A stretch of 64,000 nt of DNA, from NCBI GenBank assembly GCA_947497485.1, contig CANMHB010000008.1:1-64000 (forward strand), written 5' to 3'. Within the stretch, counting starts at the first letter, position 1; each line of letters begins with the position of its first letter. The stretch comes from Flavobacteriales bacterium (GTDB lineage Bacteria; Bacteroidota; Bacteroidia; Flavobacteriales_D; Crocinitomicaceae). Below are positions 1-64,000 of the stretch, one piece after another. The notes under the pieces were generated by a model that saw only the letters and a list, made by a program, of their open reading frames with translations, did no database searches and was not told the origin of the DNA. Made by a program: the position numbers and the translations under genes.

Positions 1-17
1 AAGGAATGATTAAAATT

Positions 18-250
18 TCATTCAACACTAATTTTTTCAGTAGATTTCCCAATCTGTAAGAAATACACCCCGCTCTTTAATCGTGAGACATTCACTTGTT
101 GGTTTAAATTATTTATTTGAAACTCCATAACGATTTTTCCACTTAAGTCCATAAGCATTGCTTTTTCACCGAGAGTGGAAGCGGAAACGCCTGAAATTGT
201 AAATGAAGTAGAGGCAGTAATCATTGAGATATTGATTCCGATAATATATG
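18..250 (-). pseudogene. Remnant of a T9SS-secreted protein (C-terminal sorting domain only)
   Basis: The minus-strand frame ends in a recognisable type A T9SS sorting domain: a 'FTISGVSAS' strand, 'MDLSGKIV', then 'LKSGVYFLQIG' and a final basic strand before the stop. The residues before it ('GINISMITASTSF') look like a decayed form of the usual 'xISIYPNPASxxF' opening, and nothing further upstream looks like a secreted protein or signal peptide. I read it as the 3' end of a gene whose body was lost, probably when the neighbouring mobile DNA arrived. The 130-aa ORF listed in the track extends past this into AT-rich DNA that overlaps the abiE promoter and is not believable as coding. The upstream limit is approximate. 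Confidence 0.6.
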
Positions 251-326
251 AGACTAAATGAGGTGTATAGTATTCCTTTTCTGACCGATTTACCTTTTGT
301 AATAAAATTATGTTTTGTATCTTACA

Positions 327-345
327 TGTCAGGATTAACCTGACA
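327..345. promoter_or_regulatory. Distal inverted repeat, probable AbiEi operator
   Basis: TGTCAGG-attaa-CCTGACA is a perfect 7-bp inverted repeat with a 5-bp spacer. It lies inside a longer block (about 305-348) that recurs 87 bp downstream. AbiEi antitoxins of characterised type IV systems repress their own promoter by binding inverted repeats, so this is the expected kind of site. The assignment to AbiEi is an inference from position. Confidence 0.6.
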
Positions 346-413
346 ATTAAACTATAAATAGTAATTATTTTTATAAAATAAACAATTAATTTAATTATGT
401 TTCGTATCATTGC

Positions 414-432
414 TGTCAGGTTTATCCTGATA
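414..432. promoter_or_regulatory. Proximal inverted repeat, probable AbiEi operator overlapping the start region
   Basis: TGTCAGG-tttat-CCTGATA is the second copy of the inverted repeat, with one mismatch between arms, ending 8 bp before the AbiEi start codon. Its flanks also match the first copy (ATTATGTTTYGTATC upstream of each), so the unit is a direct repeat of roughly 40 bp that contains the palindrome. TATCATTG at 405-412 resembles a -7 TANNTTTG box with one mismatch, so protein bound here would cover the transcription start. Confidence 0.6.
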
Positions 433-440
433 TTGCTACT

Positions 441-1262
441 ATGAAAAATAAATACATATCAACGCAATCTAATGAACTTCTATCTTATTTTAACGAACAA
501 AATAGGAACTGTTTTGACTATTCATTGGCTTATAAAGCATTACCCAACTCTAAATCAAGTGCGGTAAGAGAACTACTCAGTGATATGACTAAAAGAGGCC
601 TTTTGATGCGGTTAAAAGAAGGGGTATATTACATTATTCCATACGAGCAAAATGCAGAGACTTATATGCCTGATTGGCATTTGACAGCCGAACATTTGGT
701 AAATGATGCCAAACATTATATTGGCTATTATTCAGCCTTGCAAATACACAATCTCATTACTCAACCATCCTTGAAGGAACAAATCGTTGTATCAAAACAA
801 ATACGACCATCTGAATTTAAAATCAAAGAAGTTCCCTTTCAATTTATCTATCACAACGAGAAACATTTTTTTGGCTCAAAGAAAATCTGGATTGACAGTT
901 TTAATAAAGTGCTGTGTTCCGACTTGGAAAAAACATTTATTGACTGTTTGTTTAAACCTGATTATGCCGGCGGGATTGTTGAAGTCGCAAGAGCATTATA
1001 CATTTCAAAAGACAAAATAAAATACGATACCCTTCTTGAATATGTTAAAAAATTTGATTCGCAAGCGGTAATAAAACGTTTGGGTTTTCTCTTAGAAATA
1101 TTGGACATCAACACCCCTATTATTCAGGAATTACAATGGTTGAAAACAGCCTCTTATGTAGTACTCGATACCGAATTACCTAAGACAGGGAGACGAATTA
1201 GCCGTTGGAGTATTCAGCAAAATTTGGAAACGGAAACCATTAAATCTGCTATTTACACATGA
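441..1262 (+). CDS. AbiEi-type antitoxin / transcriptional repressor
   Basis: Predicted antitoxin half of a type IV (AbiE) toxin-antitoxin pair, 273 aa. The N-terminal ~75 residues read as a winged helix ('SSAVRELLSDMTKRGLLMRLKEGVYYI'-like, partly quoted here), followed by the AbiEi core with 'YYSALQIHNLITQ' and a C-terminal domain ending in 'GRRISRWSIQQNL', the usual end of Bacteroidota AbiEi proteins. Its stop overlaps the toxin start as ATGA, typical of translational coupling. Family knowledge: AbiEi neutralises AbiEii without stable binding and represses the operon. The two inverted repeats just upstream fit autoregulation. Length and ends look intact. Confidence 0.8.
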   Translation: MKNKYISTQSNELLSYFNEQNRNCFDYSLAYKALPNSKSSAVRELLSDMTKRGLLMRLKEGVYYIIPYEQNAETYMPDWHLTAEHLVNDAKHYIGYYSALQIHNLITQPSLKEQIVVSKQIRPSEFKIKEVPFQFIYHNEKHFFGSKKIWIDSFNKVLCSDLEKTFIDCLFKPDYAGGIVEVARALYISKDKIKYDTLLEYVKKFDSQAVIKRLGFLLEILDINTPIIQELQWLKTASYVVLDTELPKTGRRISRWSIQQNLETETIKSAIYT

Positions 1263-1873
1263 TTAAACCCGGAGAAATACAGCAAAAAGCAAATGCAGTT
1301 GGCGTGCGAGACCAGCAGATTGAAAAGGACTATATCCTTTCATGGATTCTTTTCGGTATTTCAAAACAGGAGAAACTTTCTAAGGCAATCGTTTTCAAAG
1401 GTGGAACGGTATTAAAGAAAGTCTATTTTGAAGATTACCGTTTTTCAGAGGATTTGGATTTTACTCTACTATTTTCAGAATTATCCAACGAGCAAATTTT
1501 CGAATGGTTCAAAGAGGTTTTTGAATTTATAAAAGTTGAAGCCAATATTCCGCTTGACATCATAGACAATAATGAGCATGAAGATGGAGGTATAAACTTT
1601 TACATCAGCTATATTGGTCCACTTGGCGGACAAGGAAACAACAAAAGAGTAAAGGTTGATATTTCACGAAGTAAACAACTGGTTTTTGAACCTATAAAAA
1701 AAGACGTTTTTATTGGCTATTCTGATTTGGAGGAGCACCAACTTTTGTGTTATCCATTAGAAGAGGTGCTGGTTGAAACTACAAACAAACAAATTTGGAA
1801 TTATCTAAATAAAGGCACACACGACAAATCCGATCGAGATGATTTTGATTCAAAGATAGTTGAGAAGTGCTAA
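1259..1873 (+). CDS. AbiEii-type nucleotidyltransferase toxin, apparently C-terminally truncated
   Basis: Predicted toxin of the AbiE pair, 204 aa. The nucleotidyltransferase core is clear: 'FKGGTVLKK' (the GG/S motif) and 'FSEDLDFTLL' (the DxD metal-binding motif) near residues 46-70, then 'KVDISRS' and 'HQLLCYPLEEVLVE'. In this family that last string normally runs on into a basic helix and an R-D-(L/F)-YD segment plus about 80 more residues. Here, from base 1778, the protein changes to an unrelated tail ('TTNKQIWNYLNKGTHDKSDR'). The C-terminal region that completes the active site is therefore missing and the toxin may be inactive. Start chosen at the ATGA overlap with the antitoxin. Confidence 0.72.
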   Translation: MIKPGEIQQKANAVGVRDQQIEKDYILSWILFGISKQEKLSKAIVFKGGTVLKKVYFEDYRFSEDLDFTLLFSELSNEQIFEWFKEVFEFIKVEANIPLDIIDNNEHEDGGINFYISYIGPLGGQGNNKRVKVDISRSKQLVFEPIKKDVFIGYSDLEEHQLLCYPLEEVLVETTNKQIWNYLNKGTHDKSDRDDFDSKIVEKC

Positions 1874-1920
1874 ATAAATTAATTCAATTGGAAATAGAGT
1901 TATATAAAAACAAGAAATAG
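1778..1920 (+). pseudogene. Possible 3' remnant of an unrelated gene fused to abiEii
   Basis: The tail of the AbiEii ORF ('QIWNYLNKGTHDKSDRDDFD') does not belong to the nucleotidyltransferase family. After its stop the same coding character continues in another frame from about 1867 as 'VLNKLIQLEIELYKNKK' to a TAG at 1918-1920, directly before the next gene. Reading both frames together gives a plausible protein C-terminus with one frameshift. This would be the leftover end of a different cargo gene joined to abiEii by recombination. The donor family is not identified; the 'NKGTH' string reminds me of some P-loop proteins, but I cannot establish that. Confidence 0.35.
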
Positions 1921-1922
1921 AA

Positions 1923-3239
1923 ATGCCCGAACAACAAAACATAGAATACAAACAAAGTTGGCACGATGACTACCTGAAATGGGTTTGTGGCTTTGCCAAT
2001 GCTCAAGGCGGTGTAATATTTATCGGCAAAGACGATAATGGAAATGTGGTTGGAGTTACCGAATCCAAAAAGTTGATGGATGATATTCCGAATAAAATCC
2101 GCAACGCAATAGGCATTACTGTTGAAGTGAATTTGCACGAAGAAAATGGAAATCATTTTATTGAGATAATTACACCACCCTACTCTGTTCCCATTTCGCT
2201 AAGAGGAAGGTATTACTACCGAAGTGGAAGCACCAAACAAGAATTGACAGGTGCATCATTAAACGAGTTTTTATTGAAGAAATCGGGCAAAACTTGGGAT
2301 GATGTAATTGAACCAAGAGCCAATTTTGAAGATATTGACAAAAAAGCTGTAAATACATTTCTGAAAGCATCTGAAAATGCAGGACGTTTACCAGAAAATA
2401 ATGATTTGTCTATTCCTGAACTTTTTGAAAAACTACGATTAACAGAAAATGGTCAGTTAAAACGCTCTGCTTTAGTTTTATTCGGTAAAGACCCTGGCAA
2501 GTTTTATCCGAATACTTTTGTGAAAATTGGTCGCTTTGGAAATGATGATGCCGATTTGAAATTTCAGGAAACAGAAGAAGGGAATTTGATTGCTTTACTT
2601 CAAGGAGTTTTAAATCAACTCAACCGTAAATTTCTGACAAGACCCATAGAATTTGAAGGAATGCACCGTATTGAAAAAGGAGAATATCCGGTTGCAGCCA
2701 TTCGAGAAATGTTATTGAACGCATTGGTGCATAGAAATTATGTGGGAGCACCTATTCAAATTCGAGTGTATGACGACAAAATAAGTATTTGGAACGAAGG
2801 TACTTTGCCAGATGGCTTGACATTGGAAGCTCTAAAGCGTTCGCATTCATCAAGACCGAGAAATCCGATTATTGCAGACGTTTGCTTCAAAGGTGGATAC
2901 ATTGACGCTTGGGGCAGAGGAACAATAAAAATCATAGACACTTGCAAACAAGCTGACTTACCTGAACCCGAATTGACGGAATTAGACGGTGGTTTTAGTA
3001 TAACACTTTTCAAAGACAACATTACACCTGAAAAGCTAACTAAACTTGGTCTGAATGACAGGCAAATAAAGGCGGTATTGATATTAAAGGAAAGAGGAAA
3101 AATTACTAATAAGGAATATCAAGAATTTAACGAAACTACCGAAAGAACAGCATCAAGAGACTTATCAGACTTAGTGGAAAAAGGAATTATTAAAAGTTCA
3201 GGTGTTAAAGGAGCAGGTTCATTTTATTCACTTAGTTAA
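1923..3239 (+). CDS. AlbA_2 (Schlafen-type) domain / HATPase_c_4 protein with winged helix
   Basis: 438 aa, cytosolic. Residues 1-120 form an AlbA_2 domain ('NIEYKQSWHDDYLKWVCGFA', 'GGVIFIGKDDNG', 'YYYRSGSTKQEL'), the nucleic-acid-binding fold shared with Schlafen proteins. Residues ~250-350 form a GHKL ATPase-like HATPase_c_4 region ('REMLLNALVHRNY', 'GGYIDAWGRGT'). The last ~65 residues are a winged helix ('TERTASRDLSDLVEKGII'). Such proteins are very frequent in Bacteroidota mobile DNA; they are annotated as putative regulators or ATP-binding proteins, with no settled function. It sits 50 bp behind the AbiE remnant on the same strand and is probably cargo. It looks full length. A short AT-rich stretch with repeated 'CGCCATAATA' and 'AATACAGACA' words follows the stop. 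Confidence 0.8.
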   Translation: MPEQQNIEYKQSWHDDYLKWVCGFANAQGGVIFIGKDDNGNVVGVTESKKLMDDIPNKIRNAIGITVEVNLHEENGNHFIEIITPPYSVPISLRGRYYYRSGSTKQELTGASLNEFLLKKSGKTWDDVIEPRANFEDIDKKAVNTFLKASENAGRLPENNDLSIPELFEKLRLTENGQLKRSALVLFGKDPGKFYPNTFVKIGRFGNDDADLKFQETEEGNLIALLQGVLNQLNRKFLTRPIEFEGMHRIEKGEYPVAAIREMLLNALVHRNYVGAPIQIRVYDDKISIWNEGTLPDGLTLEALKRSHSSRPRNPIIADVCFKGGYIDAWGRGTIKIIDTCKQADLPEPELTELDGGFSITLFKDNITPEKLTKLGLNDRQIKAVLILKERGKITNKEYQEFNETTERTASRDLSDLVEKGIIKSSGVKGAGSFYSLS

Positions 3240-3390
3240 GAATAGCGCCATAATAACGACAATAACGCCATAATACAGACAAAATACAGACAAAAAGAAA
3301 CACAAAAAGGACTCAAAAATGAAAAAAGAGATAACCACTAGCTTTTTAGTCTCGCTGATGGAATTAAAAATTGGTTATATAGAAGTACTA

Positions 3391-5619
3391 TTAACTTACT
3401 TCCATCACTTTCACATACACACCCACATCTAACTTTTGGATGAGTTTTCCTTCCCATTTTTCAAGGCAATAATCTACAGAACGGGTTTTGATTCCGTACT
3501 TTGCTCCAATTTCCACTGCTTCCTTTCGCTGAAAATTTAAGGGTAGTGCATCGTAGAATTTTTGTTTTTTAGGTGGGTTTTGAACTGAATGTTGTGCGGA
3601 TTGATTGGGTAAATTGGTAAACATCAAAATGCTGTGTTGTATGTAAATATCGACTAATTGAATGGCGTTCTCGAAGTCGTCGTCTGAGCAATATATCTCT
3701 TGGGCGCATTCGCCATTTTCGAATTTCCGAACAGCAGTAAATATCATACATATTCGATACAGGATTAAGCCCATTCGTTTTATTACACTGGTTGCTTCTT
3801 CCCCTGCAAATTCGGTAATGTCTTTCAAATAATCTTTGAATTCTCGGTTTAAGCGTGACCATTGATTACTTGTCAAATGCACGAGTGTGGGATTATTTTC
3901 CAAAAACAGAACCATTTGATAGACTCGTTCTCCTAACTCTTTGAAATGATCGGTTAAATTTACTCGAAAGGGATCGGGAGCTGGGGAAACCCAATTGGCA
4001 TCGGAGCGAAATGCGTAAAAAATAAAGCGACTGAAAAGTCCATCTTCTGCATTGGGAATGATGTTGAAAATTTGATTTGGTGTTCCTGTCAATGCAACTG
4101 AAATGCGCGGATGATTTATGTCCACAAACTCACTATTTGATTTTCGGCTTAAAGACACTTTTTCGTGATGAAAGCCTTTGCGCAACAAATCTGAATAAGA
4201 ACCCCATTCGTTTTTAAAAACTGCTCCCAAGGTATCGGCTTCTGTCTCACAGATTATTCCTTGTTCATCGTTGTGTTGTAAATGCAGGTATAATTTGGCG
4301 GTTGAGGTATTGGCCGGTATGTAAACGACTTTAAAAGGAGGTTCAACAGGTGGGTCAATATCTGTTTGGGAATTTGACTTGGCATTGAGTATGGATGTTT
4401 TTCGTTTGTAATCGCGTAATTCTCGTTCATATAAAACTTTCAATTCCTTGCTTTCATCCAAGACTTTGTTGTGGTAAACATCTGCTAGTTCTTTGGATGA
4501 TTGCATCGATCCCTTTCCACTTGCAGGTGGCGCAAGTATGAAACAAAATAAATTGGGGTAAACGGTTCTTTGGCCATAGAGACCTTGCACACCGGGTAAA
4601 CATCCTGAAAGAATCACCAGGGCTGATGTTAAAAACACGTCCTTTTCGCGGTGAATGTCAAATGCTGCAGAGCCTTCTTTGAGTATCTTGGGTAAACTTT
4701 CATGTACTGATAAAGGGATTTTAGGTGTATTGAATAACAAATCTTTCGACCAATCAAACTCTTTGAATTCTTCAACCTTTTCTTTTGCAACAGTTGCAAC
4801 GTTTGCAAACTTTGCAAATTCTACTTGATTGTTGTTAAATGCACTTTCAACTGCTGCTTTGACCTCTCTTGTTTCTAAATCAAAGGAGCTCAAACAATGT
4901 TGTAAAACTTCTTCTTTTTCTATTCCCAAGCGGTTTGCATTGCGCGCCAAGAGGTAAATATGGCTGTTTCTATTTCCTTTTTGATAGGTGGATACTTTCT
5001 CTGTGAATTGAACACAGTAATCCAAACTTTGAGTTGTGAAATTTATTCCGTGTGGCATCATTTGTTGGTCTGCTACTTCCGGACAAAAATATTCGCTGTT
5101 CGCATTGAGGTAGGCATTTTCATCCCAAGAGAGAAAGCATAAGCGTGTGATATCCTTACACTTTGCATCGGGTTGATATCCGGTGAGTTCCTGGTAATAG
5201 TGCATGAGCTGAATAATCATTTGCTGGTGCTCAGAAACACCTGATTTTATGCGAACAAATATTTTTATTCCCGTTCCGCTCGGACTTATAAAACTTGCAA
5301 AGGTAATTCCGCAAGTATCTACCTTGTTTCGAACTTCCTGAATTTCTGTTGCTGAAATATCGTCAAAATCTAAATGTGCTATGCCACTGTATTGGTTTAG
5401 AAATTCTAATTTTCGGCCTTTGGTAAATGTTGCCGAGGGAGTGAATGCCGGAAGTTCTTTCTTCAATTTATCTCCTAGGCTCTCCAAGCCTTTGTGGTAA
5501 GCATAACGAATTGACTTTATTTTCTCCTCAAAGTCATTGGATTTTATGGTTTGTAAAACGGCAAGAAAATCCTTGTCTTCCACTGGAGTGTGGAAGTCAT
5601 GATATAAAGTGACTTTCAT
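3391..5619 (-). CDS. VirE-N / DUF3987 family protein (mobile-element primase-helicase type)
   Basis: 742 aa. The first ~190 residues match the BT4734-like/VirE N-terminal domain ('GIAHLDFDDI', 'SPSGTGIKIFVRI', 'DITRLCFLSWDENAY'), which is related to primase-type catalytic folds. Residues ~300-680 match DUF3987, a P-loop region with a Walker A-like 'APPASGKGS' and later 'PRISVALTGTPNQIF' and 'GLFSRFIFYAF'. In Bacteroidota this architecture is a marker of integrative elements and is thought to act in their replication. It is last in the minus-strand series integrase, unknown protein, HTH, HTH, primase, 50 bp after the nearer HTH gene. The reaction is inferred from the family. Confidence 0.8.
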   Translation of the reverse strand: MKVTLYHDFHTPVEDKDFLAVLQTIKSNDFEEKIKSIRYAYHKGLESLGDKLKKELPAFTPSATFTKGRKLEFLNQYSGIAHLDFDDISATEIQEVRNKVDTCGITFASFISPSGTGIKIFVRIKSGVSEHQQMIIQLMHYYQELTGYQPDAKCKDITRLCFLSWDENAYLNANSEYFCPEVADQQMMPHGINFTTQSLDYCVQFTEKVSTYQKGNRNSHIYLLARNANRLGIEKEEVLQHCLSSFDLETREVKAAVESAFNNNQVEFAKFANVATVAKEKVEEFKEFDWSKDLLFNTPKIPLSVHESLPKILKEGSAAFDIHREKDVFLTSALVILSGCLPGVQGLYGQRTVYPNLFCFILAPPASGKGSMQSSKELADVYHNKVLDESKELKVLYERELRDYKRKTSILNAKSNSQTDIDPPVEPPFKVVYIPANTSTAKLYLHLQHNDEQGIICETEADTLGAVFKNEWGSYSDLLRKGFHHEKVSLSRKSNSEFVDINHPRISVALTGTPNQIFNIIPNAEDGLFSRFIFYAFRSDANWVSPAPDPFRVNLTDHFKELGERVYQMVLFLENNPTLVHLTSNQWSRLNREFKDYLKDITEFAGEEATSVIKRMGLILYRICMIFTAVRKFENGECAQEIYCSDDDFENAIQLVDIYIQHSILMFTNLPNQSAQHSVQNPPKKQKFYDALPLNFQRKEAVEIGAKYGIKTRSVDYCLEKWEGKLIQKLDVGVYVKVMEVS

Positions 5620-5670
5620 CGACTATGAATTAAAGTTGGGTTAAATGTGATGAGGTGTGTTCAGCTGTAT

Positions 5671-5931
5671 TTACTCTGCTTGATTTTGCTCGAGCATTAA
5701 ATAGATATCGGTTAAGCGATAATAAATCTTACCTTTTATTTTGGAGTATTTGAGCATGCCTGATACTCTAAGTCTTTGCAAGGTTCTTGTGCTTATATGG
5801 AGCATTTCTTTGACATCTGTATTATCCAACCACTTATCAGATTCTTTGTTCATGGTTGGTTTAATTAATGCCGATTTTATTTGTTTAACTTCCTCTAAAA
5901 GCTCTTTCATTAATGTGTTGTTGTCTTCCAT
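5671..5931 (-). CDS. Small helix-turn-helix protein (HTH_17/MerR-like)
   Basis: 86 aa. An N-terminal coiled-coil-like segment ('LLEEVKQIKSAL') is followed by a winged HTH of the excisionase type ('WLDNTDVKEMLHISTRTLQR', then 'YRLTDIYLMLEQ'). Pairs of such proteins accompany tyrosine recombinases in Bacteroidota elements and act as recombination directionality factors or regulators. It begins 4 bp after the stop of the next HTH gene, so the two are surely co-transcribed. DNA binding is predicted from the fold only. Confidence 0.75.
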   Translation of the reverse strand: MEDNNTLMKELLEEVKQIKSALIKPTMNKESDKWLDNTDVKEMLHISTRTLQRLRVSGMLKYSKIKGKIYYRLTDIYLMLEQNQAE

Positions 5932-5935
5932 AGAA

Positions 5936-6226
5936 TCAATGATGATTTGAGTTAAACAATGCTTCTTTTAGTTCTGAATACTTATAATAGGTTCTATTTC
6001 CTAACTTATAAGGTTTTAAAATTCCGTTATTACTCCAATCATGAATGGTGACTAAACTGACTTTGAAAAGTTCGGCTGTTTCCTTTCTGGTGAGGAATTC
6101 TTGTTCCTCTTCTTTTTTTGACCCTTTCAATTCTGTGAAGAGTTCTTTTAAATGACATTTTACATTCTCTGAAATAATGTCTGCCAACTCATTTGGCGTT
6201 ACCTGAATTAATTGTACTTGACTCAT
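5936..6226 (-). CDS. Excisionase-type helix-turn-helix protein
   Basis: 96 aa. The C-terminal 50 residues are a canonical HTH_17 domain ('EFLTRKETAELFKVSLVTIH', 'NGILKPYKLGNRTYYKYSEL'). The N-terminal 45 residues are helical and acidic and may dimerise. Located between the unknown gene and its HTH partner in the element's minus-strand operon, it is the best candidate for the element's Xis (directionality factor). A G-run/C-run hairpin lies just upstream of its start. Confidence 0.78.
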   Translation of the reverse strand: MSQVQLIQVTPNELADIISENVKCHLKELFTELKGSKKEEEQEFLTRKETAELFKVSLVTIHDWSNNGILKPYKLGNRTYYKYSELKEALFNSNHH

Positions 6227-6276
6227 GTTTTCGATTTTTAATTAAACATGGGGCAAACTTAATTCAGGGGTATTTC

Positions 6277-6298
6277 GGGGGGCGATTGGATTTCCCCC
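6277..6298. promoter_or_regulatory. G-run/C-run hairpin upstream of the excisionase-like gene
   Basis: GGGGGG-cgattggattt-CCCCC forms a 5-bp all-GC stem in an otherwise AT-rich 76-bp gap. No U-tract follows in either direction, so it is not a standard terminator. It may be a protein-binding or RNA-processing site that separates expression of the unknown gene from the HTH genes. Confidence 0.35.
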
Positions 6299-6302
6299 TA
6301 TT

Positions 6303-7040
6303 TTAATTCTTGGATAAATTTGAAGTTAATTGTATTAATTCAGCCACTTTTTCTTCAGGTAATTCCGTTTGTCTGGAACCGAAAGATAATTTGTAACTAT
6401 CTTCTAAATTCACTCCTGTAATGTGATGAATTACTTGCTTTTGTGTTTCCTTTGAAGAGTTGGCAAGTTTCTTCCACAATTCCGGACAAAGGATTTTTAA
6501 GGATTGAATGCGTATATTGTTGGTGGGTGCTTTTTCGCTTCTCCTTGTATCTTGTGATCGGTCTTTGGTTGTAACTTGGGGGTGTTCTGAGTCGCGATCG
6601 AAAATAACCTCTGTTTTCAAATTTAACTCGGGTACAAAGTGCATAAAAAATCGAAGTATCCCAAAGTAATAGTAGAGTACGTCATCTACCCGATTTAAAG
6701 CTTTTAATTTGGATTCGTCATCGGTGAGATTCTCGACAAATAACAAGTCATCTATTAATTCCTGCGTTTTATAATCAAAACGTGATACGATTAATTTTAT
6801 CTTTTCTTTGAGGTTTTCGGGATTTGAGAAGTAATATTCATCAAATGACTTTTGTGTGCAATTTCTTACAATTATCGAATATAATAACATTAAATCCTCA
6901 AATTCCTCGTCTGTTAAGTCTCCAAAATAGGTAAAATTGATTGCTGAAAAATTTAACAACACATCTATATTTATCTCTTGATTATTATTTCTTTTTAGCG
7001 GTGCACATACTTTGTTTACCGCGATTAAATGTCTATGCAT
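6303..7040 (-). CDS. Unrecognised protein of the integrative element
   Basis: 245 aa; I do not recognise the family. It has no signal peptide or membrane segment. The first ~145 residues are helix-rich and acidic ('LTDEEFEDLMLLYSIIVRN', 'VDDVLYYYFGILRFFMHF'), then comes a charged linker rich in S/T/R/D (about 150-172), and a C-terminal helical segment ('CPELWKKLANSSKETQKQVI'). The position between integrase and excisionase suggests an element-maintenance or regulatory role, but nothing in the sequence shows it. The start at 7040 is the only reasonable ATG. Confidence 0.6.
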   Translation of the reverse strand: MHRHLIAVNKVCAPLKRNNNQEINIDVLLNFSAINFTYFGDLTDEEFEDLMLLYSIIVRNCTQKSFDEYYFSNPENLKEKIKLIVSRFDYKTQELIDDLLFVENLTDDESKLKALNRVDDVLYYYFGILRFFMHFVPELNLKTEVIFDRDSEHPQVTTKDRSQDTRRSEKAPTNNIRIQSLKILCPELWKKLANSSKETQKQVIHHITGVNLEDSYKLSFGSRQTELPEEKVAELIQLTSNLSKN

Positions 7041-7102
7041 AATTTTCTATTTAATTTTCTTAACTACTTTCAAACTACTTACCTCATCTAAATTTCTTTG
7101 AT

Positions 7103-8425
7103 CTATTTACTTCTTGCCGATTTTAAATCTACGACATTGGTACTTGGATTCTCATCTTTCTTTTTTAAATTGTCTTGTTCCCATATTGTCATAAAATCAT
7201 CCAAATGGGTGTTTTCAGTTTCACCAATGTAATTTAACAACATCTTCTCAGTTGAATGTCCTGTAACTGCCATAATTAATTTATTCGGCAATTTATTGTA
7301 GTGGTTCGTTGCGAAAGAACGCCTGCATGTGTGGGAACGTATCAATTCGTATTTCTTAAATATGCCCGTGATTTTCTTGTGCGAATCCAAATCTTGTTTG
7401 GTGCCATAGACTTCTTGGGTGATACCTGCACTTTTGCAAACATCTTTTATCCATTTATTGAACTTGACATCGGAAATCGGATGAGGTAAATCTCCAAGTC
7501 GGTCGATAATTTCTTGTACATCCGGGTGAATTGGTAAGTCTACTTGCTTTCCTGTTTTGCTTTGGGTATATCGAATAAACTTCTGACCTTTTGTATTTAT
7601 CATGATATTATTCTTTGTCAAGGCCATTAAATCATTTACCCTGCATCCTGTCCAGCAACCGATAATCAACCAATCTCTTGCATTTTGCAGGTAGTTTGTT
7701 CCTTTGAACTTCTTGATTAATTCGATTTCTTCTTCGGTTATTGTGACAAAGGTTGTTGGTTCGAGAGGTGCATTGAATTTCCGTGATAAAACTTGCTCGT
7801 TTATTGAAATTCCTTTATCTCTGGCATCAATGCAAACGGTTTTTATTTGTTTGATGTCCTTGCTGATACTATTTTGTGCTAACTTTTCTTTATTCCGCAA
7901 GAATTTGATAAAGTCGCTGTGAAAGGTTAAGTCTATTTCGTGGATGTAGTATTTTCTTTTCTTATGGCTTTGAAATAATTTCAATCTGCGAATAGTGGTG
8001 TTGAAATTTCGTATGGTAGTTGGTGCAATTCTTTTTCCTGTCTTTGGATTGATTTTGATTTTCATTTCCTCTTGATAGGCTTCAATGATTGAAAGCATGT
8101 AATCAGTCCGTTTCACCAAAACGGGATTTTTATAAGTCGCAATTATTCCTTCTAACCATTCTTTGTCGATGAAAATTCCTTTGTCTTTGTCTAAATTCAG
8201 AGAATCTCCAATCTTATCCTTTAATTTTCTCAAATCTTCGGATAAATTTTTCTTTTCGTTATTGTTTGCAATCTGTCTAATAGTTCCTTTTGCTACGCTC
8301 CAAAACTTAGGATGCACTGTGTAACCTGTTGAAACGGTTAAATCAATCTTCCGACCATCAAGCAATCGCACATATATTGTCGATAGTTCACTTTTACCAC
8401 GAATAAAATATTTGATTGTTGCCAT
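7103..8425 (-). CDS. int: Tyrosine recombinase / integrase
   Basis: 440 aa site-specific integrase of the Bacteroidota type. An N-terminal arm-binding region (1-~95) is followed by a SAM-like core-binding domain (~110-210) and a C-terminal catalytic domain. Catalytic residues are visible: Arg in 'GCWTGCRVNDLMAL', the H-x-x-R of 'SHTCRRSFATNHY', the His of 'VTGHSTEKM' and the nucleophilic Tyr in 'LLNYIGETEN'. It should integrate and excise the element in which it lies. It is the rightmost element gene and is transcribed inward, so the right attachment end should lie a short way beyond 8450. I could not identify the attachment core by eye. Confidence 0.93.
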   Translation of the reverse strand: MATIKYFIRGKSELSTIYVRLLDGRKIDLTVSTGYTVHPKFWSVAKGTIRQIANNNEKKNLSEDLRKLKDKIGDSLNLDKDKGIFIDKEWLEGIIATYKNPVLVKRTDYMLSIIEAYQEEMKIKINPKTGKRIAPTTIRNFNTTIRRLKLFQSHKKRKYYIHEIDLTFHSDFIKFLRNKEKLAQNSISKDIKQIKTVCIDARDKGISINEQVLSRKFNAPLEPTTFVTITEEEIELIKKFKGTNYLQNARDWLIIGCWTGCRVNDLMALTKNNIMINTKGQKFIRYTQSKTGKQVDLPIHPDVQEIIDRLGDLPHPISDVKFNKWIKDVCKSAGITQEVYGTKQDLDSHKKITGIFKKYELIRSHTCRRSFATNHYNKLPNKLIMAVTGHSTEKMLLNYIGETENTHLDDFMTIWEQDNLKKKDENPSTNVVDLKSARSK

Positions 8426-8447
8426 GGTCTGTATTTATAGGGATTTA

Positions 8448-8481
8448 CAAATATAATTCTTTCCCGACATTTTCCCGACAT
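8448..8481 (-). promoter_or_regulatory. Integrase upstream region: -7 box and tandem 11-bp repeat
   Basis: On the minus strand TATATTTG (plus 8448-8455) matches the Bacteroidota -7 consensus TANNTTTG, 22 bp ahead of the integrase start. Immediately upstream are two perfect tandem copies of an 11-mer (plus TTTCCCGACAT at 8460-8470 and 8471-8481). The 11-bp period puts both copies on one face of the helix, as expected for a dimeric regulator or integrase arm sites. No -33 TTG is present at the usual spacing, so an activator may be needed. Confidence 0.45.
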
Positions 8482-8626
8482 TTAACTAATTTATCTATAA
8501 TTAAGCTAATTTACCCTAATTTCATTAATCGGTAAAAATGAGCTATAACCTTTATTTTAAAAGGGTTTTAATTAAAAAATGAAGATTAAAGGTTAGGATA
8601 GTTGGTGTTCAGTCGTGGGCACAAGC

Positions 8627-8658
8627 AAAAGTCCGGTGCGAAAGTATCGGACTTTTTT
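8627..8658. terminator. Bidirectional intrinsic terminator-like hairpin
   Basis: AAAAGTCCG-gtgcgaaagtat-CGGACTTTTTT is a stem flanked by an A-run on one side and a T-run on the other. It lies between the integrase and the end of the TonB receptor gene and could end transcripts from either side. The loop is long (12 nt), so strength is uncertain. Confidence 0.5.
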
Positions 8659-8671
8659 CATTCCAAACAAT

Positions 8672-8965
8672 GAACCAAGCTTGCTTGAGTGAAGAAGTGA
8701 AGGAATGAAAAAAGGTTGTGCGCAGCAGAACCAACTTTTGCTTGTTGGAGTTTAAACCTTTTAGGTTCTTTCCGAAGGAAAAATCCATAAAAACACTGAA
8801 CCAAGCTTGAGTGAAGAAGTGAAGGAATGAAAAAAGGTTGTGCGCAGCAGAACCAACTTTTGCTTGTTGGAGTTTAAACCTTTTAGGTTCTTTCCAAAGG
8901 AAAAATCCATGAAAAAACCGAACCATGCTTGAGTGAAGGAATGAAAAAAAGGTTGTGCGAAGCTT
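8672..8965. repeat. Tandem intergenic repeat, two full units plus a partial third
   Basis: Unit 1 (8672-8797) and unit 2 (8798-8919) are almost identical; unit 1 is 4 bp longer because of a GCTT duplication ('AAGCTTGCTTGAG' versus 'AAGCTTGAG'). A third, shortened unit (8920-8965) has lost the middle. Each unit contains inverted repeats: CCAAC-ttttgctt-GTTGG, the palindrome GTTTAAAC, and TTTCC-nnn-GGAAA. The minus-strand ORFs of 105 and 78 aa here simply read through the repeat and are not accepted as genes. Looks like an intergenic, probably dispersed, repeat family. Confidence 0.85.
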
Positions 8966-8983
8966 ACTTTTCGAATGAAAATA

Positions 8984-11617
8984 TTATAACCGAACAATGA
9001 ACTTCAAATTGAATCTTCGAGCGGTAAGGTAATTTGGAATGGAATAGTAGCGGCCTTCGACATCTTGAATCCATTGTTTTGAAAGGACATTTTTAATTCC
9101 AAGTAAATTGAAAACTTCTAATGATATGATTGCATCGGTAAAATTTTTAGTCCAGAAAGTCACTTTTTTATTTTTTGTTTTCAAAAAGTCGTATGACATA
9201 CCTAGATCAACTCGAAAATAGGACTTCATTCGAAGAACATCCTTGTAGCGATCGTGATCCGGAGGTCCATAAGGAAGTGGCGAACCATATTGCAATCCCA
9301 TTTGCACAGTGAAATTCTCCAACCCTGGCATTTGATCTTGAACCAAAGCGCCAAACGTGAAAATCTGGTCTGTTGGTCTTGGAATGAATCCTGGATAAAT
9401 CGTGGCACTGTCTACAACAACCTGATCTTCACTATATCCAAATATAATTTTCTCTCCGGCAGCATTGTAATATTCCTTGTATGAATCGTTTTTGAGATCT
9501 TCATAAGTTGATAATATTCCTAGTTTAAAAAATGACTCGATTCCCTTGACGAATTCTCCGTGAATGTTCAGATCTAAACCATAGGCATAGGCAACAGCAT
9601 TATTTTCAGCAAAATAACGTGTTCGAACATTTTCAATCTCGTAAGGATTTACATCCCATAGGTATTTGTAGAAAAGCTCACCCGTTAATTTAAATGGTCG
9701 CTCTCTACCCCACATATTGAAGAAATAATCAGTTCCTGCGACAATATGTAAGGATTTCTGTGATTTAACATTGGTTCTCAGTTGACCATCAAAGGTTCTG
9801 AATTCCCTATAAAATGGTGGTTGATAATAAAGTCCTGTTGAAAAACGATAACTCATATTTCGTCGAACGATTCGCTCATCTTTGACCATATAAGCTCTTG
9901 GGAAATAGGTTAATGATAATCTTGGTGTGAAATAGGGCTCATTGTTTATTTGTGTATAACCACCGCGTAATCCAACAGCTAAGGCAAACTTACTGCTTGA
10001 CTCTGCCATTTTGTTTTCATACGTTTTGATTTCTTTGATTTTATCGGTCTTTATCTTTTTCGTAATACGAACCAAAAAGTCTTTTTTTAATCGAGACCAA
10101 CTTGTATTCCATTGTGTAAAACCACTTAACCGATAGGTAGACAACGCTAGATTTCCTTTAATCGTTTCAAATAGTTCAACTTGATTTGGTGAAGCCTGGG
10201 GTAAACTATAACCGGCTGAATCAATCATTTTCCACTCACTTAAAACGTCTGAAAAATAATCCTGTTGAAATTGAATACCCCATTTTATGGTCGAAATCTT
10301 AAAAACATTTTTTGAGGAATTAGTGTAATTCGAATAAAGTTGGTACTCGCCATTGTGATAAACACTTAAAATTGTGGCGTTGAGTCTATTTCTAGCATGA
10401 TTAAGAAATGTACCCACACCAAGCACAGCGATGGAATCACCATATTCTTCTTTTGAAGGATCAGTTTCTAACTCATTAATGTAATATTGACCTTGAATAT
10501 CAAAATATTCGCGTTCGTCCGAATTAAACGCAGAGGCATAAAAATCTAACTTAGTGCGTTTATTTGGTTGCCATTTTAGAGACAAACCACCGAGCATCGT
10601 TTGAAATCTGGTTTGTTCTTGACCATCAAAATAGATTCTAAATGAATAAGCTTCATTAGCAGTTCCAAAATCAGTCTCGGAAGTTTCTGGACTGAATCTA
10701 AAATTATTACTCGAATAATGACCCAAGAAACTGAGCGTTAATTTTTCGTTTAAATTGTAATTCATTAAAATTTGAGCATCTGCAAAAACAGGATTATACG
10801 AGCCTTTTGTTGGGAGTGAGTTAAGCAAATACCCATTTGAACGGTATCTTGCTCCTACTAAGTAATTGAATCGATGTGAAACCTCTTGCTCAACATGTGA
10901 TTCAACCCCAAGTAGCGATGCCAGACCAGATGCTCCAAATTTCTTGGGTGTATTGTAGGTTATATCCAAGACTGAGCTCAATCGGTCGCCATACTGGGCG
11001 TCAAAGCCCCCTGCTGAAAATCGAACAGATTCAACCAAAGAAGAATGAATAAAACTCATACCTTCTTGTTGTCCGCTTCGAGTGAGAAAAGGACGATAAA
11101 CCATGAATCCATTCACATAAACCAAATTTTCATCATAGTTTCCTCCCCTTACGTTGTAATTGTTAGTCAATTCATTATTGGAGGTTGCTGATGTGGTTAA
11201 AACCAATGCTTTTTCCAAACTTCCTGAAATTTTTTGAAAATCAATTAGTGGAAGTTTGTCAAGTGTAAATGGGTCATTTTTTGATTGCAAAAAGGTAATT
11301 TCTTGTTGAGGCTGCACCGGAAAATATACCGCAGGAATTTCTATCTCTTTTGGGCTTTGAATAATTAAACTCTTAACCTCTTTGAAATCCTCATAAATAT
11401 AGGTCAGCTTGAGTGAATCTCCAACCGAAACAAAGAATGAATAATAACCCGAAGAATCTGAAATTTGACTTTGAACTTTATTTTTTGATTTCAATTCAAC
11501 CATTACACCTGATAGTGGAATGTTTCTTTTACCAACACATATTCCTTGAACCGTAATGGATTGACCAAGAGCCTGAAATAGAAAAATTGAAAAAATAAAT
11601 GCGGTAAAAAATCTCAT
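8984..11617 (-). CDS. TonB-dependent outer-membrane receptor with carboxypeptidase-like domain
   Basis: About 877 aa from the start preferred here. A signal peptide ('MRFFTAFIFSIFLFQALGQ') precedes a CarbopepD_reg-type beta-sandwich ('VQGICVGKRNIPLSGVMVEL'), a plug domain ('NNYNVRGGNYDENLVYVNGF', 'SAGGFDAQYGDRLSSVLDI') and a ~700-residue barrel ending in the aromatic-rich 'RRFNLKFIVRL'. It should import an unknown ligand in a TonB-driven way. I start at 11617 rather than 11653 because a good promoter ends at 11624, only 6 bp upstream, so the extra 12 residues of the long ORF would lie upstream of transcription. No SusD partner or transporter neighbour hints at the substrate. Confidence 0.85.
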   Translation of the reverse strand: MRFFTAFIFSIFLFQALGQSITVQGICVGKRNIPLSGVMVELKSKNKVQSQISDSSGYYSFFVSVGDSLKLTYIYEDFKEVKSLIIQSPKEIEIPAVYFPVQPQQEITFLQSKNDPFTLDKLPLIDFQKISGSLEKALVLTTSATSNNELTNNYNVRGGNYDENLVYVNGFMVYRPFLTRSGQQEGMSFIHSSLVESVRFSAGGFDAQYGDRLSSVLDITYNTPKKFGASGLASLLGVESHVEQEVSHRFNYLVGARYRSNGYLLNSLPTKGSYNPVFADAQILMNYNLNEKLTLSFLGHYSSNNFRFSPETSETDFGTANEAYSFRIYFDGQEQTRFQTMLGGLSLKWQPNKRTKLDFYASAFNSDEREYFDIQGQYYINELETDPSKEEYGDSIAVLGVGTFLNHARNRLNATILSVYHNGEYQLYSNYTNSSKNVFKISTIKWGIQFQQDYFSDVLSEWKMIDSAGYSLPQASPNQVELFETIKGNLALSTYRLSGFTQWNTSWSRLKKDFLVRITKKIKTDKIKEIKTYENKMAESSSKFALAVGLRGGYTQINNEPYFTPRLSLTYFPRAYMVKDERIVRRNMSYRFSTGLYYQPPFYREFRTFDGQLRTNVKSQKSLHIVAGTDYFFNMWGRERPFKLTGELFYKYLWDVNPYEIENVRTRYFAENNAVAYAYGLDLNIHGEFVKGIESFFKLGILSTYEDLKNDSYKEYYNAAGEKIIFGYSEDQVVVDSATIYPGFIPRPTDQIFTFGALVQDQMPGLENFTVQMGLQYGSPLPYGPPDHDRYKDVLRMKSYFRVDLGMSYDFLKTKNKKVTFWTKNFTDAIISLEVFNLLGIKNVLSKQWIQDVEGRYYSIPNYLTARRFNLKFIVRL

Positions 11618-11623
11618 TCGACA

Positions 11624-11653
11624 CAAAGTTAATTTCTTAACGTTGCATATCAA
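11624..11653 (-). promoter_or_regulatory. Bacteroidota-type promoter TTG-N19-TAACTTTG
   Basis: On the minus strand TTG (plus 11651-11653) and TAACTTTG (plus 11624-11631) are separated by 19 bp, matching the -33/-7 consensus. The -7 box ends 6 bp before the ATG at 11617, which predicts a leaderless or nearly leaderless mRNA for the TonB receptor. Confidence 0.65.
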
Positions 11654-11759
11654 GGATTATTGGATATTAATTATCACCTCCTTTTTGAAACAATTTGAGG
11701 GAATTCGCTGTAAAATCAGTCAACTAATTTTATTTTTAAGCTAAATCAATTCGACTTTT

Positions 11760-14177
11760 ATGATAAGATATATTCAACTCGTTACAATCATTTTTCTAAT
11801 TTCTAATTTTCAAAGTCAAATAAACTTTAAGCCCAAGGATTTTCTAGGATATGAAATTGGTGAAAAATTTACCCGTCATCATCAGGTTATATCCTATTTT
11901 AAGGAGCTCGAAAAATCTTTTCCTACTAACATTAAAATTCAGAAATACGGCGAAACCTATGAGAAAAGGGAATTAATTATTGCTTATTTCGGGAGTTCAG
12001 AAAATCTCAAAAAACTTGAACAGATTCGAAGCAATCATGTTAATCTTGACAAAAATGAAAACTTGGCCATTATTTGGCTTAGCTACAATGTGCACGGAAA
12101 TGAATCTGCAGGAACCGAAGCAGCAATGGCAACAGCCTACCGATTGTTGACCGATAAAAGCAATCTTCTGAAAAATACAGTTGTGATTATGGATCCTTGC
12201 TTAAATCCCGATGGTCGAGAGCGATATGTGAATCACTACTACCAATATGGAAATCAAAAGCCAGATGCTAAAATATTCAGTGCCGAACATAATGAGCCTT
12301 GGCCAGGAGGAAGACCAAATCATTATTTATTTGATTTAAATCGCGACTGGGCATGGATGACACAAATTGAAACTCAACAGCGTTTGCTTCAGTTTAATGA
12401 TTGGTTACCACACGTGCACGTCGATTTTCATGAGCAAGCCGTAAACGAACCTTACTATTTTCCTCCTGCAGCTGAACCCTATCATCAAGTTATTACAAAT
12501 TGGCAACGTGATTTTCAGAAAGACATTGGAAAAAAACATTCGGCTGAATTCGATAAAAATGGTTGGTTATATTTTTCAAAAGAAGTTTTTGATTTGTTGT
12601 ATCCAAGTTACGGAGATACTTACCCAATGTACAGCGGTTCAATCGGAATGACCTATGAGCAAGGAGGAAGCGGTAGAGCAGGATTGGCAGTAATTACAAA
12701 AATTGGAGACACACTTGAACTAAAAGATCGCGTTTTGCATCATGTTACAACTGGTCTTTCAACCATAGAACTAAGCTCAAATCAAGCTGAAAAACTAATC
12801 AAAGAGTACCAGAATTTTAGAAAAGAGAAAAAGAGTTTATACAAAACCTACGTTTTATCTGGAAATTCAGATCTTTTGAAACCTCTCATCGATTTACTTC
12901 GGAAGAATAAGATAAACATCGAGCAAGCCAATGAAAACACATCTATTAAAGGCTACAATTATCAAACCGGTAAAATCGAAAACTATTCAACAAAAAAAGG
13001 CGATATTCTCGTATCAGTGGATCAGGAAAAAGGAACCTTAGCAACCGTTTTACTCGAACCAAAAACAAAGTTAAGTGACTCGTTAACCTACGACATTACT
13101 GCTTGGAACCTACCCTATGCTTTTGGAATCGACGCTTATGCTTGCGAGAACAAAATAATAGGGACAACCTATCAAAATCAACTATTTTCTAAAAATAACA
13201 TTAACAAGGATTGTTATGCTTATTTGTGCCGATGGAATTCAGTTAAATCGGTGCGTTTTTTAGCAGCTTTGCAGCAAGCAGGAATAAAAGTATCCTTCAA
13301 TGATCAACCTTTCAAGCTGGCAGGGCAAGCATATGATGCAGGAACGTTGATTATTTTGAGAGGAGAAAATAAGCAAACTAATTTTGATGAAAAGCTAATT
13401 GAAGTTGCTAATTCGAATGAAATAAACTTGTCTTCAGTAAATACTGGATATGTTGAAGAAGGACTCGATTTTGGATCAAGTCATGTAAATTCGATTCCTG
13501 AGAAAAAAGTTGGTTTATTAATTGGAGACAATGCTTCCTCGCTTTCCGTTGGAGAGGTATGGCACTTCTTTGAGCAGCAACTTAACTCATCCATACATTT
13601 GTTTTGGGAGTCGGAATTATCCGATGCCTTAAGTGAAATAAATACACTTATTATTCCAGAGGGTAGTTATGAATTAGTTTCAAATCAACAACTTAAGGAT
13701 TGGATACAAAATGGCGGTAAATTAATCGTTTTAGGTTCGGCTGCCTCGAGCTTCACTGATTCAGAAAATGATTACTATGGCATCAAACGTACTGAACAAC
13801 AGGATACGAATATCAATAAGGTAAGATATGGAGATATCGAGAGGAATGACATAAGTGGTGTGATTACTGGAGCAATTTTCAAGTGTAATTTGGACCCTAC
13901 CAATCCGCTAACATTTGGTTTAAATCGTTATGAAACAATACGTCAAAGTGCTGACATTTATACTATGCAAAATGCACCTGCATTGCAATTACAGAAAAAT
14001 GCAAATGCAATCAATGGTTTTGTTGGATATGAAGTAAAAGAAAAACAGTCAGAAGCGCTTATTGCTGGAACACATGCTTTAGGATCCGGAAAAGTCATTT
14101 ATTTGATTGATAACCCTTTATTTCGTTCGTTTTGGGAGCGTGGAAAGTTACTTTTTTCGAATGCAATATATTTTTGA
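11760..14177 (+). CDS. M14-family zinc carboxypeptidase, secreted
   Basis: 805 aa with an N-terminal signal peptide ('IFLISNFQSQ'). The catalytic domain (about 40-360) has the zinc-ligand motif H-x-x-E in 'NVHGNESAGTEA' (H112, E115), the substrate-binding 'NPDGRERY', a later His-rich segment 'PHVHVDFHEQ' that should supply the third ligand, and 'MTYEQGGSGRAG', which carries the catalytic Glu. The C-terminal half includes a glutamine-amidotransferase-like fold ('KKVGLLIGDNASS', 'INTLIIPEGSY', 'GGKLIVLGSA'). This large two-domain form is common in Bacteroidota and is expected to trim peptides outside the cytoplasm. It is divergently transcribed from the TonB receptor. No T9SS domain is seen at the C-terminus. 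Confidence 0.88.
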   Translation: MIRYIQLVTIIFLISNFQSQINFKPKDFLGYEIGEKFTRHHQVISYFKELEKSFPTNIKIQKYGETYEKRELIIAYFGSSENLKKLEQIRSNHVNLDKNENLAIIWLSYNVHGNESAGTEAAMATAYRLLTDKSNLLKNTVVIMDPCLNPDGRERYVNHYYQYGNQKPDAKIFSAEHNEPWPGGRPNHYLFDLNRDWAWMTQIETQQRLLQFNDWLPHVHVDFHEQAVNEPYYFPPAAEPYHQVITNWQRDFQKDIGKKHSAEFDKNGWLYFSKEVFDLLYPSYGDTYPMYSGSIGMTYEQGGSGRAGLAVITKIGDTLELKDRVLHHVTTGLSTIELSSNQAEKLIKEYQNFRKEKKSLYKTYVLSGNSDLLKPLIDLLRKNKINIEQANENTSIKGYNYQTGKIENYSTKKGDILVSVDQEKGTLATVLLEPKTKLSDSLTYDITAWNLPYAFGIDAYACENKIIGTTYQNQLFSKNNINKDCYAYLCRWNSVKSVRFLAALQQAGIKVSFNDQPFKLAGQAYDAGTLIILRGENKQTNFDEKLIEVANSNEINLSSVNTGYVEEGLDFGSSHVNSIPEKKVGLLIGDNASSLSVGEVWHFFEQQLNSSIHLFWESELSDALSEINTLIIPEGSYELVSNQQLKDWIQNGGKLIVLGSAASSFTDSENDYYGIKRTEQQDTNINKVRYGDIERNDISGVITGAIFKCNLDPTNPLTFGLNRYETIRQSADIYTMQNAPALQLQKNANAINGFVGYEVKEKQSEALIAGTHALGSGKVIYLIDNPLFRSFWERGKLLFSNAIYF

Positions 14178-14236
14178 AACTAGTTTCGCATTTTCTAACG
14201 GAAATCTGTAGTATTTTCGGCCATTAAAAAAGTAAA

Positions 14237-14653
14237 ATGAAAATTGAATTAAATCGAATTGAGGAACCTTATGTTTTTCAATTACAAAATCAAACAGGAG
14301 CGATTTGCGTATTTGATGCGAATGAGGCATTAGGAGGAAAGAATAAAGGATTAACACCTATGCAATTATTAGCTGGCTCGTTAGCAGGATGTAGATGTAT
14401 GTCGATAGATATAATTTTAATTCTTCAAAAGCAAAAAATCAATCCCTCCATTTATCGTGTTGAAATCGATGCAAAACGTAAAGAAGGAACGCCGGCGCCT
14501 TTCGAAGCAATGCATTTAATATTTACGGTGGATCAAAATGTTCCAGTCGATAAACTTGAACGTGCAATTGTACTTTCAAAAGAAAAGTATTGTTCGGTTT
14601 CTCTTTCGCTAAACCCAGCAATTAATATTACATACGAAGTGAAGGTTGTTTGA
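14237..14653 (+). CDS. OsmC-family protein
   Basis: 138 aa. OsmC/Ohr fold: 'GKNKGLTPMQLLAGSLAGCR' carries the family's central helix with its first conserved Cys, and 'EKYCSVSLSLNPAINI' carries the second redox Cys near residue 117. OsmC-type proteins reduce organic hydroperoxides using this Cys pair. The first Cys lies in a 'GCRCMSID' context, as in the YhfA-like subgroup, whose substrate is unclear. It starts 59 bp after the carboxypeptidase and is followed by a strong terminator. Confidence 0.85.
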   Translation: MKIELNRIEEPYVFQLQNQTGAICVFDANEALGGKNKGLTPMQLLAGSLAGCRCMSIDIILILQKQKINPSIYRVEIDAKRKEGTPAPFEAMHLIFTVDQNVPVDKLERAIVLSKEKYCSVSLSLNPAINITYEVKVV

Positions 14654-14678
14654 ATGGGGACAAAACACCTGACAATAA

Positions 14679-14706
14679 AAAAAGCGCCTTGAAGGGCGCT
14701 TTTTTT
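14679..14706. terminator. Bidirectional rho-independent terminator
   Basis: AAAAGCGCC-ttgaa-GGGCGCTTTTTT is a strong GC stem with A/T runs on both sides, placed between the converging OsmC gene (ends 14653) and M43 protease gene (ends 14730). It should stop both transcripts. Confidence 0.9.
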
Positions 14707-14729
14707 GAAGAATCAATATAATTAAATTC

Positions 14730-17708
14730 TTATTTCTTGATTTGAATTTTCTTCAATGTTTGGGTGTTTTCACCTGTTAATTTAAGACTGTAATTTCCAG
14801 CTGCATAACTTGATAAATCCAAATTCAAAGGATTTCCGTTCACAGTCCAGTTGCCAACGATTCTACCAGCCGCATCAATTAACTCAAGACTCTTGTATTG
14901 ATTTAAAGTTTCTCCTTTAAGTGTTAATAGACCGCTAGTTGGATTTGGATAAATTAAAATAAATTCATCTGTTGCTTCCTCAATACCCGCACTACAATCA
15001 GTTACAACAATTGAGAAAGACACTGGATTTCCGGTACATCCATTTAAAGTTGGAGTTACCGAAATGATTGCAGTTCCTGCTGAGGTTGGAGTAAATGAAG
15101 CAATATTTCCAGTTCCAGAAGCAGCTAAACCAACACCTGTATTACTATTCGTCCAAGCGTAAGTAGAAGAATTACTACTTCCTGTGAAGTTTATTGCAGT
15201 CGTTGTCGCACCAATGCAGGCTGTTTTATTTCCAGGATTGTTCACCGTCGGAATTGGTTTAATAGTAGCAACAACAGCTGTTCTTGCAGAAGTACAACCA
15301 TTGGATGTAACATCAACATAATACGTAGTCGTTGCACTGATAGATGGAGTAGTCCAACTTGTTCCTGTTCCCAATGCCGTTCCTCCGGTTTGAGCAGCAT
15401 ACCAATTTACTGTTCCAGAAGTAGCAGAAGCCCCTAAAGTGAGTGTTCCTGCGCCACATCGATCAGCTGGGGTCGTAGCACCCAGCGTAGGTGTTGTATT
15501 GACAGTTATATATGCTGTTTGGTTGGATGTGTTACTTCCGAGCGAATTCGTTGCCGTTAGCGAAACGTTGTATGATCCTGCTGTTGCATAAGTAACAGTT
15601 GGGTTTTGAGCTGTGCTTGTTGCAGGAGTCCCGCCTGGGAAAGACCAAGAATAAGAAGTTGGGAAACCTGTTGAAGTACTTGTATATTGAACAGTTTGAC
15701 CAGTACATGCTGTATTGGAAGGAGTTGATGTAAAACTTGCAGTTGGCGGAGTCGTAACATTAACACCGGTAATATTTACATTGTCAAGATAAAGTTTTTG
15801 TCCCCAACCTGACTTATTTCTAAATGCTACATAAACAGCATTATTTCCAACAAATTGACTTAAATCTACCGTTTCATTTCTCCAAGATGTAGGAGCATTG
15901 AAAGCTGCAGTCTGATCAGCCTGAGTAGCCAAAGTAGATCCACCCTTGTTGTAGGCTGTTGTCCATGTTTGTCCACAATCTGTAGACACAACAACATTCA
16001 AGGTATCGGAATATGTTGCGTTATATCGCGCATATGCAACATCAAATGTTAATGTTGCCGAAGTATACCCTGTTAAATTCAAAGCAGGAGTTTTTAAATC
16101 ATCAACATCTCCCGCAATTGTTGTGCTTGACGTAAAATTGTCCATCATTGCTGAATTACCTGTTGTCGGTGCAGTACCAACAGTTGCTCTCGCCCATGTA
16201 ACAGTATTTCCACCATTAGCTAGAGTCCAGTTAGTTGGAGGGAAAGTCGTTGAAGTAAACCCTTCAGTTAAAGGTAATGCTACACCTGTTACAACCGCTA
16301 GAGTAAAGTTGCTACTAAGTGCATCATTTCCTGGATTTCCGTCCGCTGCTCCGTTTGGAGAAGATGTTGAAGCGTTAAATACGTGGTTACCTGCTGTTGA
16401 CGTAAATGCATTAAGTGTAATATTTGCAGTAGAATTAGGGGTTAAAGTGCCCGTCCAGTTATAAGTCTGGTTTGCTCCACCATCAATATTGTAAGTAATT
16501 GTACAAGCTGTTAGATTAGAATTACCTAAATTCTTCAAAGTTACTTGGGGCGTAAATGACAATCCACAAATTGTTCCAGTTGGTGTTATGATAGCACTAA
16601 TTGTCGCATCATTTGCTGCTAAAGAATTACATTTTGTAGAACTTGCTAATGTAGATCTTCTTGGAGAGACTTGCATTACAGTTCTTACTCTAGTAACCTG
16701 ATCATTGGTAAAAATATTCATACAAGCATCATCTGTATAATCCATGTAATTTTGGATCATATCCGGGAAATTATCTGTTGTACATGAATTTTGATTTGCT
16801 GGGCATCCGTAGTTTGCAGCACTTGCTGGAGGTGTATCTGCACAGAAATCTGTAGCGGAACAGTTACTACCATCTCCCCAAATGTGACGAAGTCCCAACC
16901 AATGTCCCAACTCGTGTGTCAACGTTCTACCTCGTCCATATTGACCTCCAGCAGGATTTGGATTAGCAACAGAACCTAAGGAAGTATGCAGGATTACAAC
17001 TCCATCAGTTGTTGCGGAACCACCATTTGCATTTAACCCTTGAAGTCCTGAACTACTCGGAAATTGAGCATAACCAAGCAAACCGCCAGAAAGATCTCCG
17101 ACCCAAATATTAACATATTGAGTAGGATCCCAAATTGTAGCTGGTTTGATTGTATTATCAAAATTAGTGGATCCGAAAGGGCCTGCACCGTATGTTGTTA
17201 CACGATGAATTCCAGGCTCAGTAAGCGTAACATTGTTTGGATCACGCAAAGCTAAACAAAACTGAATTTCGCAATCGCCTGCAGCAGCATTCGTACTTCC
17301 AGCTAAATCACGATAATCTATGTTAAGTTGATCAAGTTGTCTTTGTACCCAGGTTGCTGAAACATTTGTAGCACCAGTTCCACTTGTAATAATGTGGAAA
17401 ACAATTGGTAATGTTAAAACGGTAGCTTTGGGTTGGCCTTTAGAAACTTTTGCGTTTTGCTGTTCATTGTAAATTCTAATTTGCTCTTGAAGCCAATTCT
17501 CTTCTTGTTGAAGCGTTGGTAAATTAGGATTTAAGGCGCGTCGAATTGAATCTGCTTCCATTGTATAACATCGAACACGACCATCGGGCCCTACCTTAGA
17601 TTTGTAAACAATGTCATTCGACTTCTTTTCGTTCGTTTGCGCATAAAGAGTATTAAAACTAAGCATTAGCGCACAGAACAAACCAAAAAATAAATAATTC
17701 TGTTTCAT
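14730..17708 (-). CDS. Secreted M43-type zinc metalloprotease with PKD/Ig-like repeats and T9SS sorting domain
   Basis: 992 aa. Signal peptide (1-24, ending 'TLYAQ'), a propeptide-like region, then a pappalysin/M43 catalytic domain (~95-340) with the extended zinc motif HELGHWLGLRH and a following Met-turn candidate 'QNYMDYTDDAC'. Further domains are a CARDB-like region ('LKNLGNSNLTACTITYNIDG'), a MAM/jelly-roll-like segment, a PKD domain ('SYSWSFPGGTPATS'), an Ig-like region with 'TTYYVDVTSNGC', another PKD-like segment, and a type A sorting domain ('LIYPNPTSGLLTL', 'GNYSLKLTGENTQTLKKI'). It is therefore exported by the T9SS and anchored or released at the cell surface, where it probably digests proteins. 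Confidence 0.92.
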   Translation of the reverse strand: MKQNYLFFGLFCALMLSFNTLYAQTNEKKSNDIVYKSKVGPDGRVRCYTMEADSIRRALNPNLPTLQQEENWLQEQIRIYNEQQNAKVSKGQPKATVLTLPIVFHIITSGTGATNVSATWVQRQLDQLNIDYRDLAGSTNAAAGDCEIQFCLALRDPNNVTLTEPGIHRVTTYGAGPFGSTNFDNTIKPATIWDPTQYVNIWVGDLSGGLLGYAQFPSSSGLQGLNANGGSATTDGVVILHTSLGSVANPNPAGGQYGRGRTLTHELGHWLGLRHIWGDGSNCSATDFCADTPPASAANYGCPANQNSCTTDNFPDMIQNYMDYTDDACMNIFTNDQVTRVRTVMQVSPRRSTLASSTKCNSLAANDATISAIITPTGTICGLSFTPQVTLKNLGNSNLTACTITYNIDGGANQTYNWTGTLTPNSTANITLNAFTSTAGNHVFNASTSSPNGAADGNPGNDALSSNFTLAVVTGVALPLTEGFTSTTFPPTNWTLANGGNTVTWARATVGTAPTTGNSAMMDNFTSSTTIAGDVDDLKTPALNLTGYTSATLTFDVAYARYNATYSDTLNVVVSTDCGQTWTTAYNKGGSTLATQADQTAAFNAPTSWRNETVDLSQFVGNNAVYVAFRNKSGWGQKLYLDNVNITGVNVTTPPTASFTSTPSNTACTGQTVQYTSTSTGFPTSYSWSFPGGTPATSTAQNPTVTYATAGSYNVSLTATNSLGSNTSNQTAYITVNTTPTLGATTPADRCGAGTLTLGASATSGTVNWYAAQTGGTALGTGTSWTTPSISATTTYYVDVTSNGCTSARTAVVATIKPIPTVNNPGNKTACIGATTTAINFTGSSNSSTYAWTNSNTGVGLAASGTGNIASFTPTSAGTAIISVTPTLNGCTGNPVSFSIVVTDCSAGIEEATDEFILIYPNPTSGLLTLKGETLNQYKSLELIDAAGRIVGNWTVNGNPLNLDLSSYAAGNYSLKLTGENTQTLKKIQIKK

Positions 17709-17796
17709 AGTATAAGAAAATAGTTTAATAGTTTGACGGAAAATTACAAATTTTAGTTGTATGAAAATAAAATTTCTTTAAAAATATCGGAAGCTT

Positions 17797-18456
17797 TTAA
17801 TCTTTAATGCAACGAACTGAGAGTCCTACATCAAAATCATCGTCCTCTTTGTTGAAGCTATTGGAATCATAAACGAAACTTCTTAACCAGGCATTATCAG
17901 TGAAATGCGGACTTGAACACCAAAAACCTGAGTAAAATCCTTGGTAACTAAATTTTCCATGATCATGAAGTCCCGAAGGAATTGCATTAAAACCAGATTC
18001 ATTTGTTCCGTTGCCATTTTTATTCCAGCCTGTTTTGCTTTTTATTTTCTTTCCAGCAATTACCTTCCCTCCAAGAAAATCAGTAAGTTGAGTCCATTCG
18101 TCATTCGTGGGAATATGCCAGCCTTGTGGGGCAAGCCCTCTTGAATCATTTACGGCATACCAATTATAAAGCTTTCCATACTTCCCATAGTTTGTTTTAT
18201 CAAAATTATAATAACTCCAAACTGGCGTTTTATTAATTCGTGCATTTTCCCAATCGTCGTGTGTTTTAGCCTCAGGAATTACCTCGCCATTACGGAAAGT
18301 TGAAACCGCTAAATTTTCTTTCATCCATGTTTGCGATCCAATTGTAACAGACTTTTGTGGGTTCGACTTTGCAGGAACTTGACTTTCTAAACTAAAAAAA
18401 GATATAATGAAAATCATTACCAAAAAACCCCTTCTACTTTTCAAACGAATATTCAT
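17797..18456 (-). CDS. FISUMP-domain protein, secreted
   Basis: 219 aa with a signal peptide ('FLVMIFIISFFSLESQ'). The rest is the Fibrobacter succinogenes major paralogous domain: 'VTIGSQTWMKENLAVSTFRN' , 'YGKLYNWYAVNDSRGLAPQG', 'WHIPTNDEWTQL' and the terminal 'DVGLSVRCIKD'. This is a formylglycine-enzyme-like C-type-lectin fold of unknown function on the Bacteroidota cell surface. It is a single-domain copy. It lies 58 bp beyond the pyrophosphatase terminator-side end, with a terminator between the two, so it has its own promoter. Confidence 0.85.
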   Translation of the reverse strand: MNIRLKSRRGFLVMIFIISFFSLESQVPAKSNPQKSVTIGSQTWMKENLAVSTFRNGEVIPEAKTHDDWENARINKTPVWSYYNFDKTNYGKYGKLYNWYAVNDSRGLAPQGWHIPTNDEWTQLTDFLGGKVIAGKKIKSKTGWNKNGNGTNESGFNAIPSGLHDHGKFSYQGFYSGFWCSSPHFTDNAWLRSFVYDSNSFNKEDDDFDVGLSVRCIKD

Positions 18457-18482
18457 AATCTAATTTCATTTTAGCAAAAATA

Positions 18483-18512
18483 AAAAAGGCCCCTCATATG
18501 AGTAGCCTTTTC
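18483..18512 (-). terminator. Rho-independent terminator after the pyrophosphatase gene
   Basis: Read on the minus strand: AAAAGGC-ta-CTCATATGAG-gg-GCCTTTTTT, a long stem with an inner palindrome followed by a U-run. It lies 17 bp beyond the stop of the minus-strand pyrophosphatase gene. Confidence 0.85.
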
Positions 18513-18528
18513 AAATTTATATTCAAGA

Positions 18529-21093
18529 TTAATGTCCTTTGCAACAATCTTTTTTCTTCGTGCATTCGGATCCTTTCCCTCCAATCCATTTACCATCTTT
18601 TCCATAATGTGCCATGCAGATTGCTTTTTCTTCTGCTGAACATCCTTTTTCATCACACATTTTAGCACATTCTTCTTTTGTCATTGTAGCACACTTAGAC
18701 ATATCACATTTCATTTCTTCCTTACACATTCCTTCTCCGTGACATTTCATTCCTTCTTTGCAATTTTCCATTCCGCATTTTCCAGCGCATTTAGACATAT
18801 CACAATTTTCTTTTTTGTCACAAGTTGAAGGGTCGCAAGAAGAAGGATTGCAGTTCGATTTCATTTCACACTTTTGCTTTCCGTGACATGAAGCATTTCC
18901 ATTTTCATCACCATGGCCGCTTCCCAAAATTGGTGCGATAACTAATCCAACTAAACAAGTTAATTTAATTAAAATATTCATGGAAGGACCAGAAGTATCT
19001 TTGAAAGGATCTCCAACCGTGTCTCCAGTAACCGCAGCTTTGTGAGCATCTGAACCTTTATAAGTCAATTCGCCATTAATCATAACGCCTGCTTCGAAAG
19101 ATTTCTTAGCGTTGTCCCAAGCTCCTCCGGCGTTGTTTTGGAAAATCGCCCAAAGAACCCCTGAAACAGCAACTCCAGCCATATATCCACCAAGAACTTC
19201 AGCTCCAAGCTTCATATCACCAGAAATAAACCCAGTTCCTAATCCAATTAAAATTGGAGTAATGATCGTTAATGCTCCTGGAAGCATCATTTCACGCAAA
19301 GCAGCTTTTGTAGAAATTTCAACACATTTACCATACTCAGGAGTCCCTGTACCATCCATAATACCTGGTATTTCGCGGAACTGACGACGAACTTCCATAA
19401 CCATATCCATCGCAGCTTTACCTACAGATTTCATTGCTAATGCTGAAAATACAACTGGAATCATTCCTCCGATAAATAAAGCAGCCAAAACAGGCGCCTT
19501 GAAGATGTTAATTCCGTCAATTCCAGTGAATGTAACGTAAGCAGCAAATAAAGCAAGAGCAGTCAATGCAGCCGATGCAATTGCAAATCCTTTTCCAACT
19601 GCTGCAGTTGTGTTACCAACAGAATCTAAAACATCTGTTCTTTGACGAACCTCTTTCGGTAATTCACTCATTTCTGCAACTCCACCTGCATTATCTGCGA
19701 TAGGTCCAAAAGCATCAATAGCTAATTGCATTGCAGTTGTTGCCATCATTGCCGAAGCTGCGATCGCAACACCATAAAATCCTGCAAGTGCATATGAACC
19801 CCAAATTGCCGCTGCAAACAAGATTACCGAAGAGAATGTCGAAATCATTCCTGTCGCTAAACCAGCAATAATATTGGTAGCAGCACCAGTTGATGAATTT
19901 TGAACGATATCCAAAACTGGTTTTTTACCTAATGCAGTGTAGTATTCCGTAAAGAAAGAGATTAAATAACCTACACCAAGACCAACTAACGTAGCGTAGA
20001 AAATATTCATACTTGGAATATCTCTTGGAGCTTCACCAAAGAAATTCATTCCTTGTATTTTTGCAGGTAATAACCAATTTACAAGGAAAAATCCAGCAGC
20101 GGCAGAAAGAATAATTGAAGCAATGTTCCCGATATTTAAAGCTCTTTGAACATCGTTTTCTTTGGCGTCATTGCTTGAAATTCGAACAAGGAAAGTTCCA
20201 ATTATAGACGCAATAATACCAACACCAGCAATCATGATTGGTAATAAGATTGGGCCCATTCCATTGAATTTCTCAACTACCTGACCTGCATCTGCCATAT
20301 CTTTGATAATGTAATTACCCAAGACCATAGATGCTAAAACAGTTGCAACATAGGAACCAAATAAATCAGCACCCATACCGGCAACGTCTCCAACGTTATC
20401 TCCAACATTATCAGCAATTGTAGCAGGGTTTCTTGGATCGTCTTCCGGAATTCCAGCTTCAACTTTACCAACTAAGTCAGCACCGACGTCAGCAGCTTTT
20501 GTGTAAATACCTCCACCAACACGTGCGAATAAAGCTATCGATTCAGCTCCTAAAGAGAAACCAGCCAATGCCTCTAATACCATAGTCATTTCTTCGTAGA
20601 AACTTTTATCTCCTTTAATAAACATGGTTGTAAAGAACATAAAGAAAAGTGAAAGACCAAGAACTGCCAATCCAGCAACACCTAGGCCCATAACCGTTCC
20701 ACCTCCAAAAGAAACTTTTAATGCATTTGGCAACGAAGTTTTTGCAGCTTCAGTTGTGCGCACATTCGCATCTGTTGCAATTCGCATTCCGATATTTCCG
20801 GCTACAGCAGAAAAAACTGCACCTACTATAAATGCAGGAACAATCATCCAACTTGTTGTTTCAACAATTCTTGAAATTCCGAATAAAGCAGCAGCAGCAA
20901 TTACAACAAAAATAGCTAGTAAGCGATATTCCGCACTTAAAAAAGCCATTGCTCCTTCTTTAATGTTTTTTGCAATTCCTTGCATTTTATCATCTCCTGC
21001 ACTTTGTTTCTTTACCCATGCCATTTTAACAAGCATAAATAATAAGCCTACAATAGATAAGGCGATTGGTACAATAATCAATTTAGATTCCAT
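18529..21093 (-). CDS. hppA: Membrane ion-translocating pyrophosphatase with a cysteine-rich C-terminal tail
   Basis: 854 aa. Residues 1-~730 are a complete multi-TM M-PPase that couples PPi hydrolysis to H+ or Na+ export. Motifs seen: '[20 protein letters not shown]' and '[20 protein letters not shown]' in the first substrate loops, and '[12 protein letters not shown]' later. '[11 protein letters not shown]' has Ala at the position where K+-independent enzymes carry Lys, so a K+-dependent type is inferred. The last ~122 residues (733-854) are unusual, with 20 cysteines in a hydrophilic Lys/Glu/Met-rich chain with 'CDMSKCA' twice and ending 'KKKDCCKGH'. M-PPase termini face the periplasm, so this tail should be extracytoplasmic. 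It is in frame, with no stop or frameshift at the join, and a terminator follows. Confidence 0.93.
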
Positions 21094-21121
21094 ATTTATT
21101 AGGTTATTTAATAATAGCGGG

Positions 21122-21153
21122 CAAAAGTATATTTTTCTGCCAACCTATGCAAA
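21122..21153 (-). promoter_or_regulatory. Promoter TTTG-N20-TACTTTTG for the pyrophosphatase gene
   Basis: Minus-strand TTTG (plus 21150-21153) and TACTTTTG (plus 21122-21129), 20 bp apart, match the Bacteroidota -33/-7 consensus. The predicted start of transcription leaves a leader of about 20-25 nt before the ATG at 21093. Confidence 0.65.
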
Positions 21154-21184
21154 TACGTCAAAGAAAAAAAAGGGTTTCAGAATT

Positions 21185-21484
21185 CTAGGAAATATGTTGT
21201 TTAAGAACAGAAATTAATTGATTCAAAGGCATAGCGCCCGATTCTCTCCATAGTTTCTCACCATTTTTAAATAAAATTAAAGTTGGAACTCCTCTAATTT
21301 TCATTTGCTCCGCAAGCGATTGATTTTTGTCGACGTCAATCTTAAGAATTCTAATTTTGTTGCCGAAATGTTTTTTCAATTCATCCAATGTCGGGTGTAG
21401 CGTTTTACATGGTCCGCACCAAGTAGCATAGAAATCTACCAAAGTTGGAACTTCCGCTGAAATTATTTCTTTGAATTTACTCAT
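21185..21484 (-). CDS. trxA: Thioredoxin
   Basis: 99 aa, a standard cytosolic thioredoxin. The active site is 'ATWCGPCKTLHP' near residues 20-31, followed by 'KIDVDKNQSLAEQMKIRGVP' with the cis-Pro and 'TLILFKNGEKLWRESGAM'. It serves as a general disulfide reductant. It is 91 bp upstream of the pyrophosphatase, but the latter has its own promoter in that gap. A small PrxQ peroxiredoxin gene that could use it lies about 2 kb away on the same strand. Confidence 0.92.
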   Translation of the reverse strand: MSKFKEIISAEVPTLVDFYATWCGPCKTLHPTLDELKKHFGNKIRILKIDVDKNQSLAEQMKIRGVPTLILFKNGEKLWRESGAMPLNQLISVLKQHIS

Positions 21485-21529
21485 AACACAAAGTTACTAC
21501 AGCTGATTTCAAGTTTTGCAACTTTTGAT

Positions 21530-21561
21530 ACAAAAAAGGCTACTTCGACGAAGCAGCCTTG
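21530..21561 (-). terminator. Rho-independent terminator after the DUF5011-like lipoprotein gene
   Basis: On the minus strand AAGGCTGCTTCG-tcg-AAGTAGCCTTTTTTG forms a long stem with one internal mismatch and a six-U tail, 20 bp beyond the lipoprotein stop. Confidence 0.88.
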
Positions 21562-21581
21562 TAAAAAAATGAATGAATATT

Positions 21582-22337
21582 TTATTGCTTTGTGTATGTT
21601 GCTGTGCAAGTTCCAGATCCTCCTATAGCAGGTAAATCATTATTATAAGTGTAAGTTACAGTAAACTCTGTTCCTGTCGCATTCATTGTACCAACACCTT
21701 CATAGGTAATTGTTCCTATTCCCGAAACATCATATGATTGAGAAGGGACTGTTATAGTTGCTCCATTAATGGTAGCATTCGCCGTTCCACCTGATGCAAT
21801 ATTTAATCCATTTGGTAACACCAAAGGAATAGATGGTATTGAAATTGAAAACATTCCATCAATGACCAAAGCAGAATTATTTGCACCTAGGTTGATTGTT
21901 GGTGTGCTATTCAATGGAAAAGATGCGCCACAATCACTTGAGACAACCCAATTTGCTAGCCAATTGTCTGAACTTACAACAACATTTACTTTTCTTTTTG
22001 CCGTTGAAGTTCCATTGCTATTTGATGCTGTATAAGTAACTTCATATACACCTACCGTTGATGCATTCACTTGATCAACCGTTGTCACAGTAGCAGATGA
22101 CCCATCCTTATTAGTTGCTGTGGCTCCTGGATCATTGTAAGTTGAGCCGACACTGATTGTTGTATCAGCGCTTCCGATAATATTTATAAATGGGGTATAA
22201 AGACATGAGCCATCATCTTTCTTAGCTGCACTATTAAAATTTGATGCTGTTGGGTCTGTGCATCCTTTTTTCTTACAACTTGTCATTGAAAAGATTCCAA
22301 TAGAGCAGGCTAAAAAGAATAAAATTAATTTTTTCAT
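21582..22337 (-). CDS. Lipoprotein with a DUF5011-type Ig-like domain
   Basis: About 251 aa from the preferred start at 22337. A lipobox signal peptide 'FSMTSCKKKGC' predicts acylation on Cys, followed by a short Cys-containing 'GCTDPTASNFNSAAKKDDGS' motif that recurs in many Bacteroidota secreted proteins. Next comes a bacterial Ig-like DUF5011 domain ('ISVGSTYNDPGATATNKDGS', 'TVGVYEVTYTASNSNGTST'), then a beta-rich C-terminal domain of unknown family. The longer ORF start (22472) would overlap the recA stop and terminator and put the signal peptide 45 residues inside, so I reject it. Surface or periplasmic; function unknown. Confidence 0.78.
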   Translation of the reverse strand: MKKLILFFLACSIGIFSMTSCKKKGCTDPTASNFNSAAKKDDGSCLYTPFINIIGSADTTISVGSTYNDPGATATNKDGSSATVTTVDQVNASTVGVYEVTYTASNSNGTSTAKRKVNVVVSSDNWLANWVVSSDCGASFPLNSTPTINLGANNSALVIDGMFSISIPSIPLVLPNGLNIASGGTANATINGATITVPSQSYDVSGIGTITYEGVGTMNATGTEFTVTYTYNNDLPAIGGSGTCTATYTKQ

Positions 22338-22370
22338 ACGTAGATTTTTTTCAAATATAAAAAATTTAAA

Positions 22371-22401
22371 AATAAAACGGCACTCAAATTTGAATGCCGT
22401 C
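22371..22401 (-). terminator. Rho-independent terminator after recA
   Basis: On the minus strand ACGGCATTCAAATTTGAGTGCCGT followed by TTTATTTTT: a long stem 26 bp past the recA stop. The stem also lies upstream of the lipoprotein start, separating the two units. Confidence 0.88.
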
Positions 22402-22425
22402 TCATTGAACCAAACGATATGCTCA

Positions 22426-23454
22426 TTAATCTTGTAATACCTGATTTTTTGCATCAGGAGAAGCAAGAGCATCTTTAATTTTACTTTCTAGTTCTTCTGC
22501 CAACTCCAAGTTATCTGCTAATAACGATTTGATTGCATCACGTCCCTGGCCAAGACGGGTTTCTCCGTAAGAAAACCAAGAACCACTCTTTTTAAGAATA
22601 TTAAGGTCTACACCAAGATCAATTATCTCACCAATTTTTGAGATTCCTTCACCATACATAACATCGAATTCAGCTTTTCTAAATGGAGGCGCAACCTTGT
22701 TTTTAACCACTTTCACTTTTACACGATTTCCGATGATTTCTTCACCATCCTTAATTTGTGTTGCTTTTCGAATGTCTATTCTTATGGAAGAATAAAATTT
22801 CAAGGCATTCCCTCCAGTTGTAGTCTCCGGGTTTCCAAACATAACACCAATTTTATCACGTAATTGATTGATGAAAATACAGCAGCAACCAGCTTTGTTA
22901 ATGGAAGCTGTTAATTTACGAAGAGCCTTTGACATTAAACGCGCCTGAAGTCCCATTTGAGAGTCTCCCATTTCACCTTCAATTTCTGCTTTTGGTGTTA
23001 GCGCAGCCACAGAGTCAATGATAATTAAATCAATTGCACAGGAACGAATTAAGTTGTCTGCAATTTCTAATGCTTGCTCGCCATTGTCTGGCTGTGAAAT
23101 CAAAAGGTTATCAATATCAACACCTAATTTTTTAGCATAAAATTGATCGAAGGCATGTTCTGCATCTATAAAAGCGGCAATTCCACCTTGTTTTTGAACT
23201 TCGGCAATCGCATGTATCGCCAATGTTGTCTTGCCTGAAGATTCAGGACCATATATTTCTACAACACGACCTTTTGGATAACCATTTACCCCTAAAGCCA
23301 AATCAAGTGTTACTGAACCGGTTGGAATAACCTCTACTTTCTCAACAGGAGAATCACCTAATTTCATAACAGAACCCTTACCGAAGGTTTTGTCTAATTT
23401 TTCCATTGTCAGCTGAAGCGCTTTCAATTTTTCTGCATTTACTTCTTTATTCAT
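22426..23454 (-). CDS. recA: Recombinase RecA
   Basis: 342 aa, normal RecA length. The Walker A '[10 protein letters not shown]' at about residue 68, Walker B '[20 protein letters not shown]' and L2-flanking '[20 protein letters not shown]' regions are all intact. It polymerises on single-stranded DNA for strand exchange and triggers LexA-type cleavage where present. On the minus strand, TAAATTTG (plus 23498-23505) is a good -7 box 44 bp upstream, with no -33 TTG at the usual distance. I saw no obvious LexA operator. Transcribed alone, closed by a terminator. Confidence 0.97.
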
Positions 23455-23538
23455 ATCGTTTGTTGTTGTGAGTTAATACTCGGTTAAATAATTTAAACAA
23501 ATTTAATAATGGATGATCGTAAACTATTTACGAACAAA

Positions 23539-24012
23539 TTAAAATCCATAATTTTTTAATATTTCGTTTCCGTGATCTTTGGTATTTGGTTTATCGATAA
23601 CACATTTAAGCGTTGAGTCTTCATCAAATAAAAAACTCGTTCGATGAATTCCATCATATGTTTTACCCATAAATTTTTTCTCGCCCCAAACACCAAATGT
23701 TTGAGAAATCATCTTGTCTTCATCAGGTAAAAGTGAGAAAGGTAAATTAAACTTATCGCCAAACTTTTTGTGAGAAGAAATAGAATCCGTGCTAATACCA
23801 ATCACAACAATTCCTTTTTCATTTAAGTCTGAAAAGGAATCTCGAATACTACAAGCCTGAGCAGTACAACCTGGTGTGTTGTCCTTCGGATAAAAATAAA
23901 CTACTACCCTTTTCCCATTCAAGTGTTCTGAATTTATTTCATTTCCTAACTGATCAGTTCCAGTGAACTTTGGAAGCTTACTTCCCAATTTTAACTTTTC
24001 CATATTGCTCAT
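23539..24012 (-). CDS. bcp: Thioredoxin-dependent thiol peroxidase (PrxQ/Bcp type)
   Basis: 157 aa. The PrxQ signature is clear: 'VVYFYPKDNTPGCTAQACSI' holds the peroxidatic Cys and, five residues later, the resolving Cys, giving the atypical 2-Cys mechanism. It reduces hydrogen peroxide and organic peroxides using thioredoxin. 'FGVWGEKKFMGKTYDGIHRT' is the usual downstream block. Two starts three codons apart are possible (MSN-MEKLKL); the longer is kept. It lies 84 bp upstream of recA with the same orientation. Confidence 0.92.
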   Translation of the reverse strand: MSNMEKLKLGSKLPKFTGTDQLGNEINSEHLNGKRVVVYFYPKDNTPGCTAQACSIRDSFSDLNEKGIVVIGISTDSISSHKKFGDKFNLPFSLLPDEDKMISQTFGVWGEKKFMGKTYDGIHRTSFLFDEDSTLKCVIDKPNTKDHGNEILKNYGF

Positions 24013-24104
24013 TTTATAATCTTATTGTCGACGATTTTCTAATCAAATTTAATAACTAATTTCTAATGATTAAACAATTTCAGAAAAAAAAGTTCATTAA
24101 AATA

Positions 24105-24133
24105 AAAAAGACTGCCAAAAAATGACAGTCTTT
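24105..24133 (-). terminator. Rho-independent terminator after the small secreted protein gene
   Basis: On the minus strand AAAGACTG-tcattttttgg-CAGTCTTTTTTATTTT is a stem with a clear U-run, 21 bp past the stop at 24155. Confidence 0.82.
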
Positions 24134-24154
24134 CTTGCTTGTGCGTTCATTCAA

Positions 24155-24499
24155 TCACCTTTGCACAAGGATGTTTTTGCTATAAATTATTTCACCATTT
24201 GAGATAAAATTAATTTTATATGATCCGTTGATTAAATCATTCAAGTGAAGCGAAGTTGCGTCCAAAACTGGAATTGAAGGCATAAACTGTCCGTTATCAC
24301 TAATGATCTCGATAAAATCAATTCGACTATCCGTCCATTTAACAGTAGCATCTCCAGCGCTTAGTTCACTAACAGTAATTTGAACTTTATCATCCTTCTT
24401 AACTGGTTCGTCACCTTCACCATTATGTGCCATTACAACATTTGAAACTAATACTACCGCTGCGATTAGTAACCCTCTAAAAATATTTTTTGTTTTCAT
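24155..24499 (-). CDS. Small secreted protein of unknown function
   Basis: 114 aa. A signal peptide ('GLLIAAVVLVSNVVMAHNGE') is followed by an acidic/basic linker ('GEGDEPVKKDDKVQ') and about 75 residues of predicted beta structure ending 'NGSYKINFISNGEIIYSKNI'. The last strands resemble the final strands of T9SS sorting domains but lack the 'YPNP' opening, so I do not call it a T9SS cargo. It stands alone, with a 228-bp upstream region containing an inverted repeat and a terminator downstream. I recognise no family. Confidence 0.65.
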   Translation of the reverse strand: MKTKNIFRGLLIAAVVLVSNVVMAHNGEGDEPVKKDDKVQITVSELSAGDATVKWTDSRIDFIEIISDNGQFMPSIPVLDATSLHLNDLINGSYKINFISNGEIIYSKNILVQR

Positions 24500-24626
24500 A
24501 ATCTTTTATTTAGTCGTTATTCTTGAACAAAGATTGGATGAATTCAAAAGAAAAATGAATACTTCTATTTAGAAGAAAGTAAAAATAATGAAAGACACCT
24601 AAGCACAACTACGTGTTTTCATCATT

Positions 24627-24650
24627 CGTCTAAGTGGAAATACTTAGTCG
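24627..24650. promoter_or_regulatory. Inverted repeat in the upstream region of the small secreted gene
   Basis: CTAAGT-ggaaat-ACTTAG (24630-24647) with CG/CG pairs outside it forms an interrupted palindrome about 130 bp ahead of the small secreted protein start. There is no U-run, so it is more like an operator than a terminator. The rest of the 228-bp gap between 24500 and 24727 shows no gene. Confidence 0.4.
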
Positions 24651-24727
24651 CGTGAGGTCGTAAGTGATAAAATGGAATGGAATTAATTATTCAATGAATT
24701 GAAAAAGAAATACAGTTTTGATTAAAG

Positions 24728-25858
24728 TTATTCATCTTCGTTTGATTTCTGCTTCTTAAAAAAATCAACATTCATCGTCAAGCCAACTTTAAATGGAAAA
24801 ATTTCGACAGTCTTGTTATTTTTAAAGAGCGAAGAAAGCTGATACGAAGCATAAACGCCCAATAAGCCATAACCTGCTCGCATAGTTGCATCTAATGTAA
24901 TCGGATTCAAATTATATTTTGAGCGAACAACATTTTGAAATCGGTCACCATTCTCATATTTTCCTGTTTTAGTCGTACTTGATGTAAACCGAAGTCCACC
25001 AACTACTCCTGCAGCAACATAGAAACTTTTCTTTTGCTTTGGTTTTGAGGCAAATTCAAGTAAAAGAGGAACAGTCAAATATCCGGCGCTCAGACTATTC
25101 ATTCTGTATGACTGAATTGTATCTTTTAGTGCAAAAACGGAATCTTGGTTGTGCTGAAGAATGTAATTATCCTTGAATCCAATTGTTGAAACAGCCATTC
25201 CCAAACCGGTTGTAAGACCAAAATATTGCTTGAAAATCGGTAATTTATATTCGAAAAGATTAAGGTTTAAAGAACTTGATTTCCCAACATTATTTTCCCA
25301 ATAGGGATTATTTTCAAAACTCGAATTAAAACCCTTACTCATTAGTATCAGTGTTCCAATATCAAATCCAGCCCAATGCGCATCGTAACGTTTTGTAATT
25401 TCCACGCCATCATCAATAATGTCTGGTTCATCTGAAAAGGAAGGAATTTTTGACATATCATCATCCAAAACAAAAGTGATTGGGAGCTGCACCCAATAAG
25501 CTTTTTGCTCGGAGCCTTTTACAGGATTCCAATTCGGCATCATTTTTACTACTCTAATTGCCTCTTCATCACACATTGGGCAATTCGTTGCGCCTTTGGC
25601 AACTGATATACTGTCAATTTTTCCATTTGAATTATCGATCCTAAACTTAATATAAACTTTTCCCTGGAGATTCTTTTCGATAGCATCTTGCGGATAACGC
25701 ATATTGGAGGCAATGAATTTTTGCATTTCAACTTGACCACCAGGATATTCTGGTGTTTCCTCTGAAACAAAAATATCCTCTGAAATTTCCTCAACTTGGG
25801 AGTAAACAGAAAAGGTCGAAAATAGTAAAGCAAAAAGGAACCCAAAAATTGATTTCAT
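24728..25858 (-). CDS. TonB C-terminal domain fused to an outer-membrane beta-barrel
   Basis: About 376 aa from the preferred start. A cleavable signal peptide ('FGFLFALLFSTFSVYSQ') replaces the membrane anchor of a normal TonB. Residues ~30-135 form a TonB_C domain ('EYPGGQVEMQKFIASNMRYP', 'GKVYIKFRIDNSNG', 'DEEAIRVVKMMPNWNPVKG', 'QLPITFVLDD') with an extra 'NCPMC' Cys pair. Residues ~165-370 look like a PorT/OmpA-type 8-stranded barrel ('AGFDIGTLILMSKGF', 'YFGLTTGLGMAVSTIG', 'MRAGYGLLGVYASYQL'). It starts 48 bp beyond the stop of the TPP-regulated TonB receptor, so it may be read from the same promoter; TATCTTCG (25873-25880) could be its own weak -7 box. It cannot be an inner-membrane energiser as built. 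Confidence 0.72.
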   Translation of the reverse strand: MKSIFGFLFALLFSTFSVYSQVEEISEDIFVSEETPEYPGGQVEMQKFIASNMRYPQDAIEKNLQGKVYIKFRIDNSNGKIDSISVAKGATNCPMCDEEAIRVVKMMPNWNPVKGSEQKAYWVQLPITFVLDDDMSKIPSFSDEPDIIDDGVEITKRYDAHWAGFDIGTLILMSKGFNSSFENNPYWENNVGKSSSLNLNLFEYKLPIFKQYFGLTTGLGMAVSTIGFKDNYILQHNQDSVFALKDTIQSYRMNSLSAGYLTVPLLLEFASKPKQKKSFYVAAGVVGGLRFTSSTTKTGKYENGDRFQNVVRSKYNLNPITLDATMRAGYGLLGVYASYQLSSLFKNNKTVEIFPFKVGLTMNVDFFKKQKSNEDE

Positions 25859-25906
25859 AATAAAAGTTTTATCGAAGATAATCAAATTTCATTGAGAAGG
25901 TGTTTA

Positions 25907-28369
25907 TTACAATTTAATCAAAATCCTTCCCATAAAGTTTCTACCGGCCTGCGGATAATAGAAGTTTTCCGTTGTGGTTTGTCCTCCGTAAATGTAAGAG
26001 AATGTGTAACCATTATTTGAATACATCGCGTTAAACAAATTATTGACTTGTAATCCGAATGTAATTTCCTTGAAAAACAAATCAGTAATCGTATAGGAAA
26101 TAATGAGATTGGAAAAGGTAAACGGATCAATACTTCGTTTGACATTTGAAGTGTTATCTAAAAACTGTCTGCCAACATATTTGGACATCCAGTCGATCGT
26201 TAAACCTTTAACTGGAACGTATGTGAAGCCACCATTTGCGACGATATTCGGTGAAAATGCCAAATCTGTGTTTTCGTGAACGATTACTTGTTGCTGATAA
26301 TAAGGCTCATTGTCTAAGTATTCATCCACAAACTCTTCAAAATACTTGATTTTATTTTGACTTAATGAAACAGAGGCGTTCAAACGAAGTCCTGGGATAA
26401 TTTTATAATTTCCATTTAATTCAATTCCGGCACGGTAGCTGTCCGCGACATTGGTTCGCGTATAACCACCAACATCATTGATTTTTCCAGTAAGTGCTAA
26501 CTGATTCGTGTAATCCATCCAATAAAGATTCGTTGATAAAGCCAATTTTTCTCTTGTGAAATTATATCCAACTTCCAAATCGCGCATTGTTTCGTGTTTC
26601 GGACGACTCGCAGGGGTACTTTCACGGAAATCCCTTCTTACTGGTTCTCTGTTTGCAATACCATAACTTGCAAAGATTGAATGATTGGAATTTACGATAT
26701 AACTTGCCGAAACTTTTGGATTGAAAAAATCAAAAGAAACCTGCTGTTGAACATCTTTAATTTCTCCACTAACATCATCAAACCCAATAAAACGATAATC
26801 AATGTGGCGATACTGTAAATCCCCAGCAATTAAAAATTTACTTGTTCGGTATGCGCCTTTGAGGTAATTACTAAATTCCGTTTTTTGTCCGTTTTCGTCA
26901 TAATATCGGTCACCTAATTCAGAATCAGATGCATTTCGAGCCCAAATCACTTCGCCAAAATGTCGTCCAAGGTAAGTATTTGCCGATCCCCCAAATGTAA
27001 GTTCGACTCTTGATTTATTGTAAGATAACGAATAAACAGTTCCGATAAAATCATTATCCAACCATCTTCTGCGGATTAAATCAGTTGAAAAAATCGTATC
27101 GCCTCCGGCAACAACGGGGCTTATTCCATAATTAGAAAGATTCTGACCTACTTTGTATTCTTCATAATATCCACGACCATAAGTGTAATGTCCAGCAACA
27201 TTCAAAATCAAATGAGATTTAATGGAGTGGGTAAAATGCAATTGAAAATTATCTTGTTGGTAGTTATCCTCTTGATTCTTGTATGTGTAGTAATTATAGG
27301 TTCTGCCCGAATTCAATAAATTCGCTCGTTCTTCATCTGTCAAATAATTGCGATCAGCATAAGCATTCATTTCAGTAACGTCATCCTTAATTCTCGATTC
27401 CGGTGTTCCATACCAAGATTGATATGTAATTTCCCTTCCACTGAATAAAATTGCTTTTAGAACTGATTTTTCACCCACGTATGAACCGGCAAGATAATAG
27501 GAACGAAGATTCGAGGTGGCTCGATCGATATAGCCATCCGAGACAATTCTTGATAATCGAGTCTCCAATGAGAATTTATCATTGATTAAACCCGTTCCCG
27601 CTTTAATGGTCGTTTTCCACGTATTGAAAGAACCGAATGCATTATCGATGGAACCAAATGCTTTTTTCGAAATATCTTGCGATTTGATATTCAAACTGGC
27701 TCCGAAAGCAGCAGCTCCATTTGTCGACGAACCAACACCGCGTTGAATTTGCATATTTTCAATGGAAGAAGCTAAATCAGGCATATTCACCCAATATACA
27801 TCATGCGATTCAGGATCATTTACCGGAATTCCGTTGATAGTAACATTTATTCGAGATGCGTCAACACCTCTTATTCGAATTCCTGTATATCCGACTCCTG
27901 TTCCAGCATCAGAAGTTGTCACGACAGACGGTGCTGATTCCAATAAAATTGGAATATCCTGACCAAAATTCTTTCGTTCAATAGGATTGGTGCTTTTAAC
28001 TATTGTTGTGGAAGTAGCCAATAGATCGGCTCGCGTTGCACCTACTTGAACTTCTTCCAACGACTTGGCATTGTTTTCTAATAAAATTGAGAGTTTTTGA
28101 TTGAAATCTGTTGGTTTTATGTTTATCCTTGCATCCTGAAACCCACGAAATTGTGCAATTAGAACACAGTTTGTTGGTTTCAAATTACTGAACGTAAAAC
28201 TTCCATTTTGATCGGTTCGCGTAAACAAATCGGTGTTTTCAATTTGAATTTTAACGCCTGATAATGGTTGGTTGATTTGGTCTTTTACTTCACCGAACAA
28301 CTTGTTTTGAGCACGACTGTTCAAGAACAAAAATAAAGTAGCAGTTAAAAAAATAATTCTTGTTTTCAT
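25907..28369 (-). CDS. TonB-dependent receptor under TPP riboswitch control (predicted thiamine uptake)
   Basis: 820 aa. Signal peptide (1-20, 'FLFLNSRAQ'), CarbopepD_reg_2 domain ('LFGEVKDQINQPLSGVKIQI'), plug domain ('GYTGIRIRGVDASRINVTIN', 'VNDPESHDVYWVNMPDL') and a long barrel ending 'YYPQAGRNFMGRILIKL'. It is a TonB-energised importer in the outer membrane. The thiamine-pyrophosphate riboswitch in its leader indicates that the ligand is thiamine or a precursor; a TPP-regulated outer-membrane receptor of this kind (called Omr1 in comparative-genomic work on Bacteroidota) is known. No PnuT or thi gene is adjacent in this window. The TonB/barrel fusion gene follows directly. Confidence 0.88.
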   Translation of the reverse strand: MKTRIIFLTATLFLFLNSRAQNKLFGEVKDQINQPLSGVKIQIENTDLFTRTDQNGSFTFSNLKPTNCVLIAQFRGFQDARINIKPTDFNQKLSILLENNAKSLEEVQVGATRADLLATSTTIVKSTNPIERKNFGQDIPILLESAPSVVTTSDAGTGVGYTGIRIRGVDASRINVTINGIPVNDPESHDVYWVNMPDLASSIENMQIQRGVGSSTNGAAAFGASLNIKSQDISKKAFGSIDNAFGSFNTWKTTIKAGTGLINDKFSLETRLSRIVSDGYIDRATSNLRSYYLAGSYVGEKSVLKAILFSGREITYQSWYGTPESRIKDDVTEMNAYADRNYLTDEERANLLNSGRTYNYYTYKNQEDNYQQDNFQLHFTHSIKSHLILNVAGHYTYGRGYYEEYKVGQNLSNYGISPVVAGGDTIFSTDLIRRRWLDNDFIGTVYSLSYNKSRVELTFGGSANTYLGRHFGEVIWARNASDSELGDRYYDENGQKTEFSNYLKGAYRTSKFLIAGDLQYRHIDYRFIGFDDVSGEIKDVQQQVSFDFFNPKVSASYIVNSNHSIFASYGIANREPVRRDFRESTPASRPKHETMRDLEVGYNFTREKLALSTNLYWMDYTNQLALTGKINDVGGYTRTNVADSYRAGIELNGNYKIIPGLRLNASVSLSQNKIKYFEEFVDEYLDNEPYYQQQVIVHENTDLAFSPNIVANGGFTYVPVKGLTIDWMSKYVGRQFLDNTSNVKRSIDPFTFSNLIISYTITDLFFKEITFGLQVNNLFNAMYSNNGYTFSYIYGGQTTTENFYYPQAGRNFMGRILIKL

Positions 28370-28385
28370 TTCTTAAAAAATTAAA

Positions 28386-28408
28386 CAAGAACAAGGGGCT
28401 AATTCTTG
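28386..28408 (-). terminator. Possible terminator hairpin of the riboswitch expression platform
   Basis: On the minus strand CAAGAA-ttagccccttg-TTCTTG is followed by TTTAATTTTTT. It lies between the TPP aptamer and the start codon at 28369. A 6-bp stem with an 11-nt loop is weak, but the U-rich tract and placement suit ligand-dependent termination. Confidence 0.45.
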
Positions 28409-28440
28409 GTGGTTATACAAATTTAAATTAGCTCAAGTCA

Positions 28441-28508
28441 TCTTCCCTGCGCAAGCATTACCTTACAGGTTCAATGGGTATAATCTCAGCCCTTTCGGAC
28501 ACCCCTTA
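28441..28508 (-). promoter_or_regulatory. TPP riboswitch (THI element)
   Basis: Read on the minus strand, the leader contains GGGGTGTCC, then CTGAGATTATACCC, then TTGAACCTG and GGTAATGCTTGCGCAGGGA, in the order and spacing of the conserved TPP aptamer (P1 GGGG..., the CUGAGA loop, ACCC, GAACCUG and the GCGNAGGGA end). Binding of thiamine pyrophosphate should reduce expression of the downstream TonB receptor. Confidence 0.95.
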
Positions 28509-28517
28509 GAGACATTG

Positions 28518-28525
28518 CAAAAATA
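28518..28525 (-). promoter_or_regulatory. -7 promoter box for the riboswitch transcript
   Basis: Minus-strand TATTTTTG matches TANNTTTG and lies about 10 bp ahead of the first aptamer base, so the RNA would start just before the riboswitch. No TTG is found at the usual -33 spacing. The IS3 element ends 75 bp further upstream. Confidence 0.55.
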
Positions 28526-28570
28526 ATAAGTTTTTGGATAGGGGTTATAGTTTAGAGTTAAAAGTTTAGA

Positions 28571-28591
28571 GTTGAGAGTTGAGAGTTGAGA
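28571..28591. repeat. Short tandem repeat (GTTGAGA)3
   Basis: Three perfect copies of GTTGAGA, preceded by related TTTAGAGTT words, lie in the intergenic DNA directly next to the left end of the IS3 element. It is low-complexity sequence with no coding signal. Confidence 0.75.
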
Positions 28592-28600
28592 ATTGCGAAT

Positions 28601-28625
28601 TGTATGTCCCTGAAATAGGTTGACC
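28601..28625 (+). repeat. IS3 left terminal inverted repeat
   Basis: First 25 bp of the insertion sequence; matches the complement of the right end at 21 positions, including the inner block GTTGACC. Confidence 0.9.
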
Positions 28626-28642
28626 AAAAAAGTCAATTTATT

Positions 28643-29041
28643 ATGGAAAAAAATGTGCGATTATTACGAAGTCCGAGGAAATTTACAACTGACTTCAAAA
28701 GGAAAATTGTCAAAGATTTTGAACAGGGAACAATGAGTGTTGGTCAACTATCCAAGCTTTATGGGATTGCAAATACCCAGATCTACAGTTGGATTTACAA
28801 ATTTTCTATCTTTAACGAGAAAGGAAGTAGAATTGTAGAAATGAAAGATAGTCAATCAGCCAAATTTAAAGAATTAGAACAGCGCATTAAAGATCTTGAG
28901 CGCAATGTAGGGCAGAAACAAATAATGATTGAATATCTTGAGAAAATGATTGATTTAGCCAAGGAAGAACTGAACATTGATATCAAAAAAAACTTCGCTA
29001 CCCCACAATCAAATGGTTCAAAGAAAACAGTCAAAAAATAA
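28643..29041 (+). CDS. IS3-family transposase OrfA
   Basis: 132 aa. An N-terminal HTH that binds the terminal repeats ('KFTTDFKRKIVKDFEQGTMS', 'LSKLYGIANTQIYSWIYKF') is followed by a leucine-zipper-like coiled coil ('LEQRIKDLERNVGQKQIMIE'). In IS3 elements OrfA regulates transposition and forms the N-terminus of the OrfAB transposase made by frameshifting. Its stop is preceded by an A6 run that is the likely slip site. Confidence 0.92.
   Translation: MEKNVRLLRSPRKFTTDFKRKIVKDFEQGTMSVGQLSKLYGIANTQIYSWIYKFSIFNEKGSRIVEMKDSQSAKFKELEQRIKDLERNVGQKQIMIEYLEKMIDLAKEELNIDIKKNFATPQSNGSKKTVKK
29033..29038 (+). promoter_or_regulatory. Candidate -1 ribosomal frameshift site between orfA and orfB
   Basis: AAAAAA immediately before the orfA stop codon. 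A -1 slip moves from the orfA frame into the orfB frame, which is open across the 9-bp gap (reading K-I-T-F-S-M), so a fused OrfAB transposase can be made. No clear downstream pseudoknot was worked out. Confidence 0.6.
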
Positions 29042-29049
29042 CTTTTTCT

Positions 29050-29883
29050 ATGAATCAATTATATGATGCTATTGGAATCTCCAAACAGGCGGTTCACAAG
29101 CAATTAAAACAAAAATCTTATTTCAATACAAATGTAATTCAACTGATTACTAAGGCTGATGAACTAAGAAAAAAGCATCCAGGTTGTGGGGTAGAAAAGA
29201 TGTATTATACATTAAGCCCGAATTTTCTGGGCAGGGATAAGTTTGTGTCTACTTTTATGTCTTTGGGTTATCGATTAAAGCAAAAGAAAAACTACCATAG
29301 AACAACGATTGCCTCTAAAATATATAGACCAAATCTCATAAAGGGTTTAGTTATCGACGCTCCTTGCAAAGTTTGGCAATCAGACATAACCTATATTCAA
29401 GTGGGAGAAACTCATTGTTATGCTGTTTTCATTATTGATGTTTACACAAAAGAAATTGTTGGATTTTCTGTATCAGACCATATGAGAGCAACAGCAAACA
29501 TAATGGCTTTGAAGATGGCTTTAAAAAAGTGGAGAAATCCTCAAATACATCATTCTGATAGAGGAAGTCAGTACTTAAGTAAAGGCTATGTTCAACTTTT
29601 AGAAGTCAATGGCAGCAAAATAAGCATGGGGAAATCGGCTCAAGAAAATGCTTTTGCAGAAAGAATAAATAGAACAATAAAAGAGGAATATATTGGAAAT
29701 AAATGGATCAGATCTATAAAGCAGTTAAAAGCTGTAGTTTCAAAAGCTGTATTGCATTACAATCAATTTAGACCGCATAGGAATTTGAATATGATGACTC
29801 CATTTGATTTTATCCAAAATTGGAACAAATTGAAAATTCAAGAAAGACCGAAAATCACTATTTTTGATGACCGTAATTTATAA
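29050..29883 (+). CDS. IS3-family transposase OrfB (DDE integrase core)
   Basis: 277 aa. An HTH_21-type segment ('KHPGCGVEKMYYTL') precedes the rve catalytic core with the DDE triad: Asp in 'KVWQSDITYIQV', Asp in 'IHHSDRGSQYLS' and Glu in 'ENAFAERINRTIKEEYI'. The C-terminal 'LHYNQFRPHRNLNMMTPFDF' is standard. It cuts and joins the IS ends, most likely as the OrfAB fusion. The ORF is intact. Confidence 0.93.
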   Translation: MNQLYDAIGISKQAVHKQLKQKSYFNTNVIQLITKADELRKKHPGCGVEKMYYTLSPNFLGRDKFVSTFMSLGYRLKQKKNYHRTTIASKIYRPNLIKGLVIDAPCKVWQSDITYIQVGETHCYAVFIIDVYTKEIVGFSVSDHMRATANIMALKMALKKWRNPQIHHSDRGSQYLSKGYVQLLEVNGSKISMGKSAQENAFAERINRTIKEEYIGNKWIRSIKQLKAVVSKAVLHYNQFRPHRNLNMMTPFDFIQNWNKLKIQERPKITIFDDRNL

Positions 29884-29891
29884 CAAAAAAC

Positions 29892-29916
29892 GGTCAACTT
29901 ATTTTAGGGAAGTACA
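29892..29916 (-). repeat. IS3 right terminal inverted repeat
   Basis: Last 25 bp of the insertion sequence, GGTCAACTTATTTTAGGGAA... ending TACA, followed by the AAT target duplication. Confidence 0.9.
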
Positions 29917-29970
29917 AATTCAGAATTAGCTTCGCTGCTGCCTTCGGCGGTGCGAATTGCGAACGACCTG

Positions 29971-29984
29971 TCCGCTGAAGCGGA
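29971..29984. repeat. Small GC-rich hairpin between the IS and the T9SS gene
   Basis: TCCGC-tgaa-GCGGA stem-loop in a short stretch that also repeats the word GCGAATTGCGAA seen left of the IS. It has no U-run. It is probably part of extragenic repetitive DNA into which the IS inserted; no gene is seen between 29917 and 30025. Confidence 0.45.
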
Positions 29985-30025
29985 ATAGATGCGAATTGGG
30001 GATTACAGATTAAAAAGAGTGAATA

Positions 30026-33000
30026 CTACTTAACGATGTGCTTTACAACTTCACTGTTTTTTTCGCCATTTGAGATGCTAATAAAATAAATTCCTGGTGA
30101 AAGAGTTTCATCAATAACGAATAAATTGATTCCGTCTTTAATTTCAATGGTTCGAGAAATGACAGCAAAGCCTCTTGAATCGAATATCTTGAGTTCGCTT
30201 TCGCCACTAAAAGAAAGGTTATTTGCAAGTAAGTTGAAGTTACTTCCACTCGGATTAGGATAAGTGGTAACATAAGCCTTGTTTGACTCCGCACAAGAAA
30301 CTAGAATTGGTCCATACAATTTGGATTTACCATCGTTATCAACTTGATTCAAGCGATAGTAATTGTTGCCACTATGGGCATTTTCATCAATTGCATTATA
30401 AGTTAAATGCTCATTGCTATTGCCCGCAGCAGTTAAAGTCTGAATGGTTTGCCAATTTTCACCATCACGGGATTTTTGAAGGTCAAAGTAGGCGCAATTA
30501 TGCTCAGAAGCTGTTTGCCATTCGATTGAATTTTTTGATTCTTCACAACTTCCAGAAAAAGACAACAATTCAACTGGCAATGGTTCATTTGTGCCAGCTG
30601 CACCTCCAAATTCAGAGAAAGTCGTTAAACCATCCCATTGGAGTATTCCATTTGCAAATGGATTATGAATTCCCTGAATAATCGTGTTCGTAAACGCTGT
30701 TGTTATCGCATCTGGCTGATACCACTGACCTGAGCTTACTTTTACAGGAACGATATCTGAAGCTGAATATTTGCCCACCCTCACATCAGTTGGGAGATAA
30801 TCCAATAGTATGTTATAATTGAATCCTAAGATATTGAATGGCTCCACAATCCAGTTTCGATCGATGTATGTATCAATTACCGTATTCATTGCTGAAGTTC
30901 TCGCATTGGAAACGCGTGCAGAAACGTATGCACCTTCACCAAAAACACCTGAATTGAAAGACAAAGTTACAGGCGAATACTCATTGCCGTTTGCCGTTGT
31001 TCCGACTGGAAATAAGAAACTTGAAGATGAAGTAAACTTTTTTCTCAACTCACCAGCACCTGATGCAACAATCATTTTTGACGCTGACATAGTTCCACCA
31101 ACATTGTTTATTGCTGCACCAAGCGTAAGGTTTTTCGAGCCTAATCGAATGTGACCATTTGTAAGGGTTAAAGAATTAGAAACCTCAAGGTTCTTGGCAA
31201 GTGTTACACCAGCACTATTATTTAATGTTAAACCATAAAATAACAAAGATCCAGAACCATCAATTGTTTGAGCAGTATTTCCATTTAATGTAACTGTTCC
31301 CGTCCCAGTATTAAATGTTCCATTGTTTATGAAATTTCCTGAAATACCTAGCGTTGAAGAGCCAAGATTAAAAGAAGACCCATTTTCAATAATAAAATCT
31401 TTTGCGTTAAATGAACCTGACGTGATTGCAGGTAAATTACTTCCTGAAATACAATTACCTCCCAAAGAAGTAGGAACCACGAAAACTCTGTTAGAAGAAG
31501 TTGGCGCCTGCGTTGCAACAACATAATTCCCTGAACTTTTTTGGTACCAATTTGAGGTTGTTACTGCATTTGTGTTTGTGTTACCATTCCAAAGGTAATC
31601 TCCATTTTCTAGTAATATACCTGACACAGCAATTGTTGTATTTGGTTGACTAATGGAAATCGTAACCGGAGAAGAAACACTACAGCCATTGGATGTAGCT
31701 GTCATTATGTAGGTGGTTGAAGTTAATGGCGTAACAGAACCAGGAGCATTGGATGAAGATGAAAAACCTTCAGGTGAAGACGCCCAAGCGTATGTTACAG
31801 ATGCATTCGAAGCTTGCTTACCAGTGATTATAACATCGTCAACAAACCAATAATAGATGTTGCCATTTTGACCATTAATTCGGAAACGAATGCGAAAATT
31901 CTGACCATTAACGGCACTTAAATCGACATTTGAAACGGTTGTACCAGATACATCTGTATTTGTTGAAAACGTCCATCTTGGCGTCCAAACATTTCCATCA
32001 GTGGTTGTTTCTAATGAAAGTATACCGGCAGTTCCAGCTGCTCTGTCAACCATGTGTTTAAATGACATTTTTAAATCAATCCAACCTGTAGCATTGATGT
32101 AATTTTTGAGTGATGCATTTGCGTCAACAGTAATTGTAACATCTCCTCCAGAATACCCTAGTTCGGGAGCTGTTCCTCCTGCGGAATTATTCTCCGTAAA
32201 TACATACCAACGATCAACGTTGTTTGTTTGCCAATCGGCCATATCTCCGGAAAAATCTCTTGTGTATAGCGTTCCAGCGTTATATACTACTGCTCCTGTT
32301 GCGCTTCCGCTTAAGCTAGTCGAGTTCCCCAAACAAATGGATGTGTTTGAACCCGCTGTAACCGAAGTTGGCTTTGAATTGGCGGCTATATTTATTGTTG
32401 TATTCGAGTTACATCCACTCGCATTTGAATAAGAAATTGTATAATCCGCAGAAGTAAAAGTTGTCGAAGGCGTTCCAGATAGCACCCCTGTTGCTGAATT
32501 CAACAAAATTCCAGTTGGTAGCGCTGGTGTAACAGAAAATGAGTTAGGAGACCCATTTGTAACTGGGGTTTGATTCGAGATAGCTGTATTTTCGCAAAAA
32601 GTAAATGGTGAATTCGAATAGGCTGCTGAAAATGATGAGGTTGTAAAACTGATTTGAGTGCCATAAGTAGTGCCATTGCTATTAATAGCATAAGCTCTTA
32701 CGTAATAGGTCAATCCTGGTGTTAATCCTGTAATTGAACTTGAAAAGGAACCAGTCGTTCCACTCGCAGTAACTTTAGCGTTTGCGGTAGTTGGATTGGC
32801 TGTTGTCGCGTAGCAAACACCACGCTCAGTAACTGGACAGCCGCCATCTGCAGTAATATTTCCTCCTGTTGAGGCAGAACATCCTGTGATTGAGCTTGCT
32901 ACTGTCGTAGCTGAAACTGTAGGTGAGGAACAAGACGTTCCCTTTAGCGCTAACAATATTCCTCCCTGATATCCATTTCCCCCCGTAAAGGTAACCGAAC

Positions 33001-33763
33001 CAGCACCTGTTGCGCCGGCAGTTGCTTTTATTTTCCACGCAACACCAGTCGAACACCAATCGCCACCATCAGAAACATCCGATAATTCGGTTAAAGAACC
33101 TGGTGAGGTTGTCGTCCATGCAGAGTAAGAATTACCATATAATCCAGAAAAACCTAACATTACCACAGCCGCGTTTGCGTTTGCCGTTGTAATTGAAGTT
33201 GCTGAAATTGATTGTGAACCTGAAGTTGTAATAGTTCCTGTCGTAGCATCAAATGGACCAGATCCTACACCTGCCACTCCTGATCCGCCAGTTGTATTGA
33301 CACCTGAAAATGCAACAATTGTTCCGGCGGTATAATTAGGAAGCGTAATATTAAAAGAATAACTACTTGGCTCAGTTGATGTTGCTACTTTGTATAGGAT
33401 TGTTGCATAACTTTTAGTTCCGCCAAGTAGTCTACTATCAATTTTAGTCCAACCACTTAAATTTGCTGCAGTGGCACCTGAATTATTGCAGTACTGAGAG
33501 ATGCTTGCAATCATTATATCTCCAGCTACAACACCAGTTGGTTTATTTATAGTCAAAACCGTTGTGGAAGTATTCCCTGAAATCGATGCAGAGGTTGCAG
33601 TTCCCCGTTGTGCAATTTGGGAAAATACCTTTGAAAAAGATATAGTACAAATAATTACAGCAAAAAGGATTTTAAAAGAGCGCTGAGTAGATATTTTAAA
33701 AATGTACCTTTTACTCAATAGTTCATTTAAATTTTGAACTAATTGTCCAATCGAATAATTCAT
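30026..33763 (-). CDS. Large T9SS-exported surface protein (adhesin-like, multi-domain)
   Basis: About 1245 aa from the start at 33763. A delayed signal peptide ('SFKILFAVIICTISFSKVFS') precedes a beta-rich N-terminal domain with 'GVVAGDIMIASISQY' and then 'TGITTSGSQSISATSI'-like Thr/Ser repeats. Fn3-like ('LTPGLTYYVRAYAINSNGTT') and putative-Ig segments ('LPTGILLNSATGVLSGTPST') follow, then a jelly-roll region ('VDRAAGTAGILSLETTTDGN'), a beta-helix-like stretch ('NFINNGTFNTGTGTVTLNGN') and a type A sorting domain ('TTYPNPSGSNFNLLA', 'LSPGIYFISISNGEKNSEVV'). It should be secreted by the T9SS and displayed on the surface. The first 15 residues of the track ORF (start 33808) are not needed for export. 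Confidence 0.85.
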   Translation of the reverse strand: MNYSIGQLVQNLNELLSKRYIFKISTQRSFKILFAVIICTISFSKVFSQIAQRGTATSASISGNTSTTVLTINKPTGVVAGDIMIASISQYCNNSGATAANLSGWTKIDSRLLGGTKSYATILYKVATSTEPSSYSFNITLPNYTAGTIVAFSGVNTTGGSGVAGVGSGPFDATTGTITTSGSQSISATSITTANANAAVVMLGFSGLYGNSYSAWTTTSPGSLTELSDVSDGGDWCSTGVAWKIKATAGATGAGSVTFTGGNGYQGGILLALKGTSCSSPTVSATTVASSITGCSASTGGNITADGGCPVTERGVCYATTANPTTANAKVTASGTTGSFSSSITGLTPGLTYYVRAYAINSNGTTYGTQISFTTSSFSAAYSNSPFTFCENTAISNQTPVTNGSPNSFSVTPALPTGILLNSATGVLSGTPSTTFTSADYTISYSNASGCNSNTTINIAANSKPTSVTAGSNTSICLGNSTSLSGSATGAVVYNAGTLYTRDFSGDMADWQTNNVDRWYVFTENNSAGGTAPELGYSGGDVTITVDANASLKNYINATGWIDLKMSFKHMVDRAAGTAGILSLETTTDGNVWTPRWTFSTNTDVSGTTVSNVDLSAVNGQNFRIRFRINGQNGNIYYWFVDDVIITGKQASNASVTYAWASSPEGFSSSSNAPGSVTPLTSTTYIMTATSNGCSVSSPVTISISQPNTTIAVSGILLENGDYLWNGNTNTNAVTTSNWYQKSSGNYVVATQAPTSSNRVFVVPTSLGGNCISGSNLPAITSGSFNAKDFIIENGSSFNLGSSTLGISGNFINNGTFNTGTGTVTLNGNTAQTIDGSGSLLFYGLTLNNSAGVTLAKNLEVSNSLTLTNGHIRLGSKNLTLGAAINNVGGTMSASKMIVASGAGELRKKFTSSSSFLFPVGTTANGNEYSPVTLSFNSGVFGEGAYVSARVSNARTSAMNTVIDTYIDRNWIVEPFNILGFNYNILLDYLPTDVRVGKYSASDIVPVKVSSGQWYQPDAITTAFTNTIIQGIHNPFANGILQWDGLTTFSEFGGAAGTNEPLPVELLSFSGSCEESKNSIEWQTASEHNCAYFDLQKSRDGENWQTIQTLTAAGNSNEHLTYNAIDENAHSGNNYYRLNQVDNDGKSKLYGPILVSCAESNKAYVTTYPNPSGSNFNLLANNLSFSGESELKIFDSRGFAVISRTIEIKDGINLFVIDETLSPGIYFISISNGEKNSEVVKHIVK

Positions 33764-33834
33764 AGTATAGCATTTTAACCAACTATCATAAACATGCTGC
33801 AAAAACACTTTTAAATGATTCTACATCCGTTTAC

Positions 33835-33853
33835 TTCAGTTATTCGAACTGAA
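33835..33853. promoter_or_regulatory. Inverted repeat in the 5' leader of the T9SS surface protein
   Basis: TTCAGTT-attcg-AACTGAA is a perfect 7-bp inverted repeat, between the predicted promoter (33919-33948) and the start codon (33763). As RNA it would form a hairpin in a leader of about 150 nt; as DNA it could be an operator. Confidence 0.5.
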
Positions 33854-33918
33854 ACAATTTTATGAAGAAAACCAATAACACGAGCCTTCTTCAGAAAACA
33901 GCCATTTCAATTCGAACG

Positions 33919-33948
33919 CAAAAATATAATATTTAATTCGATAAGCAA
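33919..33948 (-). promoter_or_regulatory. Promoter TTG-N19-TATTTTTG for the T9SS surface protein
   Basis: Minus-strand TTG (plus 33946-33948) and TATTTTTG (plus 33919-33926), 19 bp apart, match the Bacteroidota consensus well. The leader to the start codon at 33763 is about 150 nt. The rest of the 280-bp gap up to 34043 holds no gene. Confidence 0.65.
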
Positions 33949-34043
33949 TTGTGAAATAAAATTATTTTCAACATAATTTGCTGTTTTTCAACTAAGTGTA
34001 TATTTTACACAAAGACAGATTTGATGAAATAAATAACTTGATT

Positions 34044-35024
34044 TTAAGCTAAATTTTTCAATAGATGGGCAATCTGAACAGCATTCGTTGCGGCTCCTTT
34101 TCGCAGATTATCGGCGACAATCCAAAGGTTTAGGGTTTTCGGTTGACTTTCGTCTCTTCGAATTCGGCCGACGAAAACATCATCTTTTCCTTGAGCGTAT
34201 TTCGGCATGGGATACGTGAATGTCTCAAGACTGTCTTGAAGGGTGATTCCTGATGTTTCGTGAAGAATTTTCCGAACCTCTGATAAATCAAAATCTGATT
34301 CAAATTCAATATTTACAGCTTCAGAATGACCTCCAACTACTGGAACACGAACTGCTGTTGCTGTGACATTAATACTTTGATCAAGGATTTTCTTGGTTTC
34401 GTTGGTCAATTTCATTTCTTCCTTGGTGTAACCATTTTCAGTAAAAACATCACACTGCGGAATGCAATTTTTATCGATTGGATATTTATAGGCCATTTCA
34501 CCTGAAATCCCATTCCGTTCGTTTTCCATTTGCTGAACAGCCTTCACTCCTGTTCCTGTGATGGATTGATAAGTAGAAACTACGACCCTTTTCACACCAT
34601 ATTTCTTATGCAATGGAGCCAAAACCATTACTAATTGTATCGTACTGCAGTTTGGATTGGCAATAATTTTATCTTCTTTTGTCAATAAATTTCCATTGAT
34701 TTCGGGAACAATCAATTTCTTTGACGGATCCATTCGCCAGGCCGATGAGTTGTCAATTACGGTTGTTCCTACCTCAGCAAATTTCGGGGCCCACTGCAAG
34801 GAAGTATCTCCTCCGGCAGAAAAAATTGCAATGTCTGGGCGCATTTCAACAGCCGTTTGTAACCCTACTACCTTGAAATTCAAACCTCCGAATTCAATTT
34901 CCTTTCCAACTGATTTCTCAGATGCCACTGGAATTAACTCCGTAATTGGAAAACTTTGTTCCTTCAAAACTTGCAACATCACATTACCTACCATTCCTGT
35001 TGCGCCAACGACTGCTATTTTCAT
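34044..35024 (-). CDS. asd: Aspartate-semialdehyde dehydrogenase
   Basis: 326 aa, the usual length. An N-terminal NADP-binding motif 'VVGATGMVGNVMLQVL', the catalytic Cys in 'IANPNCSTIQLV' and the active-site block 'VPVVGGHSEAVNIEFE' with the catalytic His are present. It reduces aspartyl phosphate to aspartate semialdehyde, the branch point to lysine/diaminopimelate, threonine and methionine, so it also feeds peptidoglycan. It is monocistronic, diverging from the lamin-tail protein gene. Confidence 0.96.
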   Translation of the reverse strand: MKIAVVGATGMVGNVMLQVLKEQSFPITELIPVASEKSVGKEIEFGGLNFKVVGLQTAVEMRPDIAIFSAGGDTSLQWAPKFAEVGTTVIDNSSAWRMDPSKKLIVPEINGNLLTKEDKIIANPNCSTIQLVMVLAPLHKKYGVKRVVVSTYQSITGTGVKAVQQMENERNGISGEMAYKYPIDKNCIPQCDVFTENGYTKEEMKLTNETKKILDQSINVTATAVRVPVVGGHSEAVNIEFESDFDLSEVRKILHETSGITLQDSLETFTYPMPKYAQGKDDVFVGRIRRDESQPKTLNLWIVADNLRKGAATNAVQIAHLLKNLA

Positions 35025-35090
35025 TATTTATAATTTAATAATGTATTAAAATGTAAAATTTCGAATGTAAAATTATAAATTTGAAATCAG

Positions 35091-37676
35091 ATGAAATTCG
35101 CAAGGCTTTTTTTATTTTTTTGCATCCTCATAATTTCTAAGTTTTCCATTTCCCAGGTAACAGATGATTTTTCAGACGGAAATTTTAGTTCAAATCCAAC
35201 TTGGTCTGGAACAACGAATGAATTCATTGTTAATCCAAGTGGTCAATTGCAATTAAATAATACGGTTGCTGCAACATCTTACCTTAGCTTACAACATAAT
35301 TTAGTTGACTTAACAAATAAGGAATGGCAAATTTGGGTGAAACAAAGTTTTTCTTCTTCTTCGAGCAATTATGGTCGCGTTTTCTTAACATCCGATAATG
35401 CTGATTTGACGCTGGCACAAAATGGCTATTACCTTCAATTTGGGGAAGCAAATGCCATTGACGCTATCCGACTTTTTAAATTGGAAGCAGGTGTATCTAC
35501 TCAACTTTGTTCAGGTGTTGACGGACAAATTGCCAATAGCTTTACGGCGAATATCAAGGTGAAACGCGATGCTACTGGAAATTGGAGTCTTTTTGCAGAT
35601 TTAACCGGTGGACTGAATTTTGTTTTGCAAGGAACATCAGTAGATGCAAGTTCTTTACTTGGAACTCATTTCGGAATTTTGGATGTCTACACTTCAAGTA
35701 ATGCGACCAAATTTTTCTATGATAACATCTATATAGGGAATGAGATACTCGATTTGACTCCGCCAAATTTAGTAAGTGCCTCAGCAATTTCAGCCAACCA
35801 AGTAGATGTGTTATTTGATGAAGCCGTAAGCAACTTGAGTTCCGAAAATGTTTCAAATTATTCGCTTTCGCCAGCTATTTCTATTTCAAATGTTATTTTG
35901 GATAACTTAAATCCTAGTTTGGCTCACTTGACATTGGGAACGAATTTGTCGAACGGAACTAATTACACACTAACGACCAACAACATTGCTGATTTGTCAG
36001 GAAACGTTTCCGCAAATCAAAGTACGAATTTTCAATATTTGGTTTCCGATTCTGCGATAAAAGGAGATGTGATCATTACCGAATTTTTCCCTGATCCTTC
36101 GCCTGTGATTGGATTGCCGGAAGTTGAATTTGTTGAAATTTACAATGTCAGTTCCAAAATCTTCAATATAAATGGTTGGAAAATTGGAGACGCCTCAGCC
36201 GATGGAACAATTGGAGATGCGTGGCTTTTGCCTGGCGAATACAAAGTTTTAACTGCCAATGCAAATGACTCGTTATTTACAACTTCAGATGCAGCGGGCG
36301 TTACTAGCTTTCCGAGTTTGAATAATGCTGGAGACGATGTTGTTTTGAAAGACAGTTATGGAAATATTTTAGATAAACTAACTTACACCGATGATTGGTA
36401 TCGAGATGAAATTAAGAAATCAGGAGGATACACCTTGGAATTAATCAATCCGAATGACCCTTGTTCAGACAGTGAAAATTGGATAGCCTCAAATTCTGCC
36501 TCAGGAGGAACTCCTGGTGCGCAAAATTCTGTATTTGATTTGTCACCTGATACAGTAGTTCCGAGTGTTGATTTATGGCTAGCATTAGCTCCAAATTTTC
36601 TTGAAATTCACTTTTCCGAGGGTATGGATTCCACCTCACTTGCCAATGCAAACTTAAGCTTCTCCCCTGCCCTTTCGATTCAAAATCGGTTTATTTTGGG
36701 CGCTCATCCAAATCTGATGACGCTTCAATTCAATGAGCAATTAACGCCTTCGACTGTTTATACTGTTACGCTCTCAAATGTTGGAGACTGTTGGTTAAAC
36801 TATGCGAATGCAGAAGGTCAATTTGCACTTGCTGACGTTCCTCAAAAAGGAGATATTGTGATAAACGAAATCCTACAAAACCCTCTCAATGGTGGTCAGG
36901 ATTGGATTGAACTTTACAATAATTCGGACAAAATATTTAACCTGAAAGACTGGCAGCTCGCCAATTTCGACAACGATACGATTGATAATTTCAAGACGAT
37001 TTCAGAAAATTATTTTTTGTATCCAAGGGATTATGCAGTTGTGGGCAAAGACTCAAATTTTGTAAAAGTAAATTATCCAGCTTCTGTTTTAGGTAAATTC
37101 GTTTATGCCGAATTACCGAGTTATAACAACGATTCAGGATCCGTTTATTTGCTTTTCAATTCAGAAATCATTGACAAAGTTTCTTACTTGGATGAATGGC
37201 ATTTCGACTTGCTAGACAACACCGATGGCGTTTCTTTGGAACGAATTGATCCGAATGGTCTATCAAGTAGTGAATTTAACTGGCATTCCGCCGCAGAGGA
37301 TATTGGATTTGCAACACCAGGTAGGGTTAATTCACAATTTCTACCAGCAGTTTCAAATGGAGAAATCAAGTTGACCTCCGATATATTTTCTCCTGATAAT
37401 GACGGTTTTGAAGACATTCTTCAAGTCTCCTATGAAATGAACGAACCCAGCTTACTTGGCAAAGTGACCATATATGATGATCGTGGAAGATTAATTAGAA
37501 AACTTTTTAGCAATGAACTTTTAGGTTCAAAAGGAACATTTACTTGGGATGGATTAACTGATAGTCAGGTGAAAGCGAGCATTGGTGTGTATGTTTTATT
37601 GTTCGAAGCTTTTTCAACAGATGGCCGTGAAATTTTTACAACTAAAAAAGCGGTAACGCTGGCTGGTAAACTTTAG
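35091..37676 (+). CDS. Secreted lamin-tail-domain protein with FlgD-like C-terminus
   Basis: 861 aa. Signal peptide ('LFLFFCILIISKFSISQ'). Residues ~25-210 are a jelly-roll-type region. Ig-like 'ISANQVDVLFDEAVSNLSSE' strands come next, then a first lamin-tail domain ('GDVIITEFFPDPSPVIGLPE', 'FVEIYNVSSKIFNINGWKIG'), another Ig-like segment, and a second lamin-tail domain ('IVINEILQNPLNGGQDWIEL'). The last ~95 residues ('FSPDNDGFEDILQVSYEMNE', 'GVYVLLFEAFSTDGREIF') form a FlgD/gliding-type Ig fold related to T9SS type B ends. It is a conserved Bacteroidota surface protein of unknown role. TAAATTTG at 35076-35083 is a possible -7 box 7 bp before the ATG. Confidence 0.82.
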   Translation: MKFARLFLFFCILIISKFSISQVTDDFSDGNFSSNPTWSGTTNEFIVNPSGQLQLNNTVAATSYLSLQHNLVDLTNKEWQIWVKQSFSSSSSNYGRVFLTSDNADLTLAQNGYYLQFGEANAIDAIRLFKLEAGVSTQLCSGVDGQIANSFTANIKVKRDATGNWSLFADLTGGLNFVLQGTSVDASSLLGTHFGILDVYTSSNATKFFYDNIYIGNEILDLTPPNLVSASAISANQVDVLFDEAVSNLSSENVSNYSLSPAISISNVILDNLNPSLAHLTLGTNLSNGTNYTLTTNNIADLSGNVSANQSTNFQYLVSDSAIKGDVIITEFFPDPSPVIGLPEVEFVEIYNVSSKIFNINGWKIGDASADGTIGDAWLLPGEYKVLTANANDSLFTTSDAAGVTSFPSLNNAGDDVVLKDSYGNILDKLTYTDDWYRDEIKKSGGYTLELINPNDPCSDSENWIASNSASGGTPGAQNSVFDLSPDTVVPSVDLWLALAPNFLEIHFSEGMDSTSLANANLSFSPALSIQNRFILGAHPNLMTLQFNEQLTPSTVYTVTLSNVGDCWLNYANAEGQFALADVPQKGDIVINEILQNPLNGGQDWIELYNNSDKIFNLKDWQLANFDNDTIDNFKTISENYFLYPRDYAVVGKDSNFVKVNYPASVLGKFVYAELPSYNNDSGSVYLLFNSEIIDKVSYLDEWHFDLLDNTDGVSLERIDPNGLSSSEFNWHSAAEDIGFATPGRVNSQFLPAVSNGEIKLTSDIFSPDNDGFEDILQVSYEMNEPSLLGKVTIYDDRGRLIRKLFSNELLGSKGTFTWDGLTDSQVKASIGVYVLLFEAFSTDGREIFTTKKAVTLAGKL

Positions 37677-37681
37677 CTTTG
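37674..37681 (+). promoter_or_regulatory. Possible -7 box before the small outer-membrane protein gene
   Basis: TAGCTTTG matches TANNTTTG and overlaps the stop codon of the lamin-tail gene, 15 bp ahead of the next ATG. No -33 TTG is found at the normal spacing, so read-through is equally possible. Confidence 0.4.
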
Positions 37682-37696
37682 TAAAAAAGTTTACCA

Positions 37697-38158
37697 ATGA
37701 AAAAAATAATCTTCTCTTTATTCGTCTTAACACACTATTTTTCATTTAGTCAAAAAACGTATCAAACTGCAATCGGAGTCAAAGGTGGATTCCCAGGTTA
37801 CGGATCCATCAATGTAAAACACGGCTTAGGAGGCTCCAAATATATTGAAGCTAGTATGGGTGGTTTGGGTCGTAGAAGTTATGGAAACGGTTTTTATGTC
37901 CTTGGAGATTTGGTTTTTAATAACAATCTTTCTGACGGATTTTTATGGTATTACGGAGCTGGAGCAATGGTAGGTTTCTCTTCGAATACAGTAAACTCCT
38001 ATTTTCAGCTTGCCCCAAATGCTGTTGCAGGTCTTGAATATGTTTTTGAAGATCTACCATTAAACATTGCCGTTGAAACTGGACCCTATCTCTTTGTTTT
38101 ACCACAACTAAATTTTGTTTGGGGAGGAGGAGTCGCCTTGCGCTATGTTATCAAGTAA
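37697..38158 (+). CDS. Small outer-membrane beta-barrel-like protein
   Basis: 153 aa with a signal peptide ('MKKIIFSLFVLTHYFSFSQ') and a Gly/aromatic pattern of alternating beta strands ('TAIGVKGGFPGYGSINVKHG', 'GFLWYYGAGAMVGFS', 'FVWGGGVALRYVIK'). Eight strands would fit the length, as in small OmpW/OmpX-like barrels. The following gene starts inside its last codons (14-bp overlap), so the two are co-translated. Function unknown. Confidence 0.7.
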   Translation: MKKIIFSLFVLTHYFSFSQKTYQTAIGVKGGFPGYGSINVKHGLGGSKYIEASMGGLGRRSYGNGFYVLGDLVFNNNLSDGFLWYYGAGAMVGFSSNTVNSYFQLAPNAVAGLEYVFEDLPLNIAVETGPYLFVLPQLNFVWGGGVALRYVIK

Positions 38159-39407
38159 AATAAACTTTTCACCGGGAGCTAAAAATTGGATTCCCAAATA
38201 TTTTCAACTTGTTGATCAGGGTTTTTTGTCATACAATGAAGATTTTGGAAATGAAGATTCCATCCATCCTTTGAGATTTATCTTAAATAAAACAGGACTT
38301 CTTTATGGATCTGTTTCTCAACTAATTTATTCCGTAAAATTAGACTCGAAGCATTTTACAAAAGATGAAAAATTAAAACTATTATTATTCGAAGCACTAA
38401 TTTTTGTCTATCGAAAAAATGTCAAAGAATTTAATGAGAATGAATTTTTAAGTGCCTTAGGGGAATTTTACGGTGACTCGGAATTAAACCAATTTGAGCA
38501 TTGGCTAAACTATTTTTCTGAAAAGACAATCGAATCAAAAATTGAAAAAATTCTTGCAGACCGAGTTAAGGTTAAAACTGCAATTTTCGGAACAAATTAT
38601 TGGTTGAATCACTTATCAAACAGCTTTGTTTTTCTCGATGTTATCTTATTCGATCAATTCTTAAAGAAGGAAACAAGTTCATTTTTTGAATCTTACCAAT
38701 CTTATTCTTTTGTCACGCTAAAGTGCCTCATTTTTGTTGCCTATCTTGACCAGCAAGTTGAAGAAAAGGAACAGCGACTGCTTTGGCATTTTTTGGCTAG
38801 TGCAGATCTTGACAAAGAACAAAAGCAATTTTGTGAAAAAGCAATCATTGAAGGGATTTCAGAAAATTCTCTGGGATATGAAACGATGAGCGATTCACTG
38901 ATGAAAACTTTGATTTTTGAACTGAGTATTTTCGTTTCAAAAGGCACTCATTTTCTATCCAAAAAGGAAGAGGATAAAATTATTGCATTCGCAAAGAAAT
39001 TGACGCTTTCCGATACGGATGTGCAATTGGCTTTTATGCTTTGTAATTCTTATTTGTTGGAGAATGCCGACGAAATAGCATTATTAAAATCAGAATCGAA
39101 CACCCAATTCGTTTATAAATCCTTCTCAAAGAGGTGGTATAAAATTCTTGGTCGCAATAAAGAAAAACTAATTCATGAATTAAAAGAAAGTAAAGAATTG
39201 GTTTCGCTCATTCAGAAATCCACGAAAGAAGAATTGACAAAAGAGGAAAAAGAATTGGTAAAAAATCAGTTTCTTGACATTCTCAAATCGATGCCTTCAA
39301 TGGCTATATTTCTTTTGCCAGGAGGAGGGTTTTTACTTCCACTAATATTGAAAATTGTACCAGACCTATTACCCTCTTCATTCAAAGAGAATGAGGTGGA
39401 AAAATAA
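38145..39407 (+). CDS. LETM1-related protein (TerB-like/LETM1-like C-terminus)
   Basis: About 420 aa from the internal ATG at 38145; the track start (38115) would overlap the barrel gene further for no visible gain. It has no signal peptide. The middle is helical, with acidic 'YLDQQVEEKEQRLLWHFL' (TerB-like). The C-terminus 'MAIFLLPGGGFLLPLILKIV' followed by 'PDLLPSSFKENE' is the LETM1 membrane/ribosome-binding-type motif found in mitochondrial LETM1 and in Flavobacteriia proteins annotated as LETM1-related biofilm-associated. Coupled to the small barrel gene upstream, with the unknown gene 39431 next. A role in ion balance or envelope adhesion is a guess. Confidence 0.7.
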   Translation: MLSSKINFSPGAKNWIPKYFQLVDQGFLSYNEDFGNEDSIHPLRFILNKTGLLYGSVSQLIYSVKLDSKHFTKDEKLKLLLFEALIFVYRKNVKEFNENEFLSALGEFYGDSELNQFEHWLNYFSEKTIESKIEKILADRVKVKTAIFGTNYWLNHLSNSFVFLDVILFDQFLKKETSSFFESYQSYSFVTLKCLIFVAYLDQQVEEKEQRLLWHFLASADLDKEQKQFCEKAIIEGISENSLGYETMSDSLMKTLIFELSIFVSKGTHFLSKKEEDKIIAFAKKLTLSDTDVQLAFMLCNSYLLENADEIALLKSESNTQFVYKSFSKRWYKILGRNKEKLIHELKESKELVSLIQKSTKEELTKEEKELVKNQFLDILKSMPSMAIFLLPGGGFLLPLILKIVPDLLPSSFKENEVEK

Positions 39408-39430
39408 TTTTTGCTTAAACAACGATCCTT

Positions 39431-39859
39431 ATGAAATGTAACATTCATGTCTTTTTGCTAAACGAACTGTATTCGCAGGAATTTGCAGATAAACACCATA
39501 AAGGGAAAGCTTCCGAAGATAATCGGCAGTATGAGTGGGAAGATGAAATGGAAATTTCAACACCCGTTAAAAAAGTTAGTGAACACAAAAATGAAGTTTA
39601 TCATTTGGCTGGAAATTTAGCAGATGGGAATTCTTTTTCATATCCTGTTTCCGACATGCGATTGGTAAAAATAACACCTCAAAATTCACCTGAGATTCAT
39701 GTTGGTTGCTCTGAAAGTATTCTTCATGAATTAAAAATTATTGAAGAGCAAAATAACGTATCGATTGAAATCTATTTAAAGGATTACGAGCCTTTCTCAA
39801 ATCCCATTCCTGGAATATATATTGGTTCGAAATCATTTCCAAAGGAACTTATTTTTTAA
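39431..39859 (+). CDS. Conserved-looking small protein of unknown function
   Basis: 142 aa, no signal peptide or membrane segment; I do not recognise a family. It is rich in acidic residues and histidines near the start ('FADKHHKGKASEDNRQYEWE') and has beta-type strands later ('IPGIYIGSKSFPKELIF'). Its TAA overlaps the ATG of the ABC ATPase (TAATG), so translation of the two is coupled and it probably works with that ATPase. Confidence 0.6.
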   Translation: MKCNIHVFLLNELYSQEFADKHHKGKASEDNRQYEWEDEMEISTPVKKVSEHKNEVYHLAGNLADGNSFSYPVSDMRLVKITPQNSPEIHVGCSESILHELKIIEEQNNVSIEIYLKDYEPFSNPIPGIYIGSKSFPKELIF

Positions 39860-40788
39860 TGCTCCGCGCTGAAAACATATCACTTCATTTTGATAAGGTC
39901 ATTCTAAAAAATGTCAACTTCAAACTGAATTCAGGACAAATTATCGGCTTAGTCGGAAAAAGTGGAGCTGGAAAATCGTCTTTGTTAAAAATTCTTGCTG
40001 GGTTTTTAGCTCCAACGGATGGGAACCTATATTTTGGCGAAACCGAGTTACCTCCTTCAAACTCACTTCTCGTTCCGGGATATCGGAAAATATCCCTTGT
40101 CAATCAGGACTTCAAACTTGATCCGTATCACACTGTTTCAGAAAATATTCGCGAGTCAATTTTGCATTTACCAAACGATAAAAGGGAAAAACGCGTATCC
40201 AAAATGCTGCGGCTTTTCGAACTTACAAAAATCGCCGATCACCAAGCAAAGCAAATTTCAGGTGGTGAGCAGCAACGTGTTGCATTAGCTCGTGCAATTG
40301 CCATCCAACCACATTTTTTATTACTCGACGAACCTTTCGGTCATCTTGATACAGCCCTTCGAATTAAATTAAAAAATCATTTATTAGCCATTCGTGAAGA
40401 GGAAAATATCGGAATTTTACTGGTTTCACATGATGAACAAGATATACTTGGGCTATGCGATAAAGTTTGTATACTGAAAAATGGTCATTTAAGCCGAAAA
40501 CAAAATCCTGAGGATCTCTACTACAATCTTGCGAACCCTGCCCAAGCGATTATTTTTGGAGCTGTTAATAGCATTATGATAGAAGGTAAAAAAATCCATT
40601 TTCGTCCTGATGAATTTGAAATAAATTCAAAATCAGGCATTTCAGTTCAATATATTCGAAGTATCTTCGCGGGCGGTTATTACGAGAATATCTTTTTAAC
40701 TGAAAAAAACGAGCGAATAGTGCTATACAACAGCAACCCGATGGATAACATTAAATTTATCAATGTCCGAAGAAAAATCAATAAATAA
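39859..40788 (+). CDS. ABC transporter ATP-binding protein, PotA/CysA-like, without nearby permease
   Basis: 309 aa. Complete nucleotide-binding domain: Walker A 'GLVGKSGAGKSSLLKIL', Q-loop 'SLVNQDFKLD', signature 'ISGGEQQRVALARA', Walker B 'FLLLDEPFGHLD' and the switch His in 'ILLVSHDEQD'. The last ~85 residues ('NPAQAIIFGAVNSIMIEGKK', then beta strands) resemble the regulatory TOBE-type extension of PotA/CysA/FbpC importers. No permease or substrate-binding protein lies in the cluster; neighbours are an unknown protein (TAATG overlap) and a BrkB-type membrane protein whose start lies 26 bp inside this gene. Confidence 0.85.
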   Translation: MLRAENISLHFDKVILKNVNFKLNSGQIIGLVGKSGAGKSSLLKILAGFLAPTDGNLYFGETELPPSNSLLVPGYRKISLVNQDFKLDPYHTVSENIRESILHLPNDKREKRVSKMLRLFELTKIADHQAKQISGGEQQRVALARAIAIQPHFLLLDEPFGHLDTALRIKLKNHLLAIREEENIGILLVSHDEQDILGLCDKVCILKNGHLSRKQNPEDLYYNLANPAQAIIFGAVNSIMIEGKKIHFRPDEFEINSKSGISVQYIRSIFAGGYYENIFLTEKNERIVLYNSNPMDNIKFINVRRKINK

Positions 40789-41647
40789 GCATTGGTACTC
40801 TGTATTTTTCACAATTAAGGATGCTATAATCGAGTATATTCAGGAGGGAGCTTTTTTCCATGGCGCCGCACTAGCTTATTACACTTTATTTGCATTCGTT
40901 CCAATTGTTTACCTTACAACATCCATTTTCGGACGAATTTTCGGACAGAAAAATATGGAGAACATTACCATTGACTTGCTAAAAAATCGCGTTGGAATTA
41001 GCAATACCGATGACGTTATGTCTATTCTGCATCAGGTTAATTTCGACAAACCAAATCTGTTTTTAGAGATCATCAGTATTCTCGTATTACTGTATGGGTG
41101 TTCAGCTTTTTTTGTTTCCTTAAAACGCAGTATGAATGAATTTTTCAATATCAGCCGTAAAAAAAGACATGAAGAAAATATTTTGATGGATATCGTCGGT
41201 TTCCGATTTCTTTCTGTAGCCTATCTGGGAATATTCGCATTAATCATCATACTTTTTTATTTTACGCAAACGTTCGCTTTTTCGATCATCGAACATTGGA
41301 TGAAAAGCACAAGCGGATTTGTTGACGTCACGTTTTCCATTTTACAATATATTATTTCGATTCTGAGTAATATTCTAATTTTTGTTATCGTATTTAAATA
41401 CATCCATGATGGCTCAGTACCTTGGCGAATAGCGGTAGACGGCGCATTTGTGACCTCAATATTTTTGTTTGTTAGTCAATTAATAATTAAATACTACTTG
41501 ATAAATTACTTTTTTCTTGGTAACTTAGGAATCGCTGGTTCACTTTTTATTATGTTGGCATGGGTAAATTATTCGGCTCAAATTGTGTTTTTCGGCGCTA
41601 AGTACACATCCGTTTTGGCTAAAAAAAATGGAATATTAATAAAGTAG
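40763..41647 (+). CDS. YihY/BrkB-family membrane protein
   Basis: 294 aa with about six predicted membrane segments. The family block 'GAFFHGAALAYYTLFAFVPI' is followed by 'LLYGCSAFFVSLKRSMNEFF', 'RFLSVAYLGIFALIIILFYF' and 'IAGSLFIMLAWVNYSAQIVF'. Formerly called ribonuclease BN, these are inner-membrane proteins of unknown transport or export role. Its start is inside the ABC ATPase gene, so it is tightly coupled to it and could be the membrane partner of that ATPase, although BrkB proteins are not known ABC permeases. Confidence 0.87.
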   Translation: MSEEKSINKHWYSVFFTIKDAIIEYIQEGAFFHGAALAYYTLFAFVPIVYLTTSIFGRIFGQKNMENITIDLLKNRVGISNTDDVMSILHQVNFDKPNLFLEIISILVLLYGCSAFFVSLKRSMNEFFNISRKKRHEENILMDIVGFRFLSVAYLGIFALIIILFYFTQTFAFSIIEHWMKSTSGFVDVTFSILQYIISILSNILIFVIVFKYIHDGSVPWRIAVDGAFVTSIFLFVSQLIIKYYLINYFFLGNLGIAGSLFIMLAWVNYSAQIVFFGAKYTSVLAKKNGILIK

Positions 41648-41671
41648 AGTGCTTTTTTAAAAAGAACTAAA

Positions 41672-42592
41672 ATGAAGAAAATTCTTACTATTTTGATTTA
41701 TTGTTGCACGTTAATCCTCGTGATGAGTTGTGCTCAGGAATCCCTCAAAAATCCAATTTATAATACGACTGTATTTAGAGGACAACGCGGCGAAAAAGAA
41801 GTTACTTCGTTCAATAAAAATAGAGCAGAACGAGAAAAGTTATTAGCCGAAACCATCGAAAAAGCAGATGAAGCAAAAAGAAAATTAGAGGAGCAACAAG
41901 CTACTTTAAATTCGATTGATTCAACCGAAAGAATCGGTGATTTGGATGGTAAGTTAAAGATTATCTTTAACCGAACGCAACAAATCATTGATGAGTTAAA
42001 CAAAACTTCTCCTTACACCTCGGCTGGACAAGAAAAAACATTGAAACTTGCAGCAGAATTGAATGATTTAATGCATAATTACATTAATCCGCTTGCGAAA
42101 CTTGTCGAAGCGAACAAAGAAGTTGTACGGCTTGGTTCCGACATTAATTTCAGCACAGGTAGTGCGACACTTTCAAAAGAAGGAAAAAAGAAAATAAGTC
42201 AATTAGTTACGAATATTACGAACGAGATTGAAAAATGGAAAACGTATCTGAATCACCACAATGAAAATATCTTTAGTAATTCTGAATTTAAAACAATTAT
42301 TCTTATTAATGGATATGCTGATATGCAAGGAAGCATGGATGAAGCTACTCGTCAAAAGAACAACCTCGAGTTGTCTGAAAAACGAGCTAAAGCAGTAGCG
42401 GATGAACTAAATTTACAACTAACTGCAATCAAAGAAAAATATAAATTAACGTTCGAAATTCAAAGCAAAGGTCGCGGTGAAGAATTACCTGAAAATAATG
42501 CATCATCCTCTAAAAAAGGAGAGAATTCAACAAGAAGAATAAGTAGTATAAGTCTTGTTGTTGGGCCAAAAGTTTTATTGCTCAACGAGTAA
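41672..42592 (+). CDS. OmpA-family lipoprotein with coiled coil
   Basis: 306 aa. The lipobox 'LILVMSCAQE' predicts a lipoprotein. A long charged coiled coil (~35-75, 'EREKLLAETIEKADEAKRKL') is followed by an OmpA-like C-terminal domain: 'GSDINFSTGSATLSKEGKKK' and 'ILINGYADMQGSMDEATRQK', then 'LSEKRAKAVADEL'. OmpA-like domains bind peptidoglycan, so it probably links the outer membrane or periplasm to the wall. It ends 3 bp before the converging lptD stop. Confidence 0.8.
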   Translation: MKKILTILIYCCTLILVMSCAQESLKNPIYNTTVFRGQRGEKEVTSFNKNRAEREKLLAETIEKADEAKRKLEEQQATLNSIDSTERIGDLDGKLKIIFNRTQQIIDELNKTSPYTSAGQEKTLKLAAELNDLMHNYINPLAKLVEANKEVVRLGSDINFSTGSATLSKEGKKKISQLVTNITNEIEKWKTYLNHHNENIFSNSEFKTIILINGYADMQGSMDEATRQKNNLELSEKRAKAVADELNLQLTAIKEKYKLTFEIQSKGRGEELPENNASSSKKGENSTRRISSISLVVGPKVLLLNE

Positions 42593-42595
42593 TTC

Positions 42596-45112
42596 TTATA
42601 AGAAAGCTGGTGGTTTTCTGATTTCGATTTTCGCATCTTTGAAAATAGACGAAGAATTTCGAATGCTGAATAGAAAACTCTTATTACCGCCAATTGGAAC
42701 CCAATAAAAAGATAGCATCCAACAATGCAAGTTTCTGTTTAAAGAAAAATAGGCATTCGTTAATCTTCCGTCTTTCAAATTGAAATTCACATTGCCCGAT
42801 AAGTTCCATCTTTTCGTAAATGTTACATCACCATTAAGTACTAAAGTCTGAACCTGGAAATAAGCATCTTTGTTATTGGCAGAAATTGATTGATTGGCAT
42901 TAAATGAAAGCACATGTGATAATGACATTTTCCAAGGAATTTCGAAGTAAATTGCTTGTTCAGGATGTAATGCAAAAAAGTTAAAATCACTTCGCCAATT
43001 GTCATTTAGCGAGGCATTATTCTCTGCTATTTTCTCACGTGATTTCTTCGGTGCAATCGTAATTGATGTATTGAAATTTGTTGACAAGAAACGACCGAGC
43101 CCTTGTCCATTTTGAATTGCATAATCCGAAATTGTCTTTCCTGTGCTATCAACCCAACCATATGGACTAAAATTCGCATTGGAAACAAAGTTTAACCAGT
43201 CAAAAGGGCTAATTCGTAAATTCAATGAAATATTGGATAGTTTCATCGAATCTTTCGTGAAATCATAGTTTCCATTGATTGAAAACTGATCAACCAATCG
43301 TACTTTTTCAAATCCAGTTACGGTATCTTTATCTGATTTGAATTTCATTTCGAGTGTATTGTTGATGCCAAATGTCAAGAAAGAAGCTTCACTTGTATTC
43401 CCAACACTATAGATACTTCGCTCATAAACTGAGTAGCTCACTGAAGATTGATTTACTCCTACATTGGCAGTTTGCAGTGGATTAAGCAAGGGAACAAATC
43501 GATACCCGATTGATGGTGTCATTAAATGACGTAATTTCGGCTTATTCTTACCGATGAATTGGTAATAAGAATAAAGGATCGTTGTCATATTCACATTCAT
43601 ATTGAATTCATGAGCCATTCCAAATTGGTTCAATGTATCTGTAGTCGTATTATTTAAAGTTGAATTATAGGTCTTGTTTACTTGCTGAAAATTCATCTTG
43701 TTTCCGTATGAAATTCCTGGCGTTATTTTAATTGCATTTCCAAACAATCCTGTCGTCGTTTGAAGGTTTATGTTTTGGGAAAATCCATTGAAAAACTGCT
43801 GTGAAATGCGTTCAAAATCTCCATTGGATAATAAGGTATCGGCAAAATTTGATCTGTTTTGACCTTCAAAGTTGTAGGTAAATCCAATGCGTTCAATGGT
43901 TTTTTTCCATTCTTTGTTAGAAGTTTTGAATAAGTTTTTGAAAGGAAAAACTCTGGTGAGATTGACATTCAAAACAGGACTGACAAGTGAGATGTTATTT
44001 GCAATAGAATTCTGTCTCAACGAAACTTTCATCCCCGTCGTAAGAGGTTTACCAGGAAAAAGTCGATTTATATTTATATCCGAGTTAAAACTATTACTGA
44101 AATATTCCGGATTAATTGGATCAAGGTTATTTTTTGAATTATTATCTGAAATGAAATTTACGTTTGAAGCAAAATTCCAATATGGATTCGACTTAGGTTC
44201 TTTGCGATGCGACCAAACAACTGAAACTTTATTCTGATTTGAATTTTCAGGAAAGCCAGAACGAAATTGCTGAAAGCCAAGCGACAATTTTCCTGAGAAA
44301 CCATATTTTTTAGCATAATCCAAATCGTTTCTCAATCCCCAACTTCCGCGACTATATAAATTAGCGTAAACCGAAGTTTGCAAGTAGTCACTTATTGGAA
44401 AATAATAGCCCAAATTTTGAAAACCAAATCCGTAGTTTGATAGAGGAATAAACTCTGGGAATAACAGACCATTCGTTCTTTCACGCTTTTTGGTCGGAAT
44501 TATTGCAAAAGGAAGTCCAAAAGGTGTTGGAATACCATTTAACCATAAATTCATTGGTCCTGTTACAATGCGTTCTTCAGGAACAATAACTCCTTTGGCT
44601 AATTGAAAATGATAATGAGGATCTTGTAAATCGCAAGTTGTGAGACGACCTTGCAACAAATGAACTTCCTCATTAGCCTGCCGTTTGGCAGTTCCCATCT
44701 TGAAATAAAATTCATCTTGTTTTATTGCTAATTCTTCGAGAAAACCTTTTTTAGTCTTTGTGTTGAAACGCATTCGTTCGCAATTAATCAACTCTGTTCC
44801 ATCAGAGAAAGTTGGAAACTCAACTTTATTACTGTCTTTGTCGTAACGATAACTTGCCGTGATTTCACTCGAATTCAAATCAACTAAAATATAACCAGCA
44901 GACATTTTCGTGTCTTCCATTTCAACGGTGGCCTGACCGTAAAGATGAATTTTTCGGGATTTTAGATCTGTGAAAATAGAGTCTTTTGCATTGTAGCGGA
45001 TAATATTCTCAATGGATTTATCTATTGTCACAACAGTATCTTGCGCCGTAACTTTTTTCGCAAAAAACATTATTAACATTAACACGAAGAAAAGTTGTCT
45101 TAATAGCCGCAT
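42596..45112 (-). CDS. lptD: LPS assembly protein LptD
   Basis: About 838 aa from the start at 45112. Signal peptide ('FFVLMLIMFFAKKVTAQ'), an N-terminal OstA beta-jelly-roll (~25-170, 'SRKIHLYGQATVEMEDTKMS', 'LQGRLTTCDLQDPHYHFQLA') and a long barrel ('PTPFGLPFAIIPTKK', 'GLLFPEFIPLSNYGFGFQNL', C-terminal 'HCWMLSFYWVPIGGNKSF'). It inserts LPS into the outer leaflet with an LptE partner, which is not in this window. The ORF-track start would overlap the amidase start; the inner ATG gives a clean signal peptide and leaves a 32-bp divergent gap. Confidence 0.88.
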   Translation of the reverse strand: MRLLRQLFFVLMLIMFFAKKVTAQDTVVTIDKSIENIIRYNAKDSIFTDLKSRKIHLYGQATVEMEDTKMSAGYILVDLNSSEITASYRYDKDSNKVEFPTFSDGTELINCERMRFNTKTKKGFLEELAIKQDEFYFKMGTAKRQANEEVHLLQGRLTTCDLQDPHYHFQLAKGVIVPEERIVTGPMNLWLNGIPTPFGLPFAIIPTKKRERTNGLLFPEFIPLSNYGFGFQNLGYYFPISDYLQTSVYANLYSRGSWGLRNDLDYAKKYGFSGKLSLGFQQFRSGFPENSNQNKVSVVWSHRKEPKSNPYWNFASNVNFISDNNSKNNLDPINPEYFSNSFNSDININRLFPGKPLTTGMKVSLRQNSIANNISLVSPVLNVNLTRVFPFKNLFKTSNKEWKKTIERIGFTYNFEGQNRSNFADTLLSNGDFERISQQFFNGFSQNINLQTTTGLFGNAIKITPGISYGNKMNFQQVNKTYNSTLNNTTTDTLNQFGMAHEFNMNVNMTTILYSYYQFIGKNKPKLRHLMTPSIGYRFVPLLNPLQTANVGVNQSSVSYSVYERSIYSVGNTSEASFLTFGINNTLEMKFKSDKDTVTGFEKVRLVDQFSINGNYDFTKDSMKLSNISLNLRISPFDWLNFVSNANFSPYGWVDSTGKTISDYAIQNGQGLGRFLSTNFNTSITIAPKKSREKIAENNASLNDNWRSDFNFFALHPEQAIYFEIPWKMSLSHVLSFNANQSISANNKDAYFQVQTLVLNGDVTFTKRWNLSGNVNFNLKDGRLTNAYFSLNRNLHCWMLSFYWVPIGGNKSFLFSIRNSSSIFKDAKIEIRKPPAFL

Positions 45113-45131
45113 GCGAGCTGAGTTATCTATG

Positions 45132-45139
45132 TAATTTTG
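45132..45139 (+). promoter_or_regulatory. -7 box before the amidase gene
   Basis: TAATTTTG matches TANNTTTG and ends 5 bp before the amidase ATG, in the 32-bp gap to the divergent lptD start. A leaderless mRNA is predicted. No TTG at the usual -33 distance, where the DNA is already lptD coding sequence. Confidence 0.45.
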
Positions 45140-45144
45140 AAACA

Positions 45145-46335
45145 ATGAGACAATTTGGTGCAAAACTACCAAAATTCATCGGGCTTTCAATAAACGAAAG
45201 CAGTTCCATTTTATTTGGATTTTTCTGCTGTTTCCTTATTTTTTCGAATTCATTCATCGGATTTTCTCAATCGAAAACAGAAAAGCAGGCTCTCAAGACG
45301 ATTGTTATCGATGCTGGTCACGGAGGAAAAGATCCAGGTTGTCATGGCGGATTTGCCCATGAAAAGCATGTTTGTTTGGCAATCGCCTTAAGGCTTGGTG
45401 AATTGATAAAATCCAAATACCCCAACATTAATGTAATTTACACCCGAGATAAAGATGTTTTTGTTGAACTAATCGAACGAGCAAATATTGCCAATCGTGC
45501 CAAGGCAGATCTATTTATCTGTATACATGCAAATGCGGGCAGCAATGTTGCATATGGAACCGAAAGCTATGTACTCGGACTTCATCGCACAGAGGCTCAA
45601 CAAAGGGTTGCTGAACGTGAGAATTCCATTATCTCATTGGAAGACGACAAAGGAGCAAAATACAAAGATTTTGATATGTCACCCGATGCAATAATCGCCA
45701 AGCAACTTCAGCTTTCTGTTTTCTTGGATCACTCGATATTGTTTGCGACAAATCTTCAAAAAGAATTCAAACGAATTGGTCGTTACGATCGAGGTGTAAA
45801 ACAAGCTGGATTTTTGGTTTTGTATAAAACCACAATGCCAAGTGTTTTAATCGAAACCGGATTTTTGACAAATCCAACAGAGGAAAATTTCTTAGGAAAA
45901 AATGATGGCCAAGAAAAAATGGCAAATTCCATGTTCAAGGCATTTGAGAATTATAAAAATCAATTGGAAGGTAAAGCCACAATTATTGAATCCACCAATA
46001 TTGTTACCCCAGAGAAAAAAGAAAATGAGGACATAAAAACTGAAAACAATAATGTTACAAAAGATAGCACAGGATTAATTTTCAGAATACAAATAGAAAC
46101 ATCTGGAAAAAAATTGGCAACCAATTCGACGAGATTCAAAGGACTTGAAATTTATGAATACCAAGAAAATAACCTATTTAAATATTGCACTGGGCTGTTT
46201 CAAAATGACCTAAAAACAGCGAAAGAATATAAAATAGAATTAATCGAAAAGGGCTTCAATAATGCATTTGTTGTTGCATTCTTAAACGGAGAACGAATTA
46301 GTATTGAAAAAGCTATTAAATTAGCAGAAAAATAA
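45145..46335 (+). CDS. N-acetylmuramoyl-L-alanine amidase (Amidase_3)
   Basis: 396 aa. Signal peptide/anchor ('LFGFFCCFLIFSNSFIGFSQ'), then an Amidase_3 domain (~50-275) with the zinc ligands His in 'VIDAGHGGKDPG', Glu in 'AHEKHVCL' and His in 'FICIHANAGS', and the catalytic Glu in 'LIETGFLTNPTEE'. It cleaves the amide between MurNAc and the stem peptide in the periplasm. After a Lys/Glu/Asn-rich linker the last ~75 residues resemble a SPOR-type repeat. It is first in a plus-strand operon with the MCE protein gene 4 bp downstream. Confidence 0.93.
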   Translation: MRQFGAKLPKFIGLSINESSSILFGFFCCFLIFSNSFIGFSQSKTEKQALKTIVIDAGHGGKDPGCHGGFAHEKHVCLAIALRLGELIKSKYPNINVIYTRDKDVFVELIERANIANRAKADLFICIHANAGSNVAYGTESYVLGLHRTEAQQRVAERENSIISLEDDKGAKYKDFDMSPDAIIAKQLQLSVFLDHSILFATNLQKEFKRIGRYDRGVKQAGFLVLYKTTMPSVLIETGFLTNPTEENFLGKNDGQEKMANSMFKAFENYKNQLEGKATIIESTNIVTPEKKENEDIKTENNNVTKDSTGLIFRIQIETSGKKLATNSTRFKGLEIYEYQENNLFKYCTGLFQNDLKTAKEYKIELIEKGFNNAFVVAFLNGERISIEKAIKLAEK

Positions 46336-46339
46336 CAAC

Positions 46340-47377
46340 TTGAAGTATTCAAAAGAGATAAAAGCAGGAATTATTGCCATACTTTCAATTGCTGTATTGG
46401 TTGCTGGTGTCAATTTTCTGAAAGGAAATAGTTTTTTTGGAGGAGACGACAAATACTACGCCTATTTTCCAAATTCTGGTCAATTAATGGTTTCAAGTAA
46501 TGTTACCTTGAATGGTGTTGTGGTAGGGAAAGTAATGGATGTTGCATATGTTCCGAGTAATCCAGCAGACAAACGTGTAAAAATAACGTTCAGTGTTCAA
46601 AATGAAGATGTTAAACTCCCAAAAGGAACAGTCATCGAAATTGGATCATTGGATTTACTCACAAAAGGTTTATTGGTTCAAATACCAGCCGATATCTCCA
46701 AAGGAAACTACAAACCGGGTGATGTTCTTCCGGGGAAACTTTCGGTCGACATGGTAACACAAGTTAAATCTTATGCAGATCCAATCTCGCAAAGACTACA
46801 AGCTATGATGAGTTCAATTGATAAAATGGTTGTTTCACTTTCTGCTTTTTGGGATGAAACGGCAACTTCTGAATTGGAAGGAAGCTTGAAACAAGTAAAA
46901 ATAACTATTCAGAAACTCGGGAACGTTGCGCAAGAATTGGAAGGATTTGTTTCTGAAGAAAAAGTACATTTCGCTCACATTATGAATAATGTAGAAAACA
47001 TTACTGGAAATCTTAAGAAAAGTAACGATCAAATTACATCCATTATTGGAAACACGAAGAAAATAACGGATGATCTTGTAACCGCCGATTTCAAAGGGGT
47101 AATTTTAAATGCTGAAACAACATTGAGGAAATTAAACAATGTATTATCTGAAGTTGAATCAGGAAAGGGTTCTATTGGTAAATTATTGCATGACGACAAG
47201 CTATACAACGAATTAGTTGAGACGAATAACGAGTTACAGAATTTAGCTTCTGACATTCAACTTCACCCGGAAAGATACATCCATTTTTCAGTCCTTGGAG
47301 CTAAAACGAAAGGCGTTCCGCTTACAGGTCCAGAAGAAAAAAAATTAAGAAAAATTTTAGATAGTATTCCTGAATAA
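46340..47377 (+). CDS. MlaD/MCE-domain protein
   Basis: 345 aa, starting at TTG (46340), 4 bp after the amidase stop. No in-frame ATG lies before the transmembrane segment, so the TTG start is needed. A single N-terminal TM ('GIIAILSIAVLVAGVNFL') anchors an MCE domain ('YYAYFPNSGQLMVSSNVTLN', 'VVVGKVMDV', 'GSLDLLTKGLLVQI') followed by a long helical region with coiled-coil character ('LRKLNNVLSEVESGKGSIGK'). MCE proteins form hexameric lipid-transport rings in the periplasm with MlaE/MlaF, which are not adjacent here. Confidence 0.9.
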   Translation: MKYSKEIKAGIIAILSIAVLVAGVNFLKGNSFFGGDDKYYAYFPNSGQLMVSSNVTLNGVVVGKVMDVAYVPSNPADKRVKITFSVQNEDVKLPKGTVIEIGSLDLLTKGLLVQIPADISKGNYKPGDVLPGKLSVDMVTQVKSYADPISQRLQAMMSSIDKMVVSLSAFWDETATSELEGSLKQVKITIQKLGNVAQELEGFVSEEKVHFAHIMNNVENITGNLKKSNDQITSIIGNTKKITDDLVTADFKGVILNAETTLRKLNNVLSEVESGKGSIGKLLHDDKLYNELVETNNELQNLASDIQLHPERYIHFSVLGAKTKGVPLTGPEEKKLRKILDSIPE

Positions 47378-47384
47378 TTTAGGT

Positions 47385-48698
47385 ATGATAGCTCATTTAA
47401 TATTCGTTATTTTATTGATTACAAGCTTTGGTCTTTTTGGCTATAACGTTTGGAAAGTTCGCTACAATATTCTGCTTGGCCAAGATACCAACCGCACCGA
47501 TAATCGTTCTGAGCGCTGGAAAACAATGTTTTTGGTAGCATTTGGGCAGAAAAAAATGTTTACACGTCCAATTCCCGCTTTGCTACACCTGGCGATTTAT
47601 GCAGCTTTTGTAATAACACAAATCGAACTCATTGAAATTATTGCAGATGGTATTTCTGGAAGCCATCGGTTTTTCCATCATTCGCTGGGTGCCTTTTACA
47701 CATTTATGATCAGTTTTATTGAGATACTTTCTGTTGCTGCATTTATCGCTACAGTTGCATTCCTATGGCGAAGAAACATGCTAAAACTTCCAAGATTATC
47801 AATGCAAGAACTTAAAGGTTGGCCAATGAAAGATGCTAACCTGATTTTGATTATGGAAATCATTTTGATTTGTTTCATTTTCATGATGAATGGTGCTGAT
47901 GAAGTTGCGCAACAATTAAAATCGAATAACGGATATGGATTTACGATTAGTCAATTTGTTGGCCCAATGTTATTTGGGAAAATTAACTCTTTAGAAACTT
48001 TACATATAATCGAACAAATCGGTTGGTGGGGCCACGTAATTATGGTATTCACTTTTATGAATTACCTCCCCTATTCTAAGCACTTTCATATTTTTCTTGC
48101 ATTCCCGAATACGTATTATTCGAATCTTGAAAAGAAAGGTAAGTTTTCAAATATGGAATCTGTTACCAATGAAGTAAAATTGATGCTTGATCCCAATGCA
48201 GATCCATATGCGGCACCAGATCCAAACGCTGCGCCAACTCGTTTTGGAGCTAAAGACGTAACTGATTTGACCTGGAAGAATTTGTTAGATGCATATACTT
48301 GTACCGAATGTGGAAGATGTACATCATCTTGTCCTGCGAACTTAACAGGTAAAAAATTATCTCCCCGAAAAATCATGATGGATACCCGGGATCGTCTGAC
48401 AGAGGTAGGTGAAAATTGCAGAAAGCACGGGAAAGATTATTCCGATGGAAAAAGTTTATTAGGTGATTATATCACGGAAGAGGAAATTTGGGCTTGTACC
48501 AGCTGTAATGCATGTGTGCAAGAATGTCCAGTAAATATTGACCCACTTTCCATTATTGTAGATTTGAGGCGATTTTTAGTCATGGAGGAATCGAAAATTC
48601 CAACCGAACTTACTGGAATGTTAACGAATATAGAGAACAACGGAGCGCCTTGGCAATTTTCACCAAGTGATCGATTAAATTGGGCAAATGAAGAGTAA
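47385..48698 (+). CDS. Membrane-bound (Fe-S) oxidoreductase, HdrD/GlpC-like with cytochrome-b-type domain
   Basis: 437 aa. The N-terminal ~240 residues carry several TM helices of NarI-like type ('LIFVILLITSFGLFGYNVWK', 'FIEILSVAAFIATVAFLW', 'LILIMEIILICFIFMM') with histidines that could bind haem. After a Pro/Asp/Ala spacer ('DPNADPYAAPDPNAAP') come two 4Fe-4S motifs, 'CTECGRCTSSCPAN' and 'CTSCNACVQECPVN'. It likely passes electrons between quinones and the CCG-domain partner encoded at 49129. The next gene starts 11 bp inside it. Confidence 0.85.
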   Translation: MIAHLIFVILLITSFGLFGYNVWKVRYNILLGQDTNRTDNRSERWKTMFLVAFGQKKMFTRPIPALLHLAIYAAFVITQIELIEIIADGISGSHRFFHHSLGAFYTFMISFIEILSVAAFIATVAFLWRRNMLKLPRLSMQELKGWPMKDANLILIMEIILICFIFMMNGADEVAQQLKSNNGYGFTISQFVGPMLFGKINSLETLHIIEQIGWWGHVIMVFTFMNYLPYSKHFHIFLAFPNTYYSNLEKKGKFSNMESVTNEVKLMLDPNADPYAAPDPNAAPTRFGAKDVTDLTWKNLLDAYTCTECGRCTSSCPANLTGKKLSPRKIMMDTRDRLTEVGENCRKHGKDYSDGKSLLGDYITEEEIWACTSCNACVQECPVNIDPLSIIVDLRRFLVMEESKIPTELTGMLTNIENNGAPWQFSPSDRLNWANEE

Positions 48699-49125
48699 CG
48701 AAAAGAAAGAAAATCAACTAATTGATTTAATAGAAGACGGACAACATGTTTCACCCGTGTTACCAGAACATGTAAAAAACTATTTAATTGACATTGACGG
48801 AACCATTTGTGATGACATTCCCAATGAGGAGCCTGAGCGCATGGAAACGGCTTTCCTTTATCCGGATGCTCTAGAAACGATCAATGGTTGGTATGACGAA
48901 GGACACATTATTACATTTTTCACCTCTCGTTTAGAAAGCCACAGAGATGTCACAGAGCGCTGGTTAGACAAACATGGGTTTAAATATCATGGTATCTTAA
49001 TGGGTAAACCTCGAGGAGGAAATTACCATTGGATTGACAACCATATTGTAAGAGCTACGAGATATACTGGGAAGTTCACCAATCTCGTGGAGAAAAGTGC
49101 AAATGTTCAAGTTTTTGAGGATTAA
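48688..49125 (+). CDS. HAD-superfamily phosphatase-like protein
   Basis: 145 aa. Motif I 'YLIDIDGTICDD' gives the D-x-D-G-T nucleophile, 'FFTSRLESHRDVTERWLDK' resembles motif II, and 'WIDNHIV' may be an altered acidic motif. Proteins of this short type are often labelled phosphoheptose isomerase in Bacteroidota, but the motifs are those of a HAD hydrolase and no SIS domain is seen. It overlaps the membrane Fe-S gene by 11 bp and is 3 bp ahead of the CCG Fe-S gene, so it is embedded in their operon. The substrate is unknown. Confidence 0.75.
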   Translation: MKSNEKKENQLIDLIEDGQHVSPVLPEHVKNYLIDIDGTICDDIPNEEPERMETAFLYPDALETINGWYDEGHIITFFTSRLESHRDVTERWLDKHGFKYHGILMGKPRGGNYHWIDNHIVRATRYTGKFTNLVEKSANVQVFED

Positions 49126-49128
49126 GAT

Positions 49129-49917
49129 ATGAGTTTGAAAGTACCTACAATGGCCGAAATGATGGCTCAAGGAGAAACACCAGATGTTTTATTTTGGGTT
49201 GGTTGTTCCGGAAGTTTTGATGACCGAGCTAAGAAAATAACTAAGGCTGTAGTTAAAATACTGAACCACTGTCAAGTAAAGTTCGCAGTTTTAGGGACGG
49301 AGGAAAGCTGCACTGGAGATCCTGCAAAGCGAGCTGGAAATGAATTTACGTTTCAGATGCAAGCAATGATGAATATCCAGGTTTTGAATGGTTATGAAGT
49401 GAAACGCATTGTTACGGCTTGCCCTCATTGTTTTAATACGCTGAAAAACGAATATCCAGAACTCGGTGGCAATTATGAAGTAATTCATCATACGCAATTG
49501 ATTCAGGATTTAATCAATACTGGTAAACTAAAATTAGAAGGAAATCAAACCTTTAAGGGAAAGAAAATAACATTCCACGACCCTTGTTATCTTGGAAGAG
49601 CAAATGATGTTTATGAGGCTCCTCGAGCTTTGATTGAAAAGTTAGATGCCGAATTGGTAGAAATGAAGCGTTGTAAAACCAATGGTTTGTGTTGTGGTGC
49701 AGGTGGTGCTCAGATGTTCAAAGAAGCAGAAAAAGGAAATAAAGAAGTAAACATTGAACGAACGGAGGACGCACTTGCTGTCTATCCTTCAATTATTGCC
49801 ACAGGATGTCCTTTCTGCAACACCATGATGACAGATGGCATCAAAAATTTTGACAAAGAACAAGAAATAAAAGTACTCGATGTTGCCGAATTGATTGCCA
49901 ATGCTGCAGAACTTTAA
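49129..49917 (+). CDS. CCG-domain (Fe-S)-binding oxidoreductase subunit (HdrB/LutA-like)
   Basis: 262 aa, soluble. It contains two cysteine-rich CCG domains: 'FWVGCSGSFDDR', 'TACPHCFNTLKNEYPELGG' in the first half, and 'HDPCYLGRANDVYEAPR', 'NGLCCGAGGAQMFKE', 'GCPFCNTMM' in the second. Such domains bind non-cubane or 4Fe-4S clusters in heterodisulfide-reductase-like complexes. Together with the membrane protein encoded at 47385 it forms a two-subunit Fe-S module of the kind conserved in Bacteroidota. The electron donor and acceptor are unknown. Confidence 0.88.
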   Translation: MSLKVPTMAEMMAQGETPDVLFWVGCSGSFDDRAKKITKAVVKILNHCQVKFAVLGTEESCTGDPAKRAGNEFTFQMQAMMNIQVLNGYEVKRIVTACPHCFNTLKNEYPELGGNYEVIHHTQLIQDLINTGKLKLEGNQTFKGKKITFHDPCYLGRANDVYEAPRALIEKLDAELVEMKRCKTNGLCCGAGGAQMFKEAEKGNKEVNIERTEDALAVYPSIIATGCPFCNTMMTDGIKNFDKEQEIKVLDVAELIANAAEL

Positions 49918-50344
49918 GAACCTCTTTCCAGAATTACCCGATCACAGTCGTGTTTGGCTATACTTAGCCAATCGTAAGTTAGATTCAACTGAATTGCATT
50001 ATGCCGAGGAGCAACTTCAATCTTTTTTAAAATCGTGGGCTGCACACGGAAAAAATTTGTTCTGTGATGGACGTTTTCTATTTGACCAATATTTAGTTCT
50101 AGTCGTTGATGAAAAGCAAGAGTCTGCATCAGGTTGTTCGATTGATAGCTCCGTTCGATTTGTCAAATCGCTTGGCAATGAATTAGGTGTTGATTTTTTC
50201 AATCGAATGAACGTACTAGAATTTGATGGTGAGAAAACAAATACCACAAACTACTTCGAAGCAATTGAAAAAAAGAGAACTTTTTTAAATCCATTGATAA
50301 AATCTTTGTCTGAATTGCGAGGTTCCTGGCTACAAAATGCCTAG
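49901..50344 (+). CDS. Small conserved Bacteroidota protein (often labelled 'ABC transporter ATPase')
   Basis: 147 aa from the ATG at 49901; the track start is a TTG two codons earlier. There is no Walker motif, so the common label 'ABC transporter ATPase' is not supported by sequence. It is a compact soluble protein ('RVWLYLANRKLDSTELHYAE', 'FDQYLVLVVDEKQESASGCS', 'NELGVDFFNRMNVLEF'). It overlaps the CCG Fe-S gene by 17 bp and closes the operon, and this linkage to Fe-S subunits recurs in the phylum as far as I recall. Function unknown. Confidence 0.75.
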   Translation: MLQNFKNLFPELPDHSRVWLYLANRKLDSTELHYAEEQLQSFLKSWAAHGKNLFCDGRFLFDQYLVLVVDEKQESASGCSIDSSVRFVKSLGNELGVDFFNRMNVLEFDGEKTNTTNYFEAIEKKRTFLNPLIKSLSELRGSWLQNA

Positions 50345-50425
50345 AACACAAACCAATCCTAACGTCATAACAATTTCGAATCTCATTTAGTTGGCTTTTT
50401 GCTTATAATTAAGTAATTTAGGTTA

Positions 50426-52609
50426 ATGAATCGAAAAATAGGACTATACATTTTTCTCGGTCTTTTTTATACATGTACCTTCTTTGTTTATGCGCAAGAA
50501 AATCAAGAAAAACAGCTCTTATCTCGATTAAAATCAAGTAAATCATCCTTCGAGCGCATTCAAACTCTTGATTTATTGCATAGCTACTATTCAAATCACA
50601 ATCTTCGCGAAAAAAGGAAAACTACAGCTAGTCTTAAAAAGTTAGATTCGCAAGTTTTAGGTGACGTTGAATCATCTATAATCAAATTGAACTTAGCAGA
50701 GCAACTGCTCATCGATGGTGATTTGAAAGAATTTGAAAAACTGTTTTCGAGACATTTGATAAATTATAACTTTTCAGACGTCGTTTTAAATCACCGTAAT
50801 CAAATTTTGAAGTGCCATTTTTACTATTATTTCGGCGGAAAAGACTATAAACAATTGATTCGGTCTGAACTAACTGCAATAAAGAAGACACGAAAGAATA
50901 AGCTTATTTCAGAATCTTATCGGATGTTATCAACCACATTTAAGTGGGATAAACAATTGGATTCAGCTTTGTATTACAGTGAAATAGCAACTGATTTAGC
51001 TTCCCGTTCGAATAGTAAAATTACTTTGTTCCAAGCACTTAAAAATCAAGGTGAAATTCAGAAATACTTTGGGAATAATCGGGAAGCAATTACCAAAGAG
51101 TTAGAGTGTATTCAAGTTTCCAATGAGCTGAAAAATGACCTTTTAAAAAGTTTCGCCTACCGAGACATTGGATTTATTTTGCTAAGCACAGGCAATTCAG
51201 ATGGGGCATACTTATATTTTGAAAGAGCTCTGCAAATTGGTGGTCGAAAACTAGACAATGTGGAAGTTGACAAATTAAGTCTTGCTCAAGCGCTTTGTCG
51301 AATTAATAGCGGAAATCAGAAACAAATAAAATCGAATTTTAAAAACTTATTTGATAACGAATCGATTGAAAAAGACGGTAATTTAAACACATTCAAAGCA
51401 TACGTCCAGGGAAGATTCTTCGAAAGTGAAAAAAACTGGAATTCTGCAATCAATTCTTACAATAAAGCACTTATTTCATTTCAATCACGAAAAGATTTTG
51501 CAAATGTTAGCCTATCGAAACAAAGGATTGGCAACGTATTTCTAAAATTAAAAAAATACCAAGAGGCCGAATTAAATTTAAATGAATCACTAAAAATTTT
51601 ATCGAGATGGCGGAATCTAGACCACACTACAAACGATAATTATCTGCTTTTAGCCCAAATTTATAATTCAACAAATCGAATAAAGGATGCTTTTGACTTC
51701 CAAAAAAAATACATCGATAACCTAAATAAAAACAATTTCTCCCGTGAGGCTGTAATCATTTCAGACTTAACGGAAAGTAACCTTCGAGAAGAGCGAGAAC
51801 AATTCATTAACCTTCAAAAGGCTTCCATTGAAAAAGAAAAAAAAGCAAAAGAGAAACTTGAATCTCAACGAACAAGAAATCTCTTAATTACGGTTATCAT
51901 TGCTTTAACTCTTATTTTGGCACTTGTTATTATGTATTTAAGAACAAAACAAATACGGTCATTACAAGATCAAAAGGAAGCCGAAATGTCTCAAGCATTA
52001 TTGCGAACGCAAATGAATCCTCACTTCGTTTTTAATGCGATGTCGGTAATTCAAAGCTATATTTTCACACACAATCCAGAAAAGTCGTCGAAATTTCTTG
52101 TGAATTTTTCAAAGCTTATGCGCTTAATTTTGGAGAATTCACCAAAGGAGTTTATTTCTCTTGAATTAGAATCAGAGATCCTAGAAAAATATCTGAATAC
52201 ACAAAAACTGCGTTTTGAAGAACGCTTTGAATTTGAAATAGATTTTGACGAAGATTTAATTTTCCAAAAAGCGATGGTTCCACCAATGATTACCCAGCCT
52301 TTTGTTGAAAATGCAATTGAACATGGTCAACTTCATACAGTAGAAAATGGAAAAATATCTGTTTCTGCATCGAGGAATAATGACATGCTTCAAATCGTAA
52401 TTAAAGATAATGGCATCGGTAGAAAAAGTTCTGCGAAAACAAAAAAAATTAAGACGCACAAGAGTATGGCAATAAATATGACTCGTGAGCGAATCGAAAT
52501 TCTGAATCGTAAATATCGATCCAACGGAAACTTAACCATTGAAGATACTGATGCAAAAACAGGTCTCGGGACTCAAGTAACCATTTTGCTTCCTCTTAAA
52601 TTTGAATAA
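50426..52609 (+). CDS. TPR-containing LytS-type sensor histidine kinase
   Basis: 727 aa. Signal peptide ('LYIFLGLFYTCTFFVYAQ'), a periplasmic TPR region (~30-440), a coiled coil, one TM helix (~485-505, 'LLITVIIALTLILALVIMYL'), then a His_kinase domain ('QMNPHFVFNAMSVIQSYIF', phosphoacceptor His in NPHF) and HATPase_c ('MITQPFVENAIEHGQLH', 'IVIKDNGIGRKSS', 'GLGTQVTILLPLKF'). It should sense a periplasmic or envelope signal and phosphorylate the LytTR regulator encoded 11 bp downstream. Confidence 0.92.
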   Translation: MNRKIGLYIFLGLFYTCTFFVYAQENQEKQLLSRLKSSKSSFERIQTLDLLHSYYSNHNLREKRKTTASLKKLDSQVLGDVESSIIKLNLAEQLLIDGDLKEFEKLFSRHLINYNFSDVVLNHRNQILKCHFYYYFGGKDYKQLIRSELTAIKKTRKNKLISESYRMLSTTFKWDKQLDSALYYSEIATDLASRSNSKITLFQALKNQGEIQKYFGNNREAITKELECIQVSNELKNDLLKSFAYRDIGFILLSTGNSDGAYLYFERALQIGGRKLDNVEVDKLSLAQALCRINSGNQKQIKSNFKNLFDNESIEKDGNLNTFKAYVQGRFFESEKNWNSAINSYNKALISFQSRKDFANVSLSKQRIGNVFLKLKKYQEAELNLNESLKILSRWRNLDHTTNDNYLLLAQIYNSTNRIKDAFDFQKKYIDNLNKNNFSREAVIISDLTESNLREEREQFINLQKASIEKEKKAKEKLESQRTRNLLITVIIALTLILALVIMYLRTKQIRSLQDQKEAEMSQALLRTQMNPHFVFNAMSVIQSYIFTHNPEKSSKFLVNFSKLMRLILENSPKEFISLELESEILEKYLNTQKLRFEERFEFEIDFDEDLIFQKAMVPPMITQPFVENAIEHGQLHTVENGKISVSASRNNDMLQIVIKDNGIGRKSSAKTKKIKTHKSMAINMTRERIEILNRKYRSNGNLTIEDTDAKTGLGTQVTILLPLKFE

Positions 52610-52620
52610 ATACATAAATT

Positions 52621-53364
52621 ATGCGAAAAGTTTTAATAATTGATGACGAAAAACCAACAAGGGAACTTATAAAACGAATGCTCGAATCATTCAATTTAAA
52701 TATCTCAATTTATACCGATGGTGAAAACGTTGCCACAGGAGTGAAAGCAATTGAGCAAATAGAACCTGATCTTGTTTTACTCGATATTCAAATGCCGGAT
52801 GGCAATGGCTTTGATGTGCTTAAACAAACAAGTTATAAGAACTTTCAAGTCATTTTCATCACCGCTTTTCAGGAGTTTGCCATTCAAGCCATTAAATTTA
52901 GTGCCCTTGATTACATCCTTAAACCTATCGATATGGAAGAATTGCAAAGTTCTATCACTCGGGCATTGGAATCGATTACAGAAAAAATTGATGAAAGCCA
53001 ATATAGTGCTTTGCAGAATAATATTCAACCTCAACAAAAGAAGAAACTGGTATTGAAAACATTAGAAAGCATTCACATTGTCGACATTGAAAATATTATT
53101 CGCTGTGAAGCAGACAAAAACTACACCTCTTTTTATCTTGCTGACGGCAAACGAATCATTGTATCAAAAACATTGAAAGATTACGATATTCTTTTATCAG
53201 GACATAACTTTTTTAGGGCACAACAATCGCATTTGATTAACGTAAATTTCATCGATCGTTATGACAAACATGATGGGGGTTCCGTAATTATGAAGGATGG
53301 TGCAGAAGTGCCGTTATCACCAGCAAAAAAAGATCAATTTTTCCGACTTCTGGAAAATCTATAA
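52621..53364 (+). CDS. LytTR-family response regulator
   Basis: 247 aa. Receiver domain (1-~120) with acidic pocket 'IIDDEKPTRELI', phosphoacceptor Asp55 in 'LVLLDIQMPDGNGFDVL', and 'FITAF...DYILKPI' with the conserved Lys. LytTR DNA-binding domain from ~140 ('IIRCEADKNYTSFYLADGKR', 'FFRAQQSHLINVNFIDRY'). It is the partner of the preceding kinase. Its last bases overlap the end of the converging gene by 6 bp. Confidence 0.95.
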   Translation: MRKVLIIDDEKPTRELIKRMLESFNLNISIYTDGENVATGVKAIEQIEPDLVLLDIQMPDGNGFDVLKQTSYKNFQVIFITAFQEFAIQAIKFSALDYILKPIDMEELQSSITRALESITEKIDESQYSALQNNIQPQQKKKLVLKTLESIHIVDIENIIRCEADKNYTSFYLADGKRIIVSKTLKDYDILLSGHNFFRAQQSHLINVNFIDRYDKHDGGSVIMKDGAEVPLSPAKKDQFFRLLENL

Positions 53365-54504
53365 TTGATTTAATGCCTGATCTAAATCTGCGATTAGGTC
53401 CTCTGCGTCTTCTATACCAACACTCAATCGAATGAGTGAGTCTACCACTCCACTTTGCTCGCGAACTTCTTTTGGAATAGAGGCGTGTGTCATCGTTGCT
53501 GGATGGCCAATTAGCGATTCAACTCCTCCTAACGATTCGGCCAATGCGAATAATTCAACTTTTTTGACAATCTCTAAGGCGTCCTCTAGTTTATTCCCTT
53601 TAATCGTAAATGATATCATTCCGCCGAAGTCTTTCATTTGTTTTTTTGCAACTTCGTGATTCGGATGTGATTCAAAACCAGGCCAGTAAACTCGGTCAAC
53701 CTTTACGTGATTTTTTAAATATTCAGCGATAATCTTTCCGTTTTCGCAGTGGCGCTGCATTCTTAAATGAAGGGTTTTTATTCCTCTTAACACCAAAAAT
53801 GAATCCATTGGACCCGTTACCGCACCAGAAGAATTTTGGATTCGATACATTTCTTTGGCAATGTCATCATTTGATGTAATCAAGGCTCCCATAACAACAT
53901 CTGAGTGTCCCCCTAAATATTTAGTTGCTGAATGCATCACAATGTCTGCTCCAAGATCTAGAGGCGTCTGTAAATAGGGTGTTGCAAATGTATTGTCAAC
54001 AGCTAGCATTGCTCCAGCCTTTTTGGCTAATTTCGACATAGCTGAAATATCAACTATATTCATCATCGGATTAGTAGGTGTTTCAACCCAGATTAGTTTG
54101 GTGTTTTCATTTAACATTGCTTCAACCTCGCTTGGGTTTTGCATATTGACAAAGTGAAACTTTAATCCGTATTTCTCAAAAATGGTTTTGAAAATTCGAT
54201 AAGACCCTCCGTATAAATCGTTCGTTGAGATTACCTCATCACCAGGATTCAACATTTTGATTACACAATCAATTGCTGCAAGTCCTGAACCAAAACAAGC
54301 CCCGTGTTTACCATTTTCGATAGCTGCTAAGTTTTTCTCTAACGCGTGACGAGTAGGGTTTAAAGTGCGTGAATATTCATATCCCTTGTGGTTCCCAACT
54401 CCTTCCTGAACATACGTAGAGGTTTGATAAATTGGAGTCATAATAGCTCCTGTCGCTGGATCTGGTTGCACGCCTGCATGAATGGCTTTGGTTCCGAATT
54501 TCAT
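53359..54504 (-). CDS. Cystathionine gamma-synthase/lyase-type PLP enzyme
   Basis: 381 aa, the length of the Cys/Met metabolism PLP family. Motifs: 'YEYSRTLNPTRHALEKNLAA', 'GDEVISTNDLYGGSYRIF', 'AVDNTFATPYLQTPLDLGAD', the PLP-lysine in 'MHSATKYLGGHSDVVMG', and the C-terminal 'SLGGVESLIGHPATMTHASI'. It either builds cystathionine from an activated homoserine or cleaves it; sequence alone does not settle which. TAATTTTG (plus 54521-54528, minus strand) is a likely -7 box 16 bp upstream. It converges with the LytTR gene. Confidence 0.92.
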   Translation of the reverse strand: MKFGTKAIHAGVQPDPATGAIMTPIYQTSTYVQEGVGNHKGYEYSRTLNPTRHALEKNLAAIENGKHGACFGSGLAAIDCVIKMLNPGDEVISTNDLYGGSYRIFKTIFEKYGLKFHFVNMQNPSEVEAMLNENTKLIWVETPTNPMMNIVDISAMSKLAKKAGAMLAVDNTFATPYLQTPLDLGADIVMHSATKYLGGHSDVVMGALITSNDDIAKEMYRIQNSSGAVTGPMDSFLVLRGIKTLHLRMQRHCENGKIIAEYLKNHVKVDRVYWPGFESHPNHEVAKKQMKDFGGMISFTIKGNKLEDALEIVKKVELFALAESLGGVESLIGHPATMTHASIPKEVREQSGVVDSLIRLSVGIEDAEDLIADLDQALNQL

Positions 54505-54562
54505 CTGAAAAAATTTTAGACAAAATTAATAGATTACATAAAAGCGGAAGGAAATAATTTAA

Positions 54563-54913
54563 TTAAAGATTTAATTCTTTGGAAGGATCCCAAAACAAAT
54601 CGGAAAAATGAACGACTATATCATTTTCGATTGTCACACCTTCTTCATTTAATAGCTCTTGCATCTGTGTTGGTGTTTTAAAATGATTTTTTCCAGATAA
54701 AAGCCCTACCCTATTGACCACTCGATGTGCTGGGACATCATTCAAAACATGTGAAGCATTCATCGCCCAACCAACCATTCTAGAAGATTTTTTCGACCCC
54801 AAAAATTTAGCAATAGCTCCGTAAGAAGTTACCCTACCTTCTGGAATTAATCGAACGACCTGATAAACTTGTTCAAAGAAATCGTTTGTTCTATGGTTTA
54901 ATGATGAAATCAC
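54563..54913 (-). CDS. MGMT-family protein with Ala in place of the alkyl-acceptor Cys (ATL-like)
   Basis: About 116 aa from the GTG at 54913; the track start at 54976 adds 21 residues unlike the family. The DNA-binding domain of O6-alkylguanine transferases is clear: 'FFEQVYQVVRLIPEGRVTSY', 'GAIAKFLG', 'RMVGWAMN' and 'DVPAHRVVNRVGLLSGKNHF'. The acceptor motif PCHRV reads PAHRV, so it cannot accept alkyl groups. Alkyltransferase-like proteins bind O6-alkylguanine and hand the lesion to nucleotide excision repair; this is the inferred role. Confidence 0.82.
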   Translation of the reverse strand: MISSLNHRTNDFFEQVYQVVRLIPEGRVTSYGAIAKFLGSKKSSRMVGWAMNASHVLNDVPAHRVVNRVGLLSGKNHFKTPTQMQELLNEEGVTIENDIVVHFSDLFWDPSKELNL

Positions 54914-55058
54914 AAAGCAAAGATATAAATGGATTACATAAATTCCTTCTAGATCTTCTTTCGGATAAAGCCTCAATATTTCTCGATTTATAGTATTTTG
55001 TAACGTATTTAAATCTAAAAGTTTATTATACTTTTATGTTAGTTTATAAATTCAAACC

Positions 55059-55547
55059 ATGAAAAATCTTTTGAAGTATCTCGCATTTATTTGTTTTCTA
55101 TTTTGTCTATCAACTGTAAACGGTCAAAAGGGATGGAAAAAATTTAATTCTAAAAAAGATGGTTACGAATTATTATTGCCTTCCTCTTTTGAATTAGGTC
55201 CTCGATTATCCAGCGGAATTATTCAATGGTTTAGTGACTCTACTCATTCAGATATTCAAATGTGGATTGAAGTAGATTCAAATTCAAAAAAATCGGCTGT
55301 TCTATTCGTAGAACATCAAGAAGGTTTTTCAAATATTGATTTTAAAAAACTAGATACTAATTCGTTTGTGATTTCAGGTTCTCAAAGTATTGGTTTGAGT
55401 GAAAATAGTTTCTGCTTTGAGAAATGTTTAATCAAAGATGATTTCGTTTGTATATTGCGGATTTTGTATACCGGGGCGAGCAAAGCTTTTCTTGAAAAAA
55501 ACGTAAATAAAATTTCGGATTCTTTCAATTCAATTGCAAAAAAATAA
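55059..55547 (+). CDS. Small secreted protein of unknown function
   Basis: 162 aa with a signal peptide ('YLAFICFLFCLSTVNGQKG'). The mature part has alternating strands ('SGIIQWFSDSTHSDIQMWIE', 'SAVLFVEHQEGF', 'FVCILRILYTGASKAFLEKN') and resembles the general form of small PsbP/lipoprotein-like folds, but I recognise no family. It stands alone between the MGMT-like gene and the ferredoxin reductase gene. Confidence 0.65.
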   Translation: MKNLLKYLAFICFLFCLSTVNGQKGWKKFNSKKDGYELLLPSSFELGPRLSSGIIQWFSDSTHSDIQMWIEVDSNSKKSAVLFVEHQEGFSNIDFKKLDTNSFVISGSQSIGLSENSFCFEKCLIKDDFVCILRILYTGASKAFLEKNVNKISDSFNSIAKK

Positions 55548-55652
55548 AGGTAAATGGGGTTTTTAAGTCGTTTAGTTCAACTTCAAGGGGAGGTTTGATT
55601 TATTTACTGGCAAACATTTTCGGCATTTCAATGTTTGCATTTGGACAATGAT

Positions 55653-55660
55653 TATCTTTG
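55653..55660 (+). promoter_or_regulatory. -7 box before the ferredoxin-NADP reductase gene
   Basis: TATCTTTG matches TANNTTTG, 24 bp before the ATG. A TTTG at 55634-55637 is only 15 bp upstream, shorter than the usual 19-20, so only the -7 element is claimed. Confidence 0.45.
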
Positions 55661-55684
55661 CAACGTTTTTTTTAGATCACATCA

Positions 55685-56695
55685 ATGATTCAAACAGATA
55701 TTATTATAATCGGCGCCGGACCCGTTGGTTTATTTACAGTTTTCGAGGCAGGACTTTTAAAGTTAAAATGCCATTTAATTGATTCTTTGCCACAAGCAGG
55801 AGGACAATGTTCTGAAATTTATCCCAAAAAACCCATTTACGACATTCCAGGATTTCCATCTATTTTGGCTGGAGAATTAATTGACAATTTAATGGAGCAA
55901 GCTGCGCCTTTCAAACCTGGATTTACACTTGGTGAAGCAGCTTTGTCTATAGAAAAGACAAACGAAAACAAGTTCATTGTTACGACCGTTAAAGGAACTA
56001 AACACGAGGCTCCAATCGTAATAATTGCTGGTGGACTAGGTGTATTTGAACCAAGAAAACCACCTATTTCCAATATTTCTGATTTCGAAGATAAAGGAGT
56101 TGAATATATCATTAAAGATCCGGAATTCTATCGCGGCAAACGATGTGTAATTGCCGGAGGAGGAGATTCTGCTTTGGATTGGTCTATCTTTTTAACTGAA
56201 AATAAAATTGCAAGTGAAGTCGTTTTGGTTCATCGAAGCAGCTCGTTCAGAGGTCACTTGGATTCAGTTCAAAAAGTAATCGATTTAGCCGAAAAAGGTG
56301 AAATTCGATTGATAACAGAAGCTGAAGTCACAGGTCTTTCAGGAAATGACCAACTTGACAAAGCGATCGTAACACATCAAAAAGATGGTGAAATTGCCAT
56401 CGAAACGGATCATTTTATTCCATTATTTGGATTGAAACCAAGCTTGGGGCCAATTGCAGATTGGGGGTTAGAAATCGAAAAGAATGCGATCAAGGTTGAT
56501 ACACTTGATTATTCCACAAATATTCCAGGAATTTATGCAGTTGGTGATGTAAATACATACGAGAATAAATTGAAACTTATTTTGTGTGGTTTCCATGAAG
56601 GGACGTTGGCTGTTCAATCTGCTTTTGCCAGAATTCATCCTGACAAGAAAAACGTTTTAAAATATACAACCGTCAACGGTATTCAAGGATTTTAA
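55685..56695 (+). CDS. Ferredoxin--NADP reductase, thioredoxin-reductase-like
   Basis: 336 aa. Two Rossmann motifs: 'IIIGAGPVGLFTVFEAGLL' for FAD and 'CVIAGGGDSALDWSIFL' for NAD(P)H. 'QAGGQCSEIYPKKPIYDIPG' is the usual block of this subgroup. The CxxC redox pair of true thioredoxin reductases is absent, which fits the TrxR-like FNR type that moves electrons between NADPH and ferredoxin or flavodoxin. The C-terminal 'GIYAVGDVNTYENKLKLI' is standard. A rhodanese gene follows 12 bp later. Confidence 0.88.
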   Translation: MIQTDIIIIGAGPVGLFTVFEAGLLKLKCHLIDSLPQAGGQCSEIYPKKPIYDIPGFPSILAGELIDNLMEQAAPFKPGFTLGEAALSIEKTNENKFIVTTVKGTKHEAPIVIIAGGLGVFEPRKPPISNISDFEDKGVEYIIKDPEFYRGKRCVIAGGGDSALDWSIFLTENKIASEVVLVHRSSSFRGHLDSVQKVIDLAEKGEIRLITEAEVTGLSGNDQLDKAIVTHQKDGEIAIETDHFIPLFGLKPSLGPIADWGLEIEKNAIKVDTLDYSTNIPGIYAVGDVNTYENKLKLILCGFHEGTLAVQSAFARIHPDKKNVLKYTTVNGIQGF

Positions 56696-56707
56696 AATTA
56701 ATTGTTT

Positions 56708-57010
56708 ATGAAAACGATTACAGTTCAAGAGCTTAAAAAATTAATAGATCAAAACGCCGATTTTCAATTGATTGATGTGCGTGAGCCGCATGAATATGAA
56801 GATGCAAATATTGGTGGTTATTTGATTCCATTGGGTGAAATTCCTGTTCGTTTTGAAGAAATCAGCAAAGAAAAACAAGTGATCATGCAATGCCGTTCAG
56901 GGGCTCGAAGTGCCAACGCCGCCATGTATCTTGAACAAAATCACGGGTATTCGAATCTTTACAACCTTGAAGGTGGAATTCTTGCTTGGATTAGTGCTTT
57001 TGGGGAATAA
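56708..57010 (+). CDS. Rhodanese-like domain protein
   Basis: About 100 aa from the ATG at 56708; the track begins at a TTG two codons upstream. Single rhodanese domain: 'FQLIDVREPHEYEDANIGGY', the active-site Cys loop 'VIMQCRSGARSANAAMYL', and 'NLEGGILAWISAFGE'. A cytosolic sulfurtransferase that carries a persulfide on the Cys. Co-transcription with the ferredoxin reductase (12-bp gap) suggests a shared role in sulfur or Fe-S chemistry, which is inference. Confidence 0.9.
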   Translation: MKTITVQELKKLIDQNADFQLIDVREPHEYEDANIGGYLIPLGEIPVRFEEISKEKQVIMQCRSGARSANAAMYLEQNHGYSNLYNLEGGILAWISAFGE

Positions 57011-57016
57011 TTAATT

Positions 57017-57024
57017 TATCTTTG
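57017..57024 (+). promoter_or_regulatory. -7 box directly before the sensor kinase start
   Basis: TATCTTTG matches TANNTTTG and ends 4 bp before the GTG start at 57029, implying a leaderless transcript if used. No -33 TTG at 19-20 bp. Confidence 0.4.
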
Positions 57025-57028
57025 GTTT

Positions 57029-58369
57029 GTGAATCGTCAAACCATCAATGCTGTTGTTCTTCTTGGAGTTCTTTCCCTTGCGAGCATCTTAATTGTTCAA
57101 TTGGTTTGGGTAAGAAAGACGCTTGAAATGCAAGAAAAAAACATTGCTATTCAAGAAAAAGAAGATAGTCTAAACCTAAATTCTTTCTCAGAAAGTTCCA
57201 TTATTGCATTGAAAAACGTGTTGGAGGAAATTCAAAAAACCTCAACGGATAGCCTTGACACCTATGGAACGGTTCGACAAGTCAGAAACAATCAATTTAC
57301 AGTTGATTTAAGTGAGGAACTTCAGCCTTTTTACCTTGAAACGTTGTTACAAAAAGAGTTTTATAACCAAAACATTCATCAAGATTTCATCTATGGTATT
57401 TATGATTGTTTTACTGACTCCATTTTCTTAAGTAAAATCATCCATTTTTCGAAGGACGAGGCATATATCGTTACTAAAGATTCAATTCCTGGCATTAGTG
57501 CTGAAAAATTAGACTTGAAAAAAGACGGGCATTATTTTACTGTATTTTTTCCGAATGTGATGGCTAAATCAATAAAACCAGCGGTATTTATTTCGCCTTG
57601 GATTTATATTTCAATTATCATTGTGTTGGTTCTCGTATTTTTTGGTTACAGTTTGGCTATTATTATCCGTCAGAAAAGGTTGTCAGAAGTAAAGAATGAC
57701 TTCATTAATAATATGACGCACGAATTAAAAACACCAATTTCTACCATTAGTCTTTCTAGTGAAATGCTAATGCGAATGGATTTAAACGAAGATCCTGAGA
57801 AAATTAGGAAATACGCCGGTATCATTTACAAAGAAAACAAACGACTCGAAAATCAAGTAGAACGTGTCTTGAATGTGGCCAAACTAGACAAGGACCAAGT
57901 TATTCTCAACAAAGAAAATTTCAACGTACACGAACTGTTACTTGAAGTAAAGGAGAATTTTGAATTCAATCAAATGAATCAAGGTGGAAAAATAGATTTA
58001 CATTGTGATGCTTCAATTTGGCAAATACAGGCAGATCCCGTTCATTTGACCAATGTGGTTTATAACCTATTGGATAATGCTGCTAAATATTGTACAACCA
58101 TCCCCGAAATAGTTATTTCCACTCGAAATGATAAGCAGAACCTGATCATTGAAATCAGTGATAATGGAATTGGTATAAAGCGTGAGGATTTGAAGATGAT
58201 TTTCGATAAATTTTATCGGGTCCCAACTGGCAATGTTCACAATGTAAAAGGCTTTGGACTAGGGTTATATTACGTTAAGCTCATCATTGAAGCACACGAA
58301 GGAAAGATAGACGTAAAAAGTGCATTAAACAAAGGAACAACATTTAGTATCTCTTTGCCTCTAAATTGA
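57029..58369 (+). CDS. Sensor histidine kinase (no adjacent response regulator)
   Basis: 446 aa, starting at GTG; the next Met would remove TM1. Two TM helices (~8-28 'AVVLLGVLSLASILIVQLVW' and ~190-212 'ISIIIVLVLVFFGYSLAIII') enclose a periplasmic domain of ~160 residues. HisKA 'FINNMTHELKTPISTISLSS' holds the phosphorylated His, and HATPase_c has 'VVYNLLDNAAKYCTT', 'IEISDNGIGIKREDL' and 'GFGLGLYYVKLIIEAHEGKI'. The gene 3' to it is on the other strand and its upstream neighbour is a rhodanese, so its regulator must be encoded elsewhere. Confidence 0.92.
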   Translation: MNRQTINAVVLLGVLSLASILIVQLVWVRKTLEMQEKNIAIQEKEDSLNLNSFSESSIIALKNVLEEIQKTSTDSLDTYGTVRQVRNNQFTVDLSEELQPFYLETLLQKEFYNQNIHQDFIYGIYDCFTDSIFLSKIIHFSKDEAYIVTKDSIPGISAEKLDLKKDGHYFTVFFPNVMAKSIKPAVFISPWIYISIIIVLVLVFFGYSLAIIIRQKRLSEVKNDFINNMTHELKTPISTISLSSEMLMRMDLNEDPEKIRKYAGIIYKENKRLENQVERVLNVAKLDKDQVILNKENFNVHELLLEVKENFEFNQMNQGGKIDLHCDASIWQIQADPVHLTNVVYNLLDNAAKYCTTIPEIVISTRNDKQNLIIEISDNGIGIKREDLKMIFDKFYRVPTGNVHNVKGFGLGLYYVKLIIEAHEGKIDVKSALNKGTTFSISLPLN

Positions 58370-58384
58370 TTTATCTGACTGAAA

Positions 58385-59881
58385 TCATGGGATTTTCAAT
58401 CGCTGACCTGGTCTAATAATATCACTTCGCAGACCATTGTGCGATTTTAATTTTACAACTGAGACTTTAAATTTTCGAGCGATTTCAGACAATGTATCTC
58501 CCGATTTAACAACATATGTTTTTTGAACCTGAACTGTTTTTTTCTTTGGTTTCGGAACATCATTTATAACTTCAGGCTTTTTTTCAATCAGCGTGGAATC
58601 AGATTTGTCGATTGAGGGGATTTCTGTTGAGTCAACTTTAAAATAATTTTTACCTGTAACGGTATATTCTGAAATGGAATTATTCTTTTTGAATAAATCG
58701 ATCGAATTCATAAATGAATTATAGATCATTTCTCCCTTTATATCGTATCCCTTCTTGGTAAGATGAATGCAATCTTTTTGGGCGTACCCCTCATCATACC
58801 AAGTTCTGATTGTTTTCAAACCACCTGCAAGGTCATACCAATTCCAAAACAAACAATCATTTTTACGCGAAATAGAGTCCATTAAATCTCGAAAATCAAC
58901 TCCTGCCGTGATATATTTTCCTTTATAATATAAGTCTTGAGTTGATGTTAAAACAATTAAAATTTCGGGATTAATCTCTCTGAACTTTCGTATCGCCTTT
59001 TCAATCTGACCTTGTAAATCACTTTCAATTTTATTCGTATATAAAATATCATTGGTTCCAAAATCAAGAAAAACGACATCCGGTTTAAGAATTGCCGCTT
59101 GTTCAGGTAATTTCTCAAGGATCAACATTGCACGATGCGCAGCTGCACCAACTCCCGTTGAATGATAAACAATGCCTGTGTTTTGCTCATTTTCAATCGA
59201 CATCCCATAAAATCTAAATCTTTTTCCTTTCGGGTTAGATTTCACTTTCAATTCAATCTGTTGAATTGCTTCAGACCAAACAAAACTCATTCCGTAAGGA
59301 AAATAATTTAAATCATTCTTTTTCTTGTCTATCAGTTGATTATTAAATAAAACAGCAACATCATTTGAAATAGAATCATTTTCAAAAAATAAATAAATGC
59401 GGTGATTATTAGGTGCAATTTCATCTTTGAATTTAAAGCTTAGATTTGCGTTCGTATCTGATGTTTCGACTGTCATTCCGCAAATGCCCAGTGGAAGTTC
59501 TGCTTTTCTTCCCATAAAGCTTTTATTAAACTTCCATTTTCCTGTATATGTGGATGCATAATTTATTGATGAATACGTATTTGCTGCACCGTAGTTAAAA
59601 ATCAATCCACGACCACCCGATCCGAATTTATTGTGGAATTTTTTCCTTGCGACTGTTGTTGGATATTCCGCTTGAATGTGACTTCCACCATAATGAATAA
59701 AGACAAGTTTATCCTTATAAACATTTTCAAAATGATTTGCAAGTTTCTTAATGGTAGAATTTGAGTAGAACTGAATGTAGGCGTAGGAAGTGTCGACTTT
59801 CAATATCGAAGGATAATCCAAATTTTGAGCAAAGAAAAACGATTGAATGAATAAGACGAAAACTAAAATTAGGTTCTTCAT
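58385..59881 (-). CDS. SGNH/GDSL-type esterase with C-terminal LysM
   Basis: 498 aa. Signal peptide ('LILVFVLFIQSFFFAQ'). The SGNH domain carries the nucleophilic Ser in 'FIHYGGSHIQAEYP', where G replaces the usual D (GDSH); block III 'VFLDFGTNDILY'; and block V 'DCIHLTKKGY' with the D-x-x-H pair. A Pro/Lys linker (~425-450) leads to a LysM domain at the end ('YVVKSGDTLSEIARKFKVSV', 'NGLRSDIIRPGQRLKI') that binds peptidoglycan or chitin-like glycans. It is the last gene of the operon with the DHHW and MBOAT genes (3-bp gap). Probably adds or removes acetyl groups on wall-associated glycans. Confidence 0.85.
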   Translation of the reverse strand: MKNLILVFVLFIQSFFFAQNLDYPSILKVDTSYAYIQFYSNSTIKKLANHFENVYKDKLVFIHYGGSHIQAEYPTTVARKKFHNKFGSGGRGLIFNYGAANTYSSINYASTYTGKWKFNKSFMGRKAELPLGICGMTVETSDTNANLSFKFKDEIAPNNHRIYLFFENDSISNDVAVLFNNQLIDKKKNDLNYFPYGMSFVWSEAIQQIELKVKSNPKGKRFRFYGMSIENEQNTGIVYHSTGVGAAAHRAMLILEKLPEQAAILKPDVVFLDFGTNDILYTNKIESDLQGQIEKAIRKFREINPEILIVLTSTQDLYYKGKYITAGVDFRDLMDSISRKNDCLFWNWYDLAGGLKTIRTWYDEGYAQKDCIHLTKKGYDIKGEMIYNSFMNSIDLFKKNNSISEYTVTGKNYFKVDSTEIPSIDKSDSTLIEKKPEVINDVPKPKKKTVQVQKTYVVKSGDTLSEIARKFKVSVVKLKSHNGLRSDIIRPGQRLKIP

Positions 59882-59884
59882 TCG

Positions 59885-61234
59885 TTAATTTGAATTAAGT
59901 GTGTCTGGAACAATTGGCTGCGGAGTAACCTCAATTATCGTATCTTTTTTCTCGTTATTTTGCTCTTTTGGTGGAGCACTATTACCACTTTGAATTGCAA
60001 GATTTCTCATCATATTTATGGTTCCTTTACTCATAGCGCCATACATTCCCATTGCAAAAATCATGTCATTTATATTATTATCACGAATGGTTTGCATAAT
60101 ATTCTGTTTTGAATATCGAAAATCCACAACCCAAATTTCCTCATAATGACTGACTAAAAACACAATGAAGGCATTTCCATAAGAATTTTTAACAACTATT
60201 GCTTTTTTGCCATTCTTCGTTGTGGTGTTTATACGCATCATTGGAGCATCCCCACTGATAAAAGTTGAATAGGTATTTCCTCCAGAAGAAGAATGAGAAA
60301 AAACCTTGGATTGGGACGTCTTAGAATATCCATAAGGGGTATATCTCACAGCTGTAGTTCCAACTTTTGGAACGTAATACTCCATTGTATCAGGATTGTT
60401 TTTTACAGACGGATCTCGGGTATGCTGATATAAACTACCAAGGAAGTTGTATTTTATTTTTTTATCCATTTTATTCAAAGGAATCGGTTCAAATCCAGCA
60501 GCTTTGCAAAATGCGACATATGCGTAGTAGGCCCCAATAGGTTTCCAGTGATGATCTGTACTGAAATACATTTTTTCACCAGCGTGTTTGTTCATTTCCT
60601 CGAAAACATCACAAAAAATGGCTCCGTTTGTTAGATTGGCACCAATAGCTTTCAATGTGTTTTTATTTTGAGTGTTATATTGCTTGTATTTTTCAACTGG
60701 AATAAATGCAGAAGAAAGTGGCGCAACTGCAGAAAAAACGCGCGTTTTCCCTTTTAATTTTTCAGCATATTCGCTAACCATCTTACTAAAATGTTTAGAC
60801 ATTGCGGGACTACCTCCTCCCATTGGGTAGACCGAGCCGTTAATAATAAGCATACTGCCAGAATAGGCCTGATCAAATTCATCCAAAAATTTCAATGACG
60901 ATTCAGTCGAATCCTCTTCTTGATTTTTCTTTTCAATCTTAGGTTTCTGTGAAACGAAAATCTTTTCTTGCTCTTTCAAATGAATCCCTTTCAAAGAATG
61001 AAATTCAACAGCCATATCAATCATGGAGGTTCTGAAGGGAAAATGATCATCGACATATTCATCCATGCTGTCAGCCCATGCTCCTTTTATGTAACTTTCA
61101 TAATTCAATTCTGGTACGATAGCCAACTTTCTTTTTTCTCCCATTGATATTTTCTGCTTTGGAAGAACAAAATATAAAATTGGAACTCCAAAAAGAGCAA
61201 CAAAAAATAAAATGGTATTGATTCTATTTGACAT
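59885..61234 (-). CDS. DHHW-family / AlgX-like SGNH acetyltransferase-type protein
   Basis: 449 aa with one N-terminal TM or uncleaved signal ('TILFFVALFGVPILYFVLP') and a large periplasmic domain. 'KMYFSTDHHWKPIGAYYAYV' has the DHHW motif equivalent to the catalytic D-x-H of AlgJ/AlgX, and 'AIVVKNSYGNAFIVFLVSHY' supplies the Ser. Such proteins work with MBOAT partners to O-acetylate exported polysaccharides. Its start overlaps the stop of the MBOAT gene by one base, so the pair is translationally coupled. The polymer is unknown. Confidence 0.85.
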   Translation of the reverse strand: MSNRINTILFFVALFGVPILYFVLPKQKISMGEKRKLAIVPELNYESYIKGAWADSMDEYVDDHFPFRTSMIDMAVEFHSLKGIHLKEQEKIFVSQKPKIEKKNQEEDSTESSLKFLDEFDQAYSGSMLIINGSVYPMGGGSPAMSKHFSKMVSEYAEKLKGKTRVFSAVAPLSSAFIPVEKYKQYNTQNKNTLKAIGANLTNGAIFCDVFEEMNKHAGEKMYFSTDHHWKPIGAYYAYVAFCKAAGFEPIPLNKMDKKIKYNFLGSLYQHTRDPSVKNNPDTMEYYVPKVGTTAVRYTPYGYSKTSQSKVFSHSSSGGNTYSTFISGDAPMMRINTTTKNGKKAIVVKNSYGNAFIVFLVSHYEEIWVVDFRYSKQNIMQTIRDNNINDMIFAMGMYGAMSKGTINMMRNLAIQSGNSAPPKEQNNEKKDTIIEVTPQPIVPDTLNSN

Positions 61235-62628
61235 TAAAACCGGGTATATAAAAACGGGTTATAGGTTGAATTTACCAATAATAGCGTAGCTAAAAACAGC
61301 ATAATAAAATTTAGCGCTGGCTGAGAATATTGGTAGAATCGATTCGCAGTTAAAGCAACTTTTGTCTCTTTCGTATAAATCTCATCCCAAGGAATACAGA
61401 ACAATATTACCAATACAAACCAAAAAACATGTTCCATTAAATCTGTCGCGAAACCAACCCCAACCGGATTATCAGATGAAAATAAGTTAGCAACAAACAA
61501 TTTTAATTTTCCAAAATCAGTAAAATAAAAAATTGCACGACTGAAAACGATTAGTATCAATGTATACATGTGACGAATGGCGCGCGGCGTTTTAGCAAGG
61601 AATTTTTCAAATATTTTTTCGATAATCATTAAACAACCGAAATAAAATCCCCACAATGCAAAGTTCCAACTTGCTCCATGCCAAATTCCTGTCAAAAGCC
61701 ACACAATCATGATGTTTCGAAACTGTAAATTTCTATTGCCACCAAGTGGGATATATACATAATCCCGGAAAAATTTCCCCAATGAAATATGCCATCTTCG
61801 ATAAAAGTCGGCTACCGAAATTGCCGCATATGGATGCCTGAAATTCTCGTCAAAATGAAAGCCAAAAAGCTTTGCTAAACCGATTGCCATATCTGAATAA
61901 CCACTAAAATCAAAGTATAATTGTATCGAAAACATGGTTATTCCAAACCAAGCCTCGTAAGTTGAAAGATCATCAAAGCCAACATCCAAATATTTTTTCA
62001 CCAAAACCCCAGCAACATTGGCAATAACCACTTTTTTAAATAACCCTAAACAAAATCTTGATACACCATCACTGAGTGTTTGCCAATTTACCGTTCGTGA
62101 ATCAACCTGATCTGAAATGTGTTTATAACGAACGATTGGACCTGCAACCAAATGCTGAAACAAACTGATAAACATCAAAAAGTTAAGTGGATTTTTTTGG
62201 GCCTTTAATTCTCCTTTGTAAACGTCTACCATGTATGAAATAACCATGAACGTATAAAAAGAAATTCCAACAGGTAATGAATTAGTTGGGCGCTCAAAAG
62301 GAAGTGGAAATAAATAACTCAAATTATCATGAATGAAACCTCCGTATTTGTATGCTATAAGAAGGGCAATATTTACGATGACCGAAAAAGTAACCGCTAT
62401 TTTTGCTCCTGCTCGACCACGCCATCGTTCTACCAAAAGCGCCATCGTATAATCAAACATCGCCGTGAAAATCATTAGGAAAATCCACATAGGTTCGGCC
62501 CAAGCGTAGAAAATCAACGAAAATATGGTAAGCGTTAAATTTCTGAAAAGATTATTTGAAGTGACATAATGAAATATCAAGCTCAGTGGCAGGAAAAGAT
62601 AAATAAACGTTAAACTGGAAAATACCAC
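61234..62628 (-). CDS. MBOAT-family O-acyltransferase (AlgI-like)
   Basis: 464 aa multi-TM protein starting at GTG (62628). MBOAT signatures: 'VGISFYTFMVISYMVDVYKG', 'QLYFDFSGYSDMAIGLAKLF', 'DFYRRWHISLGKFFRDYVYI', and the catalytic His in 'LLTGIWHGASWNFALWG'. AlgI-type proteins pass acetyl groups across the inner membrane to periplasmic partners, here most likely the DHHW protein encoded immediately downstream. First gene of the three-gene minus-strand operon; a 75-bp divergent gap separates it from the YyaL-type gene. Confidence 0.93.
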   Translation of the reverse strand: MVFSSLTFIYLFLPLSLIFHYVTSNNLFRNLTLTIFSLIFYAWAEPMWIFLMIFTAMFDYTMALLVERWRGRAGAKIAVTFSVIVNIALLIAYKYGGFIHDNLSYLFPLPFERPTNSLPVGISFYTFMVISYMVDVYKGELKAQKNPLNFLMFISLFQHLVAGPIVRYKHISDQVDSRTVNWQTLSDGVSRFCLGLFKKVVIANVAGVLVKKYLDVGFDDLSTYEAWFGITMFSIQLYFDFSGYSDMAIGLAKLFGFHFDENFRHPYAAISVADFYRRWHISLGKFFRDYVYIPLGGNRNLQFRNIMIVWLLTGIWHGASWNFALWGFYFGCLMIIEKIFEKFLAKTPRAIRHMYTLILIVFSRAIFYFTDFGKLKLFVANLFSSDNPVGVGFATDLMEHVFWFVLVILFCIPWDEIYTKETKVALTANRFYQYSQPALNFIMLFLATLLLVNSTYNPFLYTRF

Positions 62629-62703
62629 GAAGTACGAATTGTTAGTTTTGACTAATTTTAGCGGACGAATTTAACAATTATTCTCTATTTTTTTTCAAAT
62701 ATT

Positions 62704-64000
62704 TTGGATCCACTTCATAGCAACAACCTCATTTCAGAAACATCTCCATACTTACTGCAGCATGCACACAATCCTGTTGATTGGGAACCTTGGAGCGAAA
62801 AAGCGTTCGAACGTGCCAAAAATGAGAACAAACTCATTCTTGTAAGTATTGGTTATTCAGCATGTCATTGGTGTCATGTCATGGAACACGAATGTTTTGA
62901 AGACCAAGAAGTCGCAGATTTAATGAATGAACATTTCGTGAACATCAAAGTGGATCGGGAAGAACGCCCTGATGTCGATCAAGTATACATGACTGCTGTT
63001 CAACTAATGACGCAACGAGGAGGATGGCCATTGAACTGCTTTACACTGCCCGACGGCAAACCTATTTACGGCGGAACTTATTTCCCGAAAGACCAATGGA
63101 TACATGTATTAAAATCTCTGGTTTACACCAAGGAAAATGACCCCGAACGTGTTTCCGAATATGCCCAAAAATTGCAAGAAGGAATCGCCCAAAGTGAATT
63201 AATAAATGTTCCCGAGAAAATCGCTGAATTTTCAGAGGAAAAATTGCACGAAATGGCATTGCGTTGGTCACGGCAATTCGACAATTTGGAAGGAGGAATG
63301 AACAAGGCCCCGAAGTTTCCAATGCCAAATAATTATCTTTTTCTTTTGAAGTATGCAGAAATTTTTCAATCTGAAAAAGTTTCTAAACATGTTCAATTAA
63401 CACTTCAAAAAATGGGACTAGGCGGAATTTTCGACCAGATAGGCGGAGGATTTGCTCGCTATTCAGTTGATATGCTCTGGAAAGTTCCTCATTTCGAAAA
63501 AATGCTTTACGACAATGCGCAGTTGATTTCCTTGTATTCCAAAGCCTTCACCATTCAAAAAAACGAGCTCTATCGGGAAACTGTTGAGGAAACTATCAAT
63601 TGGCTTGAATGTGAAATGTTGGATTCATCAGGAGCATTTTACAGTGCGCTTGATGCCGATACAGAAGGAGAAGAAGGGAAATTCTATTGTTGGACAGAAA
63701 AAGAAATCGATGAGATTCAGGATTTTGATCATCAATTAGCTGAATCTTATTTCAATATCAATCAATACGGGTATTGGGAGGAAGACAAATATATTCTTTT
63801 GCGGAGGGAAACCGATGATGCCTTTTCTAAATCTAAGGGGATTTCCACTGAGGAATTAAAGTCAAGACTTAAACCAATTAAAGCACGTTTGTTTGAACAA
63901 CGATCTCAAAGGATTGCTCCAGGATTGGATTATAAATGTTTGACTTCCTGGAATGCTATGACGATTCGTGGACTGTGTGATGCATACATTGCTTTTCAAG
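62704..64000 (+). CDS. YyaL/SPATA20-type thioredoxin-domain protein, partial (runs off the window)
   Basis: 432 codons are present and no stop is reached; the ORF track lacks it because it is open-ended. The start proposed is TTG (62704), giving [18 protein letters not shown]; no in-frame ATG lies before the conserved '[17 protein letters not shown]'. The N-terminal DUF255 thioredoxin-like domain has '[16 protein letters not shown]' (CxxC) and '[15 protein letters not shown]'. The rest is the start of an alpha/alpha-toroid, glycosidase-like region ('[20 protein letters not shown]', '[13 protein letters not shown]', '[16 protein letters not shown]'). Family function is unsettled. The complete protein should be about 670-700 aa. 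Confidence 0.9.

Follow-up and report, generated by a model that had tools for sequence, protein, structure and literature searches.

A TPP riboswitch-linked TonB-dependent receptor and its outer-membrane barrel neighbor with an optional TonB_C domain in a Flavobacteriales genus

Across 37 loci of a single Flavobacteriales genus, a TPP riboswitch is followed on the same strand by a TonB-dependent receptor gene and then by a gene encoding a small outer-membrane barrel, and the pairing of receptor and barrel in this thiamine locus is conserved and real. The linkage survey covered 60 genomes of the genus, and the 37 loci include that of the window, by which we mean the whole 64,000-nt stretch analyzed (GCA_947497485.1, contig CANMHB010000008.1, positions 1-64,000 of the forward strand; Flavobacteriales bacterium, Crocinitomicaceae), where the three elements lie on the minus strand within 24728-28525. 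The explanation that we favor, at a probability of roughly one half, is a thiamine-scavenging locus in which a TPP-regulated receptor is accompanied by a constant barrel partner that can carry a TonB_C domain as an optional hook and whose expression is partly tied to TPP. A sigma-A-type promoter would drive the riboswitch and an OMthi-type receptor, and a signal peptide would export the small barrel to act as the partner of the receptor. In most species, TonB_C would form the hook on a flexible periplasmic linker, with neither the anchor of an energy transducer nor ExbB/ExbD neighbors, and transcripts of the barrel gene would arise both at a promoter of its own within the short gap and by read-through from the receptor gene. 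Against this explanation stand four genomes in which the linkage is missing and the incompleteness of the rest of the thiamine route (no TPK and no certain PnuT). Thiamine scavenging is important for many aquatic bacteria that are unable to make thiamine.

The riboswitch and the presumed thiamine receptor

The aptamer (RF00059; 28427-28516, minus strand) was matched by Infernal over its full length, model positions 1-105, with 51.0 bits and an E-value of 2.9e-9. This score is below the Rfam gathering score of 54.3, the element is absent from the default Rfam search output, and its helix P1 is irregular. The riboswitch is real nonetheless, because the model is fully covered, because this is the only convincing TPP element in the whole genome, and because the aptamers of relatives, at the same site in the leader of the same gene, are full-length and mostly above the Rfam cut-off. 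Its 5' side adjoins a putative -7 promoter box, TATTTTTG (28518-28525, minus strand), as in the relatives, where TAnnTTTG occupies the same site before the riboswitch; across the 37 loci this box is perfect in 35 and has one mismatch in the other 2. TAnnTTTG is the -7 element of Flavobacteria, located at -12 to -5 from the transcription start (PMC9723704).

Between aptamer and start codon, RNA folding and comparison across the genus delineate a predicted expression platform (28370-28432, minus strand) consisting of a hairpin and a U-rich tract before the ATG. The hairpin loop, GCCCCUU, is able to base-pair with an AAGGGG segment in the aptamer, and in the ligand-free fold this segment pairs with the CCCCUU immediately 5' of the ATG. 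The CCCCUU loop is conserved in all loci of the genus that have this receptor, and the surrounding stem is kept though its letters vary. Pure transcription termination was rejected as the mechanism, since the hairpin is retained but the U tract is absent in two clades of the genus; control at translation or at termination may therefore be equally possible. Translational control is also allowed by findings in B. thetaiotaomicron, where the RNA level of riboswitch-linked transporter genes was not significantly changed (PMC5613172). Translational control would reach the barrel only by way of coupling.

The receptor gene (25907-28369, minus strand) encodes 820 residues with CarbopepD_reg_2, Plug and TonB_dep_Rec_b-barrel domains in Pfam and a TonB-box-like segment, LEEVQVGATRA; a PDB sequence search with it gave no match. 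The plug, the TonB-dependent barrel and the TPP riboswitch together place it with OMthi-type receptors, and thiamine is its presumed substrate on the strength of its domains, the riboswitch and TPP-linked homologues. Upstream of the riboswitch, an IS3-type element with two transposase ORFs (28643-29883) and a large gene (30026-33808) whose C-terminal end is T9SS-like separate it from a semialdehyde-dehydrogenase-like gene (34044-35024, minus strand), a homologue of which adjoins the locus in 18 relatives. Elsewhere in the window, 18529-21093 (minus strand) encodes a membrane-bound H+-pyrophosphatase-like protein whose C-terminal tail of about 120 residues is very rich in Cys, Lys and Met and metal-binding in look.

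Dependence on thiamine uptake is plausible, because ThiC was found in none of the genus genomes searched. In nearly all of these genomes a thiamine kinase of the TPK family was missing as well, and a certain PnuT was not found. The genome of the window has a single PnuC-family transporter gene, followed by one for an AAA_28 P-loop kinase. A PnuC-family transporter gene with an AAA_28/NadR-like kinase gene behind it lies at L125:4361-5435 and also in L113 and L109, and the kinase might act as a thiamine kinase not homologous to TPK. Directly upstream of the PnuC-family gene, L125:4022-4354 encodes a small secreted protein of repeated VDYESRAD-like units. In other families, a PnuC-family gene immediately precedes the TPP-receptor pair.

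A barrel protein with an optional TonB_C domain

The gene behind the receptor starts with an ATG at 25858 and stops at 24728 (24728-25858, minus strand), and its 376-residue product comprises a signal peptide, TonB_C, a disordered linker and a predicted 8-stranded outer-membrane barrel. Pfam assigns TonB_C (PF03544) to residues 52-131 with an E-value of 2.1e-12 (25466-25705, minus strand) and OMP_b-brl_2 (PF13568) to residues 176-340 with an E-value of 1.8e-7. AlphaFold, run on a 44-row alignment, returned a model with a mean pLDDT of 86 in which a signal-peptide helix is followed by a confident TonB C-terminal domain (TonB-CTD, about residues 38-131), a disordered linker (residues 135-154) and eight membrane strands, the combination of signal peptide and barrel that characterizes 8-stranded outer-membrane proteins. 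Both ends of such small barrels face the periplasm, and TonB_C would therefore be periplasmic. In Foldseek, the closest solved structures to the barrel were Ail, OmpA and OmpX, and TonB_C matched TonB-CTDs including the receptor-bound 9dc4 and 6i97. A sequence-only reading had placed riboswitch, TonB receptor and TonB_C-barrel gene where Infernal and Pfam now locate them; the domain order that it gave for the fusion is borne out by Pfam and AlphaFold, and a periplasmic TonB_C tethered to an outer-membrane barrel agrees with the predicted fold and the barrel topology.

A PDB sequence search with the fusion returned only H. pylori TonB. The literature, partially covered, yielded no description of a TonB_C-barrel fusion, and in a phylum survey of 297 genomes, in which the order is thinly sampled, nothing beyond the genus matched both domains in full. 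In the window's genome, a secreted 461-residue protein (L186, G000:C10:127849-128088) has an end nearly identical to the TonB_C of the true TonB, suggestive of recent copying of the domain.

The barrel is the constant part of the protein, and TonB_C is most likely an optional periplasmic hook. Mean pairwise identity is 61% for the receptor, 46% for the barrel and 39% for TonB_C, and the presence of TonB_C changes at least 4 times on the barrel tree (bootstrap range 3-5; 2 changes are forced by well-supported branches). One barrel, that of G049, is nested in a TonB_C-bearing clade and has lost the domain in frame with signal peptide and linker kept, a clear recent loss. TonB_C cannot be the essential function, because it is missing from 11 orthologues. 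The same absence weakens the earlier proposal that TonB_C either docks the receptor's TonB box or acts as a competitor of true TonB, in whose favor the fold is intact and close to the receptor-bound structures and the domain is 42% identical to the genome's own TonB; coupled with a single TPP-controlled operon, as originally conceived, docking or competition is unlikely. It is more doubtful still that the domain, carried by a barrel and off the inner membrane, acts on the side of a vitamin receptor, parking or regulating its TonB box, as a local, non-energized regulator of TonB-dependent uptake. A group of 15 genomes combines receptors that have lost the CarbopepD domain with strongly diverged TonB_C domains, a pattern that is only suggestive because it looks like one event. 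In a probable vitamin-receptor partner found throughout the genus, a TonB domain that sits on the wrong membrane and is gained and lost in evolution offers a clean natural experiment on the role of such domains.

Linkage of the pair and transcription of the barrel gene

A barrel or TonB_C homologue occurs in nearly all of the 60 genomes and the TPP element in most, and the receptor adjoins the barrel in further cases at contig ends. The linkage on which a single thiamine-uptake unit had been proposed is kept in the 37 loci despite turnover of the surroundings, with 7 neighbor families downstream of the pair and 16 upstream. Nine other families of the order have TPP-linked receptor homologues with no such barrel behind them. 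The pair is broken in four genomes (G003, G011, G013 and G029), where the barrel gene is found apart from the receptor gene and has no riboswitch; in G003, G013 and G029 it is the fusion gene that stands apart, by 40 kb in G003. As the genomes are related, the counts are not independent events, and the pairing may be gene-order inertia; inertia alone would not be expected to keep the pair while both flanks turn over. The barrel most likely serves the thiamine receptor as an outer-membrane accessory specific to this genus.

That persistence also bears on a different account, in which the protein is an OmpA-like tether, anchored in the outer membrane and, through TonB_C, in contact with peptidoglycan or a different partner in the periplasm, with no thiamine role and a merely historical adjacency to the receptor. 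The nearest solved barrels, a promoter box of its own, the unlinked copies and a barrel paralogue without TonB_C elsewhere in the window's genome are all compatible with a tether, but the retention of the pair amid changing flanks is not what it predicts, and we consider it possible at best. Linkage to the receptor would suit a barrel through which thiamine or its precursors enter separately and passively. Barrels of eight strands are too narrow to serve as general pores, however, and with eight strands in the model this role is highly improbable.

In the window, the gap between the receptor and barrel genes is 48 bp (25859-25906, minus strand), as the sequence-only reading had it, and no terminator was found in it; these features would suit a single operon. 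In 17 of 36 barrel genes, a perfect TAnnTTTG, its nn letters varying, ends 14-16 nt before the ATG; among controls, the box was seen in 0 of 58 genes with a same-strand neighbor within 60 nt and in 12 of 99 other genes. At the conserved distance, the window has TATCTTCG (25873-25880), with one mismatch to TAnnTTTG; GAAATTTG in the same gap was dropped as the promoter box, since TATCTTCG sits at the distance conserved in relatives. In G018 and G026, the gap holds a strong terminator, its hairpin reaching about -20 kcal/mol and accompanied by a T tract, and the box follows it. The fusion genes that stand apart in G013 and G029 are provided with the box TACATTTG and no riboswitch.

Because of the conserved gap box and the terminators in two relatives, transcription of the barrel gene probably starts, as judged from these motifs, at a promoter of its own and is not simply controlled by TPP. 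These observations and the four unlinked genomes count against TPP control of the fusion by co-transcription in the form first proposed. Read-through from the receptor gene likely adds to barrel expression in species with short gaps, and barrel expression is probably only partly tied to TPP. In the window, where the box has a mismatch and no good -33 box was found in the gap, read-through may dominate. As this case shows, riboswitch control of a gene does not follow from its lying a short distance behind a riboswitch-controlled one.

Comparison with known systems

As in the window, a TPP riboswitch directly precedes a TonB-dependent receptor gene in the OMthi locus (BT2390) of B. thetaiotaomicron, also of the Bacteroidota (PMC5613172). 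The operon partners of OMthi in gut Bacteroidetes are pnuT and tnr3 (PMC5613172), whereas in this locus the receptor is paired with a barrel gene, and TPK was not found. The genome's own TonB energy transducer (G000:C2:74594), which adjoins an ExbD-like gene on contig C2, shares the TonB C-terminal domain with the fusion at 42% identity. Unlike the transducer, the fusion has a signal peptide in place of an inner-membrane anchor, no proline-rich span and no adjoining ExbB or ExbD gene: its signal peptide is followed by about 20 residues, the domain, the linker and the barrel. The predicted barrel has eight membrane strands like OmpA, OmpX and Ail, and OmpA likewise carries a periplasmic domain on a linker; in the fusion, by contrast, that domain is N-terminal and of the TonB_C type, not OmpA-like. 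Additional outer-membrane barrels serve as accessory subunits of outer-membrane machines in Bacteroidota, as in the BAM complex of Flavobacterium johnsoniae with BamG (PMC12611786), although BamG, unlike the fusion, is a 14-stranded FadL-type barrel without TonB_C (PMC12611786).
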